In this document: positions 1-64,000 of the stretch, in pieces
How the letters are laid out: each line of letters starts with the position of its first letter
How positions within the stretch are numbered: position 1 is the stretch's first letter
The notes under the pieces: generated by a model
What the model saw: only the letters and a program-made list of their open reading frames with translations
The model's database searches: none
Told to the model about the DNA's origin: nothing
Program-made: the position numbers and the translations under genes
Assembly: GCA_913055735.1 (NCBI GenBank)
Contig: CAJXKD010000001.1
Location: forward strand, 2,018,281-2,082,280
Length of the DNA stretch: 64,000 nt
Source of the DNA: an uncultured Rhodospirillales bacterium
Lineage (GTDB): Bacteria; Pseudomonadota; Alphaproteobacteria; Rhodospirillales; UBA2165
Direction: 5' to 3'

Positions 1-915
1 GCCCCAATACCAGCCTTCCCAGCTGTCCGGATTGTGGTGGACCCGCGTCATGCCGACAGCGTTGATGAAGCGGAAGTTGGCGCTCAGGTAATAGCCGATG
101 TTGCCCCAGGTGTGATGGGAGCCGTGGCTGTTGGCGATGGCGCCGGGGCCGTGCACGCGCTTGGCGCGCTTGATCTCGTTTGCGACGATGTCGAGGGCTT
201 CGTCCCAGGAAATGCGCTCATAACCCGAGACACCCCGGTTCTGCGGATTGCGTTCGCCGTTGGGGTCGAAATCGACCCGCTTCATGGGATAGAGCAGCCT
301 GTCCGGTGAATAGACCATCGACTTCCAGTTCTGGCCGTGCGGGGCGAGGGTGGTCTTGCGGGGCGGTGTGAAGGTCTTGCCGCGCGCTTCGATGGACCAG
401 GGTTTGGGATCGCTGTCATCGAAGGTGATCGGCGTGATGCGCAGAATCTTGCCGTCTTTTTCGTAGACGAAGACCGGGCCGCCGTTGGTCATGCTGGTGT
501 AGCGGGTGACGCCCTTGCCCATGTCGATGCCGTATTTCCAGCCGACGCTTTGAGTCAGCATCATGGTTTGCGTCCACCAGTTGGTGAGTTCCTCCTCGCC
601 CTCGAGGGTGATGGTGAAGTCTTTTAGCGCGTTGATCTGATCCAACTGATTGATGGGCGGCATCAACAAATCGGCGGCAATGGCCGCTGTCTTGAAGCTC
701 AACACTACATCGGGATTGGCGTGCAGCCCGCGCCCGGTGGCCAGCTTGCCGTCGTTGAGGGTGAACCAGCGCCCCACCCGACCGTCGCGGGTGCGCAACT
801 GCGCCGTCAGGTTCTTTTCCTTAAGCCGGTCGCGGAAGGCTTCGTAGCGCAGCGCCCGCTGGCGCAGCAGCATCGCCAAACCATACAGAATGAGAGTGAA
901 TTTATATTCCGTCAT
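1..915 (-). CDS. Molybdopterin oxidoreductase with SCP2-like N-terminal domain (3' end outside window)
   Basis: Partial gene; the first 305 residues are read from the ATG at 915, which has a good ribosome site (AGGGAGG). Residues about 20-110 look like an SCP2/sterol-carrier domain, with ANPDVVLSFK and a closing TLEGEEEL. From about residue 145 the protein reads as a DMSO-reductase-family large subunit (GGPVFVYEKDGKILRITPI, then SWDEALDIVANEI and GANSHGSHHTWG-like text). The CxxCxxxC cluster that normally precedes GKILRI in this family is absent, as in pyrogallol transhydroxylase-type enzymes, which it most resembles. Substrate is unknown. It is divergent from a MarR regulator with two operators between them, which suggests an inducible, perhaps aromatic or steroid-like, substrate. 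The family is fairly sure; the fusion reading is from sequence pattern only. Confidence 0.72.
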   Translation of the reverse strand, partial: MTEYKFTLILYGLAMLLRQRALRYEAFRDRLKEKNLTAQLRTRDGRVGRWFTLNDGKLATGRGLHANPDVVLSFKTAAIAADLLMPPINQLDQINALKDFTITLEGEEELTNWWTQTMMLTQSVGWKYGIDMGKGVTRYTSMTNGGPVFVYEKDGKILRITPITFDDSDPKPWSIEARGKTFTPPRKTTLAPHGQNWKSMVYSPDRLLYPMKRVDFDPNGERNPQNRGVSGYERISWDEALDIVANEIKRAKRVHGPGAIANSHGSHHTWGNIGYYLSANFRFINAVGMTRVHHNPDSWEGWYWG

Positions 916-950
916 GACGCCTCCCTTTCGCCGGCCGGATTGCGCCAGCA

Positions 951-969
951 TTAGTTCATTGCAAACTAA
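951..969. promoter_or_regulatory. Inverted repeat, probable MarR operator
   Basis: TTAGTT, 7-bp spacer, AACTAA. It lies between the divergent oxidoreductase (start 915) and marR (start 993). AGTTTGCA-like half sites are common for MarR-type repressors of aromatic catabolism. It would overlap the promoter of the minus-strand oxidoreductase. Confidence 0.5.
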
Positions 970-986
970 CAACTTGACAGTATACT
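959..986 (+). promoter_or_regulatory. Possible marR promoter
   Basis: TTGCAA (959-964) and TATACT (981-986) are separated by 16 bp. The predicted transcription start falls at about 993, the A of the ATG, and no Shine-Dalgarno sequence is seen, so marR may be leaderless. Confidence 0.4.
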
Positions 987-991
987 GTCAA
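974..991. promoter_or_regulatory. Perfect 18-bp palindrome at the marR start
   Basis: TTGACAGTATACTGTCAA is a perfect 18-bp palindrome ending one base before the marR ATG. It contains the likely -10 of marR, so binding there would block marR transcription (autoregulation). Confidence 0.6.
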
Positions 992-992
992 T

Positions 993-1493
993 ATGTCCGA
1001 AAGTCAGACAATGCCAAACCCATCCGATATCTTTGACAAACCCGGTCATCTGATCCGGCGCCTGCAGCAGATTGCCGTGGCGTTGTTTATGGAGGAGACC
1101 GCGGCTCATGGTCTGACCCCTATTCAGTATTCGGCGCTTCTTGCGGTGCGGCTGTGGCCGGGGATGGACCATGCGGGCCTCGGCAAGATCACGGCACTTG
1201 ACCGGTCCACCGTTGCCGACGTTATTCGCCGGTTGGAGGCAAAGGGGTTTCTCCGTCGCGAAACCACCGAGGAGGACAAGAGGGTAAAGCTGGTTTTTCT
1301 GACGGAGACGGGTGAAAAGGCTCTCGACACCGCGGAGACGGCGGTCGAAGACACTCAAAAACGTATCCTGGCGCCTCTTGATCCTGACGAGCGGAAATCC
1401 TTCGTTGCGATGATGCGGAAAGTCGTCGCAGCCAACAACGATTTCAGCCGTGCCCCGCTGAGGGAAACGGCGGGCAAGCATCGCGCTGAATAG
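993..1493 (+). CDS. MarR family transcriptional regulator
   Basis: 166-residue winged-helix regulator of normal MarR length. Helix-turn-helix and wing are visible in LGKITALDRSTVADVIRRLE (about 65-85) and GFLRRETTEEDKRVKLVFLT (about 88-107), with the usual DxR-x(2)-V wing pattern. Flanking helices for dimerisation lie at both ends. It is transcribed divergently from the molybdopterin oxidoreductase across a 77-bp gap holding two inverted repeats, so it probably controls that gene and itself. ATG 993 is used; ATG 1011 is an alternative start. The ligand cannot be told from sequence. Confidence 0.9.
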   Translation: MSESQTMPNPSDIFDKPGHLIRRLQQIAVALFMEETAAHGLTPIQYSALLAVRLWPGMDHAGLGKITALDRSTVADVIRRLEAKGFLRRETTEEDKRVKLVFLTETGEKALDTAETAVEDTQKRILAPLDPDERKSFVAMMRKVVAANNDFSRAPLRETAGKHRAE

Positions 1494-1602
1494 TCTTGCT
1501 ACGGCCCGATACGAACCACTGCGTTGCTTTTCTCCGGTTCTTCATTGATCTAAGAGGATCGCGGCACGGCCGAATTTCGCAACGGTGAAAAGGGAACGAA
1601 CC

Positions 1603-1935
1603 ATGCAGGTCAATCGGATCGAAGATGTGAAAACCTATGATGCGCCGGGGCACTTCGATGTCGAGACGTTGCGCCTGCAGGGATTGGACGTTAGCGACGC
1701 GAAAGCCTTTTCCATCGGCATTTCCCATTTCCAGCCGGGTGGCGGCTGCGACCATGCTGGTTCGCCGCCGGAGAAAGCTTATGTCCTGCTGTCCGGCGAA
1801 TTGACGGTGATCACCGACGGCGGCGAGGTCACGTTGAAGCCGATGGATTCCTGCTATATCGCGCCCAACGAAAACCGGTCGATCATCAACCGGGGCAGCG
1901 ACATTGCGACGCTTCTGGTAGTGATGGCCTCTTAA
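1603..1935 (+). CDS. Cupin domain protein
   Basis: 110-residue single-cupin protein. The frame is open from a GTG at 1585, but ATG 1603 has AGGGA about 7 bases before it and gives the usual family length. The cupin motif 1 is partly kept (GGGCDHAGSPPEKAYVLLSG: one His, one Glu), and a second strand set includes SCYIAPNENRSIINRG. The metal-ligand set is incomplete compared with classical dioxygenase cupins, so a binding or small isomerase-like role is as likely as oxidation. Its stop overlaps the stop of the convergent flavin reductase by 3 bases. Confidence 0.75.
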   Translation: MQVNRIEDVKTYDAPGHFDVETLRLQGLDVSDAKAFSIGISHFQPGGGCDHAGSPPEKAYVLLSGELTVITDGGEVTLKPMDSCYIAPNENRSIINRGSDIATLLVVMAS

Positions 1936-2459
1936 AGGCCGACGTCGAGGCCGACAAACTGTCCTACGCCGTACATTAACGGCATCCCTTGTTGAGCGGC
2001 TTTGAGGCCGACGATGTGGCCGATAAAGACGGTGTGCGTTCCGGCAAGCACCTGTTGAACGACCTCGCAATCGAAGCTGACCATGGCGTCCTCAAGGACC
2101 GGCGCGCCGGTGGTGAGTGTCGTCCATGAGCCGAGCCCGTAGCGTTCGCTGCGCGGGGCGCCGTCGATACCGGCAAAACGCTTGGCAATGTCTTCCTGTT
2201 CCGTGTTCAACACGTTGACGCAGAACGTTCCTTCCGTCGCGATCAGGTCGTGCGCCCCGGCCAGCGTGTTGACGCAAATCAACAATTGCGGCGGCTCGGC
2301 CGAGACGGAGCACGCGGCCGTTGCCGTCAGCCCGTCCTGCGTGCCGTTGCTGTCGACGGTGATAACGGTGACGGCGGCGGCCAGATGGCGCATGCCGAGT
2401 TTGAACTCGTCCATGGAAACGCAGGGATAGCCATGTCCGGCACGATCGGTCGAAGTCAT
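1932..2459 (-). CDS. Flavin reductase domain protein (HpaC/DIM6 type)
   Basis: 175 residues from the ATG at 2459, which has AAAGGA upstream; longer in-frame starts at 2492 and 2666 lack this. Typical features are the N-terminal FKLGMRHLAAAVTVITV, then GLTATAACSVSAEPPQLLICVN (FMN-binding) and FCVNVLNTEQEDIAKRFAG. Family members reduce FMN or FAD with NAD(P)H to supply a two-component monooxygenase. No monooxygenase partner lies next to it. The convergent cupin gene ends in the same CTTAAAG heptamer, so the two stop codons interlock. Confidence 0.87.
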   Translation of the reverse strand: MTSTDRAGHGYPCVSMDEFKLGMRHLAAAVTVITVDSNGTQDGLTATAACSVSAEPPQLLICVNTLAGAHDLIATEGTFCVNVLNTEQEDIAKRFAGIDGAPRSERYGLGSWTTLTTGAPVLEDAMVSFDCEVVQQVLAGTHTVFIGHIVGLKAAQQGMPLMYGVGQFVGLDVGL

Positions 2460-2750
2460 CAAGGCGTTCCTTTTTCTCCCTGTTTCATTCATATCGAGTT
2501 GCCCATTGCGCTGTTCCCACGCGGGTGGGAAGTGGGAAATTTCCCTGAACGACTTAGCGGATTTCAGCCGTCGAGAAAAGGCGGGAGTTTCTGCAATGGC
2601 CCTGGGATCACATTGTGTGCGGCTTCCGGACGCACCCGTAGGTATGTCTTGTATAAGACTGGACACGTGCCGTTCGTGCCGGTTACTGTTTTATCTTCCA
2701 CCAAAAAAATAGAGTAACTGGTGGGCCAATCACTCTTTGGGAGGTTAACA

Positions 2751-3833
2751 ATGCGATCACTATCGAAAGCCGTAACCGGCTTGTCGGCGGCCGTCGCAAT
2801 CGCGGGTGCCACGCTGCTTTCCGGCACCGCCGACGCCAGAAACATTACGTTGCGTATCGCATCCGGCCATCCGCCGGCCGTGGTCTATGCGGGGCTGATG
2901 CAGAACTATTTCCAGAAGGAAGTGGAAAAGCGCGTTGCCGCGGAAACCGAACACAAGATTAACTGGGTCGAAGGCTATTCCGGTTCCATCGTCAAGGTGA
3001 ACGAAACCTTCGAAGGCGTGCAGAACAACATCGTCGACATCGGCGGCTTCTGCTACTGCTTCGAACCCTCCAAGCTGCCGTTGCATGCGTTCCAGGTGAT
3101 GCTGCCGTTTGGCACTATGGACCCGACGGTGAGCCTTGGCGTCGCACAGGATGTCTACGAGGCGGTTCCTTTCCTCACCGAGGTTTTCGAGGACAAATAC
3201 AATCAGGTGCTACTCGCCCGCATCGCGGACGGTGGCTACAACCTGGGCACCTCGTTCGAGTGGAACAAGGTTGCCGACCTCAAGGACATCAAGATCGCCG
3301 GCGCCGGTCTCAATCTGAACTGGCTGCGGTACGCGGGTGTCACGCCTGTGCAGGGCTCGCTGCCGGAAGCCTACACCGGCATGAAGACCCACGTGTACGA
3401 AGGCTGGATCATGTTCCCCAGCGCCTGGGTCAACTTGAAGCTTTATGAACCCGGCCCGCACTATACGCTGATCGGGTTCGGCTCGATCACCTGGCATGGT
3501 TTGACGGCGAACAAGAACTCCTGGTCGCGTCTGCCCCCCGACGTGCAGAAGATCATCCGCGAGGTCGCGGCCGACTTCGAGGAGCTGACGGGTTCCAACA
3601 ACAAGGAACGCTATCAATCCGACATCGATAAGCTCAAAGGTGGCTTGGCCAAGGTCAAAACCCTCGATGCCGCTGTCCGCAAGGAATGGGCGATGTCGCT
3701 CAAGGATTGGCCTCAACAGCATGCCGACGATCTCAAGAAACAGGGCCTGCCTGTCGTTAAGGCCCTCAACACGGCCCTCGACGCCGCCGAAAAGCGCGGC
3801 TACGAGTGGCCGGTGCGCTACGTCGTCAAATAA
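2751..3833 (+). CDS. dctP: TRAP transporter substrate-binding protein (DctP family)
   Basis: 360-residue periplasmic solute receptor. Start ATG 2751 follows GGGAGG; the upstream in-frame GTG (2721) is not needed. A signal peptide covers about residues 1-30, cleaved near GTADARN. The fold signature is seen in WVEGYSGSIVKVNETFEGVQNNIVDI and the ligand-site region KTHVYEGWIMFPSAW. It would hand a carboxylate-type ligand to the DctQ/DctM permease encoded downstream. A strong hairpin separates it from dctQ, consistent with the receptor being made in excess. Ligand unknown; the FCYCFEPSK segment is distinctive for a subgroup I cannot name. Confidence 0.9.
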   Translation: MRSLSKAVTGLSAAVAIAGATLLSGTADARNITLRIASGHPPAVVYAGLMQNYFQKEVEKRVAAETEHKINWVEGYSGSIVKVNETFEGVQNNIVDIGGFCYCFEPSKLPLHAFQVMLPFGTMDPTVSLGVAQDVYEAVPFLTEVFEDKYNQVLLARIADGGYNLGTSFEWNKVADLKDIKIAGAGLNLNWLRYAGVTPVQGSLPEAYTGMKTHVYEGWIMFPSAWVNLKLYEPGPHYTLIGFGSITWHGLTANKNSWSRLPPDVQKIIREVAADFEELTGSNNKERYQSDIDKLKGGLAKVKTLDAAVRKEWAMSLKDWPQQHADDLKKQGLPVVKALNTALDAAEKRGYEWPVRYVVK

Positions 3834-3859
3834 TCTGACGGCATAGACCAACTCCGCCG

Positions 3860-3891
3860 TCGGCCGGCTCCCGAAATGGGAGGCCGGCCGA
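3860..3891 (+). other. Strong intercistronic hairpin between dctP and dctQ
   Basis: TCGGCCGGC-TCCC, loop GAAAT, GGGA-GGCCGGCCGA: 13 base pairs with one bulged base. There is no T-run after it, so it is more likely an mRNA-stabilising or processing hairpin than a full terminator. Confidence 0.7.
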
Positions 3892-3965
3892 TAGGCGTAG
3901 ACGAAGAACAAGCAGGCGAAGAACAACAAGAAACCGCCCACTGGGGCGTCCATGGGGGGGAACCC

Positions 3966-4508
3966 GTGTCGATCATTCACCTCAGCGACAAAGTCGCAAA
4001 GTTCATGATGATCCTGGCCGCCGCCTGGGCCTTCGTGCTGACCTTTTTCATCATGGCCGACATCATTGGCCGCGGCGTGTTCAATCAACCGGTTCACGGC
4101 GTGCGCGAGATTGTCGCTAATTCCATCGTGATGATCGTGTTTTTGCAGGCGGGTTACGCCATTCGCAGCCGCTCCATGCTCAAGGCCGATTTCGTCATCA
4201 ACCGCTTCCCGCTGGTCATCCGGCGGATCGCGCTCGCCTTCGGCTACCTGCTGGGCGTGGCATTTTTCATGATCATTATTTTCGGCGGTTGGGATTTGGC
4301 CGTTGAATCCTGGGTGGGCGGCGAGTTCGAAGGAGAGGGGGCGCTGCGGGTGCCGTCCTGGCCGACCCGTTTCATGATCCTGATCGGCAGTGCGCTCGCG
4401 GCCATCAACTATCTCGTTATGGCGGCACTCGACGTCTTCAAACCGGAAGATTTGGATTCCGAGATGGATGAGGACGAGTTACGCATTCAGGCCGTGGGCC
4501 GGGAATAG
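3966..4508 (+). CDS. dctQ: TRAP transporter small permease (DctQ family)
   Basis: 180 residues from a GTG at 3966 preceded by a G-rich ribosome site. Four membrane helices of the DctQ fold are visible: FMMILAAAWAFVLTFFIMAD, ANSIVMIVFLQAGYA, the IALAFGYLLGVAFFMIIIFG segment and FMILIGSALAAINYLVMAA. DctQ stabilises the large permease and is needed for Na+-driven uptake. It is followed by dctM after 10 bases. Confidence 0.88.
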   Translation: MSIIHLSDKVAKFMMILAAAWAFVLTFFIMADIIGRGVFNQPVHGVREIVANSIVMIVFLQAGYAIRSRSMLKADFVINRFPLVIRRIALAFGYLLGVAFFMIIIFGGWDLAVESWVGGEFEGEGALRVPSWPTRFMILIGSALAAINYLVMAALDVFKPEDLDSEMDEDELRIQAVGRE

Positions 4509-4518
4509 GGGGCGTATC

Positions 4519-5901
4519 ATGTTTGACGTCAATATTGCCGCGCTCCTGATCGTCAGCCTCGTGGTGCTGGTTGCCCTTGGCGTTCACATCGCCATCGCGC
4601 TTGGGATGACCAGCGCTTTGGGAATCTATCTCGTCACCGGCGGAAATTTCCATGTTGTCATGGCGATGCTCGGCAGCACGGCCTACGAGGCTTTGCGGGA
4701 TTATGTGTTCGCGGTCATCCCGCTGTTCATGCTGATGGGCGAGTTTATCGGCAAGTCGGGTGCGGTCACCGATGTCTACCGGGGCATCAACAGAGGGTTG
4801 CGGCGCCTGCCGGGGCGTCTGGCCATCGCGACGGTTCTCGGCAACGCCATCTTTTCATTCGTCACCGGGGTCAGCATCGCATCCGCCGCCGCGTTCTCGC
4901 GCATCGCCTATCCCGAGATGAAGCGCTATGGCTACCATAAGGGGTTTGCTCTGGGCACTGTCGCCGGATCGAGTTGCCTGGGTATGCTGATCCCGCCGAG
5001 CGTCCTGATGATCGTGTGGGGCATTCTTACCGAACAATCCATCGGACAGATTTTTCTCGCGGGCGTTCTCCCCGGCTTCCTGTTGGTCTCCATGCTGGTG
5101 GCCTATGTTTTCATTCGTGCCGTGCTCAATCCCGCTCTTGTCGGCGCCGGCGCGGACAGCCGGGGGGCGACGAGCACGCCGTCCGCGGTGGGGGCGCAGG
5201 TCGTTTCCGACACGGCCGGAGAAGAAGACGATATCAGTACGACGGCCGTGCTCGTCAGCGCGGCGGGAATCTTCCTCGTCATCCTTGCGGTATTGGGCGG
5301 TATTTGGTTCGGCGTGTTCACGCCCACCGAAGGGGCCGGGGCGGGGGCCTTCATTGGTCTCGTCATGGGGATCGTAAAGGGGATGCGGTTCCGCGATATT
5401 ATCGATTCGATCCTGTCGGTGGGACGGACCTCGGCGCCTATTCTATTGCTCTTGGTCGCGGCGTCGCTTTATTCGCGCGCGTTGGCGATGACCGGTGTGA
5501 CCAACGCCATTCAGGACCTCTTCCTCGGGACCGGCCTTGCGCCGTTCGCCATTCTCGGGCTGATGGTGCTGATTTGGTTCCTGCTCGGCATGGTGATCGA
5601 TTCCATATCGATTATGCTTTTGACCGTGCCGATTTTCGCGCCGATTGCGACGCAACTCGGTTTCGATCCCATCGCGTTTGCGATCGTCGGTATTTTGGCG
5701 ATCGAGGCGGGCCTGTTGACTCCGCCGTTCGGATTGCTGGTTTATACGGTGAAAGCGGCGATCGACGATGAAGGCGACGACGTCTCGATCATCCAGATCT
5801 TCAAAAGCTCCACACCGTACTGGATCATCATGCTGATCAGCATGGTGGCCATTGCGGAGTTCCCGCAGATTGCGACGCTGCTGCCGAGCTTGATGTTCTA
5901 A
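4519..5901 (+). CDS. dctM: TRAP transporter large permease (DctM family)
   Basis: 460-residue polytopic permease, third gene of the operon. Start ATG 4519 is chosen because it directly follows the dctQ stop; the frame is open further upstream but overlaps dctQ. Conserved pieces include LFMLMGEFIGKSG, SSCLGMLIPPSVLMIVWG, VFTPTEGAGAGAFIG and the C-terminal GLLTPPFGLLVYTVK. About 11-12 membrane helices. It catalyses Na+-coupled import of the ligand delivered by the 2751-3833 receptor. A charged insert (residues about 205-240, GADSRGATSTPS...EEDDIS) sits in the central loop. Confidence 0.92.
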   Translation: MFDVNIAALLIVSLVVLVALGVHIAIALGMTSALGIYLVTGGNFHVVMAMLGSTAYEALRDYVFAVIPLFMLMGEFIGKSGAVTDVYRGINRGLRRLPGRLAIATVLGNAIFSFVTGVSIASAAAFSRIAYPEMKRYGYHKGFALGTVAGSSCLGMLIPPSVLMIVWGILTEQSIGQIFLAGVLPGFLLVSMLVAYVFIRAVLNPALVGAGADSRGATSTPSAVGAQVVSDTAGEEDDISTTAVLVSAAGIFLVILAVLGGIWFGVFTPTEGAGAGAFIGLVMGIVKGMRFRDIIDSILSVGRTSAPILLLLVAASLYSRALAMTGVTNAIQDLFLGTGLAPFAILGLMVLIWFLLGMVIDSISIMLLTVPIFAPIATQLGFDPIAFAIVGILAIEAGLLTPPFGLLVYTVKAAIDDEGDDVSIIQIFKSSTPYWIIMLISMVAIAEFPQIATLLPSLMF

Positions 5902-5919
5902 CGTCGTTGCGGTCGGACA

Positions 5920-5948
5920 AAAAAAGAAACGCGCCCTTTTGGGCGCGT
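5920..5948 (-). terminator. Rho-independent terminator of the 5985-6377 gene
   Basis: ACGCGCCC-TTTT-GGGCGCGT is a perfect 8-bp stem (5929-5948). On the minus strand it is followed by TTTCTTTTTTTG, a good T-run. On the plus strand there is no T-run, so it ends the minus-strand gene rather than dctM. Confidence 0.85.
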
Positions 5949-5984
5949 CTCACTTTGTCGCGAAATCGTTTGGATGTCGCGAGT

Positions 5985-6377
5985 TTAAATCTTGGAGCCT
6001 TTGTCCTTGTGGGGGAACGTCGCCCAGAACTCGCCGGCACCCAACAGATAGCTTTTGCCATCGGGGGTGGTCATGATGATCGTCCAGGTTTCGCCGTCCT
6101 TGGACGAAAACACCTCGAACATGCCGCCATTGCTGCCGAGACCACGAGCAACCGGGGTTTCGGAATGACGTTCGACCAACTGTTTGACGAGATCGGCTCG
6201 GTTCACGCCAGGGGATTGGGCGTGGGCTTGACCAACCAGAGTAAACGCACCTGCGACCAACAAACCAACAAGCGTCGTCATGGGAAGGAAATGCCGAATT
6301 TTATCGATGAGGCCACCAAGGCCGTGAGTACCTTCCTGCGCTCTTATGTTTGTTAGGAGTCGCGTGCAGTTATTCAT
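5985..6377 (-). CDS. Small secreted protein of unknown function
   Basis: 130 residues from the ATG at 6377, with GGAG upstream. An unusually long N-region (MNNCTRLLTNIRAQEG...) precedes a signal-like hydrophobic stretch MTTLVGLLVAGAFTLVGQAHA (about 36-56). A start at the internal ATG would give a plain signal peptide and a mature part of about 75 residues. The mature domain contains RADLVKQLVERHSETPVARG and GGMFEVFSSKDGETWTIIMT, ending near GAGEFWATF. I have seen similar short proteins in alphaproteobacteria but know no function. A perfect terminator follows it. Confidence 0.65.
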   Translation of the reverse strand: MNNCTRLLTNIRAQEGTHGLGGLIDKIRHFLPMTTLVGLLVAGAFTLVGQAHAQSPGVNRADLVKQLVERHSETPVARGLGSNGGMFEVFSSKDGETWTIIMTTPDGKSYLLGAGEFWATFPHKDKGSKI

Positions 6378-6820
6378 GGTTTTTTCTCCTGGTTTGCCGT
6401 TCCCAGGGCAATAACGGGGAAAGCCAGGAAGGGGTGTCCCTTCATGACTCGATATGGGGATTGCGGAATTGCATTCAACAAATAAGAGCAAAAAAAGATT
6501 AACGTAAAATCAATGGCTTAAAGGGTCTGAAAGTTTTGCGTCGGCCATCTGTTAACTAATTGAAATTCTATGTTTTTGGGCGCCGCCGACCGGACAAGCA
6601 CGCAACGATATTTGCCCTGGAATGGGTGCGGGGGCCGCTTTAAACTCAAAAAAGTCGCAGTCCACGAACAACGTTGGGGGCCGCGTCGTCCAGGTTCGAC
6701 TTTCGACGATCATCGGACTTCATGAAATCAATGACGGTGTTGCCCCGGTCGGATGAGCAGATCGGGCGGGGGTGCCCGGAAACTATCCAGAAGCCCGGAT
6801 GGGCCAGCAGGAGGAGCACA
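6378..6820. other. 443-bp intergenic region without a gene
   Basis: I see no credible coding frame here; start codons and codon use do not hold up in any frame. It holds the promoter of the minus-strand secreted-protein gene and that of the HbpS/GlcG gene, but no clear operator or RNA element stands out. Confidence 0.6.
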
Positions 6821-7246
6821 ATGGCGAAAATTACACTCGAGCAAGCAGATACGATCATCAATGCCGCATTGGCGAAGGGCAAGGAAGCGGGCATGTCGCC
6901 GTTGAGCGTCGCGGTGCTCGACGATGGCGGCAACATCGTGGCGTTCAAGAAGAGCGACAATTCTAGCGTCCTGCGATTCAACATTGCCCTCGGCAAGGCA
7001 TCTGCGGCCATCGGCATGCACCGTCCGTCACGCGCGTTGGAACAAGTGGCCAAGGATCGTCCGCATTTTGCAGAAGCGCTAACGGCGGCATCGGGCGGTA
7101 AATTCGTCCCCGTTGCCGGCGGCAGTTTGATTAAAGACGGTGATGGCACCGTGATCGGTTCGGTCGGCGTTACCGGCGACACGTCGGACAATGACGAGAT
7201 CGCGGGACTTGCCGGTATCGCGGCGGCGGGGCTTCAGGGCGAATAG
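6821..7246 (+). CDS. GlcG/HbpS family protein (heme-binding-like)
   Basis: 141 residues from ATG 6821, with AGGAGGAG in front; the frame is open further upstream without a better start. Typical family text: a start helix ITLEQADTIINAALAKGKE, then SVAVLDDGGNIVAFKKSDN and GGSLIKDGDGTVIGSVGVTG with a C-terminal Ala-rich helix. HbpS binds heme or iron in Streptomyces; GlcG is of uncertain role beside glycolate oxidase genes. Here it is not in the glcDEF operon (42.6-46.6 kb) and instead faces the second TRAP operon, sharing its terminator. Confidence 0.85.
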   Translation: MAKITLEQADTIINAALAKGKEAGMSPLSVAVLDDGGNIVAFKKSDNSSVLRFNIALGKASAAIGMHRPSRALEQVAKDRPHFAEALTAASGGKFVPVAGGSLIKDGDGTVIGSVGVTGDTSDNDEIAGLAGIAAAGLQGE

Positions 7247-7279
7247 GCCGCCGACGCGACCAAGCCAGTCAAAACAAAA

Positions 7280-7310
7280 CGGCGGTGCCTTCAAAGCACC
7301 GCCGTTTTTT
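7280..7310. terminator. Bidirectional Rho-independent terminator
   Basis: CGGCGGTGC (7280-7288), loop, GCACCGCCG (7296-7304), then TTTTTT. On the minus strand the hairpin is followed by TTTTGTTTT. It serves the GlcG-like gene on + and the TRAP operon ending at 7335 on -. Confidence 0.92.
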
Positions 7311-7334
7311 GTGGATTGATCCGTTGCGCCGCGG

Positions 7335-8660
7335 CTATTCGATCGCCAGCAGTGTGGGGAGCCACAGCGAGATGATCGGGAACAGAACAATGAATACGAC
7401 GCGGATACTGTCCGAGATGATGAACGGTACGACACCTCTGAAGGTGTCGAGCATGGGGACGTCCTTGGCCATCGAATTGATGACGAACACGTTGAGTCCC
7501 ACAGGCGGTGTGATCAGTCCCATTTCGACGACGATCAAGGAGATGATGCCGAACCAAAGCTTGGTGTCCTCTGGACCGAGGCCGAAATCCAGTCCGGCGA
7601 TGATCGGCCAAAAGATGGGCACCGTGAGCAGGATCATGGAGAGAGAGTCCATGACAAAGCCCAATAGGATATAAAGAACGATCATGCCCAGCAGGACGAC
7701 ATAGGGCGACAACCCGGAGTTCTGGAAAAAGTCCGCGGCGTAAATCGGCAATTGTGAGAAACCCAGGAAGGCGTTGAACAGTGCCGCGCCCAACAGGATG
7801 AGGAAGATCATCGCGGTGGTCGACGCGGTGCCCAGCAGGGCGTCGATAAAGCCGTCCAGCCGCATGCCGCCCTTGGTGACAGCGACCAGGAAGGTGCCGA
7901 TTGCGCCGATGGCTGCGCCTTCCGTCGGCGTGAACACACCCAGATAGATGCCGCCCATCACCAGTAGGAAAATCAACAGGACGGGCCAGATTTCCAACAG
8001 TGCATGCCATTTTTCGGATCGGCTGGCACGTTCACCGGCCGGACCGGCTTCTGGATTGAGGCGCACGACAATGGCGATGGCGAGAATGTAGCCTAGGGCC
8101 GCCAGGATGCCCGGGATAAACGCCGCCTGGAACAAGGCGGCGACATTGGATTCGACCATGATGGCGTAAATGATCAGCACCACCGATGGCGGAATAAGGA
8201 TGCCGAGTGTGCCGCCTGCCGCGAGGGTGCCGGTCGCAAGAGAGCCCGAATAGTTCAGCCGGCGCAGCTCCGGCAAGGCGACTTGGCCCATGGTCGCGGC
8301 GGTGGCGAGGGATGATCCCGAGATGGCGCCAAAGCCCGCGCACCCGCCGATGGCCGCCATGGCGACGCCGCCGCGGTGATGGCCCAGCCATGTATTCGCG
8401 GCACTGAACAAGGCGCGACTGAGGCCCGCCTTCGCGGCAAACTGGCCCATCATCAGGAACAGCGGCACCACCGACAGGTCGAACGTTGTGAAACGCCAAT
8501 AGGTTTCGGTTTTCAGGAAACTGAGCAACGCCACCGGCCCAGCGATAATGACGTAACCCACCAGGCCGACGCCGATCATGGCGACGCCGATGGGGATGCG
8601 GACGGCGAGTAGGCCGAGAAGGGCGGCAAATCCGATAACGCCGATTGTTAAGGTGCTCAT
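7335..8660 (-). CDS. dctM: TRAP transporter large permease (DctM family), second system
   Basis: 441-residue polytopic permease and last gene of the minus-strand dctP-Q-M operon. Conserved segments are VVPLFLMMGQFAAKAGLS, GTLGILIPPSVVLIIYAI, GVFTPTEGAAIGAIG and LITPPVGLNVFVINS. Length and helix pattern are normal. The gap to the dctQ stop is 12 bases. The sequence is clearly different from the 4519-5901 permease, so this is a second system and not a recent duplication. Transcription ends at the shared terminator at 7280-7310. Confidence 0.92.
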   Translation of the reverse strand: MSTLTIGVIGFAALLGLLAVRIPIGVAMIGVGLVGYVIIAGPVALLSFLKTETYWRFTTFDLSVVPLFLMMGQFAAKAGLSRALFSAANTWLGHHRGGVAMAAIGGCAGFGAISGSSLATAATMGQVALPELRRLNYSGSLATGTLAAGGTLGILIPPSVVLIIYAIMVESNVAALFQAAFIPGILAALGYILAIAIVVRLNPEAGPAGERASRSEKWHALLEIWPVLLIFLLVMGGIYLGVFTPTEGAAIGAIGTFLVAVTKGGMRLDGFIDALLGTASTTAMIFLILLGAALFNAFLGFSQLPIYAADFFQNSGLSPYVVLLGMIVLYILLGFVMDSLSMILLTVPIFWPIIAGLDFGLGPEDTKLWFGIISLIVVEMGLITPPVGLNVFVINSMAKDVPMLDTFRGVVPFIISDSIRVVFIVLFPIISLWLPTLLAIE

Positions 8661-8672
8661 GGCAGAAAAGGC

Positions 8673-9209
8673 CTATTCGTCGATGAACTGGCCAGCACGC
8701 ATCTCGGCGATGCTCCGGCCAATGGTGTAGACGATGACGATGACGAGGAACGACATAAACAGGACGGAAACGGGAAAAGTCGTCCACCGCGGGAAATTGA
8801 TGGTCATCGACCGTTCGCCGTAGTTGTACATGTCGATGCCGCCGTAGATCATTCGCCACGTGAGAAGGACGCCGATGGCGAGGTACATCAGACTGCCGAT
8901 GATATCGAAAAAGACCTTGGCGCGAACCGGCGCGGTCGACATGAAAAAATCGACAATAACGTTTCCGCGTGTCAGTTGGCACCAGGGCAGGAACGCGAAA
9001 ACGGCGACACCGGTGCCGATTGCCACCAGCTCGAAGTCACCCGGAATGGGGGCGCTGAACAGAAAGCGGCCGATGATACTGACCGATGCCATGGCAGCGA
9101 TCAGGAACAGCAAAACACCGCCGAGAATGGCGAGCACGCGGGAGATTTGGTAAAGAGCGCGGCCGATGGGATCGGTGGGCCGGCTCGTCGTTCCGGTTTC
9201 TTCGGACAT
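8673..9209 (-). CDS. dctQ: TRAP transporter small permease (DctQ family), second system
   Basis: 178 residues with four membrane helices (ILGGVLLFLIAAMASVSIIG, ELVAIGTGVAVFAFLPW, FFDIIGSLMYLAIGVLL, FPVSVLFMSFLVIVIVY). The CQLTRGNVIVDFF segment is typical of DctQ. It sits between dctP and dctM and pairs with the large permease at 7335-8660. Confidence 0.88.
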   Translation of the reverse strand: MSEETGTTSRPTDPIGRALYQISRVLAILGGVLLFLIAAMASVSIIGRFLFSAPIPGDFELVAIGTGVAVFAFLPWCQLTRGNVIVDFFMSTAPVRAKVFFDIIGSLMYLAIGVLLTWRMIYGGIDMYNYGERSMTINFPRWTTFPVSVLFMSFLVIVIVYTIGRSIAEMRAGQFIDE

Positions 9210-9224
9210 GGATTTCTTAGAGAT

Positions 9225-9257
9225 AAAAAATGCGGGCCGGGAGAACCCCGGCCCGCA
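9225..9257 (-). terminator. Intercistronic attenuator between dctP and dctQ (second system)
   Basis: TGCGGGCCGGG and CCCGGCCCGCA form an 11-bp stem around a 5-base loop. On the minus strand it is followed by TTTTTTATC, so it is a classical intrinsic terminator shape. As it lies inside the operon it likely reduces read-through so that the receptor is made in excess of the permease. Confidence 0.82.
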
Positions 9258-9263
9258 AATGGG

Positions 9264-10310
9264 TTATTTCGAATATTTGTCGATCAAGGTACGTGCGTCG
9301 GCAAGGAGAGCCGCGCCGTCGATACCGTCCTTCGCGACCTCGCGGTACCACCGTTCGAACACCGGTGCCGCTGCGGCGCGCATTTTCTCGACTTCGGATT
9401 CGGGGATGACGTGGAACTTGTTCTTCTTCTTGGACTGAACCACTTTCAGGCCCGGCTCCTCGATGGCGGCCCAGTTGTTGCCCGCCCATTCCGCGATGTT
9501 GCCACCGGAATTGTCGTCGATCACCCGCTTCATGTCGGCGGAAAGCCCGTCATAGGACTTCTTGTTCATCAGGAACGTGAACACGTTGGTGCCGAGCCGG
9601 GGCTGCGGGCCGGCCAACGTCGAGAAGTTGCTGACCAGATCCTGCGTCTTGACCGCAGGTGCGATTTCATACGGCAGGGTGACGCCGTCGATCACGCCCT
9701 TGGACAAAGCCGGCGGAATGGCGTTCAACGGCATGCCGAGGCCGGTGGCCCCGAGCGCTTCGAGCAGCCAGACGCCACTGCGGGCGGCGGCACGAAGTTT
9801 CATGCCTTTGAGGTCGGCCATCTTGGTGACCGGGTCCTTGGTTTGGAACAGGAAGCCCGCATGAACATGCAGCAGGATCGGTTTATAATCCTTGAGGTCG
9901 GTATCGTTCAGATACTTGGCCTGGAAATCCTGCAACGCTAGCGTCGTGGACAGCGGATCCTTGTGAACGAAGGGCAGTTCGAAGGGTTCGACCCGCGGCA
10001 TACGGCCGGGCGTGAAGCCAGGCAACGTCCAGGCGATGTCGATCACGCCGTCACGTACTTGGTCGAGAAGCTGAGGGGCTTTGCCGCCCAATTGCATGGA
10101 CCAGAAGCCTTGGACCTTCATCTTGCCGTTGGCGGCCTTGTTCACCTTCTCGATCCAGGGGATCAGGAAGGTTTTCGGCGGATTGGCCACCGGCGGCACG
10201 AAGGTTTGAAGCCGTAAGGTGACTTCCTGCGACGAAGCTGTCTGAGGCACTAAGGCGGTCGCGGCGACGATGCCGGCTGCCAGCGAAATGACTGCGCGTG
10301 TTTTAGACAT
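9264..10310 (-). CDS. dctP: TRAP transporter substrate-binding protein (DctP family), second system
   Basis: 348 residues with signal peptide (about 1-28, cleaved near TASSQ). Start ATG 10310 follows AGAGAGGG. Family features: FLIPWIEKVNKAANGKMKVQ, GVIDIAWTLPGFTPGRMPRVE and the ligand-site Arg region GMKLRAAARSGVWLLEALG. C-terminal residues are Lys-rich. It is the first gene of the operon and is followed by the attenuator hairpin. Ligand unknown, probably an organic acid. The 170-bp upstream region holds CCTGA-A-TCAGG at 10415-10425, a small palindrome that could bind a regulator. Confidence 0.9.
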   Translation of the reverse strand: MSKTRAVISLAAGIVAATALVPQTASSQEVTLRLQTFVPPVANPPKTFLIPWIEKVNKAANGKMKVQGFWSMQLGGKAPQLLDQVRDGVIDIAWTLPGFTPGRMPRVEPFELPFVHKDPLSTTLALQDFQAKYLNDTDLKDYKPILLHVHAGFLFQTKDPVTKMADLKGMKLRAAARSGVWLLEALGATGLGMPLNAIPPALSKGVIDGVTLPYEIAPAVKTQDLVSNFSTLAGPQPRLGTNVFTFLMNKKSYDGLSADMKRVIDDNSGGNIAEWAGNNWAAIEEPGLKVVQSKKKNKFHVIPESEVEKMRAAAAPVFERWYREVAKDGIDGAALLADARTLIDKYSK

Positions 10311-10479
10311 GCTAGCCCTCTCTGTTAATTTAATTCAGGTGGTTGGCGGTTGTTGATACGAAAAATGGTCGATTGTTTAAGTGGTAAAAAACCCACAAGA
10401 GTTCCCTGTTGTCTCCTGAATCAGGCTTGTTTTCAAGGAATAATGAATATGCCCCGGTTTCCAGCCTTTTCAGGACCTT

Positions 10480-10881
10480 TTACCGAGGTTTGTAGGCCGT
10501 TCCTTTGATTTCGATCAATAAATGAGGATGCGGTAACTGATGGACGGCTACCGTGGTACGCGTTGGACCCGTTCCGCGCTCGAAATAGCGGTTGTAGACC
10601 TCATTAAACCCGCCAAAGTCGTTCATGTTGACCAAATAGCAGGTCACATCGACTAAATCGTCCAAGTCGGCGCCCAAATCCTGCAAATTGACCCGCATAT
10701 TCTCGAAAACGGCTGCCGCCTGGGCGCGTATATCCAGATTGGTGGTGCCCATCGTGTCCACCTCGACCCCGGCGAAACTGTTGTCGGGTTGGCGGGAACT
10801 GGTCCCTGATACGAAGATGAAATCGCCGACCCGCTTGGAAAGGGGATAGTTGGCGCGTGGAGTCATGCGTTTTTCGGTCAC
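10480..10881 (-). CDS. RidA family protein, 2-aminomuconate deaminase-like
   Basis: 133 residues from a GTG at 10881, which has AGGA at the right distance; an ATG further upstream (10971) lacks a ribosome site. The body matches the RidA/YjgF fold (VGDFIFVSGTSSRQPDNSF, then CYLVNMNDFGGFNEVYNRYF, and TRTTVAVHQLPHPHLLIEIK). The HQLPHPHLLIEIK ending and GTTNLDIRAQ resemble 2-aminomuconate deaminases of the 3-hydroxyanthranilate meta-cleavage pathway more than general RidA. The divergent gene 122 bp away encodes 3-hydroxyanthranilate dioxygenase, which supports this. The exact substrate is an inference. Confidence 0.78.
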   Translation of the reverse strand: MTEKRMTPRANYPLSKRVGDFIFVSGTSSRQPDNSFAGVEVDTMGTTNLDIRAQAAAVFENMRVNLQDLGADLDDLVDVTCYLVNMNDFGGFNEVYNRYFERGTGPTRTTVAVHQLPHPHLLIEIKGTAYKPR

Positions 10882-11003
10882 GGTAATCCTGCCCGGTGCT
10901 GGTGATGGAACGTTGCTTGTTGGTGCGGCATTGTGCCACTTCGGGCGCGGCGATACCATGCTTGCCGACATACGAACAACGAATGGACCATGGGAAAGCG
11001 ACG

Positions 11004-11525
11004 ATGACCGATTTAGCCGCCTTCAATCTGATGGAATGGATCGACAAGCACGCCGATCAACTCAAACCGCCGGTGGGCAACGCGATGCTTCTGCCCGAAG
11101 GCGACTTTATCGTCATGGCCATCGGCGGCCCCAATCTGCGAACCGACTATCATGACGATCCGGGCGAGGAGATTTTCTATCAGGTGCGCGGCGACATGAC
11201 GTTGCGGGTTCAAGACAACGGCAAGCCCCGCGATATTTCCATCCGCGAAGGCGAATTGTTTTTGCTGCCAGCCCACGTGCGCCATTCACCACAACGGCCG
11301 GAAGGGTCCGTGGGGGTCGTGGTCGAGCGTCTGCGCAAACCCGGCGAGTTGGATGCGTTCGAGTGGTACTGCGAAAAATGCAACGCGCTCGTCCATCGAC
11401 GCGAAGTGGAACTCAACAGCATCTACGAAGACCTGCCGCCGGTGTTCGACGAATATTACGGCGATGCCAAACTGCGCGTGTGCCCCGATTGCGGCCACGA
11501 GAACCCGGGCAAACCTGGCAAGTAA
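11004..11525 (+). CDS. nbaC: 3-Hydroxyanthranilate 3,4-dioxygenase
   Basis: 173-residue bicupin-fold Fe(II) enzyme of the expected length, opening the ring of 3-hydroxyanthranilate to aminocarboxymuconate semialdehyde in tryptophan/kynurenine breakdown. Visible are the metal ligands in DYHDDPGEEIFYQVRGDM (His, Glu) and FLLPAHVRHSPQRPEGS (His), and the bacterial C-terminal rubredoxin-like site with CEKC and CPDC. ATG 11004 is preferred over upstream in-frame starts because it gives the family N-terminus (LAAFNLMEWID). The rest of the pathway (decarboxylase, semialdehyde dehydrogenase) is not in the window. Confidence 0.94.
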   Translation: MTDLAAFNLMEWIDKHADQLKPPVGNAMLLPEGDFIVMAIGGPNLRTDYHDDPGEEIFYQVRGDMTLRVQDNGKPRDISIREGELFLLPAHVRHSPQRPEGSVGVVVERLRKPGELDAFEWYCEKCNALVHRREVELNSIYEDLPPVFDEYYGDAKLRVCPDCGHENPGKPGK

Positions 11526-11535
11526 CTCAGTTTCG

Positions 11536-11850
11536 CTAATTGCCTTCGGCGGTTTTTGGCGCGGCCGCGGGGTTCCATTGTCCGCGGCGCATGCGGGTAA
11601 CCGTGACGGTCTCGAACACGCCCGCCTTGCGGAAGGGTTCGTTTTCGGAAAACCGGTCGGCGTCCGCCCGGCTCGGCACATTGATGATCAGGACGCTGCC
11701 CGTTCGCGTGTCGCCGTCGTCGCCCAGTGTGGCGCCGCCGAGGACGAGGATGTCTTTGTGCGCTTCAAGATAAGCGAAATGTTCCTCACGGGCGTTGGCG
11801 CGACGTTCCGATGCGCCGGCTTTATCGACGCCGTAGACCATGTACAACAT
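11536..11850 (-). CDS. YciI family protein
   Basis: 104 residues from ATG 11850, preceded by AAAGGGGG. The small ferredoxin-like alpha+beta fold of YciI is recognised by the HFAYLEAHKDILVLGGA segment (His in the putative active site), GSVLIINVPSRADADRF and NEPFRKAGVFETVTV. Biochemical roles vary: some members act as dehydrochlorinases or muconolactone-type enzymes. It converges on the dioxygenase gene, 10 bases apart. A C-terminal tail after MRRGQW is low in structure. Confidence 0.83.
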   Translation of the reverse strand: MLYMVYGVDKAGASERRANAREEHFAYLEAHKDILVLGGATLGDDGDTRTGSVLIINVPSRADADRFSENEPFRKAGVFETVTVTRMRRGQWNPAAAPKTAEGN

Positions 11851-11975
11851 AATAGGTGCCCCCCCTTTCTGGCAATTTGGCGCGTCCGGGCCTGCGAAGT
11901 AAAGACTTTGAGGTGAGTTAGAGACTCCGGCATGGACTTCGCGGACGCCCTGCGCCAATATCTGATAAATTCTGC

Positions 11976-12005
11976 AATGCGGAAAATCAAACCTGCCTCC
12001 GCATT
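11976..12005. repeat. Inverted repeat upstream of the TGA-containing reductase
   Basis: AATGCGG (11976-11982) and CCGCATT (11999-12005), spaced by 16 bases. It ends about 10 bases before the ribosome site of the next gene. It could be an operator or a 5'-leader hairpin; nothing in the sequence decides. Confidence 0.35.
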
Positions 12006-12028
12006 ATCCAGCTCCAGGGAGAAATTGA

Positions 12029-12997
12029 ATGGGAATGCTCGTAGACGGCAAATGGACGGACGAGGATCGCGTCAACGTCGGTGGCCGTTTTGTGCGATCG
12101 GAAAGCACATTTCGTGATTTCATCACTGCCGACGGATCATCCGGCTTCAAGGCCGAGCCCGGCAGATACCACCTCTATATCTCCCATAACTGACCCTGGG
12201 CTTACCGAACCGTGATGTTCCGGAAGCTCAAACACCTCGAAGATTTTATTGGCTTGTCCATCGTCGCCTCGACGCGAAGCGATCAAGGCTGGACCTTCAC
12301 CGGCGAAGAAGGCTGCACCGAGGATCACCTTTATGGCGCGACCTATATGCACGAGCTTTATACGCGTGCCGATCCTCACGTGACCTGCCGGGTGACGGTG
12401 CCGGTGCTGTGGGACAAACAGAAAGAAACCATCGTCAACAACGAAAGCTCGGAAATCATCCGCATGCTCAACGACGCATTCGTCGATTTGGCACCGCCGA
12501 GTCCCGACTACTATCCGGAAGAACTGCGGTCCGAGATCGACGAGATCAACGATTTTGTCTACGAGAACGTCAATAACGGCGTTTACCGGGCCGGTTTTGC
12601 GACCGCTCAGGAGGCCTATGAAGAAGGCTATGACAAGGTGTTTGCTGCCCTCGATGAGATCGAGGAGCGCCTCGGTAAGCAGCGCTATTTGGTCGGCGAC
12701 CGCCTGACCGAAGCGGATTGGCGCTTGTTTTCGACGCTGTTGCGTTTCGACCTTGTTTACTACGGATATTTCAAGTGCAACCGCCAGCACGTCTATGAAT
12801 ATCCCAACATCTGGAACTACACGCTGGAGCTTTATCAGCATCCGGGGATCGCCGAGGTGACCAACTTGGAGCACATCAAGAAGGGCTATTACTCCAAGGG
12901 CTTGCGCAATCCTTTTGGGATCGTCCCCAAAGGGCCCGATCTCGATCACTTGCAACTCCACGACCGGGAGCGTTTTCCGGCGTGGGCAGCAAACTGA
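12029..12997 (+). CDS. yqjG: Glutathionyl-hydroquinone reductase, candidate selenoprotein (in-frame TGA at catalytic Cys)
   Basis: Read through one TGA (12191-12193, codon 55) this is a full-length 322-residue YqjG/xi-class glutathione transferase (E. coli YqjG is 328). These enzymes reduce glutathionyl-hydroquinones using a Cys in the motif CPWAHR. Here the text is RYHLYISHN-TGA-PWAYR, so the TGA falls exactly on that Cys. Before it, MGMLVDGKWTD and STFRDFITADGSSGF are family-typical; after it come VPVLWDK, NNESSEIIRM, NNGVYRAGFATAQEAY and LTEADWRLFSTLLRFD. ATG 12029 follows CAGGGAG at ideal spacing, and no frameshift occurs on either side. A SECIS-like hairpin starts 4 bases after the TGA. 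Automated calling would start at 12212 or 12215 and lose the active site. The alternative is a one-base nonsense pseudogene. I favour selenocysteine, but selA/B/C/D are not in the window. Confidence 0.8.
12191..12229 (+). promoter_or_regulatory. Candidate bacterial SECIS element directly after the TGA
   Basis: After TGA (12191-12193) and CCCT, the bases fold as GGGCTT (12198-12203) with AAGCTC (12224-12229), one bulged A (12204), CCG (12205-12207) with CGG (12221-12223), one bulged C (12220), AAC (12208-12210) with GTT (12217-12219), and a 6-base loop CGTGAT (12211-12216). There are 12 pairs, one of them G-T. The loop begins 17 bases after the TGA, close to E. coli fdhF (about 18), and its second base is G followed by T, as bacterial SECIS models require. 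Confidence 0.7.
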
Positions 12998-13050
12998 ATC
13001 TGTCGCCGAACAACGAGATAAATACGTAACCGGGAAGAGAAGAGAGAAAA

Positions 13051-15153
13051 ATGTCGGACGTCATCGATTTCGAAGTGCGCGGCGCCATTGGCGTCATCAC
13101 CATCAACAACCCGCCCGCGAATGCGTTGAGCTTCGCGGTCGACAAGGGATTGCACGAGGCGGTGCAGCGGTGCACGGCGGATGACGCGATCAAGGCCATG
13201 GTGATCACGGGTGGTGGCAAGATGTTCGTCGCCGGCGCCGATATCAGTGAGTTCGGCAAACCGCGTCCCGATGATGTGCCGGAACTCAACGACGTTATCG
13301 AAGGGATCGAGGCGAGCGACAAACCGGTTGTCGCGGCGCTCAACGGTCTGGCTCTGGGCGGCGGGCTTGAGCTCGCCATGTCCTGCCATTACCGGCTTGC
13401 GGCGCCCACCATCCAGGTGGGCCAGCCGGAAGTGAAACTGGGGTTCATCCCGGGAGCGGGCGGCACACAGCGGCTGCCGCGTCTCGCAGGCGTCGAGGCG
13501 GCCCTCGATATGATCGTCGGCGGCGATCCCATCAAGGCGCAGAAGGCGCTGGAATTGGGAATCGTCGACGAGTTGGTTGAGGGCGACGTGGTGGCCCGTG
13601 CGGTGGAATTCGCCGAAGAAGTGGCCGCCAAAGGCGGAGCGCCACGCCGTACCGGCGAACAAACCGACAAGATCAGCGGCGTCGATAAATCGGTGTTCGA
13701 CGCCTACCGCCGGAAGATTGCTCCCAAGTCACGCGGACTGGCAGCACCCTATGAATGCATCCGCATGGTCGAGGTGGCCGCGACCCTGCCGTTCGCGCAA
13801 GGGCTGGAAGAGGAACGCAAGGCGTTCGTCACGTTGCGTGACTCCGATCAGGCCGCTGCCATGCGCTACATGTTCTTTGCCGAGCGTGAAGTGGCCAAGG
13901 TGCCCGACGTGCCGCGCGACGTGCAGCCGATGAAAATCGCGTCAGCGGCGGTGGTTGGCTCGGGCACCATGGGTGGCGGCATCGCCATGTGCTTTGCGAA
14001 CGCGGGGGTGCCGGTGACGGTGACCGATATCAGCCAAGAGGCGTTGGATGCGGGGCTTGCCAAGGTAAAAGCGAATTACGAGGGCTCGGTGTCACGCGGG
14101 CGTTTGACCCAGGCACAGATGGATGAGCGCTTGGGCCTCATCTCTGGCTCGGTCGGCTACGACGGCGCCAAGGAAGCGGACATCGTCATCGAAGCGGTGT
14201 TCGAAGATATGGACCTCAAGAAAAAAATATTTGCCGATCTTGATGCGGTGATGAAGCCGGAGGCGATCCTCGCCTCCAATACCTCCACCCTCGATATCAA
14301 CGAACTGGCCGCGGTGACCAAGCGGCCGGACAAGGTCGTCGGCACGCACTTTTTTAGTCCGGCCAATGTGATGAAGCTGCTGGAAAACGTGCGCACCGAA
14401 ACGGCGTCGAAGGAAACCATCGCCACCGTCATGCAATTGTCGAAGGTTTTGGGCAAGGTGGGTGTCCTCGTCGGCGTCGGCGACGGGTTTGTCGGCAACC
14501 GGCTGTTGGGTTTTGCCTCCCGCATCGCAGAGTTCATGGTCGAGGAGGGCGCGCTCCCTTGGCAGGTGGATAAGGTGCTCTACGATTTCGGCTTCCCCAT
14601 GGGGCCGTTCGCGGTCAGCGACATGGCCGGCGTCGATATCCGCTACCTGTCGCGGCAGGGGCAGTTGAAGCTCTATCCGGGGCGGCGCAATCCGGTGCTC
14701 ACCGACAAGCTTTATGAAATGGGCCGACTGGGCCAGAAGACGGGCAAGGGCTGGTATCTGTATAAGGACGGCAGCCGCAAGGGCGAACCCGATCCCGAGA
14801 TCGAGAAGCTGATTGCCGAAACCTCAAAGGAACTGGGGATTGATCGGCGTCCTTTCAGCGACGAGGAAATCCTTGCGAATTACCTCTGCGCCTTGAGCAA
14901 CACCGGTGCGCATGTCCTCGATGAAGGTCTCGCCATCCGCGCCAGCGATATCGACGTTATCTGGCTCTACGGTTACGGCTTTCCCCGGCAGCACGGCGGG
15001 CCCATGTTCCACGCCGATCTCGTCGGCCTCGACAAGGTGCTGGCCAAGACCGAGGCCATGTTCCAGCTGTATGGCGATTGGATGAAGCCGGCCGGCCTTC
15101 TGAAGACGTTTGCTGCCGAAGGGAAGAAATTCAAGGACTACAAAGCGGGCTAA
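13051..15153 (+). CDS. 3-Hydroxyacyl-CoA dehydrogenase / enoyl-CoA hydratase (FadB/FadJ type)
   Basis: 700-residue bifunctional beta-oxidation enzyme. The hydratase half (1-190) has the oxyanion region MFVAGADISEF and the two catalytic glutamates E107 (GGLELAMSCH) and E127 (GQPEVKLGFIPGAGG). A linker is followed by the NAD-binding Rossmann site VVGSGTMGGGIAMCFANAG (about 297-315), the HFFSPANVMKLLE active-site His, and two C-terminal dehydrogenase domains (GFVGNRLLG; GYGFPRQHGGPM). Start ATG 13051 follows AGAGAG. It stands alone without a thiolase neighbour. It is preceded by the TGA-containing reductase with a 53-bp gap, and its stop overlaps that of the convergent methyltransferase. Confidence 0.93.
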   Translation: MSDVIDFEVRGAIGVITINNPPANALSFAVDKGLHEAVQRCTADDAIKAMVITGGGKMFVAGADISEFGKPRPDDVPELNDVIEGIEASDKPVVAALNGLALGGGLELAMSCHYRLAAPTIQVGQPEVKLGFIPGAGGTQRLPRLAGVEAALDMIVGGDPIKAQKALELGIVDELVEGDVVARAVEFAEEVAAKGGAPRRTGEQTDKISGVDKSVFDAYRRKIAPKSRGLAAPYECIRMVEVAATLPFAQGLEEERKAFVTLRDSDQAAAMRYMFFAEREVAKVPDVPRDVQPMKIASAAVVGSGTMGGGIAMCFANAGVPVTVTDISQEALDAGLAKVKANYEGSVSRGRLTQAQMDERLGLISGSVGYDGAKEADIVIEAVFEDMDLKKKIFADLDAVMKPEAILASNTSTLDINELAAVTKRPDKVVGTHFFSPANVMKLLENVRTETASKETIATVMQLSKVLGKVGVLVGVGDGFVGNRLLGFASRIAEFMVEEGALPWQVDKVLYDFGFPMGPFAVSDMAGVDIRYLSRQGQLKLYPGRRNPVLTDKLYEMGRLGQKTGKGWYLYKDGSRKGEPDPEIEKLIAETSKELGIDRRPFSDEEILANYLCALSNTGAHVLDEGLAIRASDIDVIWLYGYGFPRQHGGPMFHADLVGLDKVLAKTEAMFQLYGDWMKPAGLLKTFAAEGKKFKDYKAG

Positions 15154-15872
15154 ATACGCTTCAGTAGATTCACGCGAATGGGCTGCGGGAAATGGATGCC
15201 GTCCTCGCGGACGTCGCCATGTTCAAGGAAATTGGCCCGCAGTTCGTTTTCCCGTGCGTCGATCTTTTCGCGGCGCTTGGGGTTGATGGCGGTCGAATTG
15301 GCGCGCCACTCCTCGAAGTCGGCGAAGCGGCCATCCCGGATATAGTACGTTTCGGCGATGGCTTGAAATCCGTGTCCACCGATCTTTTGGATTGCGGCGT
15401 AGGCGGCGGCGCGCACCTCGGTTTCGTCGTTGAAGGGCTTCTGGAAATGGAACAGCGGCCCGTCGGCCAGCGGTTCGGCGATATAGAGCAGCCCGCCTGG
15501 TTTCAGGACACGTGCCGCTTCGGCCAAGGCTGCGTCGATCATCTCCACGGGCACGTGGTGCAGGCTGTTATAGAACACCACGATGTCGACGGAGGAGTCC
15601 TCGTAGGGCAAGTCCTCTGCAACGCCTTCGACATAGGTTTCGTCGCCGACGGTGGGAACTGCCCGCGCCCGCGCCAGTTGCGCTTCGCCGGGATCGATGC
15701 CGATCACATGGGCGCCGCGCTCTGTCAGCGCGCGCGCGATATGGCCGTTACCGCACCCGACGTCGAGGATGCGCTTCCCGGCAACTTCCATCAGGCTTTC
15801 AATGACATCGGCATGGTTGCGCACCTGCGCGGACCGCCAATCGGTGGTATCTGTTACGCTGTCCATCATCAT
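15150..15872 (-). CDS. Class I SAM-dependent methyltransferase (type 11)
   Basis: 240 residues. SAM-binding motif I is ILDVGCGNGHIARALTERG (about 34-52), motif II an acidic GIDPGEAQLARA, and motif IV DIVVFYNSLHHVPVEMIDAA. The HHVP text and the ADFEEWRA/INPKRREKI tail occur in a group of small-molecule methyltransferases without known substrate. Three Met codons at the start (15872, 15869, 15866) make the exact start uncertain. Its stop overlaps that of the convergent FadB-type gene by 4 bases. It is 52 bases from glk, so it may be co-transcribed with the trehalose operon. Confidence 0.82.
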   Translation of the reverse strand: MMMDSVTDTTDWRSAQVRNHADVIESLMEVAGKRILDVGCGNGHIARALTERGAHVIGIDPGEAQLARARAVPTVGDETYVEGVAEDLPYEDSSVDIVVFYNSLHHVPVEMIDAALAEAARVLKPGGLLYIAEPLADGPLFHFQKPFNDETEVRAAAYAAIQKIGGHGFQAIAETYYIRDGRFADFEEWRANSTAINPKRREKIDARENELRANFLEHGDVREDGIHFPQPIRVNLLKRI

Positions 15873-15924
15873 GGCCGCATCATATCCGCCCGGTCCGGGA
15901 TTACAACGCGCAGCTGTTTAGCCC

Positions 15925-16881
15925 CTAATCTTCCACGGCAAGTGCGGCGAGGCCGACGAAAGCGGGCTGTGGATGGGTGATGACCGTGGTCGGAATGGCG
16001 GCAAGATAATCCGCGAACCGTCCCTTGTCCGTGAACCGCTGACGAAATCCGGACGCCTCGATCTGCGGCAGAAGTCTCGGAACGATGCCCCCGGCAATAT
16101 AGACGCCGCCGCGTGCGCCGTAGGTCAAGGCGAGGTCGCCGCACACGGATCCCAGCATATTGAAAAACATATCAAGGGCGCCGGTGCAGTCCGGGTCCGC
16201 TCTTTCGACGGCACCTGCCGTCACTTGTGCCGGGGACAAGTCGTCGGGTTGGCGGCCGGCGCGGGCTGCAAGCGCACGGTACATATTGACGAGGCCGGGA
16301 CCTGACAGAAAGCGTTCGATCGATGCGTGCCCATGGTCGGCCCGGATGGAATGGATGACATCGGCTTCGGTATCGTCCGAAGCCGCCATGGCGGCGTGAC
16401 CGCCTTCGGTTGCTACGGGGACGAAACCTGTCCCCGTCGGGATAAGGGCTGCCACCCCAAGGCCGGTGCCGGCCCCGAGGACCGCAATAGGGGTGTCGGG
16501 AACGGCTGTTCCGATGCCGACCTGGGTAAGGTCAGTCGCCTTTAAATGCGGGATCGCTGCCGCAACGGCGATAAAATCGTTCACCATCGCGAGGTGCTTC
16601 AGGCCCAATGCGGTCTTCACCTCCGACACCGAAAACGACCAGGGGTGGTTTGTCATCTTAACCCGGTCGCCGGTGACCGGTCCGGCGACAGCGAAGGCGC
16701 CGTTGGCGGGAGGAGCTGATGGCGGATGGCTGTCCAGATACGCCCGGGCGGCGTCGACGATGCCCAGAAAGTCGGCGCATTTCAGGGTGAGCGGGTTGGT
16801 GATGTTTTGCCGGTCGTCGGCGATGGCGAAACGCGCATTGGTTCCCCCGATGTCGGCAATCAGGGATAGAGGCGCGGTCAT
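15925..16881 (-). CDS. glk: Glucokinase
   Basis: 318 residues, the usual length of bacterial Glk (COG0837). The ATP/phosphate site is LIADIGGTNARFAIAD at the N-terminus, the glucose/ATP loop is VLGAGTGLGVAALIP, and the substrate Glu-His region is TEGGHAAMAASDD. A C-terminal ARGGVYIAGGIVPRL closes the ATP site. It phosphorylates glucose to glucose-6-phosphate. It is the last gene of a GH15-otsA-glk run with 4-bp overlaps at both joins, so glucose released by the GH15 enzyme can be fed straight into glucose-6-phosphate, the substrate of OtsA. Confidence 0.93.
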   Translation of the reverse strand: MTAPLSLIADIGGTNARFAIADDRQNITNPLTLKCADFLGIVDAARAYLDSHPPSAPPANGAFAVAGPVTGDRVKMTNHPWSFSVSEVKTALGLKHLAMVNDFIAVAAAIPHLKATDLTQVGIGTAVPDTPIAVLGAGTGLGVAALIPTGTGFVPVATEGGHAAMAASDDTEADVIHSIRADHGHASIERFLSGPGLVNMYRALAARAGRQPDDLSPAQVTAGAVERADPDCTGALDMFFNMLGSVCGDLALTYGARGGVYIAGGIVPRLLPQIEASGFRQRFTDKGRFADYLAAIPTTVITHPQPAFVGLAALAVED

Positions 16882-18272
16882 GACAATTGGCGGCCGGTGT
16901 AGGGCGCCCGGTTGAGCGCATCGATGAAACTTTTGAGCCAGTCATCAAGGGTATGACCCGACAGCACTTTCATCATCGACATCCAGCGCTCGCGCCGGTC
17001 TTCCAACGACATGTCGAGGGCAAGGGCAAGGGCGTCGGCAACTTCTTCGATATCGAATGGATTGACGATCAATGCACCGCTCAACTCCCGTGCCGCTCCG
17101 GCGAACCGTGACAGGATCAGGACACCCGGATCGTGCGGGTTTTGCGCGGCGACATATTCCTTGGCGACCAGGTTCATGCCGTCGCGCAACGGCGTGACGA
17201 GACCCACACGGCTTGAGCGATAGAACCCGGCAAGGTCGTTCCGGGCATAGCTTTTGTTGAGATAGTTGATTGGCACCCAATCGAACTCGGCGAAGCGGCC
17301 GTTGATGTGCCCGGATTCGGTTTCCAATTCGGTTCTTATTTCCACATATTCAGGAACCTCCGAGCGCGATGGCGGCGCGATCTGGATAAGGCTCACCTTG
17401 CCGCGATGGCCCGGATATTTTTCCAAGAACCGTTCAAAGGCCTCCATCCGCTGGACAAGGCCTTTGGAATAGTCCAAGCGGTCGACACCGATGATCCAAT
17501 CAATATTCTCCGTGCGTTCCTGCATGCGTTTGACGATGGATGACTTCCCTGAATCGAGACCGGCGCGGACGAACTCATCGGTGTCGATGCTGATGGGGAA
17601 AACGTCCGCGCGCAGCCGGCGGCCGAAGGCTTCGATGACATTGCCTTTGATCACTTTCCCGTCCGCCTCGTGGACGATGTAATCGAGGAACGCGCGGAGG
17701 TCGTTTTCGGTTTGGAAGCCGACGACGTCATAGGCACAAAGATCGTGCACCAGCTTCCGGTGCGACGGCAGCGCGGTGAGAATTTCGACGGCGGGAAACG
17801 GGATGTGCAGGAAAAACCCGATGGTTTGAGTGATCCCGGCATCGCGCAATTCCTGACCAAGGGGGATAAGGTGATAGTCATGTACCCAGATTAAATCGTC
17901 GTCTTCCAGCAGTGGATTGAGCTTGCTGGCAAACAGCCGGTTGACCCGCTGATAGCCTGAGTAGTCTTCGCGCTCGAAGGTGGCGAGATCCAGGCGGTAG
18001 TGGAACAGCGGCCATAAGGCCCGATTGGCGAAACCGTTGTAATACTCCTTGTGATCTTTGCGCGACAAATCGACCGTCGCGTAGACGATGTTTTCGGTTT
18101 CGGTCATGGTCGGGACCGCCGAGGTGGCTCCCGCAACCTTGCCGCTCCAACCGAACCAAATACCGCCGCTTTTTTCCATGGCGCCACGCAGGGCGACCGC
18201 CAGTCCGCCGGCCGCCTGCTTGCGCCCGTTGGCGACCGCGACCCGGTTCGAGACGACGACCAGTCTGTTCAT
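16878..18272 (-). CDS. otsA: Trehalose-6-phosphate synthase
   Basis: 464-residue GT20 glycosyltransferase. Start ATG 18272 overlaps the GH15 stop (ATGA) and has GGGAAG upstream. Visible features are VVVSNRVAV at the N-terminus, the donor loop GGLAVALRGAM, WVHDYHLIPLGQELRD, GVDRLDYSKGLVQRMEAFE and LRDGMNLVAKEYVAAQ with the C-terminal DGMNLV/GVLILSRFAGAA. It joins UDP-glucose to glucose-6-phosphate to give trehalose-6-phosphate, or a related phosphoglycoside. No OtsB phosphatase gene lies in this operon, so the phosphatase must be elsewhere or the product differs. Confidence 0.93.
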   Translation of the reverse strand: MNRLVVVSNRVAVANGRKQAAGGLAVALRGAMEKSGGIWFGWSGKVAGATSAVPTMTETENIVYATVDLSRKDHKEYYNGFANRALWPLFHYRLDLATFEREDYSGYQRVNRLFASKLNPLLEDDDLIWVHDYHLIPLGQELRDAGITQTIGFFLHIPFPAVEILTALPSHRKLVHDLCAYDVVGFQTENDLRAFLDYIVHEADGKVIKGNVIEAFGRRLRADVFPISIDTDEFVRAGLDSGKSSIVKRMQERTENIDWIIGVDRLDYSKGLVQRMEAFERFLEKYPGHRGKVSLIQIAPPSRSEVPEYVEIRTELETESGHINGRFAEFDWVPINYLNKSYARNDLAGFYRSSRVGLVTPLRDGMNLVAKEYVAAQNPHDPGVLILSRFAGAARELSGALIVNPFDIEEVADALALALDMSLEDRRERWMSMMKVLSGHTLDDWLKSFIDALNRAPYTGRQLS

Positions 18273-20071
18273 TGGACTTCCCGCCAACTACGGCTTAGCC
18301 GCATGGCAGAATTGATCAGGCCGACCATGGAGTAGGTCTGCGGGAAATTGCCCCACAATTCGCCGGTCTTGGGGTCGATGTCCTCGGACAGCAGGCCGAG
18401 ATGGTTGCGGCGGCTCAGCAGCTTTTCGAACATGTCGCGCGCTTCTTCCTTGCGGCCGATGGCGGCGAGCGCATCGACATACCAGAACGCGCAGATGGTG
18501 AAGGCGACCTCGGGCTTGCCGAAATCGTCTTCGGCAATATAGCGGTAGAGAAATTCGTCTTCTTTCAATTGCGCGCCGATGGCGTCGACGGTGGCGACGA
18601 ACCGGGGATCGGTGCCTTCGATAAAGCCGAGGTCGTGAAGCAGCAGCAGGCTCGCATCGAGATTGCCGCCGCCAAAGGCGTCGACGAAGAGATTGCCTTT
18701 CTCGTCTACCCCGTTCTCCATGATTGTTGCTTTGATAGCGTCGGCGTCCCGGCGCCACTGCTGCGCACGCGACGTATAACCGAGGCGTTCGGCAATCTTG
18801 GCCAACCGGTCGCAGCCGGTCCAGCACATGACGCTGGAGAAAGTATGCACCTTGGCGATGGTACGGTATTCCCACAGGCCGGCATCCGGTTTGTCATGCA
18901 GCTCGATGGCTTGCCGTCCGACCTGTTCCAACTGCTCGAACAGACGAATGCCGCCGGGCTGGGCCAGGCGCTCATCGAAAAAGGACTGCGTAGCGGCGAG
19001 GATCACACTGCCGTAGACGTCGTTCTGAATATGCTCATAGGCCTGATTGCCCCGGCGCACCGGTCCCATGCCGCGATAGCCGCCGAGCGTCGAGATTTCC
19101 TCCTCGATGAGACGCGGTTCGAGGGTGATGCTGTAAACCGGCTGCAAGTGCCCGTCCTCGGCGGAGGCGATCACATTGGTGATGTAATGGATGTGATCTT
19201 CCATGGTGCGGGACGCGCCCAGCCGGTTCAGCGCCTTGATGACGAAATTGGCGTCACGCAGCCAACAGAAACGGTAATCCCAGTTGCGGCCACTGTCCGC
19301 CGATTCGGGGATCGAGGTGGTCATTGCGGCAACGATGCCGCCGCTTTCTTCGAAGTTGCTGAGCTTCAGGGTGATGGCGGCGCGGATCACGGCTTGTTGC
19401 CACTCGAAGGGCAGCGACAGGTAGCGGCACCATTCCCGCCAATAGGAATGGGTTTGTTCGAAAAACTCACGGCCCGTGGCGACGATCGGGCTGGTCAGGC
19501 TTTCATCCGGGCCGAGGATCATGGTGATCGGTTCCTCGAGGATGAACATGACCTCTTCCATGAGGTAAGAGATCGGCGCATTGGTGGTGCAGCGCATGAC
19601 CAGGTCCGGCATGACGAAGCGGATATGGTTGCTGCCGCGAGTCCGTTCCGGCCGTCCTGCGCCATAGGAATGAGCGGGACGCAGCCGGACGCGGATGCGG
19701 GGGTGGCCGATCACCGGTCGAATTTGCCGGACGATGGTCATCGGCCGGAAGGTGCGTTCCTGGCGCTTGAAACGGGGGCAGAAATCGGTGATCTCCAGCG
19801 CCGCGCCCGTTTCGTCATAAAGTGTGGTGACCAGGATCGCGGTATTGCGCAGGTATTGTTGTTCAGAGCGGGCATACCGGTCGACCTCTATGTCGAAAAA
19901 GCCATAGGGCTCCTGGCCGCCCTTGCCGCCGGCGCCATCGAGAAGACTGCAAAAGATGGGGTCGCCGTCGAAGCGGGGCATGCAACTCCAAACGATGCGG
20001 CCATCCCGGTTGACCAGCGCACTAATCGCGCTATTGCCGATGACACCTAGATTAAGGTCGTTGGGAGACAT
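18269..20071 (-). CDS. Glycoside hydrolase family 15 protein (glucoamylase/trehalase type)
   Basis: 600 residues. The N-terminal beta-sandwich begins LGVIGNSAISALVNRDGRIV, as in bacterial and archaeal GH15 enzymes including mycobacterial-type trehalases. The (alpha/alpha)6 barrel contains NWDYRFCWLRDANFVIKAL (substrate site) and the catalytic acid/base region GPVRRGNQAYEHIQNDVYG, plus GLWEYR and a final GELWGNFPQTYSMVGLI with the second Glu. No signal peptide, so it acts in the cytosol. Its place in front of otsA and glk suggests trehalose hydrolysis and recycling of glucose. Glucoamylase activity cannot be excluded. Confidence 0.9.
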   Translation of the reverse strand: MSPNDLNLGVIGNSAISALVNRDGRIVWSCMPRFDGDPIFCSLLDGAGGKGGQEPYGFFDIEVDRYARSEQQYLRNTAILVTTLYDETGAALEITDFCPRFKRQERTFRPMTIVRQIRPVIGHPRIRVRLRPAHSYGAGRPERTRGSNHIRFVMPDLVMRCTTNAPISYLMEEVMFILEEPITMILGPDESLTSPIVATGREFFEQTHSYWREWCRYLSLPFEWQQAVIRAAITLKLSNFEESGGIVAAMTTSIPESADSGRNWDYRFCWLRDANFVIKALNRLGASRTMEDHIHYITNVIASAEDGHLQPVYSITLEPRLIEEEISTLGGYRGMGPVRRGNQAYEHIQNDVYGSVILAATQSFFDERLAQPGGIRLFEQLEQVGRQAIELHDKPDAGLWEYRTIAKVHTFSSVMCWTGCDRLAKIAERLGYTSRAQQWRRDADAIKATIMENGVDEKGNLFVDAFGGGNLDASLLLLHDLGFIEGTDPRFVATVDAIGAQLKEDEFLYRYIAEDDFGKPEVAFTICAFWYVDALAAIGRKEEARDMFEKLLSRRNHLGLLSEDIDPKTGELWGNFPQTYSMVGLINSAMRLSRSWREVQ

Positions 20072-20108
20072 CTTGCTTTGTTAACCTTTCCTCGCGTCCT
20101 CGGTTTTT

Positions 20109-21569
20109 CTATTTCGCTGCCTTAACCGCGTATACCTCGACGGTCTCATCCCTGCCACGAATGGGAGTTTCGCCTTTCGTTTCGAATTCGAAGTCCGAGC
20201 CGGCGAGTTGCTTGGTAAACGCGGAAACCAATATCCGGGTCCCATAGGTTTTGTTCAACCCCTCAAGACGCGCGGCGAGATTTACCGCGTCACCATGCAC
20301 GGTGTAACTCAGCCGGTCGCCGGCGCCAACCGACCCGGCGACGACATCACCCGTATTGATTCCAATACGGGTGATCATATCGACGCCCTTATCGAAATGA
20401 TGGGTGTTCAGCGCTTCTTGTATTTCCAGTGCCGCGTGGATGGCATCGGCGGCGTGATAGGGATCGGCGATGGGCACGTTGAATGTCACCAGCATCGCGT
20501 CACCTTGGAATTGATTCACCACGCCCTTGTGGCGCTCGATGATCGGCACCACCAGGGAAAAATAGCTGTTGAGCAAAGTGACCACGGCCTCCGGCTCGAG
20601 GTCTTCGCAGATACTCGTGAATCCTTGGATATCGGCGTAGAGAATGGTGGCCAGCCGGTTTTGCGGCTGGAACTCGCCGCGATTGGCAAGGATCGCCGAA
20701 GCGACGGATTCAGGCACGTACTTACCGAAGGTTTCGCGCAGGAAATCGCGTTCCCGGACGCCGTCGACCATCTCGTTGAAGCCGTTGGCGAGGACGCCGA
20801 TCTCGTCGTCGGTCAGTATCGGCGTTTTGGTATCGACATGCCCTTGGCCGAACCGATGCATGGCGGCTGTCAGGGATTGGATGGGCCGGGAGAGGCTGCG
20901 TTGGATGAAATAGAAGGATGTACCGGCCATCATCACGATGATGACGAGATCGAATAGGAACGCATCCGTGGACGCGATTCCCTGCAGCCGCCGCGCCGGG
21001 GGAAATACGAAGGCCTCCAGAACGGCGAGGGAAATGGGAACAACGCCGACGGCGATAAAGGCGGCGAGAAATTTGTTGAGGAGTGAACCGCCAACGGGAT
21101 CGATGATCTGGCCGTGGCGCTCGAAGATGTACTCCTTCAGCTGGGTCGCGTAATCGCCGATCGCGAAATAGAGGTAGATGCCGACGAAGCATCCGAACAG
21201 GGCGATCATCGATAAGTAGAATGGCAACAATGTCAGGGTATCGCATCCCGGACATACCGCGTCCGTGCCGAAGAAAGCGAAAGACATGATGCAAATAACC
21301 AGGGAAGCACCCCATAGCGCGGAATCCACGGGCAGACGATGGATGCGCGGCAGTGCCTGTTTAAGATCCTGCTCGCCTTTCAAATAACGCTGTATGGGCG
21401 CAAACAGGATCACCGCGCCGATCCCGTTCACGGCAATGAGAAAGACCAAATTGATTGGGACGGCGATCCAGGTTCTGTCGAATTGGGCGGTAATGGCCAT
21501 GAATGACGAGAAGGCGACCGCATGCAGGACGGCAATGGACAGCATATAGAGGACGTAGCGAAGCCGCAT
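20109..21569 (-). CDS. Membrane-bound class III adenylate/guanylate cyclase with HAMP domain
   Basis: 486 residues from ATG 21569 (GGAG upstream; ATG 21593 is less likely). Five or six membrane helices fill the first 260 residues (for example LYMLSIAVLHAVAFSSFMAI and FLFDLVIIVMMAGTSFYFI). A Cys pair DAVCPGCDT lies in a periplasmic loop. HAMP follows (RPIQSLTAAMHRFGQGHVD), then the cyclase domain from about 300: ILYADIQGFTSICEDLEPE with the metal Asp, NQFQGDAMLVTF, and RLSYTVHGDAVNLAARLEG. It makes cAMP (or cGMP) in response to an unknown signal. It lies 37 bp before the GH15 gene and may share its transcript. Confidence 0.9.
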   Translation of the reverse strand: MRLRYVLYMLSIAVLHAVAFSSFMAITAQFDRTWIAVPINLVFLIAVNGIGAVILFAPIQRYLKGEQDLKQALPRIHRLPVDSALWGASLVICIMSFAFFGTDAVCPGCDTLTLLPFYLSMIALFGCFVGIYLYFAIGDYATQLKEYIFERHGQIIDPVGGSLLNKFLAAFIAVGVVPISLAVLEAFVFPPARRLQGIASTDAFLFDLVIIVMMAGTSFYFIQRSLSRPIQSLTAAMHRFGQGHVDTKTPILTDDEIGVLANGFNEMVDGVRERDFLRETFGKYVPESVASAILANRGEFQPQNRLATILYADIQGFTSICEDLEPEAVVTLLNSYFSLVVPIIERHKGVVNQFQGDAMLVTFNVPIADPYHAADAIHAALEIQEALNTHHFDKGVDMITRIGINTGDVVAGSVGAGDRLSYTVHGDAVNLAARLEGLNKTYGTRILVSAFTKQLAGSDFEFETKGETPIRGRDETVEVYAVKAAK

Positions 21570-21642
21570 TCGGCTGTCTCCGCGTGGGTTCAAGCCATGT
21601 TTCTGGCCAAGTTGTAAGCGATCAACCTCGTCTCACCATACG

Positions 21643-21663
21643 AAAAAAACAAGACGGCGTCTT
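21643..21663 (-). terminator. Weak Rho-independent terminator of the transglycosylase gene
   Basis: On the minus strand AAGAC-GCC-GTCTT is followed by GTTTTTTTCG. The stem is only 5 bp, but the T-run is good and it lies 29 bases after the stop at 21692. Confidence 0.55.
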
Positions 21664-21691
21664 CTGATGACATAAGTGCGGGACATCCGGT

Positions 21692-22720
21692 TTACCGGCT
21701 GCCGGCGGGCAGGAGATCTTTGATCGCGTTTGCGGCGTCCGAAATCTTTTCGACGGCCTCATCTTTTACATCTTCCGCGATGTTCACGGTATCTTGGGCG
21801 CGACGGGTCAGGCGATTATGCAATTCCGCATTCTTGGTGCGCCACTTTGCCAACTGTGCGCGACGTTTTGCGGCAAAGTCCTCTGCCGATCTGTTGACGA
21901 TTTCTTGCTGTTGTCGATTGCGTTCCGCTTGGCGTTTTGTTGCTTGTTGCGCAAGAAGCTGTGGATTTCCTTTGGCCATCCGCCAAGCGTCCAGTTCCTT
22001 CTGCCGTTTGTCCCGCCCTTTGACATCGCGTTCGGCCTGGAGGCGGGCGCGGAACCGCATTTGGAGGGCGGCCGATTGAAGCGCTTGGCGTTTTGCGTCG
22101 TCGTCAGGATCTACATCCTCGACGAGATCATGGGCGTCGCCAAGGGGGGCGCCGCGGACATCCTCCCATAGGGCGAGCACCTTGCGGCGGTAGGACTGAT
22201 TTTTCAGGGGGTCGGACGAATGATAGTGGGCGGCGGCTTTCACCCAAGACCCTGTTTGGTGTTTTAGCTCTGAGAGGAAGCGGGCCGCATAGGCAACATT
22301 GTGTGCCGGGTCGAGCGCCTCGTCGATGGAGCCGAAGGCATTGGGGTGATAATAAAGGTTCACCTGCATGCATCCGACATCAATGCTCGCGACCCCCGTC
22401 GCAAGGAGGCGTTTGGTTTCGGCCATGGCCTCGGCCTTGGTGTCGAAATACGTCGATTTGCCCTGGGCAGTGACTGTCCACGGCCAGGCAAATTTTACCC
22501 CCCTCCTGGGGTCCCAGCGACCGGTTTCGGCCAGCGATATCGCATCCAGGAGATTGCCCGGTATACCGTGCGAACGTTCCAGCTTTTCCGTATAGGTTCC
22601 GCAGCTAATATTCTGATTTATAAATGGATTTACGCCCTTCGCGAGGGAAGGGGCAGCAGCCAAGAGTAGCGCTGCGGCGAGGGCGGCGGGCGCCCGCATC
22701 CGTTTCCAAGTCCTTAACAT
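21692..22720 (-). CDS. Lytic transglycosylase, SLT domain
   Basis: 342 residues with signal peptide (APAALAAALLLAAAPSLA, to about residue 27). The lysozyme-like domain covers about 40-200: the catalytic Glu in LLDAISLAETGRWDP, then VGCMQVNLYYHPNAFGS and AYAARFLSELKHQTGSW with the AAAHYHS ending. The C-terminal 130 residues are a highly charged, Arg/Gln/Lys-rich helical stretch, likely a coiled coil. It cleaves peptidoglycan glycan strands in the periplasm. Similar SLT proteins are often tied to flagellum or secretion-system assembly, but no such genes are adjacent. Confidence 0.87.
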   Translation of the reverse strand: MLRTWKRMRAPAALAAALLLAAAPSLAKGVNPFINQNISCGTYTEKLERSHGIPGNLLDAISLAETGRWDPRRGVKFAWPWTVTAQGKSTYFDTKAEAMAETKRLLATGVASIDVGCMQVNLYYHPNAFGSIDEALDPAHNVAYAARFLSELKHQTGSWVKAAAHYHSSDPLKNQSYRRKVLALWEDVRGAPLGDAHDLVEDVDPDDDAKRQALQSAALQMRFRARLQAERDVKGRDKRQKELDAWRMAKGNPQLLAQQATKRQAERNRQQQEIVNRSAEDFAAKRRAQLAKWRTKNAELHNRLTRRAQDTVNIAEDVKDEAVEKISDAANAIKDLLPAGSR

Positions 22721-22811
22721 CTTCCCGTCCTTTTGGTCGTTCTTTTTTTGAGTACGGAAAGCGTCGCAAGGGCCGTGCCAAGCCGGCTACGGGCGTGGCG
22801 GGGATGTTGCG

Positions 22812-23396
22812 TCAAGTGCCGGGCGGGGTCTGGTCCCCGTCGCCCAGCGGCCGTTGCATGATGACCGAATCCACCCAACGGTTCATCTTATAACCGGTCG
22901 AGGGCAACAAGCCCGCCCGGTCGAAGCCGCAGCGGCTGTGCAACGTGATGGATGGGTGATTGGCGGAATCGCCGATGACAGCGACCATCTGCCGATACCC
23001 CATGGATGTGCAGGTATCGATCAACGTGGACAGAAGGGCGCGCCCCAGACCCTGGCCATGAAAATCGGGGGCGACGTAGACCGAATCTTCGACCGTGTAG
23101 CGATAGGCGGGCCGGGCTCGATAGGGACCGGCATAGGCATAGCCGCCGACAAAGCCGCCGATTTCTGCGACCAGATAGGGATAACGCGCCGCTTTTGTCG
23201 CCTCGAAACGGCGGGTCATTTCGGCAACATCCGGTGCGTCGACTTCGAAAGACGCAAGGCCGGTGAGGACGAAGTGCGCGTAGATTTTCTGAACGGTGTC
23301 GATGTCGGCGAGTGTCGCGTCACGCACGCGCACCGCGTTGTCCGGCATGGCGTCGCCGCCAATACCCATTTCCGATTTGGGCGCAGGTTGGCTCAT
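22812..23396 (-). CDS. GNAT N-acetyltransferase (phosphinothricin acetyltransferase-like)
   Basis: 194 residues. The GNAT fold is clear: VRVRDATLADIDTVQKIYAH at the start, YPYLVAEIGGFVGGYAYAGPYRARPAY in the middle, and the acetyl-CoA site VAPDFHGQGLGRALLSTLI with a C-terminal SITLHSRCGF. The PYRARPAYRYTVEDSVYV segment is the mark of the PAT/Bar/YncA group, which acetylates phosphinothricin, methionine sulfoximine or similar amines. Its first codons overlap the end of the amidohydrolase gene by 4 bp, so the two are translationally coupled. Confidence 0.88.
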   Translation of the reverse strand: MSQPAPKSEMGIGGDAMPDNAVRVRDATLADIDTVQKIYAHFVLTGLASFEVDAPDVAEMTRRFEATKAARYPYLVAEIGGFVGGYAYAGPYRARPAYRYTVEDSVYVAPDFHGQGLGRALLSTLIDTCTSMGYRQMVAVIGDSANHPSITLHSRCGFDRAGLLPSTGYKMNRWVDSVIMQRPLGDGDQTPPGT

Positions 23397-24337
23397 CTGT
23401 TTTTCAGATCAACCGGATCGATTGAGGTTATCACGCTGATCAGCTCGCCAATTTTACCGGCCAATTCCTCGAACCCGTTTTGCCGTTCGATGGTGGTTTC
23501 GTTCATGTAGATCGCGCGGTTGATCTCGATTTGCAAGGCATGGACCGCCATGGTCGGCCGGCCGTAATGGCGGGTCGTAAAACCACCCGAGTAGGGGTTA
23601 TTGCGGTGCACGGCAAAGCCCATGTCAGTGAGCGTTTGGTCGACGAGGTTCGTGATGGTGGGGCTGCAGGCGAGCCCATGATTATCGCCAAGGACGAAAT
23701 CCACGCGCCGCCGTCCCCGGTCGAAATCCATCGGCCCGCCAATGGACGGCATGGAGTGACAATCGATCAATAGACAGACGCCGTATTTCCGTACGGTCGT
23801 GTTGATCAGGTCCTTCAGCGTGTCATGATACGGCACGTAATAATCGTCGATCCGCCGTTTGGCATCGGCGAAGGTTAGGGGCCGATCATAAATTTCTTCT
23901 CCGTTGGTGACGACCCGGGCGACGGTACCCAGCCCGGCGGCGACACGTGGCGACGCCGTGTTCACGTAGTCGGGCAGGGGATCGGCGAACATAGCCGGGT
24001 CGAGTTCGTAGGCTTCCCGGTTGGGATCGACATACGCCCGCGGAAACAACGCCTTCAACAGGGGAGCTCCGTGATCCGGCGCGGTCGCGAAAATTTCGTC
24101 TACGAAGCTGTCTTCGGACCGGCGAATGCCGACGGGGTCCAATCGGGATTGGGACATGAACTCCGGCGGATACCAATTGCCGCTATGGGGGGACGAAAAC
24201 ACCACGGGTGCCGTCTGCTGCACGGGGGCTTCGACGGAAATGGGTGCGCCTAGGGTTGCGGTTTGTGTTGAGGCGACGGCGTGTCCGGTAGCTTGGTCCA
24301 AGGTTTCTCCCCAGGATCGTGCAAGTGTATTGTACAT
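23393..24337 (-). CDS. N-formylglutamate amidohydrolase family protein
   Basis: 314 residues. Recognised by the metal-site strands VVFSSPHSGNWYPPEF (His), CLLIDCHSMPSIGG (Asp-x-His) and the VDFVLGDNHGLAC and HALQIEINRAIYMNE segments. The catalytic Glu/Arg core is intact. HutG-type members release formate from N-formylglutamate in histidine breakdown, while others act on different N-formyl or amide substrates. No other hut genes lie here, so the assignment to histidine catabolism is not supported by context. It is followed by the coupled GNAT gene. Residues 1-45 are not conserved, so the true start may be later. Confidence 0.83.
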   Translation of the reverse strand: MYNTLARSWGETLDQATGHAVASTQTATLGAPISVEAPVQQTAPVVFSSPHSGNWYPPEFMSQSRLDPVGIRRSEDSFVDEIFATAPDHGAPLLKALFPRAYVDPNREAYELDPAMFADPLPDYVNTASPRVAAGLGTVARVVTNGEEIYDRPLTFADAKRRIDDYYVPYHDTLKDLINTTVRKYGVCLLIDCHSMPSIGGPMDFDRGRRRVDFVLGDNHGLACSPTITNLVDQTLTDMGFAVHRNNPYSGGFTTRHYGRPTMAVHALQIEINRAIYMNETTIERQNGFEELAGKIGELISVITSIDPVDLKNR

Positions 24338-24632
24338 CTATATGCGGGCATATGTCCCCGGGAGGCGCGCAGTCGCGGCCGTGGAGGGGAGCATAGGCGC
24401 TAACCCTCACTTTTAGCCTACCGGTGGCCATAATCAAATTTTTTTGCCGTATTGGGCGAAATGGCCCGATTCCAAGGGGATAATTCGTGTGCATAGCCTT
24501 GCATTTGAACGGCAAACCACTATAAATCGCTGTCCCCGGCCCGCCGGCCGCAGGCTACCTGTATCCCGAACGCCGGCGATTCGAACCGGGGCCGGCCATG
24601 TCCCTAGGGACACGCATAGCGGTCGGTAAAAT
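24338..24632. other. Intergenic region before tRNA-Val, with a 14-bp palindrome
   Basis: No gene is seen. A perfect palindrome TGTCCCTAGGGACA lies at 24599-24612, 20 bases before the tRNA. There is also an AT-rich patch near 24430-24445. It presumably carries the promoters of the amidohydrolase gene and of tRNA-Val. Confidence 0.5.
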
Positions 24633-24707
<75 letters not shown>

Positions 24708-24834
24708 TTTTTTTCAAAGTTCCCCAACTTTTTCGCACATATCGTGAAGCGGCTGATTTAAGCGCCGATGCGAGGGTCTTGCCGTTTCCGCGAGAGGTCC
24801 AGCACGAACGGCTGGTCCCACAAAATAATTGCGG

Positions 24835-24874
24835 TTGACAGAGGTCAGAAATGTTATGATATAACATATCATAA
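24835..24874 (+). promoter_or_regulatory. Promoter with overlapping Zur-box-like operator
   Basis: A consensus -35 TTGACA lies at 24835-24840. The -10 region is covered by TGTTATGATATAACA (24852-24866), which matches the Zur pattern TGTTAT-N3-ATAACA. A second overlapping perfect repeat, TTATGATAT-AAC-ATATCATAA, spans 24854-24874. Repressor binding would block RNA polymerase. The TonB receptor start is about 60 bases downstream. Confidence 0.65.
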
Positions 24875-24931
24875 TTGATGCGAATGACCTTGGCCGAAAC
24901 AGGCACAAGGCGCGGTTACATGAGGGGGAAA

Positions 24932-26884
24932 ATGTATCGTCAGAATAACGGGCGCAGGCCCGAGCGTGCCCTTTGGATCAGCTTATTTTCCTTTTTTTTG
25001 CTGACCACATCACAAATTCATGCACAGGAACCAATCCAGCTTTCGCCGGTAGTCATAAGCGCAACATCGACCGAGAAGCAGCTCCGCGATGCTCCGGCGA
25101 CCGTTACGGTGATCGGGTATGAGGAACTACAGGAACGTCCGGTTCAGGACCTTTCGGACGCGTTGCGCGGTACGTCCGGCGTTACGATCAACAGCATTGG
25201 GTTGAACCGGCGCGGCATCAGCATTCGCGGCATGCCGGAAGAACACACGCTGATCCTGATTGATGGGAAGCGGATCAATAGGGCCACCAGCGCGATCGCG
25301 CATGCCGACTACGACCTGAACTGGATGCCGGCTGAGGCAATCGAGCGCATTGAAGTAGTGCGTGGGCCAATGTCATCCCTTTACGGGTCGGATTCCTTGG
25401 GCGGCGTTGTCAACATAATCACGCGCAAGGCGACGGATATCTGGAAAGGGAGTATCTCTACCAAGGGCGGGCTGCAACAGGGCACGGGGGGAGAAACCTA
25501 TCAAGCCGGCTCATATGTGGGTGGGCCCATTGTCCCCGGTCGTCTCGGCCTGAGCGTTTATGCCGAAGCGCATGGACGAGATATGACGCGGGATGCCGAA
25601 GACGCCCGTGTGTCGGAATTGGATGCACGCGACTCAAAGATTGGCAGCGCGACGCTCACCTGGACGCCTGATGAACGCCAGCGTGTCGACCTGACCTATG
25701 GATACGGCACCGAGAAGCGTAGCTACGATATTCTAAGTGGCTCGACGCCGTATACGTCGACCGACAATGTCCAGCGCCAACATTTCTCTTTGTCGCATCA
25801 ATCAGATTGGCAGTGGGGTAAATCGACCTTTCGCGCCTACCGTTCGTACCTCTATCGTAAAAACCGGCGGACACAAGGAACGCCAAGCGGACCGCAAAAA
25901 CTAACCGATGACATCGTCGACGGCCATGTCAGCGTGCCTGTCTTGGGCTGGAATCTCGTAACCGCCGGCGGAGAATGGCGTCACGAGCAACTCGAAGATC
26001 CCACGGTAAATGGTTTCGGTGAAGAAGATGCGGAGCATCAGGCGCTATTTCTTCAGGATGAAATCGCCCTCGGAGATAGCTGGTCGTTGCTCCTCGGCAG
26101 CCGGTCCGACCATCACGAAAAGTTCGGTTGGCACCAAAGTCCACGGACCTATCTCGTCTATCACGCGACGGAGGCGTTCACGATCAAGGGCGGTGTTGGG
26201 CAGGGATTCAAGGCGCCCACCCTTAAACAGCTCTCGCCGGGATACTCTGCTTCGGCTGCCGGAGGCCGTTTCACCATTCTCGGTAATCCCGACGTGCAGC
26301 CGGAAATAAATACGATGTATGAGGTGGGGGCCGCATATGACGGGAAGGATTGGTCACTTAGTGGCAGCCTGTTCCAAAACGATCTCGAAGACCTGATTCA
26401 GACCACTTGTATCGCGTCTTGTGGCGTTTTTGGCGCCGAACAGCGCACCTATGAAAACGTCGATAAAGCGCGTATCCGCGGTATCGAGGTCGGGGGTAGG
26501 ACGACGCTTACGGACCAACTCGATCTGGAGGCCAACTACGTCTTTCTACGTACGGAAGATCTTTCTACGGGGCTGGAACTGGAGGAGCGACCCCGACACA
26601 GTGCCAATGTTGCGATGAGCTGGTATCCGACCGATGATCTAACGGTACGGGTTCGAAACGAGTATGTCGGGCGTCAAACCGTTGATCCGTCATCGTCTAC
26701 CCGCGAGGTCTTATCCGGCTACGCGATCTGGTCGATCGATGTCAGCCGTCAGTTGACCGAGAGCGTCGCCTTGAAAGGCGGCATCCAGAATCTCACCAAT
26801 GTGAGATTGTCGGAAAAATCGACAAATTATCCCTACGCCGAAGCGAGCCGCCTCTTCTGGCTCGGCTTGAATTACAGCTTCTAG
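24932..26884 (+). CDS. TonB-dependent outer-membrane receptor
   Basis: 650 residues from ATG 24932 (GAGGGGG in front; in-frame ATGs further up lack it). Signal peptide ends near SQIHA (about residue 32). A TonB box-like PVVISAT follows, then the plug domain (DAPATVTVIGYEELQERP, RRGISIRGMPEEHTLILIDG, VVRGPMSSLYGSDSLGGVVNIIT) and a 22-strand barrel (GQGFKAPTLKQL; terminal Phe in LFWLGLNYSF). It imports a large or scarce ligand across the outer membrane. First gene of the operon with a CobN-like chelatase and ExbB/ExbD-like proteins, so the ligand is probably a metal-tetrapyrrole or metal complex. The Zur-like operator upstream suggests zinc. BtuB/HmuR-like receptors are the closest in style. 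Confidence 0.92.
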   Translation: MYRQNNGRRPERALWISLFSFFLLTTSQIHAQEPIQLSPVVISATSTEKQLRDAPATVTVIGYEELQERPVQDLSDALRGTSGVTINSIGLNRRGISIRGMPEEHTLILIDGKRINRATSAIAHADYDLNWMPAEAIERIEVVRGPMSSLYGSDSLGGVVNIITRKATDIWKGSISTKGGLQQGTGGETYQAGSYVGGPIVPGRLGLSVYAEAHGRDMTRDAEDARVSELDARDSKIGSATLTWTPDERQRVDLTYGYGTEKRSYDILSGSTPYTSTDNVQRQHFSLSHQSDWQWGKSTFRAYRSYLYRKNRRTQGTPSGPQKLTDDIVDGHVSVPVLGWNLVTAGGEWRHEQLEDPTVNGFGEEDAEHQALFLQDEIALGDSWSLLLGSRSDHHEKFGWHQSPRTYLVYHATEAFTIKGGVGQGFKAPTLKQLSPGYSASAAGGRFTILGNPDVQPEINTMYEVGAAYDGKDWSLSGSLFQNDLEDLIQTTCIASCGVFGAEQRTYENVDKARIRGIEVGGRTTLTDQLDLEANYVFLRTEDLSTGLELEERPRHSANVAMSWYPTDDLTVRVRNEYVGRQTVDPSSSTREVLSGYAIWSIDVSRQLTESVALKGGIQNLTNVRLSEKSTNYPYAEASRLFWLGLNYSF

Positions 26885-26886
26885 TC

Positions 26887-29800
26887 ATGACCCGCGTAGT
26901 AGCACTGTGGCTAATATTGGCCACAACGTTGGGGGGGCCTGCGGCGGCTCAAGAAGGTGCCGCTCCCAACGCCTCGGAAACCCCTTCCGGGCAGACTTTC
27001 GTCCGGATCGTAACTAACAGCTTCGTCCTTCCCGGCAAGCTGGCCAAGATCGCGGCGTGGGCCGGTGACGTTGGAATTGTGGCCGACTCCGTAAACGTCG
27101 ACACCGCATCCGGCGCGCCTCAAGAATGGCTTGAGGGCGCGAATCTCGTCATTCTCGATACACCCCGGCCCAACGACCGTGCCATGGTAGAGGCGCGCCT
27201 CGGATCTGTGCTGGAAGATTCGGCCGCACCTTGGATCCGAGTAGGTGGAGGGCCTCCCGGTTTCGAGAGGTTGCCGCCCCGTCACGCGCGGCGGCTGATT
27301 GCCTATTACGCCAATGGCGGCGAGACCAATCTGCGAAACATGCTTTCCTATGTCCGGCACTGGCATCAGGGGCAAACGGTTTCCGAGATTCCGGTACCGG
27401 AGTCGATGCCAAAGAGCGGTTTCTATCATCCGGAAGCGCCAAAAACATTCGACAACATTGCGGCATATTTATCCTGGGGGGCATCCCGCTGGCCCAAAGA
27501 TGCGCCAAGTGTCGCCTTCGCCATTCATTCCAATACTCTCGGCAATATGCAGACCAAGGTGGTCGATGCGCTCGTGGAAGGAAGCGAAGCCCGAGGAATG
27601 GTCCCATTGGTCTTCTGGTTCGAAGCGGCTAAGCCGCGGGCGCTTCACGATGTTTTCGCAGCCTCCAAGCCTGACGTTCTGATCAACCTCCAGCATATGC
27701 AGAACGGCTCCGCGCGCAGTGCCGAGTTCCTTGCCCTGGACATTCCCGTGCTGCAATCGCTCACTTACAGATTGGGTGATCGTGCCGCATGGCGTGCCGC
27801 GACGAGCGGTGTGCCCATGTATATGGTCGCGCCATTCCTCAGTGTTCCGGAAAGTTGGGGCATGAGTGATCCTATCGTCGTCAATGCGATTGAAGACGGT
27901 GAACCGGCACCCCTACCGGAGCAGGTCGGCGCCCTTCTGAACAAGGCGGCAGCGCTTGCGGAACTGCGGCGCACGCCCCCGCCCGAGAAACGTTTGGCGC
28001 TCATGTTCTGGAACTATCCTCCCGGTGAAAAGAACCTCGCCGCGTCGCACCTCAACGTGCCACGCAGCCTCGAACGCCTAACAGCAGCGCTCGCCGCTGC
28101 CGGCTACGAAGTGCCACCCACTAGCGAGGACCGCGTTATCGTGGCTGGGCAGGCCGTGTTAGGTGGTTATTACCGGCCCGAAACGCTCGACAAACTATTG
28201 GCCGACGGGTTGGCTGATACGATCCCGCTTGCACGGTATCGGGCTTGGCTCGACAAGCTGCCCGAGGTGTCTCGTACCCAAATTTTGGAACGTTGGGGGC
28301 TGCCGGACAGCCATTGGGCTCTACGTGAGATCGATGGGGAACTGCGGTTCATCGTCCCGCGTTTGCGCCTCGGCAACCTGGCCGTCATGCCCCAGCCGCC
28401 GCGGGCCGGCCGGCCCGGCGAAGCCTACCACGATTCCAAGGTTCCGCCCGATCATATCTATCTCGCCGCCTATTTGTATTTGCGTGAGACGTACGGTGCT
28501 CAGGCCCTGATTCATCTCGGGACCCACGGCACTCAGGAATGGACACCGGGCAAGGACCGCGGGTTGTGGATCGGGGATTTCCCGTTCCTCGCGGTCGGCG
28601 ACTTGCCCGTCTTCTATCCATATATCCAGGACAATATCAGCGAAGCGATCCAAGCTAAGCGGCGTGGCCGTGCCGTCATCGTCAGCCACCAGACGCCCCC
28701 CTTCGCGCCGGCCGGGCTTTACGATGAGTTGCGGGATCTGCACACACACCTTCACGAATACGGCCAACTGGTGGAAGGGGCGGTGCGTGATCGGACCGCC
28801 GAGCAAATCCGCGCCTTGGCGATTAAGAGCGACCTGCATCGCGACGTCGGTTGGGACGAGGACGCGATGGCGCAGGATTTCGACGGTTTTCTTGCCGATC
28901 TTCACGATCATCTACACGGGATTGCGCACAGCGCCATGCCGCTCGGCCTGCATACTTTTGGCGAGGCGGCCTCACCCGAGCATCGCCTCAGTACGGTGAT
29001 GCAGCAGCTTGGAGAGCCTTATTACCAGCTCACAGATTCCGAGCCGGACGAACTGTTCGTCGACGATTTCCGGACCCTTCGGCAATCGGCGCCTTATCGT
29101 CTGCTTGAGCGGCACCTGCGGACGGATGCTCCATTTGACGAAATAGTAGAGCCGCAATTGCGTAGTCTGCTTGAGCGTGCCGGTGAGTTAGACCGTCACC
29201 TTGCCAACACGGGCGAGATCGAAGCGTTGCTTACGGGCCTGCAGGGCCGCTTCGTCGCTCCCGGAACTGGCGGCGATCCGATCCGCAATCCAGATGTTCC
29301 AAGTGGTCGCAATCTGTATGCGTTTGAGGCCAACAAAATTCCGACCCAAGCAGCCTATGCGGCGGGTGCGGAGGCATTTCAGAAGCTGATCGATACATAC
29401 GGTGCCGAACACGACGGCAAATCGCCGGAGAAGCTTGCCTTCTCTCTGTGGTCTTCGGAGGCTCTCCGTCATCTCGGCATTCTCGAGAGTCAGGTGCTTC
29501 ATGCACTGGGTCTGCGCCCGGTATGGGATAAGGGTGGCCGCGTGAGGGCGTTGGAGGTCATCCCGGTGAGCGAACTGGGCCGGCCCCGGATCGATGTCGT
29601 TCTGCAAGTGACCAGCGTTTACCGCGATCAATTCGACGGTCTCATGCGTCTGCTCGCCGGCGCGATAGACGAAATTGCCCAATTGGATGAACCAGGGAAC
29701 TTCGTTGCCATGAATGCCCGCCGTCTGGCCGGTGAACTTGTCGACCAAGGCATTCCAGAGGCACGTGCCCGGGAATTGGCAAGCCTTCGGCTGTTCAGCA

Positions 29801-30825
29801 ATGAACCCGGCGATTACGGCAGCGGTTTGCCGGACATGACACTCGATTCCACCCATTGGGAATCGGACGCGCCGCTCGCCGAACAGTTCCTGTCCCGGCT
29901 TCAGTATGCTTATGGGGCGCACGACTGGGGAACCCGACTCGAGAACACGAACCTATTTTCTACGCAACTCAAAGGCGTTCAGGCCGCCGTGTTCTCACGT
30001 TCCTCCAAGCTTCACGGTATGCTCTCGACCGATCACCCGTTCGAATTTCTCGGTGGATTGGCCCTGGCGGTCCGGCATTTGGACGGCAAGAGCCCAGCGT
30101 TATATGTCGCCGACCTCAGGGACCGACAAGCGCGTATCACGGGCGCCGCCCGGTTCATCTCCAATGAACTGCGCGCGCGCTATTTGAACCCCCACTGGAT
30201 TACGACGATGCAAGCCGAGGGGTATGCGGGGACCCTTTCTATCCTGAATGTCGTAAACAATGTTTGGGGCTGGCAGGCAACTGCGCCCGAGACGATACGC
30301 GCGGACCAGTGGCAGGCGATCCATGACACGTTCGTGAATGATGTGCGTGAGCTTGGATTGAACGCTTGGTTCGAGGAAAACAATCCGACTGCTCAGGTCC
30401 AGCTTATCGAACGGTTGGTCGAGGCGATCCGCAAGGGCTACTGGGATGCACAGGAACAAACTCGGCGGGAACTCGTAACGCGCTGGCAGGAGCTGGTTCC
30501 CACACAGGATCTAGGAGCGAGCGCCAAGATCACCCGTGCCTTCATCGAACAGACAGCCGCCGGTTTCGGCCTAGGCGCACAATCGGCTGCCACCGACACC
30601 GGTGGTGCCCCAACACCCGGGAGTTCCGACGGCGCCGAAACCGCAAGCGACCCTGCAGAGCAGGTCCGTGGACAAGTTCTGCACTCGGTGGCACCGGCCG
30701 CCGCCAGTGTGTTTCCCTGGCAATTGTGGTTCGGGCTGGCGACGCTGATCGTCTGCCTGCTGGGCGGGGCGATCTGGCAGGCCCATAGCAATCGATCTGT
30801 AACCGGAGTGACAAATTCTTCATGA
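26887..30825 (+). CDS. Periplasmic, membrane-anchored CobN/HmuS-like chelatase
   Basis: 1312 residues of the CobN/BchH/ChlH family (COG1429). The family core is visible in LIHLGTHGTQEWTPGKDRG (about 540-560), with RAGRPGEAYHDSKVPPDH before it and GDLPVFYPYIQDNISEAIQAKRRG after it, plus LSTVMQQLGEPYYQL and FSLWSSEALRHLGI further on. Unlike true CobN it has a signal peptide (1-21, GGPAAA/Q) and a C-terminal membrane helix (about 1277-1297, LWFGLATLIVCLLGGAIW), so the catalytic part lies in the periplasm where CobS/CobT and ATP are absent. This fits HmuS-like dechelatases, which remove metal from imported porphyrin, more than cobalt insertion. Start ATG lies 2 bases after the receptor stop. A low-complexity Ala/Gly/Ser/Asp linker (about 1235-1262) precedes the anchor. 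Confidence 0.85.
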   Translation: MTRVVALWLILATTLGGPAAAQEGAAPNASETPSGQTFVRIVTNSFVLPGKLAKIAAWAGDVGIVADSVNVDTASGAPQEWLEGANLVILDTPRPNDRAMVEARLGSVLEDSAAPWIRVGGGPPGFERLPPRHARRLIAYYANGGETNLRNMLSYVRHWHQGQTVSEIPVPESMPKSGFYHPEAPKTFDNIAAYLSWGASRWPKDAPSVAFAIHSNTLGNMQTKVVDALVEGSEARGMVPLVFWFEAAKPRALHDVFAASKPDVLINLQHMQNGSARSAEFLALDIPVLQSLTYRLGDRAAWRAATSGVPMYMVAPFLSVPESWGMSDPIVVNAIEDGEPAPLPEQVGALLNKAAALAELRRTPPPEKRLALMFWNYPPGEKNLAASHLNVPRSLERLTAALAAAGYEVPPTSEDRVIVAGQAVLGGYYRPETLDKLLADGLADTIPLARYRAWLDKLPEVSRTQILERWGLPDSHWALREIDGELRFIVPRLRLGNLAVMPQPPRAGRPGEAYHDSKVPPDHIYLAAYLYLRETYGAQALIHLGTHGTQEWTPGKDRGLWIGDFPFLAVGDLPVFYPYIQDNISEAIQAKRRGRAVIVSHQTPPFAPAGLYDELRDLHTHLHEYGQLVEGAVRDRTAEQIRALAIKSDLHRDVGWDEDAMAQDFDGFLADLHDHLHGIAHSAMPLGLHTFGEAASPEHRLSTVMQQLGEPYYQLTDSEPDELFVDDFRTLRQSAPYRLLERHLRTDAPFDEIVEPQLRSLLERAGELDRHLANTGEIEALLTGLQGRFVAPGTGGDPIRNPDVPSGRNLYAFEANKIPTQAAYAAGAEAFQKLIDTYGAEHDGKSPEKLAFSLWSSEALRHLGILESQVLHALGLRPVWDKGGRVRALEVIPVSELGRPRIDVVLQVTSVYRDQFDGLMRLLAGAIDEIAQLDEPGNFVAMNARRLAGELVDQGIPEARARELASLRLFSNEPGDYGSGLPDMTLDSTHWESDAPLAEQFLSRLQYAYGAHDWGTRLENTNLFSTQLKGVQAAVFSRSSKLHGMLSTDHPFEFLGGLALAVRHLDGKSPALYVADLRDRQARITGAARFISNELRARYLNPHWITTMQAEGYAGTLSILNVVNNVWGWQATAPETIRADQWQAIHDTFVNDVRELGLNAWFEENNPTAQVQLIERLVEAIRKGYWDAQEQTRRELVTRWQELVPTQDLGASAKITRAFIEQTAAGFGLGAQSAATDTGGAPTPGSSDGAETASDPAEQVRGQVLHSVAPAAASVFPWQLWFGLATLIVCLLGGAIWQAHSNRSVTGVTNSS

Positions 30826-31298
30826 CCGTATTCGAATCCAGCCTTTACGAGTTGGCCCGCCTGTTTCTTATCCCTGTTCTGGTGCTGATTTTGGCATCGC
30901 TTGTCTACGCGTTTTGTGCCTTCGGCAGTTTTGCCATGGAAGCATGGCAGCGCCGACGCGGTTCGTACCGCTCGCGTCTTGCGGTGCATCACGAGCGAAC
31001 GAGCTGCGGTAGTGATGATCTTGAGTTGTGGATACTCGAGCGGTTGGAGTGGTTACGGGTAATTGCGCGGAGCGCACCGATGCTCGGTTTGGTGGCGACA
31101 ATGCTTCCTATGGGGCCGGCGCTTCTCGCGTTGACCCAAAACGACGCTGAGGGTGTCGGGGAAAATCTGGTGGTGGCGTTTTCGGCGGTCGTGCTGGCGT
31201 TGATCAGCGCCAGTATCGCATTTTTCGTTTCGACCGTGCGCCGGCGTTGGTTGCTTCAGGACCTGCGTCTGATCGAGCAGGGCCGGGAATTGGACTGA
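30822..31298 (+). CDS. MotA/TolQ/ExbB-type proton channel protein
   Basis: 158 residues with three membrane helices: one near the N-terminus (ARLFLIPVLVLILASLVYAFCAFG) and two in the C-terminal half (SAPMLGLVATMLPMGPALLAL; LVVAFSAVVLALISASIAFF). APMLGLVATM corresponds to the ExbB signature AP-x-LGL-x-GT. The start overlaps the chelatase stop (ATGA). Together with the next gene it should form a proton-driven pair energising TonB or the chelatase step in this module only. Confidence 0.85.
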   Translation: MTVFESSLYELARLFLIPVLVLILASLVYAFCAFGSFAMEAWQRRRGSYRSRLAVHHERTSCGSDDLELWILERLEWLRVIARSAPMLGLVATMLPMGPALLALTQNDAEGVGENLVVAFSAVVLALISASIAFFVSTVRRRWLLQDLRLIEQGRELD

Positions 31299-31633
31299 TG
31301 CGCTTTCTAGAGCATGACGACGACGATCCCATCCTCTCCGTCGTCAATCTCATTGATTTGTTTCTCGTGGTCATCGCCATGTTGATGGTCGTCATTGTAC
31401 GTAATCCACTGAATCCCTTCGTCAACGACGATGTCATAGTGGTCGAGAAACCGGGACAGTCGGACATGCGGATTACCATCAAGGAAGGAGAGGAACTGAC
31501 CCGGTATGAGGCAAGCGGTGAAATCGGAGAAGGTCAGGGTATCCGCGCCGGGGTGACCTATCGATTGCCCGATGGGCGGCTCGTGTATGTGCCAGAAAGG
31601 CAAGAATTGAGCCCTAGTGATGGAATGCAATAA
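31298..31633 (+). CDS. DUF2149 protein with ExbD-like membrane anchor
   Basis: 111 residues; ATG 31298 shares its A with the preceding TGA stop. A short cytosolic N-terminus is followed by one membrane helix NLIDLFLVVIAMLMVVIV (17-34) and a periplasmic domain (DMRITIKEGEELTRYE; GVTYRLPDGRLVYVPE). The Asp20 in NLIDLFLVV lines up with the proton-carrying Asp of ExbD (PFIDVMLVL). DUF2149 genes are known beside CobN-like genes; an ExbD role is my inference from topology, the Asp and the ExbB-like partner. Confidence 0.75.
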   Translation: MRFLEHDDDDPILSVVNLIDLFLVVIAMLMVVIVRNPLNPFVNDDVIVVEKPGQSDMRITIKEGEELTRYEASGEIGEGQGIRAGVTYRLPDGRLVYVPERQELSPSDGMQ

Positions 31634-31661
31634 GGAGATGTATTAAATCGCTGTTGGAATA

Positions 31662-31683
31662 CGCGCCCATCATTTTTTCCAAA
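31662..31683 (+). repeat. Candidate attR: near copy of the tRNA-Val 3' end
   Basis: CGCGCCCATCA followed by TTTTTTCCAAA, 20 of 22 identical without gaps to 24697-24718. It begins 28 bases after the last gene of the module. An AATCGCTGT just before it also resembles AATCCCTGT of the tRNA T arm. Confidence 0.5.
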
Positions 31684-31718
31684 AATTGAATACCAGAGTC
31701 GTTTCAGGGGTTTATGGT

Positions 31719-31732
31719 TGTGTCGCGACACA
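31719..31732. promoter_or_regulatory. Perfect 14-bp palindrome upstream of the 31755 gene
   Basis: TGTGTCGCGACACA lies 22 bases before the ATG at 31755. It could be an operator for that gene; no regulator gene is adjacent. Confidence 0.4.
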
Positions 31733-31754
31733 CCAATGAGGCCGATCCGTCCCC

Positions 31755-33476
31755 ATGAACAGCCCCCGCCTCCTCACGGCCATCTACTGCCTCGTCCTGT
31801 CGGGCGCCCTTATCGCCGTTACTGCCGTTCGCTTCGACCTCTTTCACGGTATCGAACCGCGAATGGATCACGCCTTTTTCATCGACTGGGTGCAGTCGGT
31901 GGTTGGCGCAGAGAGGTTCTTTCCGGAACGTCTCCCTGGGGACTCACTGCTCGCGGCGCTCGAGGCCGATCGCGGCAGTTTTCTGCATGTCGTTCTGAAA
32001 CCCCTTTATGTCGCGCCGACGACATTGTTCACAATTGTCGGCCTGGCGTGGTTCGCCGTCGGGGCACTTTTGACTGGGGTGTCTCTCGAATCGCAGGTGT
32101 TCTGGAGCATCCTGGCGCAAAGCGGCATGCTGTGTTTGCTCGGATTTATGCCGCTTTATCTAGCACGCCCGGAAGGTCAGGGCACGCGTGAAGCAATCGC
32201 CGTCGGCGCCCTGGCGGTGTGTGTCGCCGCGGCGTCTTCGTTTCTGCATGCTTTCTCCCCCTTGGGTGTCCACAACGTCGGGCTATTGGCGCTGATTGCC
32301 GCCATGTTCGTTGTCGGGCGATACCTGCAGGCGGTACAGGCGGGCGCGGTTGGCTCGCAAATGCGGCTAGCCGCCGTCGGTGCCCAAATGGTTGCCTGCT
32401 ACACGATGTACACCAACGTGTTTCTGTTGCCCGTCGCGACGGGCATCGCACTTCTTTTGTGCGGACGGCAAGGATTGCGTTATCGCATCTTGGAAGCTAC
32501 GCGGTTCAGTGCTCTCACCGTCATCGGCTTCGTCCCGGCGCTATTGTTGCTTGGTGTGACATTGTTGCATCCGCACAGTGCTGATACATCGCAGAATTTT
32601 GAGGGTCTGGCGAAATGGGCGGTCTCTACCGGTGAGACTGGCACCATTGCATATCTAACCGGTAATTTCTTCGGCTGGTTTCAGAATGCTGGGGCGGTGT
32701 TCGGTTACGGGGGGCTCGCGCTTGGGTTCGTTGGCCTTGTCATATTCGGTGTCCGATACCGACAGTGGTTGCCCCTCGGTATTGTCGGGGCTCACTTGCT
32801 TGCGTCGACGGCGATGGGCGGCTTCGCTGGCCAATACAACCGCACCTTGGCTTATGTTGTCCCCTTATTGGCGCTTGGGGTCGCGACCCTTCCGATATGT
32901 CTGATTCAGATTTATAGAGCTCGCCAATTCGGCGCGCGGCGATTTGCCGGTATAGGTTTGGTGGCAGTCGCCTTGGCATTCGGTTTTCATTTTATTTCGG
33001 AATGGCCAAGGCTTGCAGATCCGCGCAAGGTCTCCGCCTGGAGTGCTTATTACGTCAAGCAGGGGACAATGCGCGCGATGGTGGACAGGATCATGTCCCC
33101 ATTGCCGGATGACGCAGTGCTGGTGCCCTGGGATCAAAGCATCTGGTACAGCGTTCGGGTTTTGCACGCGGACGACCGGAAAAAGCTCCACTTGTTACAG
33201 CCTTTGGAAACCCTCTACAAAATGCAACAGAGGGGGAAATTGGATGCATATCTCACCAGGCGCCGTGTGAGTCTGTCGAGCAGTGCACCGGTGTATTTTT
33301 TGGCGCCCCAAGCAATGTCGACGGTCGATGCGGAACGTCTCGCCAGCAACACGCTGTGTCAGAGGGCATTACTGGATTGTCATAAATTGACGGTTGAAAA
33401 GATCGGCGATCAGATTGTGAACGCCAACAACCCGAATTTGAACATCGCGCTTTATCGAGTGCGAACCACATTCTAA
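31755..33476 (+). CDS. Polytopic membrane protein, glycosyltransferase-C-like
   Basis: 573 residues, about ten or eleven membrane helices followed by a 150-residue soluble C-terminus. The N-terminal helix is followed by an acidic periplasmic loop (GIEPRMDHAFFIDWVQ) with Asp and Glu near the first membrane exit, as in GT-C enzymes such as PMT/ArnT. The C-terminal domain contains DAVLVPWDQSIWYSVRVLHA, which also occurs in lipid-linked sugar transferase-like proteins. I do not recognise a specific family, and substrate is unknown. It is just outside the putative island end. The ribosome site is weak (GAGG 11 bases away), so the start is moderately sure. Confidence 0.7.
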   Translation: MNSPRLLTAIYCLVLSGALIAVTAVRFDLFHGIEPRMDHAFFIDWVQSVVGAERFFPERLPGDSLLAALEADRGSFLHVVLKPLYVAPTTLFTIVGLAWFAVGALLTGVSLESQVFWSILAQSGMLCLLGFMPLYLARPEGQGTREAIAVGALAVCVAAASSFLHAFSPLGVHNVGLLALIAAMFVVGRYLQAVQAGAVGSQMRLAAVGAQMVACYTMYTNVFLLPVATGIALLLCGRQGLRYRILEATRFSALTVIGFVPALLLLGVTLLHPHSADTSQNFEGLAKWAVSTGETGTIAYLTGNFFGWFQNAGAVFGYGGLALGFVGLVIFGVRYRQWLPLGIVGAHLLASTAMGGFAGQYNRTLAYVVPLLALGVATLPICLIQIYRARQFGARRFAGIGLVAVALAFGFHFISEWPRLADPRKVSAWSAYYVKQGTMRAMVDRIMSPLPDDAVLVPWDQSIWYSVRVLHADDRKKLHLLQPLETLYKMQQRGKLDAYLTRRRVSLSSSAPVYFLAPQAMSTVDAERLASNTLCQRALLDCHKLTVEKIGDQIVNANNPNLNIALYRVRTTF

Positions 33477-33594
33477 ACGGACCGGCTCAATCGCGGCGTG
33501 ACCTTGCGCAACCCGGAATTCCAAGGGATAACGGTTTTACGTTGTCGCCATCTGCGCTTTTTTCGGCGCGGCGTCGCTCAGGATTTCGAACCTC

Positions 33595-34587
33595 ATGCAC
33601 CGTTGGCTAGTCGATTTTCTCGCTTGCCCCGCTTGTCCGGGTGAGGCGCCGATTCAAGTTTCCGATGGTGAATGGCAGGGCGACATCCTCGAGGCAGGAG
33701 AACTGTCCTGCAGCGCCTGCGGCGGAAAATGGCCAATTACGGACGGTATTCCGCGCTTCGTCGCACCGGACGACAATTACGCGAAAAGTTTCGGGTATCA
33801 ATGGAAACGCTGGCGCCGAATTCAGATCGACCGATTGGCCGGACATCGGCTTACCGAAGACCGGATTTTGCGGGATACGGGCTGGTCCCGGGATTGGTTT
33901 GCCGGCAAGGTGGTTTTCGACGGCGGCGCGGGCGCCGGTCGTTTTTCGGATGTGATGGCGGGGCTTGGCGCTCGCGTCGTGGCACTGGATCTCAGCAGTG
34001 CCGTGGACGCGTGCCGCGAAACGACGCAGGTTCACGGTGACGCGGTCCAATGTATACAGGCATCCCTCTATGCGATTCCGCTGAAATCGCGGGTGTTCGA
34101 CGCCGTTCATTGTGCGGGCGTCATACAGCACACGCCGGATCCCGAAAAAACCATGCGCGCGATGCCGCGTTTGCTCAAACCAGGTGCGCCGCTGAGCTAT
34201 AATTTTTATGAGGTGACGATGAGCCGGCGCTTCCAGTTTTTGCGTGCGGCATTTCGCCTGGTCACGCCCCATATGTCGCCATCCGCCTTGTTGGCCCTCT
34301 GCCGCGCTCTGGTCGTTCCGCTGTTCCCCTTCAGCCGGTTTGTCAGCCGCATACGTTTCGTCCGCTTTGGACTTCGGTTCCTGCCCATCTGTGCCGTCCA
34401 CTACCCCGAACTGACGCGCGATCAACAGTTCGAGTGGACGCTGCTCGACACATTTGATTGGTACAATCCGCGCTACGACACGCCGCAGCGCCACGGAGCG
34501 GTCGCGGGTCTACTGGAGAGAGAAGGCCTCGAGGTAATCGAGGCACGGCCGGGTGTCGTAAATGGCCGGCGGCCGGCGGGCCGCTAG
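33595..34587 (+). CDS. Methyltransferase with N-terminal zinc-ribbon (Trm112-like) domain
   Basis: 330 residues. The first 60 contain a zinc ribbon with CPACPG and CSACGGKWPITDGIPRF, as in Trm112-type domains fused to methyltransferases. The SAM-binding domain follows: VVFDGGAGAGRFSDVMAGLG (motif I), VVALDLSSAVDACRE (acidic motif) and FDAVHCAGVIQHTPDPEKTM. A C-terminal part is rich in basic and aromatic residues (FVSRIRFVRFGLRFLP). Such proteins often sit in surface polysaccharide clusters, and the membrane protein just upstream fits that loosely. Substrate unknown. Confidence 0.8.
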   Translation: MHRWLVDFLACPACPGEAPIQVSDGEWQGDILEAGELSCSACGGKWPITDGIPRFVAPDDNYAKSFGYQWKRWRRIQIDRLAGHRLTEDRILRDTGWSRDWFAGKVVFDGGAGAGRFSDVMAGLGARVVALDLSSAVDACRETTQVHGDAVQCIQASLYAIPLKSRVFDAVHCAGVIQHTPDPEKTMRAMPRLLKPGAPLSYNFYEVTMSRRFQFLRAAFRLVTPHMSPSALLALCRALVVPLFPFSRFVSRIRFVRFGLRFLPICAVHYPELTRDQQFEWTLLDTFDWYNPRYDTPQRHGAVAGLLEREGLEVIEARPGVVNGRRPAGR

Positions 34588-34918
34588 AACGCGTCACATT
34601 CAACGATTTCGACAGGCCGCGTGCGGGCACCCGCGCGAACGCGGTCGGCCGTTCTCGGTTTCATTTGTTCACAAGATGAAACACCGTATAAACATGTTGT
34701 TCACATGTATTGACGAAAGAAAAGCGTTTGTGCTTCTGATAATTATTTGAGGCATTCTAATAACTTGAAGCAAAAAATTAACGCCACCATATCGTAACGA
34801 AGCAAAAGAAGAATAGAGGCTCATTGAGTGGCACATTCCATTCTGTGATCGGCGGATGCCGGGCAGGTCGTAGGTCCGGCTGCCGTACAGTTTGGAGCCG
34901 CACGAGACGGTGACGAAT
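34588..34918. other. AT-rich intergenic region before the signalling locus
   Basis: No gene seen. 34670-34830 is clearly richer in A+T than its surroundings and contains ACATGT twice, 5 bases apart. It probably carries the promoter of the response-regulator gene, but no -10/-35 pair is convincing enough to call. Confidence 0.5.
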
Positions 34919-35836
34919 ATGGACGGCTCATTTGGTCCCAGCGTGACATCGGACGCGGCGCGTATTCTGGCAGTGGACGACGATAGGACAATCCTGCTTC
35001 TACTTGCCCATAAGCTTGAGCATGCGGGCCATGAGGTTGTCGCCGTCCGAAGCGGCGAGGAGGCGCTCGATACGTTGCGCGCCAGTGCCGACGGCTTCGA
35101 TGCGGTGCTCTTGGACCGCACGATGCCCGGTATGAGCGGTATCGACGTCGTCAAGCAACTGCGAGAGGAGGGTGTCCTCGCGCAGGTTCCTGTCATCATG
35201 CAGACCGGTGCGGACAGCCCTGAAGAAATCCGCGAGGGCGTGGAGGCGGGTGTCTTTTATTATCTTGCCAAGCCGATCAAGGATGAGCTGCTGTTCCCGG
35301 TGCTTTCCGTGGCCGTCCGGGATTTTCGCTATCGCAAGTGGTTGATCGAAAAAGCGGGCCACGCGCCGATGAGCGGCGATGCGAACGGTGGCAATACCAG
35401 AATCCAAACATTGGAAGAGATCGAGGATCTGGCTCCGATCCTTGCCCGCAATTTTCCCAACTGTGAACAGGCTGTCTGCGGCCTCGCCGAATTGCTCACC
35501 AATGCTTTGGAGCACGGCAATCTAGGGATCGGATATGAAGAGAAGACCGATCTGGTTGCCCAGGGTAAATGGCGCGAGGAGATTCTGCGCCGGCAAAAAA
35601 CGGGGGCCTTTGCCGACAAATTCATTTCGGTCGATCTTGTTCAAGAGAACGGTGGTGTTTCGGTCGCGATCGAGGACCAAGGGCAGGGGTTCGACTGGCA
35701 GAATTTCCTCGATATCGACCCCGCGCGCGCCTCCGACAATCACGGTCGGGGCATCGCGCAAACCAGGGCGCTGAGCTTCAATTCGCTGAAGTACAACGAG
35801 CCGGGAAATCGTGTCGTTGTGACAACCGGCAGCTAA
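34919..35836 (+). CDS. Response regulator with C-terminal HATPase (RsbW-like) domain
   Basis: 305 residues. REC domain about 14-130: ILAVDDDRTILLLLAHKLE with the acidic pair, phospho-acceptor Asp in AVLLDRTMPGMSG, switch Thr in VIMQTGAD and Lys in YYLAKPI. From about 190 a GHKL ATPase of the anti-sigma kinase type: GLAELLTNALEHGNLGIG (N box) and VAIEDQGQGFDW (G1 box) with GRGIAQTRAL. The output may be an anti-sigma/anti-anti-sigma type switch. ATG 34919 is chosen, with GTG 34910 as an alternative. It is followed 69 bases on by a binding protein and hybrid kinase gene. Confidence 0.85.
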   Translation: MDGSFGPSVTSDAARILAVDDDRTILLLLAHKLEHAGHEVVAVRSGEEALDTLRASADGFDAVLLDRTMPGMSGIDVVKQLREEGVLAQVPVIMQTGADSPEEIREGVEAGVFYYLAKPIKDELLFPVLSVAVRDFRYRKWLIEKAGHAPMSGDANGGNTRIQTLEEIEDLAPILARNFPNCEQAVCGLAELLTNALEHGNLGIGYEEKTDLVAQGKWREEILRRQKTGAFADKFISVDLVQENGGVSVAIEDQGQGFDWQNFLDIDPARASDNHGRGIAQTRALSFNSLKYNEPGNRVVVTTGS

Positions 35837-35905
35837 TTCCGGAGCAATACCCAGCTTCGAAAACAGGGAACGTCGAAGAAACGAGTGATCTTGGGAGAAA
35901 CCGTC

Positions 35906-37135
35906 ATGTCGAATAGCGGGCTTGTATTGCGCCAGTTTTCGGCAGCTTCGCTGCTTGGCGCCATTCTTGGTTTTCTGCTGATAACCGGTGGACATGCCGC
36001 GGAGAAATCCGATCCCATCGTCGTCGGATTGGACGCCGACCTTACCGGGTCTGCTGCGTCCGGCGGTATTGCTATTCAACGGGGGATGGAACTCGCAATC
36101 GACGAGATCAATGAAGCCGGTGGCGTAATCGGGCGCTCCGTTATCCTGAAAGTGCGCGATCATCGCGGCAATCCGGCGCGCGGCGTTGACAATATGCGAG
36201 AGTTCGCCGAGACCAAAAACTTGGTTGCCGTATTCGGCGGTATCCATACGCCGGTCGCGCTCGCGGAGCTCGAGGTCGTTCACGAAGCGAAGATCGTGTT
36301 TTTGATCCCTTGGGCGGCCGGGACCACAGTTGTCGAAAACGGGTACACACCGAATTACGTCTTCCGGGTTTCGGTACGCGACCAATTTGCGGGCGGTTTT
36401 TTGATCCAAGAAGTGGTCGAGCGCGGTTTCAAGCGCCCGGGGCTTCTACTCGAGCAGACGGGGTGGGGACGTTCCAACGAAAAGGCTATGCAAGAGAGCC
36501 TTCGCGCTCGAAATATGCCGGAGGCGCCGATTGCGTGGTTCAACTGGGGCGTCAAAGATCTCAATTCGGAGATCAGTGCGCTCAAGACCGCCGGCGCCGA
36601 CGTTGTCCTGCTGGTTGCGAATGCACGAGAAGGTGTTGTTGTTTTTCGCGATATGGCGAAGCTGCGGGCCGAAGAGCGGCTGCCTGTCGTCTCCCATTGG
36701 GGGATTACCGGAGGCAATATATTCGACCAAGCGTCAGCGTCGCTTTCTTCGGTGGATCTCACGTTCCTACAAACATTTTCCTTTTTCGACCCTCCGTTTC
36801 CGGCAAAGGCGCGCAGAGTCTTCGATGCTTACTGCGCCCGCTTCGATAAATGTTCTAGTCCAGCTGATGTGATCTCTCCGGTTGGCACCGCCCATGCCTA
36901 CGATCTCATGCATCTGCTCAAGATGGCGATCGAGAAAGCAGGAGCAACCGACCGGTTGGCCGTCCGCGACGCGTTGGAAAACCTTGGACGATATGAAGGG
37001 TTGGTCCGCGTATACGACCCGCCGTTTACCGCCGAGCGGCACGATGCGCTTGATCGCAGCGATTTCCGCTTGAGCCGGTTCGATCGGGCCGGGGCAATCG
37101 TTCCTCTCGAGCAGCAACGCGCGCAGTCCCGGTGA
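35906..37135 (+). CDS. Periplasmic branched-chain-amino-acid-type binding protein (Peripla_BP_6)
   Basis: 409 residues. Start ATG 35906 with GGGAGA upstream. Signal peptide to about residue 33 (ITGGHAAE). Type I periplasmic fold: IVVGLDADLTGSAASGG, GMELAIDEINEAGGVIGR, VFGGIHTPVALA and VLLEQ-x-GWGRSN-like text. It has no ABC permease or ATPase gene beside it. It overlaps the hybrid histidine kinase gene by 4 bp (GTGA). It probably serves as a ligand receptor for that kinase and not for transport. Confidence 0.85.
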   Translation: MSNSGLVLRQFSAASLLGAILGFLLITGGHAAEKSDPIVVGLDADLTGSAASGGIAIQRGMELAIDEINEAGGVIGRSVILKVRDHRGNPARGVDNMREFAETKNLVAVFGGIHTPVALAELEVVHEAKIVFLIPWAAGTTVVENGYTPNYVFRVSVRDQFAGGFLIQEVVERGFKRPGLLLEQTGWGRSNEKAMQESLRARNMPEAPIAWFNWGVKDLNSEISALKTAGADVVLLVANAREGVVVFRDMAKLRAEERLPVVSHWGITGGNIFDQASASLSSVDLTFLQTFSFFDPPFPAKARRVFDAYCARFDKCSSPADVISPVGTAHAYDLMHLLKMAIEKAGATDRLAVRDALENLGRYEGLVRVYDPPFTAERHDALDRSDFRLSRFDRAGAIVPLEQQRAQSR

Positions 37136-40100
37136 TCGACTATATCAAAGTCTCTGGCCTGCTTCCGCAGGTCCTCTTAAGGATCCTTCCCGCCTGCGTG
37201 GGGATCCTGCTCGGCATTTGGTACGCTGCTTCCGTCGCTGTCGACAGGACGGTCAATGATGAACTGGCGGAGCGGTTGCGGGAAGAGGCCGGCCACAGCG
37301 CCGTTTCCGTCTCCCGAGAGATCGAAGCGATAGCCCAATTCGTCGGCTCGGTGGCGCAAAACGAACTTGTCGTCAACGGCTTGATCGACACGGTTGGGCG
37401 CGACGACTACCTCCCCGTTATGCTGCAATCGCTGCGGCTGCCGGGGTCGGCAGAGGCACGCGTCTCTTTAATCGACTATCGTGCCCGTCTCATCATTGGT
37501 GACGGTGACGAACAGAAATTTACCGGCGCCCCATGGCGTGACGAAGTGCTGCTCAAAGGCGGCCCGTTCGTAAAGGTTTCCGAAGCCGGCCTCGTTGTCG
37601 CCTACCCGGTACTCGTTGGTGGCATGCCAGAAGGGGCTGTGGTGGTGGAATACGGGCCGGATGAACTGGCAAAGACATTAATCGGTGGGACGGAAGGACA
37701 AAACGGCGAATACGGTGCGATCGTCCCATCGCCGTCTGACGATGTTGTTCAAGAACCGGCTGTGTTGGAGCATTCCCTTCACCCAGAGGAGGACAAGGCT
37801 CAAGAATACACCCACGAAGGAATAAGCGTCGTCGTCACAGAGGCCGGCAATGTCATTGCGACGTCCCATCCATCCTTTGCGCGTCTTGGCGAGCCTTTGC
37901 CAGAACCGGACGCCGATTGGGCGTATCTGAAGATCAAAGTGCCGCACTTTCCTGAAATTTTCCTCTTAGCAGCGCAATACAGGCCGCACCTCTATGCAGC
38001 GGCCGACCGCATGCGCAATTTCATGCTTAGCGCCATCGTGCTGAGCATCGTTGCTGTTGGAATCGGTATTTTTGCGGCGGCCTATCTCACCGCCAGTCCT
38101 ATCCAGCGGTTCGCCGCACAACTCAAGGATATCCGGGAAAATCAGGATCTAAGCCAGCGGGTTTCCGTCGAGGGCACGACCGAGTTTCATCGGCTGGCCA
38201 CCGCGTTTAACCAGTTGCTCGATAAAATCGAAAGCACGAGTATTTCGCGGAACGATCTCGCGACCGAAATTGTTAAGCGTAAGAAAGTTATCGAGGAGTT
38301 GGACCGGTTCAAGCATGCCTTGGATAACACCCAAGACATCATCTACATCTTTGACCCCGAAACGTTCGAAATACGCTATTTCAACAAGGGGCTTATGGTT
38401 GCCACCGGCTACGACGAGAGTGACCTGTCCAAGTTGAAGGCGAATGAACTTCGTCCAGGATTTGATGTTGAGGACATCAAAGCCCGGCTGAAACCGTTGA
38501 TCGAGCGCAAAGTCAGCTTGTTGAACCTGGAAAGTATTTTCCGTCGTAAGGACGGAACGGACTTTCCTGTGGAGCTTTCCGTTCAGTCGGTTGAAGCCGA
38601 GGACGATTATGTGTTCGTTGCCATTGCGCGTGACGTGACCGAGCGTAAACGTGCGGAAGCCACGATAGCCCAGAAGCAGGAGGAGTTGAACCTGCGGATC
38701 GTAGAATTGGAGGACTCACGGGCGCGGCTAGAGAGACAAGGGGCGGAGCAGGCGCAGCTTGCCGAGGAGCTTGCGATCGAACGCGATAAGGCGGAAGCGG
38801 CGACGCACGCTAAATCCGAGTTTCTGGCAACGATGAGCCACGAGATCCGGACGCCGATGAACGGCATCATCGGTATGACGGAACTGTTGCTCGAAACCGA
38901 TCTGAATGAGCATCAGCGGGGCCATGCGCGCACCGTCATGCATTCGGCGGAAACGCTTCTCGGTTTGATCAACGATATCCTCGATTTCTCCAAGATCGAA
39001 TCCGGCAAACTCGAACTCGACCCCGAGCCGTTCAACCTCGAAATGGTGGCCGAGGATGTCGTGGAGTTGATGTCGGTGAAGTCGCAGGAGAAGGGCATCG
39101 AGTTGATGACTCGCTATACGCCTGATGCGCCGCGACATTTCGTCGGCGATTCCGGGCGAATTCGCCAGATGCTTCTGAATTTGATCGGCAATGCGATCAA
39201 GTTCACCGAGAAAGGGTATGTGCAGCTCAATGTTGAGCGCGTCGATCAGGTTGGGCCGGATGATGACCGCTTACGTGTACGGATCTCGGTCGAGGACACC
39301 GGCATCGGCATTCCCGAAGATAAGCGCGATGCCATATTCCGGAAATTCGAACAGGCGGATTCGTCCACGACGCGTAAATTCGGGGGTACGGGGCTGGGAC
39401 TCTCCATTTGCCGTCAGCTTGCACACATGATGGACGGCGATATCGGTGTCGATGGGAATGACCACGGCGGTTCGACTTTCTGGTTTGAAGTCGTCATGGG
39501 ACATTGTGCAATCGAGGATGAGATTGAACCGGATTTCAGTATCCTGAAGGGACAACGCGCCCTTCTCATTGACGATATTCCGACGAACCTCGTGCTGCTA
39601 GAGGAGCATCTTTCGACGGTGGGTGTGGAGACCGTCTCGTGCAGAGGGCCGGGCGATGCGATCAAAACGCTCGAAACTGAATTGGCGTCGGGTCGGAAAT
39701 TCAACATGGTGATTTCCGACTACATGATGCCCGAGATGGACGGGGGTCGGCTGGCTGCGGCACTTCGGGCGACGCCGGGCGCAGAGGATATGCCTATCAT
39801 TCTGTTGAGTTCCGCCGGGGGGCGGCACGACGTTTCTGATGTGCCTGACGGGGTGATCAACGCCTATGTGACAAAGCCCGTTCGCCGGAAGCAACTGCTG
39901 TCGGCTGCTGCCGCGGTGGTGGAGGCCGCACGAGACGGCAAGCTCGCCGGTGTTGTGAGTTTCGATGGCGCCGCCTTGGACACGGCTGGTCACGTAGATT
40001 ACGGCAAGATTGACGCGACAGGTATGTTTGCTGGCGTCAAGGTACTGCTGGTCGAGGACAATCGCGTGAACCGGGAGTTCGCTTCCGAAACGCTCATCAA

Positions 40101-40890
40101 TCTTGGTTGTGACGTGATAACGGCCGGCAATGGGGAGGAGGCTGTCGATATTGCCAGCGGTGAGCAATTCGACGTTATCTTCATGGATTGTCAGATGCCC
40201 GTGATGGACGGCTTCGAAGCCAGCACCATTCTGGCCAAGAAAATGAAGGCCGGTGAAGTCGCGGCCATGCCGATTATTGCGCTGACGGCCAATGCCATGA
40301 AGGGCGACCGCGAACGTTGTCTCGCGGCGGGTATGAACGACTATATGAGCAAGCCCATCCGTAAGAAGGCGCTACAGGCCATGCTCGCCGAATGGGTGGG
40401 GTCTAACGGCACGCCAGATGCCGCCGCGATGCGAACCGAGCGATCTGCCCAATCGGACGGCCGGCCAGCGAAGAGCCCGTCAGCGAGCAGCCAGACCGCG
40501 AATAGTCGACCGGACAACAGCAATGGCCATACCATCGACCAAAGCGTGCTGGACGACGCGAAAGAGGTCATGGGCGACAAGATGTCGATGATCATCGAGT
40601 ATTTTCTCGAAGATTCGCAAACCTATATGCGTGACATCGATACGGCACTTCCGGCCAACGATTTCGAGACCATTGCCGCTCGCGCACATACGCTCAAATC
40701 GTCGAGCCGGGAGATGGGCGCCAACCAGGTTTCCGAGATTGCCCGGGAATTGGAGGAAACGGCTCGCGTCGCCAAGGACGGCACAGCCCCCGACTGTCGG
40801 AAGGTGACGGCCTTGGTCGAGGATTTGAAAATATCCTATGTCGCCGCCGAGCGGGAACTCGCTGAATTTCTAGAAAGCTTGTCCGGCTGA
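37132..40890 (+). CDS. Hybrid sensor histidine kinase (HAMP-PAS-HisKA-HATPase-REC-REC-Hpt)
   Basis: 1252 residues, GTG start overlapping the binding-protein stop. Order: membrane helix about 10-33, periplasmic sensor to about 295, second helix [23 protein letters not shown] to about 375, PAS ([17 protein letters not shown]) to about 510, coiled coil, HisKA with phospho-His in [15 protein letters not shown], HATPase ([25 protein letters not shown]), REC1 ([23 protein letters not shown]), REC2 ([24 protein letters not shown]) and Hpt with the phospho-His in [13 protein letters not shown] complete phosphorelay in one chain. The final acceptor may be the response regulator at 34919-35836. Confidence 0.93.
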
Positions 40891-41130
40891 GGGCGGTTTT
40901 TCCGCTGTTGCCGTGTTTCGTTCAAGAAAGGGGTGATCTTCTTCTCTGAGAACCCGTATCCCGTGTTCGGACGGGAGTGCGTAGGTTAACCCCTTGGCAT
41001 TACAGCGGTTTTCATTTCTTAAGAAATACCCATTTATGTCTTTACGACCCGCGGCCATTGGGGGGCCGTTTGCCGCGGCTGCCGCCGAGAAACCCGAAAA
41101 TTCAGTGGGTTCCGGCTTGGGGATGTAGCC

Positions 41131-42129
41131 ATGGTAACGACGATGGGTCTCAAAACGGGTCTTATGGTCCCGTTTCAGTGGCCCAAGGAGCTATATCGGC
41201 GTTTCAGGCGCTATTACGGCTTGGACCGGCCTGTCAGAGGACAGTCGCTGGAGCATGGCTTTGCCCGCATTTCCATCTCTGAGGACGGAGAACCTGCTCC
41301 CGAGATCGCACCTTCCGAATTGGAAGGGAACGAGGTCTGGGACGACACGCGGATAAATCTCGCTGAGAAGCTTTGGGGCGAGGGGTGTCTGGGTCCCTGC
41401 GGTGCCGAATATTTGAAATACGAGACCCAGCTGGTTCAACTGGACCAGAAACGCAGCATGCTGCAAATCGGTGCCGGCCTCGGCGGCGCGACCCGCGCGG
41501 TTGTTGACGATTCCGGGGTCTGGGTGACCGCGTATGATGAAGATTCGCAATTGGCGGAAATCGGCACGCTGCGGGCCCGCATGGCCGGCATGGTCAAAAA
41601 GGCGGGGATCAAGACCTATAAACCCCATTCGCCGAGGTTTAAGGAAAACAGCTTCAATGCCGCCGTTTCGTGCGATTCCCTTCTGTATGTTTCAGTCGAG
41701 GACAAAGAAAAAGTCATCGCATCGATGGCCAAATCCCTGCGGGTGGACGGTTATCTCATAATGACGGAATGGGTGTTGGCCAAGCCGGGCGAGCCGAGCG
41801 ACGAGGTCAAAGCCTGGATCGACCGGGAGCCCCGAAAGCCATATTTGTGGACGGCGAAGCAGACCGTCGATTTCATCCAAAAGCAGGGGATGGATCTCCG
41901 GATTTCCAAGGACATGACCGACGACTATCGGAAGATGGTCATACAGGGATGGGCCCAGTATTTGGCCGACCTGACCAAGGCCGATTTGCCGCCGGAGATG
42001 GCGCAAACCGTACTCGACGAGTGCGAGTACTGGATTCGCCGTATGGCGGCCCTGGAAAAAGGCGACATCCGGGTTTACCGGTTTGTGGCCATCAAGCTAC
42101 CGGTCAAAACGGGCGGAAATTTCGGCTAG
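41131..42129 (+). CDS. Class I methyltransferase-like protein
   Basis: 332 residues. The SAM fold is read from MLQIGAGLGGATRAVVDDSG (motif I), VTAYDEDSQLAEIG (acidic residue), and NAAVSCDSLLYVSVEDKEKVIASMAKSLRVDGYLIM (motifs IV-V). The N-terminal 110 residues are specific to this group (FQWPKELYRRFRRYYGLD). GTLRARMAGMVKKAGI and the late DEVKAWIDREPRKPYLWTAKQT are distinctive but I cannot name the substrate. Start ATG 41131 is preceded by GGGGA. It stands alone between the kinase and rpmJ. Confidence 0.75.
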   Translation: MVTTMGLKTGLMVPFQWPKELYRRFRRYYGLDRPVRGQSLEHGFARISISEDGEPAPEIAPSELEGNEVWDDTRINLAEKLWGEGCLGPCGAEYLKYETQLVQLDQKRSMLQIGAGLGGATRAVVDDSGVWVTAYDEDSQLAEIGTLRARMAGMVKKAGIKTYKPHSPRFKENSFNAAVSCDSLLYVSVEDKEKVIASMAKSLRVDGYLIMTEWVLAKPGEPSDEVKAWIDREPRKPYLWTAKQTVDFIQKQGMDLRISKDMTDDYRKMVIQGWAQYLADLTKADLPPEMAQTVLDECEYWIRRMAALEKGDIRVYRFVAIKLPVKTGGNFG

Positions 42130-42186
42130 AATCGGGGTTTGAGCCGTTGACAGGGGGGACGTAACCCCCTATGTTCCCGCCGCTCG

Positions 42187-42206
42187 CGCCGCCGGCTTAG
42201 GCGGCG
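42187..42206 (+). terminator. Probable terminator after the methyltransferase-like gene
   Basis: CGCCGCC-GGCTTA-GGCGGCG, a 7-bp GC-rich stem, followed by TGTGATTTTT. The T-run is late, so termination may be partial. Confidence 0.5.
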
Positions 42207-42269
42207 TGTGATTTTTGGCCCTGGCGGCTGGCCGCCAGTCGACGTAATCGTTTGGAACATGGGTGCATT

Positions 42270-42395
42270 ATGAAGGTCCGGAATTCTTTGAAATCCGCCA
42301 AGCTTCGGGAAAAAGGCTGCCGGATCATCCGCCGGAAAGGCCGCTTGTACGTTATCAACAAGCGCAATCCCCGGTTCAAGGCCCGTCAAGGCTAA
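42270..42395 (+). CDS. rpmJ: 50S ribosomal protein L36
   Basis: 41 residues, too short for usual length cut-offs but unmistakable: [16 protein letters not shown] at the start, [19 protein letters not shown] in the middle, ending KARQG. This is the zinc-free type of L36, with a single Cys (residue 17) in place of the CxxC-C-H ribbon, as is usual in alphaproteobacteria. A good terminator follows at 42452. Confidence 0.96.
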
Positions 42396-42451
42396 GAGCT
42401 GTTCACCATGCCGCCGCCCAAAACGTGAAGGGGTGGCTCCGGAAGTTCGAT

Positions 42452-42482
42452 AAACCGCGCCCTTCGGCGCGGTTTTGCTTTT
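42452..42482 (+). terminator. Rho-independent terminator after rpmJ
   Basis: AAACCGCGCC-CTTC-GGCGCGGTTT, a perfect 10-bp stem, followed by TGCTTTTG. Confidence 0.85.
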
Positions 42483-42584
42483 GCGGTATCCGGGAATTCC
42501 ATAGAGTGTGATTTCCAACGATGATCAACTCGGCGTATCCTTCCGGGGAAGCGTCCGTTGACGATGGGGAGCGCTAACACAAAC

Positions 42585-44090
42585 ATGTCTTTGAAAATGC
42601 CGGAAGTCGACACGTCTGTCGTGTCGCGCCGGGACGACATCATTAATCGGCTACGGCAAATCGTGCCGCCTGGACCATTGGGCGAGGGCGTCATCGACGA
42701 TCCGCGGGCATTGCGTGCTTATGAATGCGACGGGCTTTCGGCCTATCGGCAGTTGCCGATGGTCGTCGTGTTGCCGGAAACAACGCAGCAGGTCTCCAAA
42801 ATCCTCGCCTATTGCCATGAGAACGGGATCAAGGTGGTGGCACGCGGCTCGGGTACGTCCTTGTCGGGAGGTGCATTGCCGTTGGCGGATGCTGTGATGA
42901 TCGGGCTCGGCAAGTTCAACCGGGTCCTCGAAATGGATTTCGACAATCGCTGTGTCGTGACCCAGCCGGGAGTTTCCAACCTCGCCATTTCACATGCGGT
43001 GGCGCACCGCGGATTCTATTACGCGCCGGATCCCTCGAGCCAAATCGCCTGTTCCATCGGCGGCAACGTGGCTGAAAATTCGGGCGGCGTGCATTGTCTC
43101 AAGTATGGACTTACGACCAATAACGTACTTGGCGTGGAAATGGTTTTGATGAACGGCGAGGTCATCCGCCTCGGCGGGAAACATCTCGATGCCGGCGGCT
43201 ATGATATTCTCGGTGTTGTTACCGGCTCCGAGGGACTGCTCGGCATCATCACCGAAGTGACCGTACGTATCCTGCGCAAACCCGAGACCGCCCGCGCCGC
43301 GTTGATCGGGTTCCCCCAGGTGGCTGCTGCTGGCGATTGCGTCGCGTCGATCATCGGCGAGGGCATTATTCCGGGCGGTATGGAGATGATGGACCGCCCC
43401 GCCATCAAGGCGGCGGAGGCATTCGTCCATGCCGGCTACCCGTTGGACGTCGAGGCACTGCTTATCGTCGAGTTGGATGGCCCTCAGGCCGAGGTCGACT
43501 ATCTGATCGGCCGCGTCCAGGCAATCGCCGAACGCCTCGGCGCGACACATTTCCGTCTATCGACCAGCGATGCGGAACGGGAGAATTTCTGGGCTGGACG
43601 CAAGGCGGCGTTCCCGGCCGTCGGTCGTTTGTCGCCGGACTACTACTGTATGGATGGAACCATTCCGCGTGGGCGCCTGCCGGAAGTGCTGACCCGCATC
43701 GCCGAAATGTCGAAAGCCTATAATCTCGGGGTGGCGAACGTATTTCACGCGGGGGACGGCAATCTGCATCCCTTAATCCTTTACGATGCCAACAACGAAG
43801 GCGAGCTGGAGAAAGCCGAGGCTTTCGGTTCCGATATTCTGAAACTGTGTGTCGAGGTCGGGGGTGTCTTGACCGGCGAGCACGGGGTCGGCGTGGAAAA
43901 GCGGGATCTTATGCCCACTATGTTCAACGAGACGGACCTCAATCAGCAACAGCGGGTCAAATGCGCCTTCGATCCCGACGGTCTCCTCAACCCGGGCAAG
44001 ATGTTCCCGACGCTCCACCGTTGCGCCGAGCTAGGGCGGGTGCACGTCCATCGCGGGGAAACGCGTTTCCCCGATCTTCCGAGATTTTGA
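42585..44090 (+). CDS. glcD: Glycolate oxidase subunit GlcD (FAD-linked oxidase)
   Basis: 501 residues from ATG 42585; ATG 42564 is a possible longer start. FAD-binding PCMH domain: VVVLPETTQQVSKILAYC, VVARGSGTSLSGGALPL, and SIGGNVAENSGGVHCLKYG, then GILGVVTGSEGLLGIITE-like text. The C-terminal substrate domain has NVFHAGDGNLHPLILYD and GEHGVGVEKR. With GlcE and GlcF it oxidises glycolate to glyoxylate and feeds the respiratory chain. First gene of glcDEF, spaced 7 bases from glcE. Confidence 0.94.
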   Translation: MSLKMPEVDTSVVSRRDDIINRLRQIVPPGPLGEGVIDDPRALRAYECDGLSAYRQLPMVVVLPETTQQVSKILAYCHENGIKVVARGSGTSLSGGALPLADAVMIGLGKFNRVLEMDFDNRCVVTQPGVSNLAISHAVAHRGFYYAPDPSSQIACSIGGNVAENSGGVHCLKYGLTTNNVLGVEMVLMNGEVIRLGGKHLDAGGYDILGVVTGSEGLLGIITEVTVRILRKPETARAALIGFPQVAAAGDCVASIIGEGIIPGGMEMMDRPAIKAAEAFVHAGYPLDVEALLIVELDGPQAEVDYLIGRVQAIAERLGATHFRLSTSDAERENFWAGRKAAFPAVGRLSPDYYCMDGTIPRGRLPEVLTRIAEMSKAYNLGVANVFHAGDGNLHPLILYDANNEGELEKAEAFGSDILKLCVEVGGVLTGEHGVGVEKRDLMPTMFNETDLNQQQRVKCAFDPDGLLNPGKMFPTLHRCAELGRVHVHRGETRFPDLPRF

Positions 44091-44097
44091 GGGCGGC

Positions 44098-45309
44098 ATG
44101 AAGCCGACGAGCGAAACCGACGTTCTCGATGCGGTTGTTGCGGCGGTTGCCGATGAAACGCGCCTGGAGATCGCCGGCAACGGCACCAAGCGCGGCTGGG
44201 GACACGAGGTCGTGGCATCTGAGATCCTCGATCTTTCGGGTCTTTCGGGGATCACGCTTTACGAACCGAGCGAATTGGTTCTGACGGCCAAGGCCGGAAC
44301 GCCGCTCCGCGCCGTTACCGCGGCCCTCGACGAACAGCACCAGCAACTAGCTTTCGAACCGCCTGATTTTGGCCCCCTTTACGGCGCGGCACCCGATGCC
44401 GGGACCATCGGGGGTGTTGTCGGTTGCAATTTGGCTGGACCGCGGCGCATTCAAACCGGCGCGGCCCGCGATCATCTGCTTGGCTTCCGGGCGGTGAGCG
44501 GACGTGGCGAGCTCTTCAAATCGGGCGGCCGTGTGGTCAAGAACGTGACCGGCTTCGATCTGTCAAAGTTAATCGCAGGCTCCTTCGGAACATTGGCGGC
44601 GATGACCGAAGTAACCGTCAAAGTTCTTCCCCAGCCCGAGAAAATTCGGACCTTGCTGATTTTTGGCGCCGGTGACGCCGATGCAGTCAAGGCCATGTCG
44701 ACGGCATTGCAAAGTCCGTATGAAGTCAGTGCCGCAGCTCATCTTCCCGCCGAGCAAGCAGGGCGCTCGTCAGTGTCCTACGTTTCGGGTAGCGGCGGTT
44801 CGGTGACGGCGGTGCGTGTCGAGGGGCCAGGTCCGTCGGTGGAGGCACGGCTTGCCGGTTTGCGGCAGCAGCTTTCCGGCTACGGCGACCTGGAGGAACT
44901 CCATTCCTCGAACTCCCGGACCCTATGGGCCGAATTACGGGACGTCGCACCGTTTCTCAGCGGCGCGAACGACATGATTTGGCGTCTATCGGTGCCGCCG
45001 ATGAGCGGCGCGGAAATCATCGCCGATTTGAGTTTGCCGCTGGAGTTCCGCCATTTCTATGACTGGGGCGGTGGTCTCGTTTGGCTGTCGACCCCGGCCG
45101 GTAAGCTTAATGCGGCATCGCGGCTGCGTCAGGCGGTCATGGAAACCGGCGGGCACGCGACCTTGGTTCGTGCGCCGGATGCCGATAAACGGGAAACGGA
45201 CGTGTTCCAGCCGTTGTCGTCGGGTGGCGGTGCGCTCACAGCCAGGTTGAAGGACAATTTCGATCCGCGCCGCGTTCTCAATCCGGGCCGGATGTACCGA
45301 GACCTATAG
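44098..45309 (+). CDS. glcE: Glycolate oxidase subunit GlcE (FAD-binding)
   Basis: 403 residues. A shortened relative of GlcD with the FAD-binding segment LEIAGNGTKRGWGHEV, LYEPSELVLTAKAGTPLRAV, GGVVGCNLAGPRRIQTGAARDHLLG and GRVVKNVTGFDLSKLIAGSFGTLA. The C-terminus ends in the family-typical FDPRRVLNPGRMY. It works as a subunit of the GlcDEF complex. Ribosome site GAGGGCGGC lies just before the ATG, 7 bases after glcD. Confidence 0.93.
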   Translation: MKPTSETDVLDAVVAAVADETRLEIAGNGTKRGWGHEVVASEILDLSGLSGITLYEPSELVLTAKAGTPLRAVTAALDEQHQQLAFEPPDFGPLYGAAPDAGTIGGVVGCNLAGPRRIQTGAARDHLLGFRAVSGRGELFKSGGRVVKNVTGFDLSKLIAGSFGTLAAMTEVTVKVLPQPEKIRTLLIFGAGDADAVKAMSTALQSPYEVSAAAHLPAEQAGRSSVSYVSGSGGSVTAVRVEGPGPSVEARLAGLRQQLSGYGDLEELHSSNSRTLWAELRDVAPFLSGANDMIWRLSVPPMSGAEIIADLSLPLEFRHFYDWGGGLVWLSTPAGKLNAASRLRQAVMETGGHATLVRAPDADKRETDVFQPLSSGGGALTARLKDNFDPRRVLNPGRMYRDL

Positions 45310-45327
45310 GGGCGCAAGGGGAAGATC

Positions 45328-46608
45328 GTGCAAACCCATTTCACCTCCGCGCAGCTGCAGGAACCGGGAATCCAGACCGCGAACGACATATTGCGCGCTT
45401 GCGTCCATTGCGGATTTTGCCTGTCTGCCTGCCCGACATACGCGTTGTTGGGGGACGAAAGGGACAGCCCGCGCGGCCGCATCTATTTGATCAAGGACAT
45501 GCTGGAAAGCGACGCGGCGCCGACCGAGGAGGTTGTTCGTCATGTCGACCGTTGTTTGTCCTGTCTCGGGTGTATGACCGCGTGCCCGTCGGGGGTGCAT
45601 TATCAGCACTACGTCGACAACGCACGCATCCATATCGAGGAAAATTTCACCCGGCCGTGGTTCGACCGGACGGTGCGACGGTTGATCGCGGCCGTGCTTC
45701 CCTATCCCGGCCGGGCGAAGCTCGCCTTTAGGGCGGCGCGCCTCGCCCGGCCGTTCGCCGGACTTCTCGGAGGGCGGTTGAAAGCCATGCTGAAACTTGT
45801 GCCGAATACCGCGCTCGGCGAGACCCGGGAACCGACTGTCTATCCGGCGCAGGGGGTGCGGCGTAAGCGGGTGGCCCTGCTGCCCGGATGCGTGCAGGAC
45901 GTTCTGAGGTCCGGGATTAACGACGCGACGATCCGCCTGCTGACCCGGTTGGGCTGCGAGGTCGTGATCGCGCCCGGGACCAGCTGTTGCGGCGCCTTGA
46001 CCCATCATCTCGGATACGACGCGCCGGCGCGGGACTTCATTGCGGCCAACGTGGAGGCCTGGATACGCGAACTGGACGGTGACGGCATCGATGCCATCGT
46101 GACCAATGCGGCGGGCTGCGGCACGGTCGTCAAGGACTACGGCCATATGGCGGCTGACGATCCCGCCTTGGCGGAGAAGGCGAAGCGGGTCGCGGGACTG
46201 ACCCGCGATATTTCGGAGCTGCTGACGGAGTTGGCGCCTCTCAAGGGGGTTGTCGGCGATTTGCCGCCGCTCGCCTATCAGGATGCTTGTTCGTTGCGTA
46301 ACGGCCAGCAGGTCACCGCGCAGCCGCGGGCGCTCTTATCCTCGGTCGGGTTCGACGTTAGGGAGCTCAATGACGGTGCCCTGTGCTGCGGATCGGCGGG
46401 CAGTTACAACATTCTGCAGCCGGACATCGCCGCGGCACTGCGCACGCGTAAGGCGGCGGCCATCGGCGCGACGGCGGCCCAAGTTGCGGCAACGGGCAAC
46501 ATCGGTTGTCTGACGCACCTGCAGGTGGCGGTGGAAATACCCGTCCTTCACACCGTGGAACTTCTCGATTGGGCTACCGGCGGGCCAAATCCTCTCGCCG
46601 CCGAATAA
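45328..46608 (+). CDS. glcF: Glycolate oxidase iron-sulfur subunit GlcF
   Basis: 426 residues. Two [4Fe-4S] clusters are bound by C25-x2-C28-x2-C31-x3-C35 (CVHCGFCLSACPTY) and C76-x2-C79-x2-C82-x3-C86 (CLSCLGCMTACPSG). Two CCG repeats follow (TSCCGALTHHLG and ALCCGSAGSYN), as in the HdrD/GlpC family, likely quinone- or cluster-related. It passes electrons from GlcD/GlcE to the membrane. Third gene of glcDEF. Start ATG? The codon at 45328 is GTG, with AAGGGGAAG before it. Confidence 0.94.
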   Translation: MQTHFTSAQLQEPGIQTANDILRACVHCGFCLSACPTYALLGDERDSPRGRIYLIKDMLESDAAPTEEVVRHVDRCLSCLGCMTACPSGVHYQHYVDNARIHIEENFTRPWFDRTVRRLIAAVLPYPGRAKLAFRAARLARPFAGLLGGRLKAMLKLVPNTALGETREPTVYPAQGVRRKRVALLPGCVQDVLRSGINDATIRLLTRLGCEVVIAPGTSCCGALTHHLGYDAPARDFIAANVEAWIRELDGDGIDAIVTNAAGCGTVVKDYGHMAADDPALAEKAKRVAGLTRDISELLTELAPLKGVVGDLPPLAYQDACSLRNGQQVTAQPRALLSSVGFDVRELNDGALCCGSAGSYNILQPDIAAALRTRKAAAIGATAAQVAATGNIGCLTHLQVAVEIPVLHTVELLDWATGGPNPLAAE

Positions 46609-46654
46609 GCCTCGTGTTAATTTGGGCGTGTTCCGTTCGTCCCTTGGTGCGCAG

Positions 46655-47236
46655 ATGACGAAGATGGTCCGCGCGGTGGCCGTGACCGCGGCATGTTTCC
46701 TCACGGCGGCTTTCTACATGGTTGGTGCGAGCACGTCCGTGCGTGCCGCCCAGGATGATGTCCGCCTCGATCCGCTGTTCGAGCGCCTGGCGACGGCGCC
46801 GAATCCTTCGGATGCAATGCCCATCGAGTCGGAGATCTGGAAAATCTGGATCGAATTCGACGAACCGGATGTTTCCCGCAACATGAAGCTCGGCGTCTAT
46901 TCCATGAATACCGGCCAGCTGCGCCAGGCGCAGGCTTTTTTCGACGAGGTTATTCGGCTGGCGCCGGACTTTGCGGAAGGTTGGAACAAGCGCGCGACGG
47001 TACGTTATCTGATGAGGAATTATCCCGCCTCCGTTTCGGACATCGCCCAGACGCTGCATCTCGAGCCTCGCCATTTCGGCGCTTTGTCGGGACTAGGTCT
47101 GATCGAACTGCATCTCGGGCACGAGGAAAAGGCGCTTCATGCCTTCGAACGGGCGCTCGAGATTCATCCGTATCTCGGCACACTCCGCTTCCAAGTGGAT
47201 GAATTACGCGAAAAGATCAGAGGCCAGAAAATCTGA
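46655..47236 (+). CDS. Secreted TPR-repeat protein
   Basis: 193 residues from ATG 46655; a TTG at 46622 would add 11 residues, and neither has a strong ribosome site. Signal peptide about 1-32 (VTAACFLTAAFYMVGAS...VRAA). Three TPR units are visible: GVYSMNTGQLRQAQAFFDEVIRLAPDF, AEGWNKRATVRYLMRNYPAS and ALSGLGLIELHLGHEEKALHAFERALEIHP. Such short alphaproteobacterial TPR proteins act as periplasmic scaffolds of unknown partners. It lies 47 bases after glcF and 20 before the next gene, so may be in the same transcript. Confidence 0.8.
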   Translation: MTKMVRAVAVTAACFLTAAFYMVGASTSVRAAQDDVRLDPLFERLATAPNPSDAMPIESEIWKIWIEFDEPDVSRNMKLGVYSMNTGQLRQAQAFFDEVIRLAPDFAEGWNKRATVRYLMRNYPASVSDIAQTLHLEPRHFGALSGLGLIELHLGHEEKALHAFERALEIHPYLGTLRFQVDELREKIRGQKI

Positions 47237-47255
47237 AATCTGAAAGGAAGTTAGC

Positions 47256-48317
47256 TTGGCCGATACACTGATATTGGGTGCAGGAAAAATCGGAATCGCC
47301 GTTGCCCAACTGCTGTCCGCGACGGGCGATTATGAAGTCACCCTTGCCGACTACCATCCCATTACGGTCGATACTGGTAATTCCATCCAACACCTTCAAT
47401 TAAACGTCAATGACGACGCGGCCCTTCGCGAGGCGCTCAAGGGTCGCTATGCGGTCGTTAGTACGCTCCCCTATTTTCTTGATCTGCGCGTTGCCGAATT
47501 CGCACGTGAAGCGGGGGTCAATTATTTCGATCCGACGGAGGATGTGCGCACCGCGCATCTGATCCGCGATTTGGCCGACGGCTCGGATACGGTGTTTATT
47601 CCTCAATGCGGTTTGGCGCCCGGGTTCATCGCCATTGTCGCGCACCACCTCGTGGCGCTGTTCGATGAACCTCAAGACGTCAAACTCCGCGTCGGCGCGC
47701 TTCCTCAATATCCGGACAACGCACTGAAATACAATCTGACCTGGAGTACCGACGGGCTTATCAACGAATACTGCAATCCCTGCGATACGATCCACGCCGG
47801 ACAACGGCGAGAGGTGCTTCCCCTGGAGGGGCTGGAATCGTTTTCGCTCGACGGGGTCGACTATGAGGCGTTTTCGACGTCGGGCGGCATCGGCAGCCTG
47901 TGCGACACGCTCGAAGGAAAGGTTCAGAACCTCAACTACAAGACCGTGCGCTACCCCGGACACCGCGACATGATCAAAATGCTGGCGGAGGACTTGAATC
48001 TTTGCCACCGGCGCGACGTCTTCAAAGACGTGATCGAACACGGCGTGCCGGTCACGCGGCAGGACGTGGTGGTCGTCTTCGTCACCGTGCGGGGGCTCAA
48101 GGGCGGCAATCTAACCCAGGAATCCTACGCCAAGAAGATATACGGCGGGGAAGGCGGGGCGCCCTGGAGCGCGATCCAATTGACCACGGCCTCGGCCATT
48201 TGTGCGATGGTGGACCTCCATCGCGAAGGGCATCTGCCGGCGACGGGTTTCGTCAGGCAGGAGCAGGCGGACTTCGCCACCTTTATCGCCAACCGGTTCG
48301 GAAAGGTCTACGCCTGA
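47256..48317 (+). CDS. Saccharopine dehydrogenase-like protein
   Basis: 353 residues from a TTG start with AAGGAAG 8 bases upstream. Rossmann site TLILGAGKIGIAVAQLLSATG at the N-terminus, then VVSTLPYFLDLRVAEFAREAGVNYFD and IPQCGLAPGFIAIVAHHLV, as in Lys9-type carboxynorspermidine/saccharopine oxidoreductases. The C-terminal domain closes with GGAPWSAIQLTTASAICAM. NAD(P)-linked reductive coupling or splitting of amino acids is the family chemistry, but the real substrate is not clear. No lysine genes lie nearby. Confidence 0.85.
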   Translation: MADTLILGAGKIGIAVAQLLSATGDYEVTLADYHPITVDTGNSIQHLQLNVNDDAALREALKGRYAVVSTLPYFLDLRVAEFAREAGVNYFDPTEDVRTAHLIRDLADGSDTVFIPQCGLAPGFIAIVAHHLVALFDEPQDVKLRVGALPQYPDNALKYNLTWSTDGLINEYCNPCDTIHAGQRREVLPLEGLESFSLDGVDYEAFSTSGGIGSLCDTLEGKVQNLNYKTVRYPGHRDMIKMLAEDLNLCHRRDVFKDVIEHGVPVTRQDVVVVFVTVRGLKGGNLTQESYAKKIYGGEGGAPWSAIQLTTASAICAMVDLHREGHLPATGFVRQEQADFATFIANRFGKVYA

Positions 48318-48328
48318 ACTAAGGCGCT

Positions 48329-49444
48329 CTAGTATCCCATCAGTCCGAAAATGCCGCCTGCGGACGGGACGCCTTCGGTGAGGGCGAGCATGTTCTCAAT
48401 CAGGCCGGTATTGGCGGCTGTGGTCAGGTTGAGATTGTTGACGATGAGGCCGATTTTGACATTCGTCGCCCGTTGGAGCTCCGCGTTCTCCTGGGTCGTG
48501 ACGGCGACACGATTTTGAATCTCGCCATCCAGGTGGGCAATTTTTTCGGCCAGCAGATCGAAATTCCCCTCGATCAAAGACGCTTGTCCTTTGATGATCG
48601 CGCCTTTCTGACTGATCGCCGTCAGCGCCGAATCGATATCGTCAATGGCCTCGTCGATTGATGTTTGATCAGCAAAGTCCGAATAATATTCGCTGGAGAG
48701 CAACTCGATACCGCCGCGTTGAAGGGTGCCGCTGAGGGAATCGGAGCCACTATAGGTGACCGCACCCGTCGACGAATCGTAGCTGTCGAGCGTTAGTCCA
48801 TCCAACGACACCACGTTGCCTGTTGCCGCGCCGCTGCTGTCGTATTCAACGAAGCCGTTTTTTGTCTCCTCGATACGCCAATAATCGCCATCCGCATCCT
48901 CGATGACAAACTCGGCGCCGGCATATTGGCCCTCGACGGAAAGATAGCCGCCGCTCATGGACGACGGCGTGTACAGATTGTCGGTCGTCCAATTGGGGCC
49001 GTGGGTATTGCCGATCAAGTTGACGTTTTGATACCCGATCCGCTGGTGGGCGTTGTTCACCCGGGAGTTTATGTCCTCGTAAAGCTCGTCGAATTCCTCG
49101 GCGGCGGCGGCGCGCTCCTCGGTTGTCGAACTGTCGGAAAGCCCCTGGAGCAGCGTCTTCATTTCATTGAGATTGCTTTCGACCCAGTCGAGGGCGTTGG
49201 ACGCTTTGGTCAGGGCGCTGACATTGTCGGAGATGCGCGCCTTGAAGGAAACCAGTTTGGACTTTTCCCGATGCGCTTCGACCCACTGCAAGTCGTCGTC
49301 GATGAGGACTCGTTTGTCGGCGCGTTCTTCCTGGACACGCGCCACAACTTGCTGGGTGATGAGGACAAGGGAATCCGCGAGGTTGGTCTGACCCGCGTTC
49401 AATCGGATTTGGACAAGATCGTTGATGGAACTGCCCGAAGCCAT
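48329..49444 (-). CDS. Divergent flagellin-like protein, orphan
   Basis: 371 residues. Helical N-terminal third has the flagellin D0/D1 style: ALTKASNALDWVESNLNEM, LLQGLSDSSTTEERAAAA and EFDELYEDINSRVNNAHQRIGYQNVNLIG. The middle (150-260) is acidic, Ser/Gly/Asp/Tyr-rich beta-type sequence. The C-terminal helical third (SIDEAIDDIDSALTAISQKG; IEGNFDLLAEKIAHLDGEIQ; LTTAANTGLIENMLAL) pairs with it as in flagellin. ATG 49444 has AAGGAT upstream. No flagellar genes lie nearby. It could be a second filament or hook-associated protein, or a secreted structural protein. Confidence 0.7.
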   Translation of the reverse strand: MASGSSINDLVQIRLNAGQTNLADSLVLITQQVVARVQEERADKRVLIDDDLQWVEAHREKSKLVSFKARISDNVSALTKASNALDWVESNLNEMKTLLQGLSDSSTTEERAAAAEEFDELYEDINSRVNNAHQRIGYQNVNLIGNTHGPNWTTDNLYTPSSMSGGYLSVEGQYAGAEFVIEDADGDYWRIEETKNGFVEYDSSGAATGNVVSLDGLTLDSYDSSTGAVTYSGSDSLSGTLQRGGIELLSSEYYSDFADQTSIDEAIDDIDSALTAISQKGAIIKGQASLIEGNFDLLAEKIAHLDGEIQNRVAVTTQENAELQRATNVKIGLIVNNLNLTTAANTGLIENMLALTEGVPSAGGIFGLMGY

Positions 49445-49612
49445 GAGCCGGATATCCTTTCAGCGCGCGTCGGAATTGAAGGGCTATAGGACGGCCATTA
49501 TTGCGGGGGCACCTTACTACCCGGTAAATGCTGGTCCCTCGGGGCGGAATTCAGATAAGCTGGCGGCGAATAAATCGAAGATTCAGGGACTAAACGCCTG
49601 GGAGGGAAAGAA

Positions 49613-50305
49613 GTGGATAAGCCCGAAACTGCCGTCATCGTCGGGGCCGGGACCGGCCTTAGCGCCTCGCTGGCCAGACTTTTTGCCAAGGATGGCATGA
49701 AGGTGGCGTTAGCCGCCCGCAACCGGGAGAAACTCGAGGGATTAGCCGGTGAAATCGGCGGCCGAGCTTATCAATGCGATGTGTCGTCCATCGATGATGT
49801 TGCGTCCCTGTTTGGGGCGGTTGATGAAGATTTCGGTCCGCCGGATGTGGTCGTTTTCAACGCCAGTGCCCGTCAGCGGGCGCCTCTGATAGATCTCGAC
49901 CCGGCAAAGGTGCGCGATGCCGTTCTCGTCACGGCCTTCGGCGGCTTTTTGGTCGCGCAACAGGCGGCCAAGCGCATGTTGACGCAGGGGCACGGGACGA
50001 TCCTTCTGACCGGCGCGTCCGCCGGGGTGAAGGGCTTTCCGCAATCGGCGACGTTCGCCATGGGTAAATTCGGGCTCAGGGGGCTTGCCCAAAGTATGGC
50101 GCGGGAACTTCACCCCCAGAACGTGCATGTGGCGCACGTGGTTATCGACGGCGGCATCCTGAATCCCAACCGGCCCGGTGATCGCGGCGAAGACGGCTGG
50201 CTCGATCCCGACGCCATTGCCGAGACCTACCTGCAGCTTCACCGTCAGCACCGAAGTGCGTGGGCGTGGGAGATCGAGTTGAGGCCGTGGGTGGAGAAAT
50301 TCTGA
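49613..50305 (+). CDS. Short-chain dehydrogenase/reductase, lacking the catalytic Tyr
   Basis: 230 residues from GTG 49613 with GGGAGGG upstream. NAD(P) site AVIVGAGTGLSASLARLFAKDG, DVSSIDDVASLF, and NASARQRAPLI. The SDR active site YxxxK reads FAMGK in QSATFAMGKFGLRGLAQS: the Tyr is Phe and the Lys is kept, while the Ser (TGASAG) is present. This Phe version recurs in a subgroup with GKF/GLRALAQ text, so it is probably natural and not damage. Function unknown; it may be an inactive or altered SDR. Confidence 0.85.
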   Translation: MDKPETAVIVGAGTGLSASLARLFAKDGMKVALAARNREKLEGLAGEIGGRAYQCDVSSIDDVASLFGAVDEDFGPPDVVVFNASARQRAPLIDLDPAKVRDAVLVTAFGGFLVAQQAAKRMLTQGHGTILLTGASAGVKGFPQSATFAMGKFGLRGLAQSMARELHPQNVHVAHVVIDGGILNPNRPGDRGEDGWLDPDAIAETYLQLHRQHRSAWAWEIELRPWVEKF

Positions 50306-50336
50306 CGATCGGCGCGTGCCGCGGCGAGATGTCCGC

Positions 50337-50579
50337 CTACATACCCAGAGCGTTCATGTAGAGATCGAGAAGTTCTTCCTGTTCGCGCCGGTCGGCGCCG
50401 TCCATTTTGCGCAAGCGGACGACTTGGCGTAGGATCTTGGCGTCGAAACCGGTGCTTTTCGCTTCCGAATAAACCTCGCGGATATCCGCCGTAAGCGCCG
50501 ATTTTTCTTCTTCCAGCCGTTCAATCCGTTCAACGAATGATTTCAGCCGGTCTCCAGCGATGCCGCCTGCGTCAGGCAT
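50337..50579 (-). CDS. gapR: GapR (DUF2312), nucleoid-associated protein
   Basis: 80 residues, nearly invariant across alphaproteobacteria: GGIAGDRLKSFVERIERLEEEK, DIREVYSEAKSTGFD, ILRQVVRLRKMDGADRREQEEL, LDLYMNALGM. The long helix with coiled coil forms a dimer that clamps overtwisted DNA ahead of replication and transcription (known from Caulobacter GapR). ATG 50579 has GAGAGGA upstream. Useful marker of the class. Confidence 0.96.
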   Translation of the reverse strand: MPDAGGIAGDRLKSFVERIERLEEEKSALTADIREVYSEAKSTGFDAKILRQVVRLRKMDGADRREQEELLDLYMNALGM

Positions 50580-50668
50580 GGTTGTTCCTCTCCGGTCTTG
50601 GTTTTTGCGTTCGGACCTTAGCCAGCACGCGCCAGCATCGGCAAGTCAAAAAATAGCGGCGGTCGCAA

Positions 50669-51499
50669 TCAGTAGTGGACAACTTTATGCAGGTCCGGAA
50701 TCGCCAGAACGGGCGCCAGCGTTTCCGCTAGAACCGTCGCCCAGTTCTCGCAATCTTGGTCGCTCGCAAGCAGGTCCTGGCGAATCTCCACGGCGCAATG
50801 GGGCAGGCCCGCAGCACCCGCATGGAAATCAAGCGAATAGGCGAGAAGCTTTCCCGAATAGGGTTGGTTGTCGCCGACAGGGAAACCCTCGGGGCGCTTC
50901 CACAATTCGTGGATCAGCGGCTCGGCCATACGCGGGTCGCGGTTCCACAAGACGCCAATGTGCCAGGGCCGGTCCTCGCCGCCGAAGCTTGGCGTAAAGC
51001 TGTGGACCGAAAGAAGTGCCGGCGGTGTGCCCGTTCGCCACAAATGTGCCAGACCATCAGCGACGGCATGGTGATAAGGCCAGAAGAACGAGTCCGTTCG
51101 CGCGATTTGATCGGTCTCCTCCAGGTTCCGGTTGCCCGGCACCGCTGTTTCGTCGCTGGTTGCCGGTATGGAGGATGGGTCGCCCGGTTGCCGGTTGTTG
51201 TCGATCACCAGGCGAGAGTATCCGGCCAAGACCGCTTGTGCGTTCAACTTGTCCGACAGCCGGCGTGTCACCTCGGCCGCGCCGATATCCCAGGCGATGT
51301 GTTCTTTCAGCAGCGATGGGTCGAGACCGAGATTGTCCATCGCCGCTGGAATGACGTTGCTTGCGTGATCGCAGATCAAAAGGACCGATGCATTGCCGTC
51401 CGGGTTCAACCGTTCAAACGGCGGCGGGTCCGTTGGGCCGATGAGGATCGGATTCCCTGGCTGGGTATAAGCGGCGCGTTGGCTCACAGACTGTGTCAT
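50669..51499 (-). CDS. N-formylglutamate amidohydrolase family protein, second copy type
   Basis: 276 residues from ATG 51499; the frame is also open from a TTG at 51547 but this lies inside the tandem repeat. Core: VLLICDHASNVIPAAMDNLGL, IAWDIGAAEVTRRLSDKLNAQAVL, RLVIDNNRQPGDPSSIP, and LLSVHSFTPSFGGEDRPWHIG. This shorter form differs from the 23393-24337 gene in the metal-site text (CDHAS versus PHSGN), so they are different branches. Substrate unknown; this branch is common in alphaproteobacteria without hut genes. Confidence 0.85.
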   Translation of the reverse strand: MTQSVSQRAAYTQPGNPILIGPTDPPPFERLNPDGNASVLLICDHASNVIPAAMDNLGLDPSLLKEHIAWDIGAAEVTRRLSDKLNAQAVLAGYSRLVIDNNRQPGDPSSIPATSDETAVPGNRNLEETDQIARTDSFFWPYHHAVADGLAHLWRTGTPPALLSVHSFTPSFGGEDRPWHIGVLWNRDPRMAEPLIHELWKRPEGFPVGDNQPYSGKLLAYSLDFHAGAAGLPHCAVEIRQDLLASDQDCENWATVLAETLAPVLAIPDLHKVVHY

Positions 51500-51532
51500 G
51501 GGGCGGACTATAGTAGATCGGTGCGGCCTAAC

Positions 51533-51584
51533 AAGATTACCTGGCAAGATTACCTGGCAAGATTACCTAACTAGATTACTTGGC
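51533..51584. repeat. Four tandem copies of a 13-bp unit
   Basis: AAGATTACCTGGC at 51533-51545 and 51546-51558 (identical), AAGATTACCTAAC at 51559-51571 and TAGATTACTTGGC at 51572-51584. It lies in the 133-bp gap between two divergent genes, between their starts. Confidence 0.9.
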
Positions 51585-51632
51585 AAGTTTGCGGCTGGCG
51601 GCGATTCGCGACCGGGAGTATAACCGCCCGCC

Positions 51633-52550
51633 ATGTCCGATTTCACGAACCCCCTGCGTACACGCGCGCTCGTCACCTTGTTTGTCGGGGCAGCCGCGAT
51701 TGCGCTTGCGCCCATTTTCGTTCGCGTGAGTGAGATCGGGCCGGTGGAAACCGCCTTCTATCGGATGTTTCTGTCCTTGCCCGTGTTGGCGGTGTGGGTT
51801 GGGTTGGATACGCGGCGCCCCCATGCCGTCAGAAAGACTTTGCAGCGCCGTGACATCGTTCTTTTGGTTCTCGCGGGCGTGTTTTTTACCGGCGATCTTG
51901 CCTTATGGCATTGGTCGATTCGCCTAACGACCATAGCCAACGCGACATTGTTCGCCAATTTCGCGCCCATATTCGTCACCCTTGGCAGTTTTTTCTTATT
52001 CGGACAGCGGTTCAGCCGGACGTTCCTGTTCGGCCTGGTGTTGGCCATCGTCGGGGTGGCAACGCTTGTCGGTGTCAGTGCCGGAACCAGCCGGACATTC
52101 CTGATCGGCGATGCGCTCGGCATCGGAACGGCGGTGTTCTATGCCGCCTACATCATGACCATCAGCCGGTTGCGGGCGGGCGGCCTCGCGACGTCGGTTA
52201 TCATGTTGTGGAGCGGCGTTGCCGCCGCCTTGTCGCTGTTCCCCCTCGCGTTGCTGGCCGGTGGACCGCTCATCCCGCCAACCCTTGCCGGATGGGCGAT
52301 TTTGGTGGGGCTCGCGATCATCTCGCACGCCGGTGGCCAGAGCCTCATCGCTTACGCGCTTGCCCACCTTCCTGCTGCGTTTTCATCGGTGGGATTATTG
52401 GTGCAGCCCGTAATCGCGACGATGATTGCCTGGGGATTGTTCGCAGAAGCGGTAACCGGTCTACGCGCTGTCGGTATCGGTGTTGTGCTCGCCGGAATCT
52501 TTTTTGCGCACCGCGGATCGTTCAAAGGCGCAAAATCGATCGCCACATGA
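51633..52550 (+). CDS. EamA/DMT-family transporter
   Basis: 305 residues with ten membrane helices in two EamA halves, starting ALVTLFVGAAAIALAPIFVR and including ETAFYRMFLSLPVLAVW, NATLFANFAPIFVTLGSFF and SSVGLLVQPVIATMIAWGLF. It likely exports a small metabolite or amino acid; the family gives no more detail. It is transcribed divergently from the amidohydrolase gene across the 13-bp tandem repeat. No clear ribosome site before ATG 51633. Confidence 0.88.
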   Translation: MSDFTNPLRTRALVTLFVGAAAIALAPIFVRVSEIGPVETAFYRMFLSLPVLAVWVGLDTRRPHAVRKTLQRRDIVLLVLAGVFFTGDLALWHWSIRLTTIANATLFANFAPIFVTLGSFFLFGQRFSRTFLFGLVLAIVGVATLVGVSAGTSRTFLIGDALGIGTAVFYAAYIMTISRLRAGGLATSVIMLWSGVAAALSLFPLALLAGGPLIPPTLAGWAILVGLAIISHAGGQSLIAYALAHLPAAFSSVGLLVQPVIATMIAWGLFAEAVTGLRAVGIGVVLAGIFFAHRGSFKGAKSIAT

Positions 52551-52751
52551 TGTTGACGACGCCGTTTCACCGGCACGTGTACGGCCGCCCCCTTGACAGA
52601 ATACCGGCAGGCTTCAAGAATTCCCCCCGATATGCCGGGAGGGCATCTGCCGGTCCGGAGTAGCGATCCGGCGGTATCTCGTCTCCGTTAGCGTAGAGAT
52701 CCATCTTGTTGAAGGTGGTGCGGTCCGGGCGAAAAAAAATCGGAGGCCATC

Positions 52752-54068
52752 TTGCCAGCCCCATCGGATTCCCCCTCTGCCGCATCTTCCCGTGAGAAAC
52801 TTCGCGACCGATTCCAGTCGGTCCGCGCATTTAGTCACGAACTCACCGATCCCCTTTCTCCTGAAGATCAAACCATTCAATCGATGACCGATGCCAGCCC
52901 GGCCAAATGGCATCTGGCACATACGTCATGGTTTTTCGAGACCTTCGTGCTCAAGCAGTACGTGCCCGACTACCGGCCGCACAACGACATGTACGAGTAC
53001 ATGTTCAATTCCTACTACCAGGGTATCGGACCGCAATACAATCGGTCGCAGCGAGGGATTATCTCCCGCCCGACGGTCGCGCAGGTGGGCGAGTACAGAG
53101 CGCATGTGGACGGCGCGATGGGTGCCTATTTCGAGGAGGCCAGTGATAACGCATGGGAGGAAGCGGCATCGCTGATCGAATTGGGGCTCAATCACGAGCA
53201 ACAGCATCAGGAACTTCTCCTGACGGATATCAAGCATGCCATGTCGTTCAATCCCCTGATGCCGGCCGTTTATCAGCCGAAGGTGCCGGTGGCCGACAGC
53301 AACGGCGCTCCGGAGCTGGAATGGATTGAATACCCGGGCGGTATCCAATCGCTCGGCTGGGACGGCGAGGGGTTCGCGTTCGACAACGAAGGGCCGGTTC
53401 ATGACGTCCTGTTGCAGCCCTATGGGCTTGCCTCGCGGTTGGTGACCAACGGCGAGTATATGGAGTTCATGGAAGCCGGCGGGTATCAGTCGCCGCGTCA
53501 CTGGCATGCCGACGGCTGGACGGTGGTCGAGACCCAAGGCTGGTCGGCGCCCATCTATTGGCGCCAGGATGGCGGCATTTGGTATGAGTACACGTTGCGC
53601 GGGCTCGAGCCGCTCGATCCCGATGGTCCTCTGACCCATATCAGTTTCTACGAAGCGTCGGCCTATGCCGATTGGCGGGGATGCCGGTTACCTACCGAGG
53701 CGGAATGGGAAGTGGCGGCGCGGGATGAGCCGATCCGGGGGAATTTCGTCGATACCGGATTGTACCACTCAACCCAATTCGGGGGCGCTTCCGACGGTGA
53801 TGGCAACCTACGGCAAATTTATGGCGACGTGTGGGAATGGACGTCGAGCCCGTACACACCCTATCCCGGCTTCAAGCCGGCGGAAGGTGCTGTCGGCGAA
53901 TATAACGGTAAGTTCATGGCCAATCAGATGGTGCTGCGCGGCGGCAGTTGCGCAACCGCGCACGATCATATCCGGTCGAGCTATCGCAACTTTTTCTATC
54001 CCGATGCCAGATGGCAGTTCACGGGGATCAGATTGGCCAAAGATTTCGCGGGGAACCGGCGGACATGA
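52752..54068 (+). CDS. egtB: Ergothioneine biosynthesis protein EgtB
   Basis: 438 residues from TTG 52752, chosen because GGAGG sits 6 bases before it. DinB-like N-terminal half with iron-ligand histidines in WHLAHTSWFFE (about 53-63) and GLNHEQQHQELLLTDIKHAM (H148, H152). The C-terminal sulfatase-modifying-factor fold has VTNGEYMEFMEAGGY, LPTEAEWEVAAR, GDVWEWTSSPYTPYPGF and RGGSCATAHDHIRSSYRNFF. It is the iron sulfoxide synthase that joins hercynine to a thiol donor with O2. Directly coupled to egtD by an ATGA overlap. No egtC or egtA is present, so the thiol donor (gamma-Glu-Cys or Cys) is not decided. Confidence 0.93.
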   Translation: MPAPSDSPSAASSREKLRDRFQSVRAFSHELTDPLSPEDQTIQSMTDASPAKWHLAHTSWFFETFVLKQYVPDYRPHNDMYEYMFNSYYQGIGPQYNRSQRGIISRPTVAQVGEYRAHVDGAMGAYFEEASDNAWEEAASLIELGLNHEQQHQELLLTDIKHAMSFNPLMPAVYQPKVPVADSNGAPELEWIEYPGGIQSLGWDGEGFAFDNEGPVHDVLLQPYGLASRLVTNGEYMEFMEAGGYQSPRHWHADGWTVVETQGWSAPIYWRQDGGIWYEYTLRGLEPLDPDGPLTHISFYEASAYADWRGCRLPTEAEWEVAARDEPIRGNFVDTGLYHSTQFGGASDGDGNLRQIYGDVWEWTSSPYTPYPGFKPAEGAVGEYNGKFMANQMVLRGGSCATAHDHIRSSYRNFFYPDARWQFTGIRLAKDFAGNRRT

Positions 54069-55072
54069 ATGAGATCAAGAAATCCGATGGCGGCCGCCGG
54101 GAGGCGTCCGGGCGGATTGCCTATTTCACCGATCTCGAGCCCGAACTCGCGGACTTTCGCGAAGCCGTCCTTACCGGTCTTGCCGCGACGCCCAAAGTAC
54201 TGCCCGCCAAGTTCTTCTACGACGAGGAAGGCTCGCATTTGTTCAACGCCATCTGCGAAACCGAGGACTACTACGTCACCCGGACCGAGCTTTCGATCTT
54301 CGAGGCCGCTGCGGCGGACATTGCCGCGCGTGTCGGACCGGACGCGGTGATCGTCGAATATGGCTGCGGCTCGGCGGTCAAAATCAAGACGCTCCTGGGT
54401 ATCCTCGACAATCCTGCCGAATATGTGGGGATCGACATTTCGCGTGAGCATCTTCTGTTCACCATCGAAGAGATCGCCGACGAGTTCCCCGATTTGCGGA
54501 TCGGCGGCGTGTGCGCGGATTTCGTCGGCGGCTTTAAGTTCCCTCCCGAAGCGGGCGAGGGGGACGGAACCTGGCTCGGTTTCTTTCCGGGCTCGACCAT
54601 CGGCAACCAGACGCCGGACGAGGCGGTGGATTTGCTCGGTCACATTCACGATCAGCTTGCGGGCGGCGGGGCGCTCCTCATGGGGGTCGACCTCCGTAAG
54701 GACGAAGCGGTTCTCCGCCGTGCTTATAACGATTCAGAAGGCGTAACCGCGGCGTTCAATCTCAACGTGCTGCACCGTATCAATCGCGAATTGGGCGCCG
54801 AAATCGATGTCGATGGCTTCAGCCACGAAGCGGTTTACAACAGTGACAAGGGCCGTGTTGAAATGCATCTGCGTGCCGACCGTGCCCAGGACGTCGCCAT
54901 CGGCGATCAGATTTTTTCCTTCGCCGAAGGCGAAACCATCCACACGGAAAACTCCTACAAGTTCACGCTCGACCAATTCCGCGATATCGCAAACCGCGCC
55001 GGCTTCGAGGTCGAGGCCGTGTGGACCGATCCCAAGAACTGGTTCAGCGTTCAGTACCTGACGGCAGTTTGA
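54065..55072 (+). CDS. egtD: L-histidine N-alpha-methyltransferase EgtD
   Basis: 335 residues, ATG 54065 overlapping the egtB stop. Family text: PKVLPAKFFYDEEGSHLFNAIC, TEDYYVTRTELSIFEAAA, VIVEYGCGSAVKIKTLL (SAM motif), YVGIDISREHLLFT and FFPGSTIGNQTPDEAV. The Tyr-x-x-Arg and NLN-region (TAAFNLNVLHRINRELGA) contact the histidine. It trimethylates histidine to hercynine, the substrate of EgtB. The pair makes ergothioneine, a redox-active thiol. Confidence 0.95.
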   Translation: MNEIKKSDGGRREASGRIAYFTDLEPELADFREAVLTGLAATPKVLPAKFFYDEEGSHLFNAICETEDYYVTRTELSIFEAAAADIAARVGPDAVIVEYGCGSAVKIKTLLGILDNPAEYVGIDISREHLLFTIEEIADEFPDLRIGGVCADFVGGFKFPPEAGEGDGTWLGFFPGSTIGNQTPDEAVDLLGHIHDQLAGGGALLMGVDLRKDEAVLRRAYNDSEGVTAAFNLNVLHRINRELGAEIDVDGFSHEAVYNSDKGRVEMHLRADRAQDVAIGDQIFSFAEGETIHTENSYKFTLDQFRDIANRAGFEVEAVWTDPKNWFSVQYLTAV

Positions 55073-55103
55073 TCCGTTTGCGGTCTTGTGTCGGTTGGGA
55101 AAA

Positions 55104-55178
55104 TGGTGCCGCCGGAGTGAATTGAACACTCGACCTCGCCCTTACCAAGGGCGCGCTCTACCCCTGAGCTACGGCGGC
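55104..55178 (-). tRNA. tRNA-Thr (anticodon GGT)
   Basis: 75 nt including CCA, on the minus strand. Acceptor GCCGCCG pairs with CGGCGGC; D arm GCTC-GAGC; anticodon stem CGCCC/GGGCG around TTGGTAA (anticodon GGT); T loop TTCAATT. Confidence 0.96.
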
Positions 55179-55385
55179 ACATGGGATGCTGTCCCGGGGT
55201 CGGCCCCGAAACGGCGCGCAACATGCCATAGGCCTTGTCGCGGGGCAAGCGGCACGCGCAGGAATTTGCCATATTTGGGCCATGCTGTTTCGGTCTTATT
55301 GGTCGATAGACTTGACGGGCGGGGCGGCACGCTGTCACAAGGGGGGTATCAACGGAAAATTGACCCCTTAACGGATAGAAACGTC

Positions 55386-55550
55386 ATGGCCCCATCGGAC
55401 CGGCGCCAAAAGCCGCAAGTTACCGAGGAGACCGAGAAGGCCCGCGAAGAGAAACTGGCCGCGGCATTGCGCGAGAACCTTAAGCGTCGCAAACAGCAGC
55501 GCCAAGCGGGTGACGGGACAGCGGCACCCTCGGAGCCCGGCGGCGAGTAG
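55386..55550 (+). CDS. Small charged protein upstream of murA
   Basis: 54 residues: one long charged helix with [20 protein letters not shown] and [10 protein letters not shown], followed by a flexible tail. Very short Lys/Arg/Glu-rich proteins of this kind occur directly before murA in many alphaproteobacteria. Function unknown. The next gene starts 35 bases on. Confidence 0.72.
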
Positions 55551-55585
55551 CCGGCCCGGGAGACAGGTCAAAAAGAAAGGTCTCA

Positions 55586-56884
55586 ATGGATCAGATCGTA
55601 ATCAAAGGCGGACGCCCCCTTCGCGGTGAGATCACCATCGGTGGGGCGAAGAACGCCGCGCTGCCGCTCATGGCGGCAAGCTTGCTCACCGACGAAACCC
55701 TGACGCTCGCCAATCTGCCGCACTTGGTCGATATCACGACCATGGTTCATTTGCTGGGTGAGTTGGGGGTCGATGTCAGCATGGCCGGTGACGCGCCGAA
55801 CGGCGGCCACGCGGGCCGTGTTCTCAATTTGACCGCACGGGATGAGCAGGGCTTCACCGCGCCCTACGACCTCGTGCGCAAAATGCGGGCGTCGGTTCTG
55901 GTGTTGGGGCCGCTGTTGGCGCGGCGCGGCGAAGCGAAGGTCTCGTTGCCTGGCGGCTGCGCCATCGGCACGCGGCCGGTGGATATTCACCTGGATGCTC
56001 TGAGCCAGATGGGGGCCGAGTTGGACCTGGAAGCAGGCTATATCCATGCCCGCGCGCCGAAGGGTCTCAAGGGCGCGCATGTGGTGTTCCCCGCCGTGTC
56101 GGTCGGGGCGACGGAGAACCTCCTGATGGCGGCGGCGCTGGCCGAGGGCGAAACCCAGCTTGCCAATGCCGCGCGCGAGCCGGAAATCGGCGACCTCGCG
56201 CAATGCCTCAATGCCATGGGGGCCAAGATCGAAGGTATCGGCACCGATGTGCTGCGTATTCAAGGTGTCGACCGCTTGCACGGCGCAACCTACAGCGTCA
56301 TTCCTGACCGGATCGAGACTGGGACCTACGCGGCGGCGGCGGCGATCACCGGCGGCGACCTGGTGCTCAAGAACACCCGCTTGGACTTCATCGATTCGGT
56401 TATCGACGTTCTGGCCAAGGCCGGCGTGTCGATCACTGAGGAAGAAGACGGCATTCGGGTCAAGCGTGCCAATAACCAGTTGACCGGGATCGATGTCTCC
56501 ACCGAGCCCTACCCCGGCTTTCCCACGGACATGCAGGCGCAGATCATGGCGCTAATGTGCGTCGCGGACGGAGCCTCGCTGATTACCGAGACGATTTTCG
56601 AAAACCGCTTCATGCACGTGCCGGAACTGAGCCGCATGGGGGCCGATATCACGGTGCACGGCTCGTCCGCCATGGTCCGTGGCGTTCCCCGGCTTCACGG
56701 CGCGGAACTGATGGCCACCGATCTGCGTGCTTCGGTATCGCTGGTGCTGGCCGGTCTTGCCGCCGAGGGGGAAACCCGGGTCAACCGGGTTTACCACCTG
56801 GACCGCGGCTATGAGCGGGTCGAGGAGAAATTGGCGGCCTGTGGGGCCTCGATCCGCCGGGCCGAGGCCCAGCCAGCGGCGTAA
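55586..56884 (+). CDS. murA: UDP-N-acetylglucosamine 1-carboxyvinyltransferase MurA
   Basis: 432 residues, normal length. Catalytic Cys125 in [16 protein letters not shown] and Lys22 in [14 protein letters not shown] are both present, as is the [16 protein letters not shown] segment near the C-terminus. It transfers enolpyruvate from PEP to UDP-GlcNAc, the first step of peptidoglycan synthesis, and is the fosfomycin target; with Cys present it should be sensitive. Ribosome site AAAGG before ATG 55586. Confidence 0.97.
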
Positions 56885-57114
56885 CGCGCACTTCAACCAA
56901 TTCCGTAAGTGTCGGCAGCCCAGGGTGATTTTCACGAACAGATTGTATGGAATTCGCGCTGCGCCCGACGTTCCTCCATATCGCCTCAGACAATCTTAAC
57001 CGTTAATGAGTACAAACGGAGTTCTATCGCTTGGGCTCCAAAACCAACTTTCGCGCGACCAAATTTTGTGGGAACCAATACGAAACGGCAAAGCATGTGA
57101 GGACTTTGGTGGGA

Positions 57115-58518
57115 ATGGGAGAATCTTCCACACCTGTATTTAGGAACGAGTACGACGTTATTGACCAAGTTGGGCAATATACGTGCCAAGTTCTCAGTAA
57201 TCCCGAACAGTACAAATCAATCTCGTGGTCGCCGGACCTGAGCCGCATGTTTGAAATTGCGCGGCGTGAGTTCGTTGCTGATCGGTGGCACGCTGCAGCA
57301 GAATTGTTTTTGTTCATTGTCGAATCTGACAATCTTTTCGTACCCGCGTTTCTTGGATTGTCACGAGCTCATTTGGCACTCGGCAATCTTAAGCTGGCAA
57401 TCCTGTTTGGTCGTCAAGCTTCAGTCCTCGATAGGTATCATGGATCGCCTGAGAGCGAAGATCTCTATCGCCGGTATTTGCAAATGCTGGACAAATTCAA
57501 TGGGGCGGCAAATCCAACAGAACCCCTGCCGTCCGATTCAGCACATGAGTCGAATTTGGGACTGCCTCAGCCAATTCCTCCAGCGGACTGGGAGCATTGG
57601 CCGGTCAATGATGTGCCCCACTATAGCTCGCTATGGTCCGATACTAGAAACCAAATGGCTCCGGGCCCTCGGAACCGGCATGGCTTTAGGTGCGACTCTC
57701 TGGACGAAAGAAAGCCACTGAATGTTTTGTCTATCGGTTGTAGTTGGACCGAAGGATGGGAGGTTGGGCACAATGAAGCTTGGCCGAGTGTCGTTTGCAA
57801 TAAGCTCGCGAACATTTTCGGTGTGCCCGTCAACAACTGGAACCTGGGGCACGCTGGCAAATCAATGGATTACATGGCGCGGATGACTTTAACGGCCGTG
57901 CCTCACTTGAAACCAGACGTCGTCATGTATGTCTTTACCACCGTTGAGCGGCGCGAATATTTCACTCGGGAGAATGCTTGTCTCAACTATTCGGGCACAT
58001 CGATGCATGCGATCGACCAAGGGTTTTCATCAAACCCTGTGCGGGACTGGCGCTACGTTGAAGCCATGGACCGACAACAATCGAAATTTGATAATCTTGT
58101 AAATTTCTTGAAGAATTTTTACACCATCGAGGCTGTTCTGAGGTCGGCGAACATACCGTGGGGCTATAGCTTTATGGGGCCTCCATCGACGTTGCCGGAG
58201 CAAATGGGCGCATTGATTAAAGCTAACCGTTTGTGCAAAGAGAATTTCGTGGGTTTTGAGTTTGACATGACCGATGTCAAGCCAGGTGGACACCCAGGGC
58301 CGGAAAGCCACCAATTGTTTGGGCTCAAGATCGCAGATTGGCTCATGGAAGCTTATCACAGCGATATTTCTTCGATCATAGCGGCACATCCCAAAGCCTC
58401 CGGAGCTAAAGAGAAAGTTGTCTCATTTGCTTCAAATCTCCAAAGCCGTTTGCTTGCGAAATCGCCAAAAATGGCTGATCAGAAGCGGAAAATCGATTCT
58501 ATCTATCCCTTGTATTAA
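57115..58518 (+). CDS. SGNH-hydrolase-like protein with N-terminal TPR-like region, probably acquired
   Basis: 467 residues from ATG 57115; a TTG at 57031 would add 28 and no start has a clear ribosome site. Residues about 40-135 (for example WHAAAELFLFIVESDNLFVPA and GLSRAHLALGNLKLAILFGR) look like TPR helices. The C-terminal 300 residues fit the SGNH/GDSL fold: block I LSIGCSWTEGWEVGHNEAW, block II LGHAGKSMDY, block V GGHPGPESHQLFGLKIADW with the catalytic His. It could de-acylate or acylate a surface sugar. The gene is visibly more AT-rich than its neighbours and splits murA from hisG, which are usually close in this class, so I infer transfer. Confidence 0.62.
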   Translation: MGESSTPVFRNEYDVIDQVGQYTCQVLSNPEQYKSISWSPDLSRMFEIARREFVADRWHAAAELFLFIVESDNLFVPAFLGLSRAHLALGNLKLAILFGRQASVLDRYHGSPESEDLYRRYLQMLDKFNGAANPTEPLPSDSAHESNLGLPQPIPPADWEHWPVNDVPHYSSLWSDTRNQMAPGPRNRHGFRCDSLDERKPLNVLSIGCSWTEGWEVGHNEAWPSVVCNKLANIFGVPVNNWNLGHAGKSMDYMARMTLTAVPHLKPDVVMYVFTTVERREYFTRENACLNYSGTSMHAIDQGFSSNPVRDWRYVEAMDRQQSKFDNLVNFLKNFYTIEAVLRSANIPWGYSFMGPPSTLPEQMGALIKANRLCKENFVGFEFDMTDVKPGGHPGPESHQLFGLKIADWLMEAYHSDISSIIAAHPKASGAKEKVVSFASNLQSRLLAKSPKMADQKRKIDSIYPLY

Positions 58519-58736
58519 GTGGACGAAATGAACCTTCCGGAGATGGGGTGCCTCGTTCGGTCACGGTGATGCTCGGCCTTTCCCAGGTTTTCTAGCTGCC
58601 CAGGGAGATCGGCTGACCTAGGCTCTGGCCAAAGGGCCCGAAACCCAGTATTCATGCGCCCCATGTTAGAGCGGCTTCCGGCCAATTGGCGGGAGTGCAC
58701 CGCGCTAAATGATTAAGAATGGCGCAAGTAAATCCA

Positions 58737-58767
58737 TTCAATTTGGCCCTTTGGGCCACCAAATGAA
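58737..58767 (+). other. Hairpin in the hisG leader
   Basis: TTC-A-ATTTGG, inner CCC-TTT-GGG, CCA, CCAAAT-GAA: outer 9 pairs with one bulged A and a 3-pair inner stem. It ends 30 bases before the hisG GTG. It could limit translation or be a leader hairpin; no His-rich leader peptide is seen. Confidence 0.45.
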
Positions 58768-58797
58768 CGGATATTGCGTCAGGCGAGGAACGGAAAA

Positions 58798-59466
58798 GTG
58801 CTGGCAAACGAGAAGCTTATTTTGGCGCTCCCCCGGGGCCGGATCATGGATGACGTGATGCCGCTCGTGCGCCATGTGGGCATCGAGCCGGAACCCGCCT
58901 TCTTCGAATCGGGCTCCCGCCAGCTTCGTTTTGCCACCAACCATCCCGGCCTCGATGTGATCATGGTGCGCAGCTTCGATATCGCCACCATCATTGCCTT
59001 CGGCGCCGCTCATTTGGGGGTCGCCGGCAGCGACGTGTTGATGGAGTTCGATTCGCGCGAAATCTATGCGCCGCTGGATCTGGATGTCGGGCATTGCCGC
59101 ATCGTTGTGGCGGAACCCGAGGACTTGGTGAAACGCGATAACCCGAAGCGGTGGAGCCATGTGCGCATCGCGACCAAATATCCCGAAATCACGCGCCGCC
59201 ACTTCGCTGCGCGCGGCGTGCAAGCCGAATGCGTGAAGCTCAACGGCGCGGTCGAGATCGCACCGACGCTGGGGCTGTGCGAACGCATCGTCGATCTGGT
59301 TTCGACCGGCGCGACGCTGAAGGCCAACGGCCTCGTCGAGGTCGAGGAGATCGCAAAGGTATCTTCCCGTCTCGCGATCAACCGCACGGCTTCCAAAACC
59401 CGGTCCGAGGAGATTTCCGACTGGATCGGCAAGTTCCGGGACGCAGTCCATGCCGTCGCGGCTTAA
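58798..59466 (+). CDS. hisG: ATP phosphoribosyltransferase HisG (short form)
   Basis: 222 residues from GTG 58798 with GAGGAA upstream; a TTG at 58774 is an alternative. LILALPRGRIMDDVMPLV at the start, GVAGSDVLMEFDSREIYAPLDLDVG in the middle, and the PRPP site region GLCERIVDLVSTGATLKANGL. It is the short type that needs HisZ as regulatory partner; hisZ is not in the window. First step of histidine synthesis. It overlaps hisD by 17 bases. Confidence 0.95.
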   Translation: MLANEKLILALPRGRIMDDVMPLVRHVGIEPEPAFFESGSRQLRFATNHPGLDVIMVRSFDIATIIAFGAAHLGVAGSDVLMEFDSREIYAPLDLDVGHCRIVVAEPEDLVKRDNPKRWSHVRIATKYPEITRRHFAARGVQAECVKLNGAVEIAPTLGLCERIVDLVSTGATLKANGLVEVEEIAKVSSRLAINRTASKTRSEEISDWIGKFRDAVHAVAA

Positions 59467-60757
59467 CGCAGCAGACCCGGGCTTCGAAAAGGCGTTCGAT
59501 CATTTTCTTGCGGTAAGGCGGGAATCGGAAGCGGACGTCGAAGCTGCCGTGCGCGCTATCATCGAGCGTGTGCGTGCCGAGGGCGACAGCGCACTTATCG
59601 ACTATACGCGTCAGTTCGACCGGTTCGATCCGCTGAAAGCCGGCGGTCTCCGTATCGGACGGGATCGTGTGTCGGCGGCCAGGGAAGCGTGTCCGACCGA
59701 CCAGATCGACGCGCTGCAATTGGCGGCGGACCGTATCCGTGACTATCACGAAAGACAAAAACCCCAGGATCTGGACTACCGGGACGCGGCGGGGATGCGC
59801 CTCGGCCACCGCTGGACGCCGGTCGGTGCAGCCGGTCTCTATGTGCCGGGCGGCACGGCAGCCTATCCGTCGTCCGTGCTGATGAACGCGTTGCCGGCGA
59901 AGGTGGCGGGCGTCGAGCGCATCGTCATGGTCGTGCCGACGCCGGACGGGGTGCTCAATCCGCTGGTTCTGGCGGCGGCCGAGATTGCCGGGATCGACGA
60001 GATCTATTCGGTCGGCGGCGCGCAGGCGGTTGCCGCATTGGCATATGGAACGGAAACCATCGCGCCCGTCGACAAGATCGTCGGGCCGGGCAACGCCTAT
60101 GTGGCGACGGCCAAACGGCTCGTCTATGGCGTTGTCGGCATCGATGCCATTGCCGGGCCGTCGGAGATATTGGTGGTCGCCGATGCCGACAATGACCCTG
60201 CCTGGATTGCCGCCGATCTGTTGTCCCAGGCGGAACACGACAAAAGCGCCCAGGCCATACTGGTGACCGACAGCGCCGCATTTGCCGATGATGTCTGCGG
60301 GCATGTCGACCGGCATCTGCAGGCATTGCCGCGTTCAGAGATCGCCGGGGAAAGCTGGAAGACGTTTGGTGCAGTAATCTTGGTGCCGGACATGTCGGCC
60401 GCGCCGGCCATCGTCGACCGGTTGGCGCCGGAGCACCTGGAATTGGCGGTTGCCGATCCCGACGGCTTGGCCGAAAAGATCCGCAATGCGGGGGCCATTT
60501 TCCTTGGCCGGTACGCGCCCGAAGCGATTGGTGATTATATTGCCGGACCCAACCACGTCTTGCCGACGGGCCGCAGCGCGCGGTTCTCTTCCGGTCTCGG
60601 TGTGTTGGATTTCCTCAAGCGCAGTTCCATTATCGGCGGCGATAAAGCGTCGATCGAAACCATTGGTCCGGCCGCCGCGGTCTTGGCGGAGGCGGAAGGA
60701 CTGCAGGCGCACGCCTTGTCCCTGTCCTTACGTTTCGGCAGCGATCCCGAGGAGTGA
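59450..60757 (+). CDS. hisD: Histidinol dehydrogenase HisD
   Basis: 435 residues, ATG 59450 inside the hisG end. NAD/zinc site text: GLYVPGGTAAYPSSVLMNALPAKVAG, IYSVGGAQAVAALAYGTETI, KIVGPGNAYVATAKR, AGPSEILVVAD and AEHDKSAQAILVTD with the zinc His; LAPEHLELAV and GPNHVLPTGRSARFSSGL near the end. It makes histidine from histidinol in two NAD steps. Confidence 0.96.
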   Translation: MPSRLNAADPGFEKAFDHFLAVRRESEADVEAAVRAIIERVRAEGDSALIDYTRQFDRFDPLKAGGLRIGRDRVSAAREACPTDQIDALQLAADRIRDYHERQKPQDLDYRDAAGMRLGHRWTPVGAAGLYVPGGTAAYPSSVLMNALPAKVAGVERIVMVVPTPDGVLNPLVLAAAEIAGIDEIYSVGGAQAVAALAYGTETIAPVDKIVGPGNAYVATAKRLVYGVVGIDAIAGPSEILVVADADNDPAWIAADLLSQAEHDKSAQAILVTDSAAFADDVCGHVDRHLQALPRSEIAGESWKTFGAVILVPDMSAAPAIVDRLAPEHLELAVADPDGLAEKIRNAGAIFLGRYAPEAIGDYIAGPNHVLPTGRSARFSSGLGVLDFLKRSSIIGGDKASIETIGPAAAVLAEAEGLQAHALSLSLRFGSDPEE

Positions 60758-60763
60758 CATCCG

Positions 60764-61234
60764 ATGAACGAGCGCTGCCGCATCGTCAATGTCTATCTCG
60801 ATGAAAAGACGGTGCCGCGCCGCAGCCGTGAGGTGGACCGCGACCGGGCCGTCGCCATCTACGACCTTCTCCAGGAAAACACTTTTGCGCCGGTTGACGG
60901 GTTGCAGGGGCCGTTCAATCTGCATCTTAGTGTGGAGGAGAACCGGCTGCGGTTCGATATTCGCGACGATTCCGATTGGCCGCTCACCGAGTTCACCTTG
61001 CCGCTGACGAGCCTGCGGTCGATCATCAAAGACTATTTCACCATGTGCGACAGCTATTATGAGGCGATCAAGACCGCGTCCCCGTCGAAGATCGAAGCGC
61101 TCGATATGGGCCGCCGGGCGTTGCACAACGAGGGATCGGAAATCCTTCGGGACCGGATCAAATCCGAGGTGGAGGTGGACTTCGATACCGCCCGCCGTTT
61201 GTTCACGCTCGTTTGCGTGCTGCATTGGAGGTAA
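60764..61234 (+). CDS. UPF0262 family protein
   Basis: 156 residues of a family found only in alphaproteobacteria and nearly always after hisD. VNVYLDEKTVPRRSREVDRDRA, AIYDLLQENTFAP, FNLHLSVEENRLRFDIR and MGRRALHNEGSEIL with the late DFDTARRLFTLVCVLHWR. Function unknown. Six bases separate it from hisD. Confidence 0.93.
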   Translation: MNERCRIVNVYLDEKTVPRRSREVDRDRAVAIYDLLQENTFAPVDGLQGPFNLHLSVEENRLRFDIRDDSDWPLTEFTLPLTSLRSIIKDYFTMCDSYYEAIKTASPSKIEALDMGRRALHNEGSEILRDRIKSEVEVDFDTARRLFTLVCVLHWR

Positions 61235-61241
61235 GCAAACG

Positions 61242-61685
61242 GTGGCTGCCCTTCCTTCCGCGGTACTGTTCGTATGCACCTTCAACACGGTTCGCTCGCC
61301 GATTGCCGAGGCGCTGCTCAAGAAATTTCATGGCGATAAAATTTATGTGGATTCCGCCGGGCTCGACGTCGCCGAGCCCGACGGATTCGTAATCGAAGTG
61401 ATGAGGGAACTCGGGATCGATCTATCGGCGCATGAGCCGAAATCGTTGGAGGAGATCGACGATCTTTCCTTCGATCTCATTATCGCACTCTCTCCGGAGG
61501 CGTATAGCGCGGCGTTGGAGTTCACCTCGACGATCGCGTGCGATGTGGAATTTTGGCCTATTCCCCACCCGGGCGATGCAAGCGGCGGCCGCGAGGCACA
61601 GTTGGCCGCCTACCGGCGGCTTCGCGACGAGCTCTTCAATCGTCTGATGGACAAATTTCCCGTGAAGGGACCAGTGGTAAAATAA
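61242..61685 (+). CDS. Low-molecular-weight phosphotyrosine phosphatase family protein
   Basis: 147 residues from GTG 61242 with GGAGG 10 bases upstream, inside the end of the previous gene. The phosphate loop C-x5-R-S reads VLFVCTFNTVRSPIAEALL; PIPHPGDASGG carries the Asp of the general acid loop (PHPGD in place of DP-x-Y). Likely a phosphatase with an unknown protein or arsenate-like substrate. It keeps this place in many related genomes. Confidence 0.9.
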   Translation: MAALPSAVLFVCTFNTVRSPIAEALLKKFHGDKIYVDSAGLDVAEPDGFVIEVMRELGIDLSAHEPKSLEEIDDLSFDLIIALSPEAYSAALEFTSTIACDVEFWPIPHPGDASGGREAQLAAYRRLRDELFNRLMDKFPVKGPVVK

Positions 61686-61686
61686 G

Positions 61687-61712
61687 ATGGAAGGCGCGGT
61701 AAACCGCCTTTC
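61687..61712 (+). terminator. Probable terminator before infA
   Basis: GGAAGG-C-GCGGT and ACCGCCTTTCC form an 11-pair stem with a bulged C, around AA. It is followed by CCCTTC and not a clean T-run, so it is moderate. Confidence 0.45.
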
Positions 61713-61787
61713 CCCCTTCAAAGGACTTGACCCCGAAGGCGCTTACAGACACTTTCTGGGCTCCTCTTAATCCGCTATGGAGTAGAT

Positions 61788-62006
61788 ATGGCGAAGGAAG
61801 AACTACTGGAATTTTCGGGGACGGTCACTGAACTGTTGCCCAACGCGATGTTCAGGGTCGAACTGGACAACGGTCACGAGATACTAGCCCATACCGCCGG
61901 TAAGATGCGCAAGCACCGGATTCGTGTGCTCGCCGGCGATCGCGTCAATGTTGAAATGACGCCCTACGACCTGACCAAAGGTCGCATTACGTTCCGCTTC
62001 AAATAG
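61788..62006 (+). CDS. infA: Translation initiation factor IF-1
   Basis: 72 residues, complete: [69 protein letters not shown]-fold protein that binds the 30S A site. Normal length and sequence. Confidence 0.98.
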
Positions 62007-62040
62007 CGCCCCGGGCGCCTTTCTCCCTCGGGCGCCGATC

Positions 62041-62655
62041 ATGTCCAATCGACATCGTTCCGCTCTTATCCTCGCCTCAGCATCGCCGAGGCGTCTCGAC
62101 CTTTTGCGTCAAATCGGAATCGAACCGGCCGGCGTGCGGCCTGCCGGCGTTGATGAAACACCGCGCGCCAGGGAGTTGCCACGCGATGTGGCCGCGCGTT
62201 TGGCGCAAGCCAAGGCGCAGTTGATCGCCGATCAGAACCCAGATTCATTTATCGTTGGCGCCGACACGGTTGTTGCTTGCGGACGCCGCATTCTGGGCAA
62301 GGCTGAGACGCTGGATGAAGCGCGCGCCTTCCTGAAATTGCTCTCCGGCCGCCGTCATACGGTCATTGGCGGTGTCTGTGTCTGTACTCCCGATGGCCGG
62401 TCGGGGACGCGGGTGGTCGAAACGACGGTCACCTTCAAACGTCTGACAAGTTCTGAGATCGATGCCTATCTCGCCACGGATGAGTGGCAGGGAAAAGCCG
62501 GCGCCTATGCTATTCAGGGCCGCGCCGCCCTCTTCGTCAAATTTTTGCGCGGGTCGTATTCCAACGTCGTTGGTCTGCCGCTATTCGAAACGGCTGCGCT
62601 TTTGCGCGGATACGGGTTCCAGTGGGATCAATCGGATGACGCCTCCCGCGATTGA
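62041..62655 (+). CDS. maf: Maf family nucleotide pyrophosphatase
   Basis: 204 residues. ALILASASPRRLDLLRQIG (the SxSPRR motif), GADTVVACGRRILGKAETLDEA and GKAGAYAIQGRAALFVKFLRGSYSNVVGLPLFE. Maf proteins hydrolyse modified or canonical nucleoside triphosphates and affect septum formation. The end overlaps rng by 20 bases. Confidence 0.94.
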   Translation: MSNRHRSALILASASPRRLDLLRQIGIEPAGVRPAGVDETPRARELPRDVAARLAQAKAQLIADQNPDSFIVGADTVVACGRRILGKAETLDEARAFLKLLSGRRHTVIGGVCVCTPDGRSGTRVVETTVTFKRLTSSEIDAYLATDEWQGKAGAYAIQGRAALFVKFLRGSYSNVVGLPLFETAALLRGYGFQWDQSDDASRD

Positions 62656-64000
62656 AATTTTTATCGATGCGATTCCCGGTGAAACGCGCATGGCGCTGAC
62701 CGAAGAAGGGCGTCTAACCGAGTTCCATGTCGGGCGAGATACGGACCGGTTTGTTGCCGAAGCGATTTTTCTCGGCCGTGTCATGCAGGCGGCGCCTGGG
62801 CTGACGGGGGCTTTCGTTGACGTCGGGGGCGACCGCCCTGCTTTGCTCAACGGCAGCGATTGGCCCGATAAGAAATTACCCCCTGAAGGGACGCAGGTGC
62901 TTGTGCAGGTAAGCCGCGAGCCTTTTCAGGATAAGGGCGCGACAGTTACCGGCAAGCTTTCTCTTCCGGGCCGTTATGCCGTCTACCTCCCCAGGGCAGG
63001 AGGCATGCGCTTTTCCAGGTCCATTGATGATCGCGCGGCGCTCGAGCAATTGTCGAAAGATCTGGCGGGTGTGGCCGGCGGGGTTGGCGGATTCATTGTC
63101 CGGCGCGCCGCGGTCGAGGAATCACCCGATCTGGTGCTCGCCGAAGCGCGCCGCTTGGTCGAGACGTGGCGGAAAATCGAGGAGCGGGTGGCGTTGGTGA
63201 AGGCACCGGACTTGCTGCATTCGGCCGCCGACATCGTCGAGCGGGTTATCCGCGACCAGGCCGACAATCGGTGGCAACGTATCGTTGCCGACGATCGCGC
63301 CATTTTGCGGCAGGCCAAGCAGTTGCTCGCCGCCTATTTACCCGGCGTGCCCGTAGAGACGGAGCTTTGGTCGAACCGTGCGCCGTTGTTTGAGGCGGAG
63401 GGTATCGAGGAGCAGTTGGCGCAAGCCCTTTCCGCGGAAGTCCCGTTGCCGTCAGGCGGCCGGATCGTGATCGCGGAAACACGGGCCCTTGTGGCCATCG
63501 ATGTAGACAGCGGTGCGTCGGGGGATGCGATCCAAACCAATCTGGAAGCGATTACCGAGACCATGCGCCAGATACGGTTGCGGGAACTTGCGGGTCAGGT
63601 CGTCATCGACGTTTTGGCCATGCCTGATCGCACCGACCGGGACTGTGTGCTCAATACACTGAAGGAAATCTGCGACGGTGATGACGATGTTTTCATTCAT
63701 GGGTATTCCAACCTTGGGCTGATGGAACTGACCCGTAAACGGCGGCGGCCGAGCCTGTCACAGATGGTCGGATCGGGTAGCGAACCACGTGCTGTGGAAA
63801 CCGGTGCGTTGAATGTCATCCGGTCGGTCCTGCGGCAGGCCGCGCATATGCACGGACGCTTAACGGTGACTGTCGCGCCGTCCGTTGCGCGAACGTTGCA
63901 GGAAGAACTTCGGGACGCTTGGGATCTTACCCAACGCCGATTGGGTCAGCCTGTTGAATTGACCCTCGATGCTGGCTTAGGCTATGAGCAATTCGAAATT
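62636..64000 (+). CDS. rng: Ribonuclease E/G family protein (runs off the right edge)
   Basis: First 455 codons from ATG 62636, in a frame different from maf. MTPPAIEIFIDAIPGETRMAL at the start, then an S1-like domain (AEAIFLGRVMQAAPGLTGAF, VDVGGDRPALLNGSD). The catalytic domain has ALVAIDVDSGA with Asp residues, VVIDVLAMPDR and SNLGLMELTRKRRRPSL, matching RNase G (LVEMTRKR). It processes rRNA and decays mRNA. The distal part lies outside the window. Confidence 0.9.
   Translation, partial: MTPPAIEIFIDAIPGETRMALTEEGRLTEFHVGRDTDRFVAEAIFLGRVMQAAPGLTGAFVDVGGDRPALLNGSDWPDKKLPPEGTQVLVQVSREPFQDKGATVTGKLSLPGRYAVYLPRAGGMRFSRSIDDRAALEQLSKDLAGVAGGVGGFIVRRAAVEESPDLVLAEARRLVETWRKIEERVALVKAPDLLHSAADIVERVIRDQADNRWQRIVADDRAILRQAKQLLAAYLPGVPVETELWSNRAPLFEAEGIEEQLAQALSAEVPLPSGGRIVIAETRALVAIDVDSGASGDAIQTNLEAITETMRQIRLRELAGQVVIDVLAMPDRTDRDCVLNTLKEICDGDDDVFIHGYSNLGLMELTRKRRRPSLSQMVGSGSEPRAVETGALNVIRSVLRQAAHMHGRLTVTVAPSVARTLQEELRDAWDLTQRRLGQPVELTLDAGLGYEQFEI

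What the first reader, a model, noticed from the sequence alone, without database searches (positions are those of the whole stretch)
12029..12997. Glutathionyl-hydroquinone reductase with an in-frame TGA exactly at the catalytic cysteine: candidate selenoprotein
Seen: a perfect ribosome site, ATG 12029, 54 codons of family-typical sequence, TGA at 12191-12193, then 267 more codons to a normal C-terminus with no frameshift. Aligned by eye with E. coli YqjG (RYHLYVSLACPWAHR), the text is RYHLYISHN-TGA-PWAYR, so the stop codon sits on the redox Cys. Established: UGA at redox-Cys positions is the signature of selenoprotein genes, and selenocysteine forms of thioredoxin-fold enzymes are known. A random nonsense change hitting this one codon of 322 is unlikely. 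The companion change of His to Tyr in PWAYR and of LA to HN before the TGA is also notable. An automated annotation would start at 12212 and describe a truncated GST without active site. A Sec version of this enzyme class would be new to me, though UGA-containing GST homologues may have been listed in metagenome surveys.
Basis: partly seen in the sequence, partly recalled or inferred. Interest (0 to 1): 0.95.

Follow-up and report, generated by a model that had tools for sequence, protein, structure and literature searches.

The report
Selenium version of a quinone-detoxifying enzyme
A bacterial gene resembling quinone-detoxifying glutathione enzymes carries UGA, normally a stop codon, exactly where its relatives have their catalytic cysteine; three related species share that UGA and a predicted RNA hairpin after it, and all four genomes hold the selenocysteine machinery genes, so the gene likely makes a selenium-containing form of this enzyme, one we found no earlier report of.

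Summary
Window 12029-12997 (+) is one frame whose only internal stop is TGA 12191-12193. It aligns with the catalytic Cys of Xi-class glutathione transferases (glutathionyl-hydroquinone reductases, GHR): Cys57 of NmGHR, residue 63 of E. coli YqjG. The same genome has tRNA-Sec, selA, selB, selD and two more genes of known selenoprotein families with in-frame TGA. The TGA recurs at the same codon in three species of another genus, also with Sec machinery; the other 26 of 30 aligned loci have TGC/TGT. A SECIS-like hairpin after the TGA keeps 13 of 13 pairs in all four TGA genes, 6-11 in the 26 Cys genes. Both sides of the TGA are under purifying selection, against pseudogene, error or re-initiation. 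Cys120, beside the glutathione site, is: all four Sec forms, none of 26 Cys homologues. A 'GST-like' selenoprotein (COG0625) has been listed since 2005, so Sec in the GST superfamily is not new; Sec in the GHR/Xi class was not found by my searches of the held papers. Selenium incorporation and activity are untested.

The parts
12016..12022 (+). ribosome-binding site AGGGAGA
   Evidence: read in the sequence
12029..12997 (+). gene of the predicted Sec-containing glutathionyl-hydroquinone reductase, 322 codons plus stop
12191..12193 (+). in-frame TGA, predicted selenocysteine 55, at the catalytic-Cys codon (UPWA instead of CPWA)
12197..12230 (+). predicted SECIS-like hairpin, 13 pairs
12211..12216 (+). 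apical loop CGUGAU with G as its second base; 17 nt lie between the UGA and the loop
12386..12388 (+). Cys120 codon (TGC), Sec-clade-specific cysteine beside the glutathione site; candidate resolving cysteine (untested)
12584..12586 (+). Tyr186, first tyrosine of the Xi-class triad
12758..12760 (+). Tyr244, second tyrosine of the triad
12887..12889 (+). Tyr287, third tyrosine of the triad
12995..12997 (+). terminal TGA stop of the same gene
13051..15153 (+). neighbour, not part of the feature: enoyl-CoA hydratase / 3-hydroxyacyl-CoA dehydrogenase, next to the GHR gene in 21 of 21 loci of the family; marks orthology

Best explanation
The gene at 12029-12997 likely encodes a selenocysteine form of glutathionyl-hydroquinone reductase, in which the in-frame UGA at the catalytic-cysteine codon would be read as selenocysteine by SelB and tRNA-Sec with the help of the predicted hairpin just after it. 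Shown: the place of the UGA, its recurrence in three related species, the pattern of hairpin pairs, the presence of tRNA-Sec, selA, selB and selD genes, and purifying selection on both halves. Inferred: that the ribosome inserts selenocysteine here. Inferred from the enzyme family: Sec55 attacks the glutathionyl group of a glutathionyl-(hydro)quinone, forms a selenenyl-sulfide with glutathione, releases the hydroquinone and is reset by a second glutathione; Cys120 may help the reset.
For: TGA exactly at the catalytic Cys codon; same TGA in G010, G015, G017 and Cys codons in the other 26 of the 30 best loci; the Sec forms are one side of a branch, support 87/86. tRNA-Sec 79.8 bits with anticodon TCA, selB, selA, selD in the own genome; the same four in G010, G015, G017. 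Two other in-frame-TGA genes of known selenoprotein families in the own genome: SelD and GrdB-like. Hairpin: 13 of 13 pairs in 4 of 4 TGA genes against 6-11 of 13 in 26 Cys genes; hairpin codons identical 9 of 9 between the window gene and each g11 gene, against about 59% in the rest. dN well below dS before and after the TGA. Tyrosine triad and glutathione-site residues kept; glutathione synthetase gene present.
Against: No protein or selenium data. The hairpin is only mildly special by energy (z -1.87; 10 of 200 shuffles fold as well); a loose SECIS geometry rule also passes 8 of 26 Cys genes; its pairs never vary among the TGA genes, so there is no covariation; and the pairs scored come from the window gene's own fold, which favours its close relatives. 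The nine-codon identity is not unique: 5, 3 and 3 other overlapping 9/9 windows exist in the three comparisons. The three g11 species are close relatives, so there are in effect two independent lineages. Rfam found no SECIS match in the window at gathering scores. Reductase activity rests on homology.
Confidence: 0.92

Rival explanations
1. Pseudogene or sequencing/assembly error: the TGA is a nonsense change, or a misread TGC or TGT.
For: A single TGA in an otherwise normal gene is what a fresh nonsense change looks like.
Against: The same TGA in four separately assembled genomes of two genera; dN well below dS on both sides, also among the three close species; one hairpin shared by the TGA genes.
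Confidence: 0.02
2. The UGA is a true stop and a shorter C-terminal protein is made by re-initiation at 12212 or 12215, without the active site.
For: In-frame GTG 12212 and ATG 12215 follow; the database holds this 260-residue version, which is a prediction only.
Against: The 54 codons before the UGA are under purifying selection and align with the family from residue 1; the fragment would lack the N-terminal active-site motif; the Sec machinery is present.
Confidence: 0.03
3. The UGA is read as an ordinary amino acid such as Trp, by suppression or a changed code.
For: Only that the frame stays open; UGA suppression is known in principle (recalled, no call).
Against: The gene itself ends in TGA; the genome has a full Sec system; homologues have Cys, not Trp, here (26 of 30 loci; 116 of 120 database hits, the other 4 not matching the motif).
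Confidence: 0.02

Closest known systems
Xi-class glutathione transferases / glutathionyl-hydroquinone reductases (E. coli YqjG, Sphingobium PcpF, yeast ECM4, Natrialba NmGHR)
   Same: Full-length homology (6gzf 1.2e-102, 3r3e 5.3e-101), PWA motif, tyrosine triad, glutathione-site residues
   Different: The strictly conserved CPWA of the family is UPWA here; Cys120 is added
GST-like selenoprotein (COG0625), Sargasso Sea 2005 and GOS 2008 surveys, listed in reviews of 2022 and 2026
   Same: Sec in a GST-superfamily protein; the 2026 review gives PF13409, which also matches the window protein
   Different: Filed under COG0625; GHR proteins belong to COG0435 (recalled, no call). Its sequences could not be fetched, so identity or difference of subclass is not settled
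Bacterial thiol-redox selenoproteins (Trx, Grx, Prx, AhpD-like, DsbA-like and others)
   Same: UGA at a redox-Cys position with a hairpin with a loop G just after it, as described in PMC1088965
   Different: Two-domain GST-fold enzyme; no UxxC or CxxU motif around the Sec

Membership tests
Bacterial selenoprotein | In-frame UGA aligned with a Cys conserved in homologues | tested here: met
[quoted passage not shown]
   moderate specificity (8 of 26 Cys genes pass a loose rule)
Bacterial selenoprotein | selA, selB, selD and tRNA-Sec in the genome | tested here: met
Bacterial selenoprotein | The same UGA in other species | tested here: met
   3 species of another genus
Bacterial selenoprotein | Selenium in the protein | not testable with these tools
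   needs 75Se labelling or mass spectrometry
Xi-class GST / GHR | Full-length similarity to solved Xi-class enzymes | tested here: met
Xi-class GST / GHR | Strictly conserved CPWA motif | tested here: inconclusive
   PWA is kept and Cys is replaced by the predicted Sec; met if Sec counts as the Cys equivalent
Xi-class GST / GHR | Tyrosine triad | tested here: met
   Tyr186, Tyr244, Tyr287 align with Tyr189, Tyr247, Tyr290 of NmGHR
Xi-class GST / GHR | Reduction of glutathionyl-(hydro)quinones; Xi-type dimer | not testable with these tools
Previously listed GST-like selenoprotein (COG0625) | Orthology with the Sargasso Sea / GOS sequences | not testable with these tools
   sequences and supplements not available; a GTDB r220 scan for the Sec-GHR motif found only the three relatives, which suggests, without proving it, that the marine surveys saw something else

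The most novel reading that the evidence does not exclude
The Sec-GHR is not a mere one-atom swap: Sec55 and the clade-specific Cys120 beside the glutathione site form a selenenyl-sulfide redox pair, turning a single-cysteine glutathione-dependent reductase into a Sec/Cys enzyme with faster or oxidation-resistant turnover and possibly new substrates such as peroxides.
Probability: 0.22. Interest if true: 0.75.

Novelty: new variant of a known kind. Interest (0 to 1): 0.6.

Why it matters
It would add the GHR/Xi class, a quinone-detoxifying enzyme family found in bacteria, fungi, plants and archaea, to the enzymes that use selenocysteine. Because Cys and Sec orthologues sit at the same gene position in one bacterial family that largely keeps the Sec machinery, it offers a clean natural pair for asking what selenium buys over sulfur. 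It is also an example of an active-site enzyme that gene prediction cuts short.

Tried and rejected
Rejected: pseudogene or error (same TGA in four genomes; purifying selection); re-initiated fragment; UGA as Trp; HN and PWAYR as Sec companions. Two other hits marked '1 TGA' (G060, G023) were looked at: in both the TGA is the stop near the C-terminus. Hits marked TAA or TAG were not looked at one by one.

Led nowhere or weak: Rfam scan of the window (two tRNAs only); a PF13409 search in 385 genomes of the class to find other Sec GSTs (swamped by ordinary GSTs; no row of its capped list showed a stop inside); the loose SECIS geometry test (4 of 4 TGA genes, 8 of 26 Cys genes; Fisher p 0.018); NCBIfam (nothing near a cut-off). 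P0111, a metagenomic 255-residue homologue that starts just after the site, might be another Sec form, but it has Gly where the Sec forms have Cys120 and its DNA was not fetched. One script failed and was corrected. The U55-Cys120 distance could not be measured: no model was made.

Full report
OBSERVATION. The frame 12029-12997 (+) has two stop codons, TGA 12191-12193 and the terminal TGA 12995-12997. Read with TGA=U it gives a 322-residue protein. Its solved relatives are Xi-class glutathione transferases: 6gzf (1.2e-102), E. coli YqjG 3r3e (5.3e-101), 4fqu, 4uss and others. In the alignment with 6gzf, U55 falls on chain position 64, which is Cys57 of NmGHR once an offset of 7 is taken off; Tyr186, Tyr244 and Tyr287 fall on Tyr189, Tyr247 and Tyr290, the triad named in PMC6345682 (passages read; 6GZF is that paper's deposit). 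Counting along the same call, U55 falls on residue 63 of YqjG. In 24 aligned proteins (24 of the 121 then held) the Cys/Sec position, Pro-Trp-Ala, Glu139, Ser140 and the three tyrosines are invariant.

RECURRENCE. A search of 199 whole genomes (the own one, 23 of its family, the rest of its order) gave matches in 98. The 30 loci fetched, the best-scoring matches, were aligned: TGA at this codon in 4 (window, G010, G015, G017), TGC or TGT in 26. A pattern for the Sec form matched 4 of 317 genomes of the order, the same four, and 3 stretches in the GTDB r220 species collection, which may leave out the window's own genome; these are the three relatives, titled Rhodospirillales MAGs RHO1_bin_29, jk18x9bins.84 and jk18x27bins.37. 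A looser pattern matched 1 of 385 genomes sampled from the class, the own one. The Sec form is therefore rare and, as far as tested, known from two genera of one family. In a tree of the 30 proteins the four Sec forms are one side of a branch with support 87/86, and a Cys form of the same family (G006) is next to them, 82/85. The enoyl-CoA hydratase / 3-hydroxyacyl-CoA dehydrogenase gene lies beside the GHR gene in 21 of 21 loci of the family, the window included, and the YCII gene in 10 of 21, so Sec and Cys forms are orthologues in place.

MACHINERY. The own genome has tRNA-Sec (79.8 bits, anticodon TCA), selB (461 bits), selA (613.8 bits) and selD (403.6 bits). SelD itself has an in-frame TGA (GGG-U-GC), and a GrdB-like gene (PF07355, 5.9e-10) next to selA has one in U-PLC, followed by a hairpin. 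G010, G015 and G017 also have tRNA-Sec, selD, selA and selB. In the family, tRNA-Sec hits above 70 bits were found in 15 of 24 genomes and selD over its cut-off in 19 of 24. G006, whose GHR has Cys, also has Sec machinery, so a Cys form does not mean loss of the trait.

HAIRPIN. The RNA after the UGA folds into a 13-pair hairpin, 12197-12230, with loop CGUGAU at 12211-12216; 17 nt lie between the UGA and the loop. The predicted fold of the other three TGA genes contains the same hairpin. Scoring its 13 pairs over the 30 loci gives 13, 13, 13, 13 for the TGA genes and 6-11 (mean 8.3) for the 26 Cys genes. Between the window gene and each g11 gene the 9 comparable codons in the hairpin are identical 9 of 9, against 121 of 205, 122 of 207 and 121 of 206 in the rest; against the 26 Cys genes the hairpin codons agree in 0-4 of 4-9. 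Against: by energy alone the hairpin is only mildly special (z -1.87, 10 of 200 shuffles fold as well); other nine-codon windows are also 9/9 (5, 3 and 3 besides the hairpin, overlapping, of 206, 208 and 207); a loose geometry rule passes 8 of 26 Cys genes; the pairs show no covariation; and the structure scored was derived from the window gene, which favours its close relatives.

SELECTION. Nei-Gojobori estimates, window against L022: dN 0.16 and dS 1.77 before the TGA, 0.23 and 0.94 after it; among the three g11 species dN/dS is about 0.12 or less on both sides. Both halves are constrained, as expected if they make one protein.

COMPANION RESIDUES. Nine positions are shared by all four Sec forms and by at most 2 of the 26 Cys forms; six of these by none of the 26. 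One of the six is Cys120 (Gly in 25, Ser in 1 of the Cys forms). Of 122 held protein records, 104 could be read at this position by a motif: 102 have Gly, and the 2 with Cys are both the window protein. 6gzf also has Cys there, beside its own catalytic Cys, so Cys here is not tied to Sec in the whole class. By spacing, Arg121, Val124, Glu139 and Ser140 would match Arg155, Val158, Glu173 and Ser174 of yeast ECM4, which contact glutathione (PMC5063366, passages read; the match is my inference). With one clade of Sec forms, shared ancestry explains Cys120 as well as function does.

MECHANISM. In yeast ECM4 the catalytic Cys46 was seen bound to glutathione (PMC5063366). By inference Sec55 would do the same as a selenenyl-sulfide, releasing the hydroquinone, and a second glutathione would reset it. 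The own genome has a glutathione synthetase gene (425.5 bits).

NOVELTY. A GST selenoprotein under COG0625 was listed in 2005 with 4 Sargasso Sea sequences (PMC1088965: outline with abstract, sections 8 and 24, passages), in 2008 with 12 as I read the table row (PMC2398784: passages and part 1 of section 6), and in reviews of 2022 and 2026 (PMC9312934 and PMC13188914: passages). None of the passages I saw says which GST subclass it is. Searches of the held library for GHR with selenocysteine, Xi class with selenocysteine, ECM4 with selenocysteine and glutathione transferase with selenoprotein, selenocysteine and Alphaproteobacteria found 0 papers; GHR with 'selen' found 3, by title on selenium nanoparticles, plant GST expression and mercury response (listing only). 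Most subscription papers, preprints and all supplements were out of reach. I therefore call it a new variant of a known kind: a Sec form of a known enzyme class.

Noticed in passing
L018:16850-18148 (+), own genome C1: GrdB-like selenoprotein gene (PF07355) with an in-frame TGA in U-PLC and a hairpin after it, divergent from selA-selB.
   Followed up: partly
L074:1319-2362 (-), own genome C1:343417-344343: selD with an in-frame TGA, predicted Sec-SelD (GGG-U-GCKIAP); 17 of the 19 over-cut-off selD hits in the family also have a TGA inside; its place was checked in the own genome only.
   Followed up: partly
L018:9064-11826 (+), own genome C1: Molybdopterin oxidoreductase gene, open without a TGA, between tRNA-Sec and selB.
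   Followed up: no
G006:C33:2489-2579 and G006:C89:6110-6200: Two strong tRNA-Sec hits (81.5 and 79.3 bits) in one relative's genome.
   Followed up: no
G001 and G011 (genus g2): No tRNA-Sec hit above 47.6 bits and no selD over the cut-off: the Sec trait may be lost there, with a Cys GHR kept (L033, L032); selA and selB were not searched in these two.
   Followed up: no
P0111 (metagenomic contig of 2237 bases): A 255-residue homologue, 74% identical, that starts just after the Sec site; possibly another truncated Sec form, but Gly at the Cys120 position.
   Followed up: partly
G075:C32:17524-17993: Three consecutive pieces of a GHR homologue, apparently a decayed copy; the same genome has a better full-length match on C10.
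   Followed up: no
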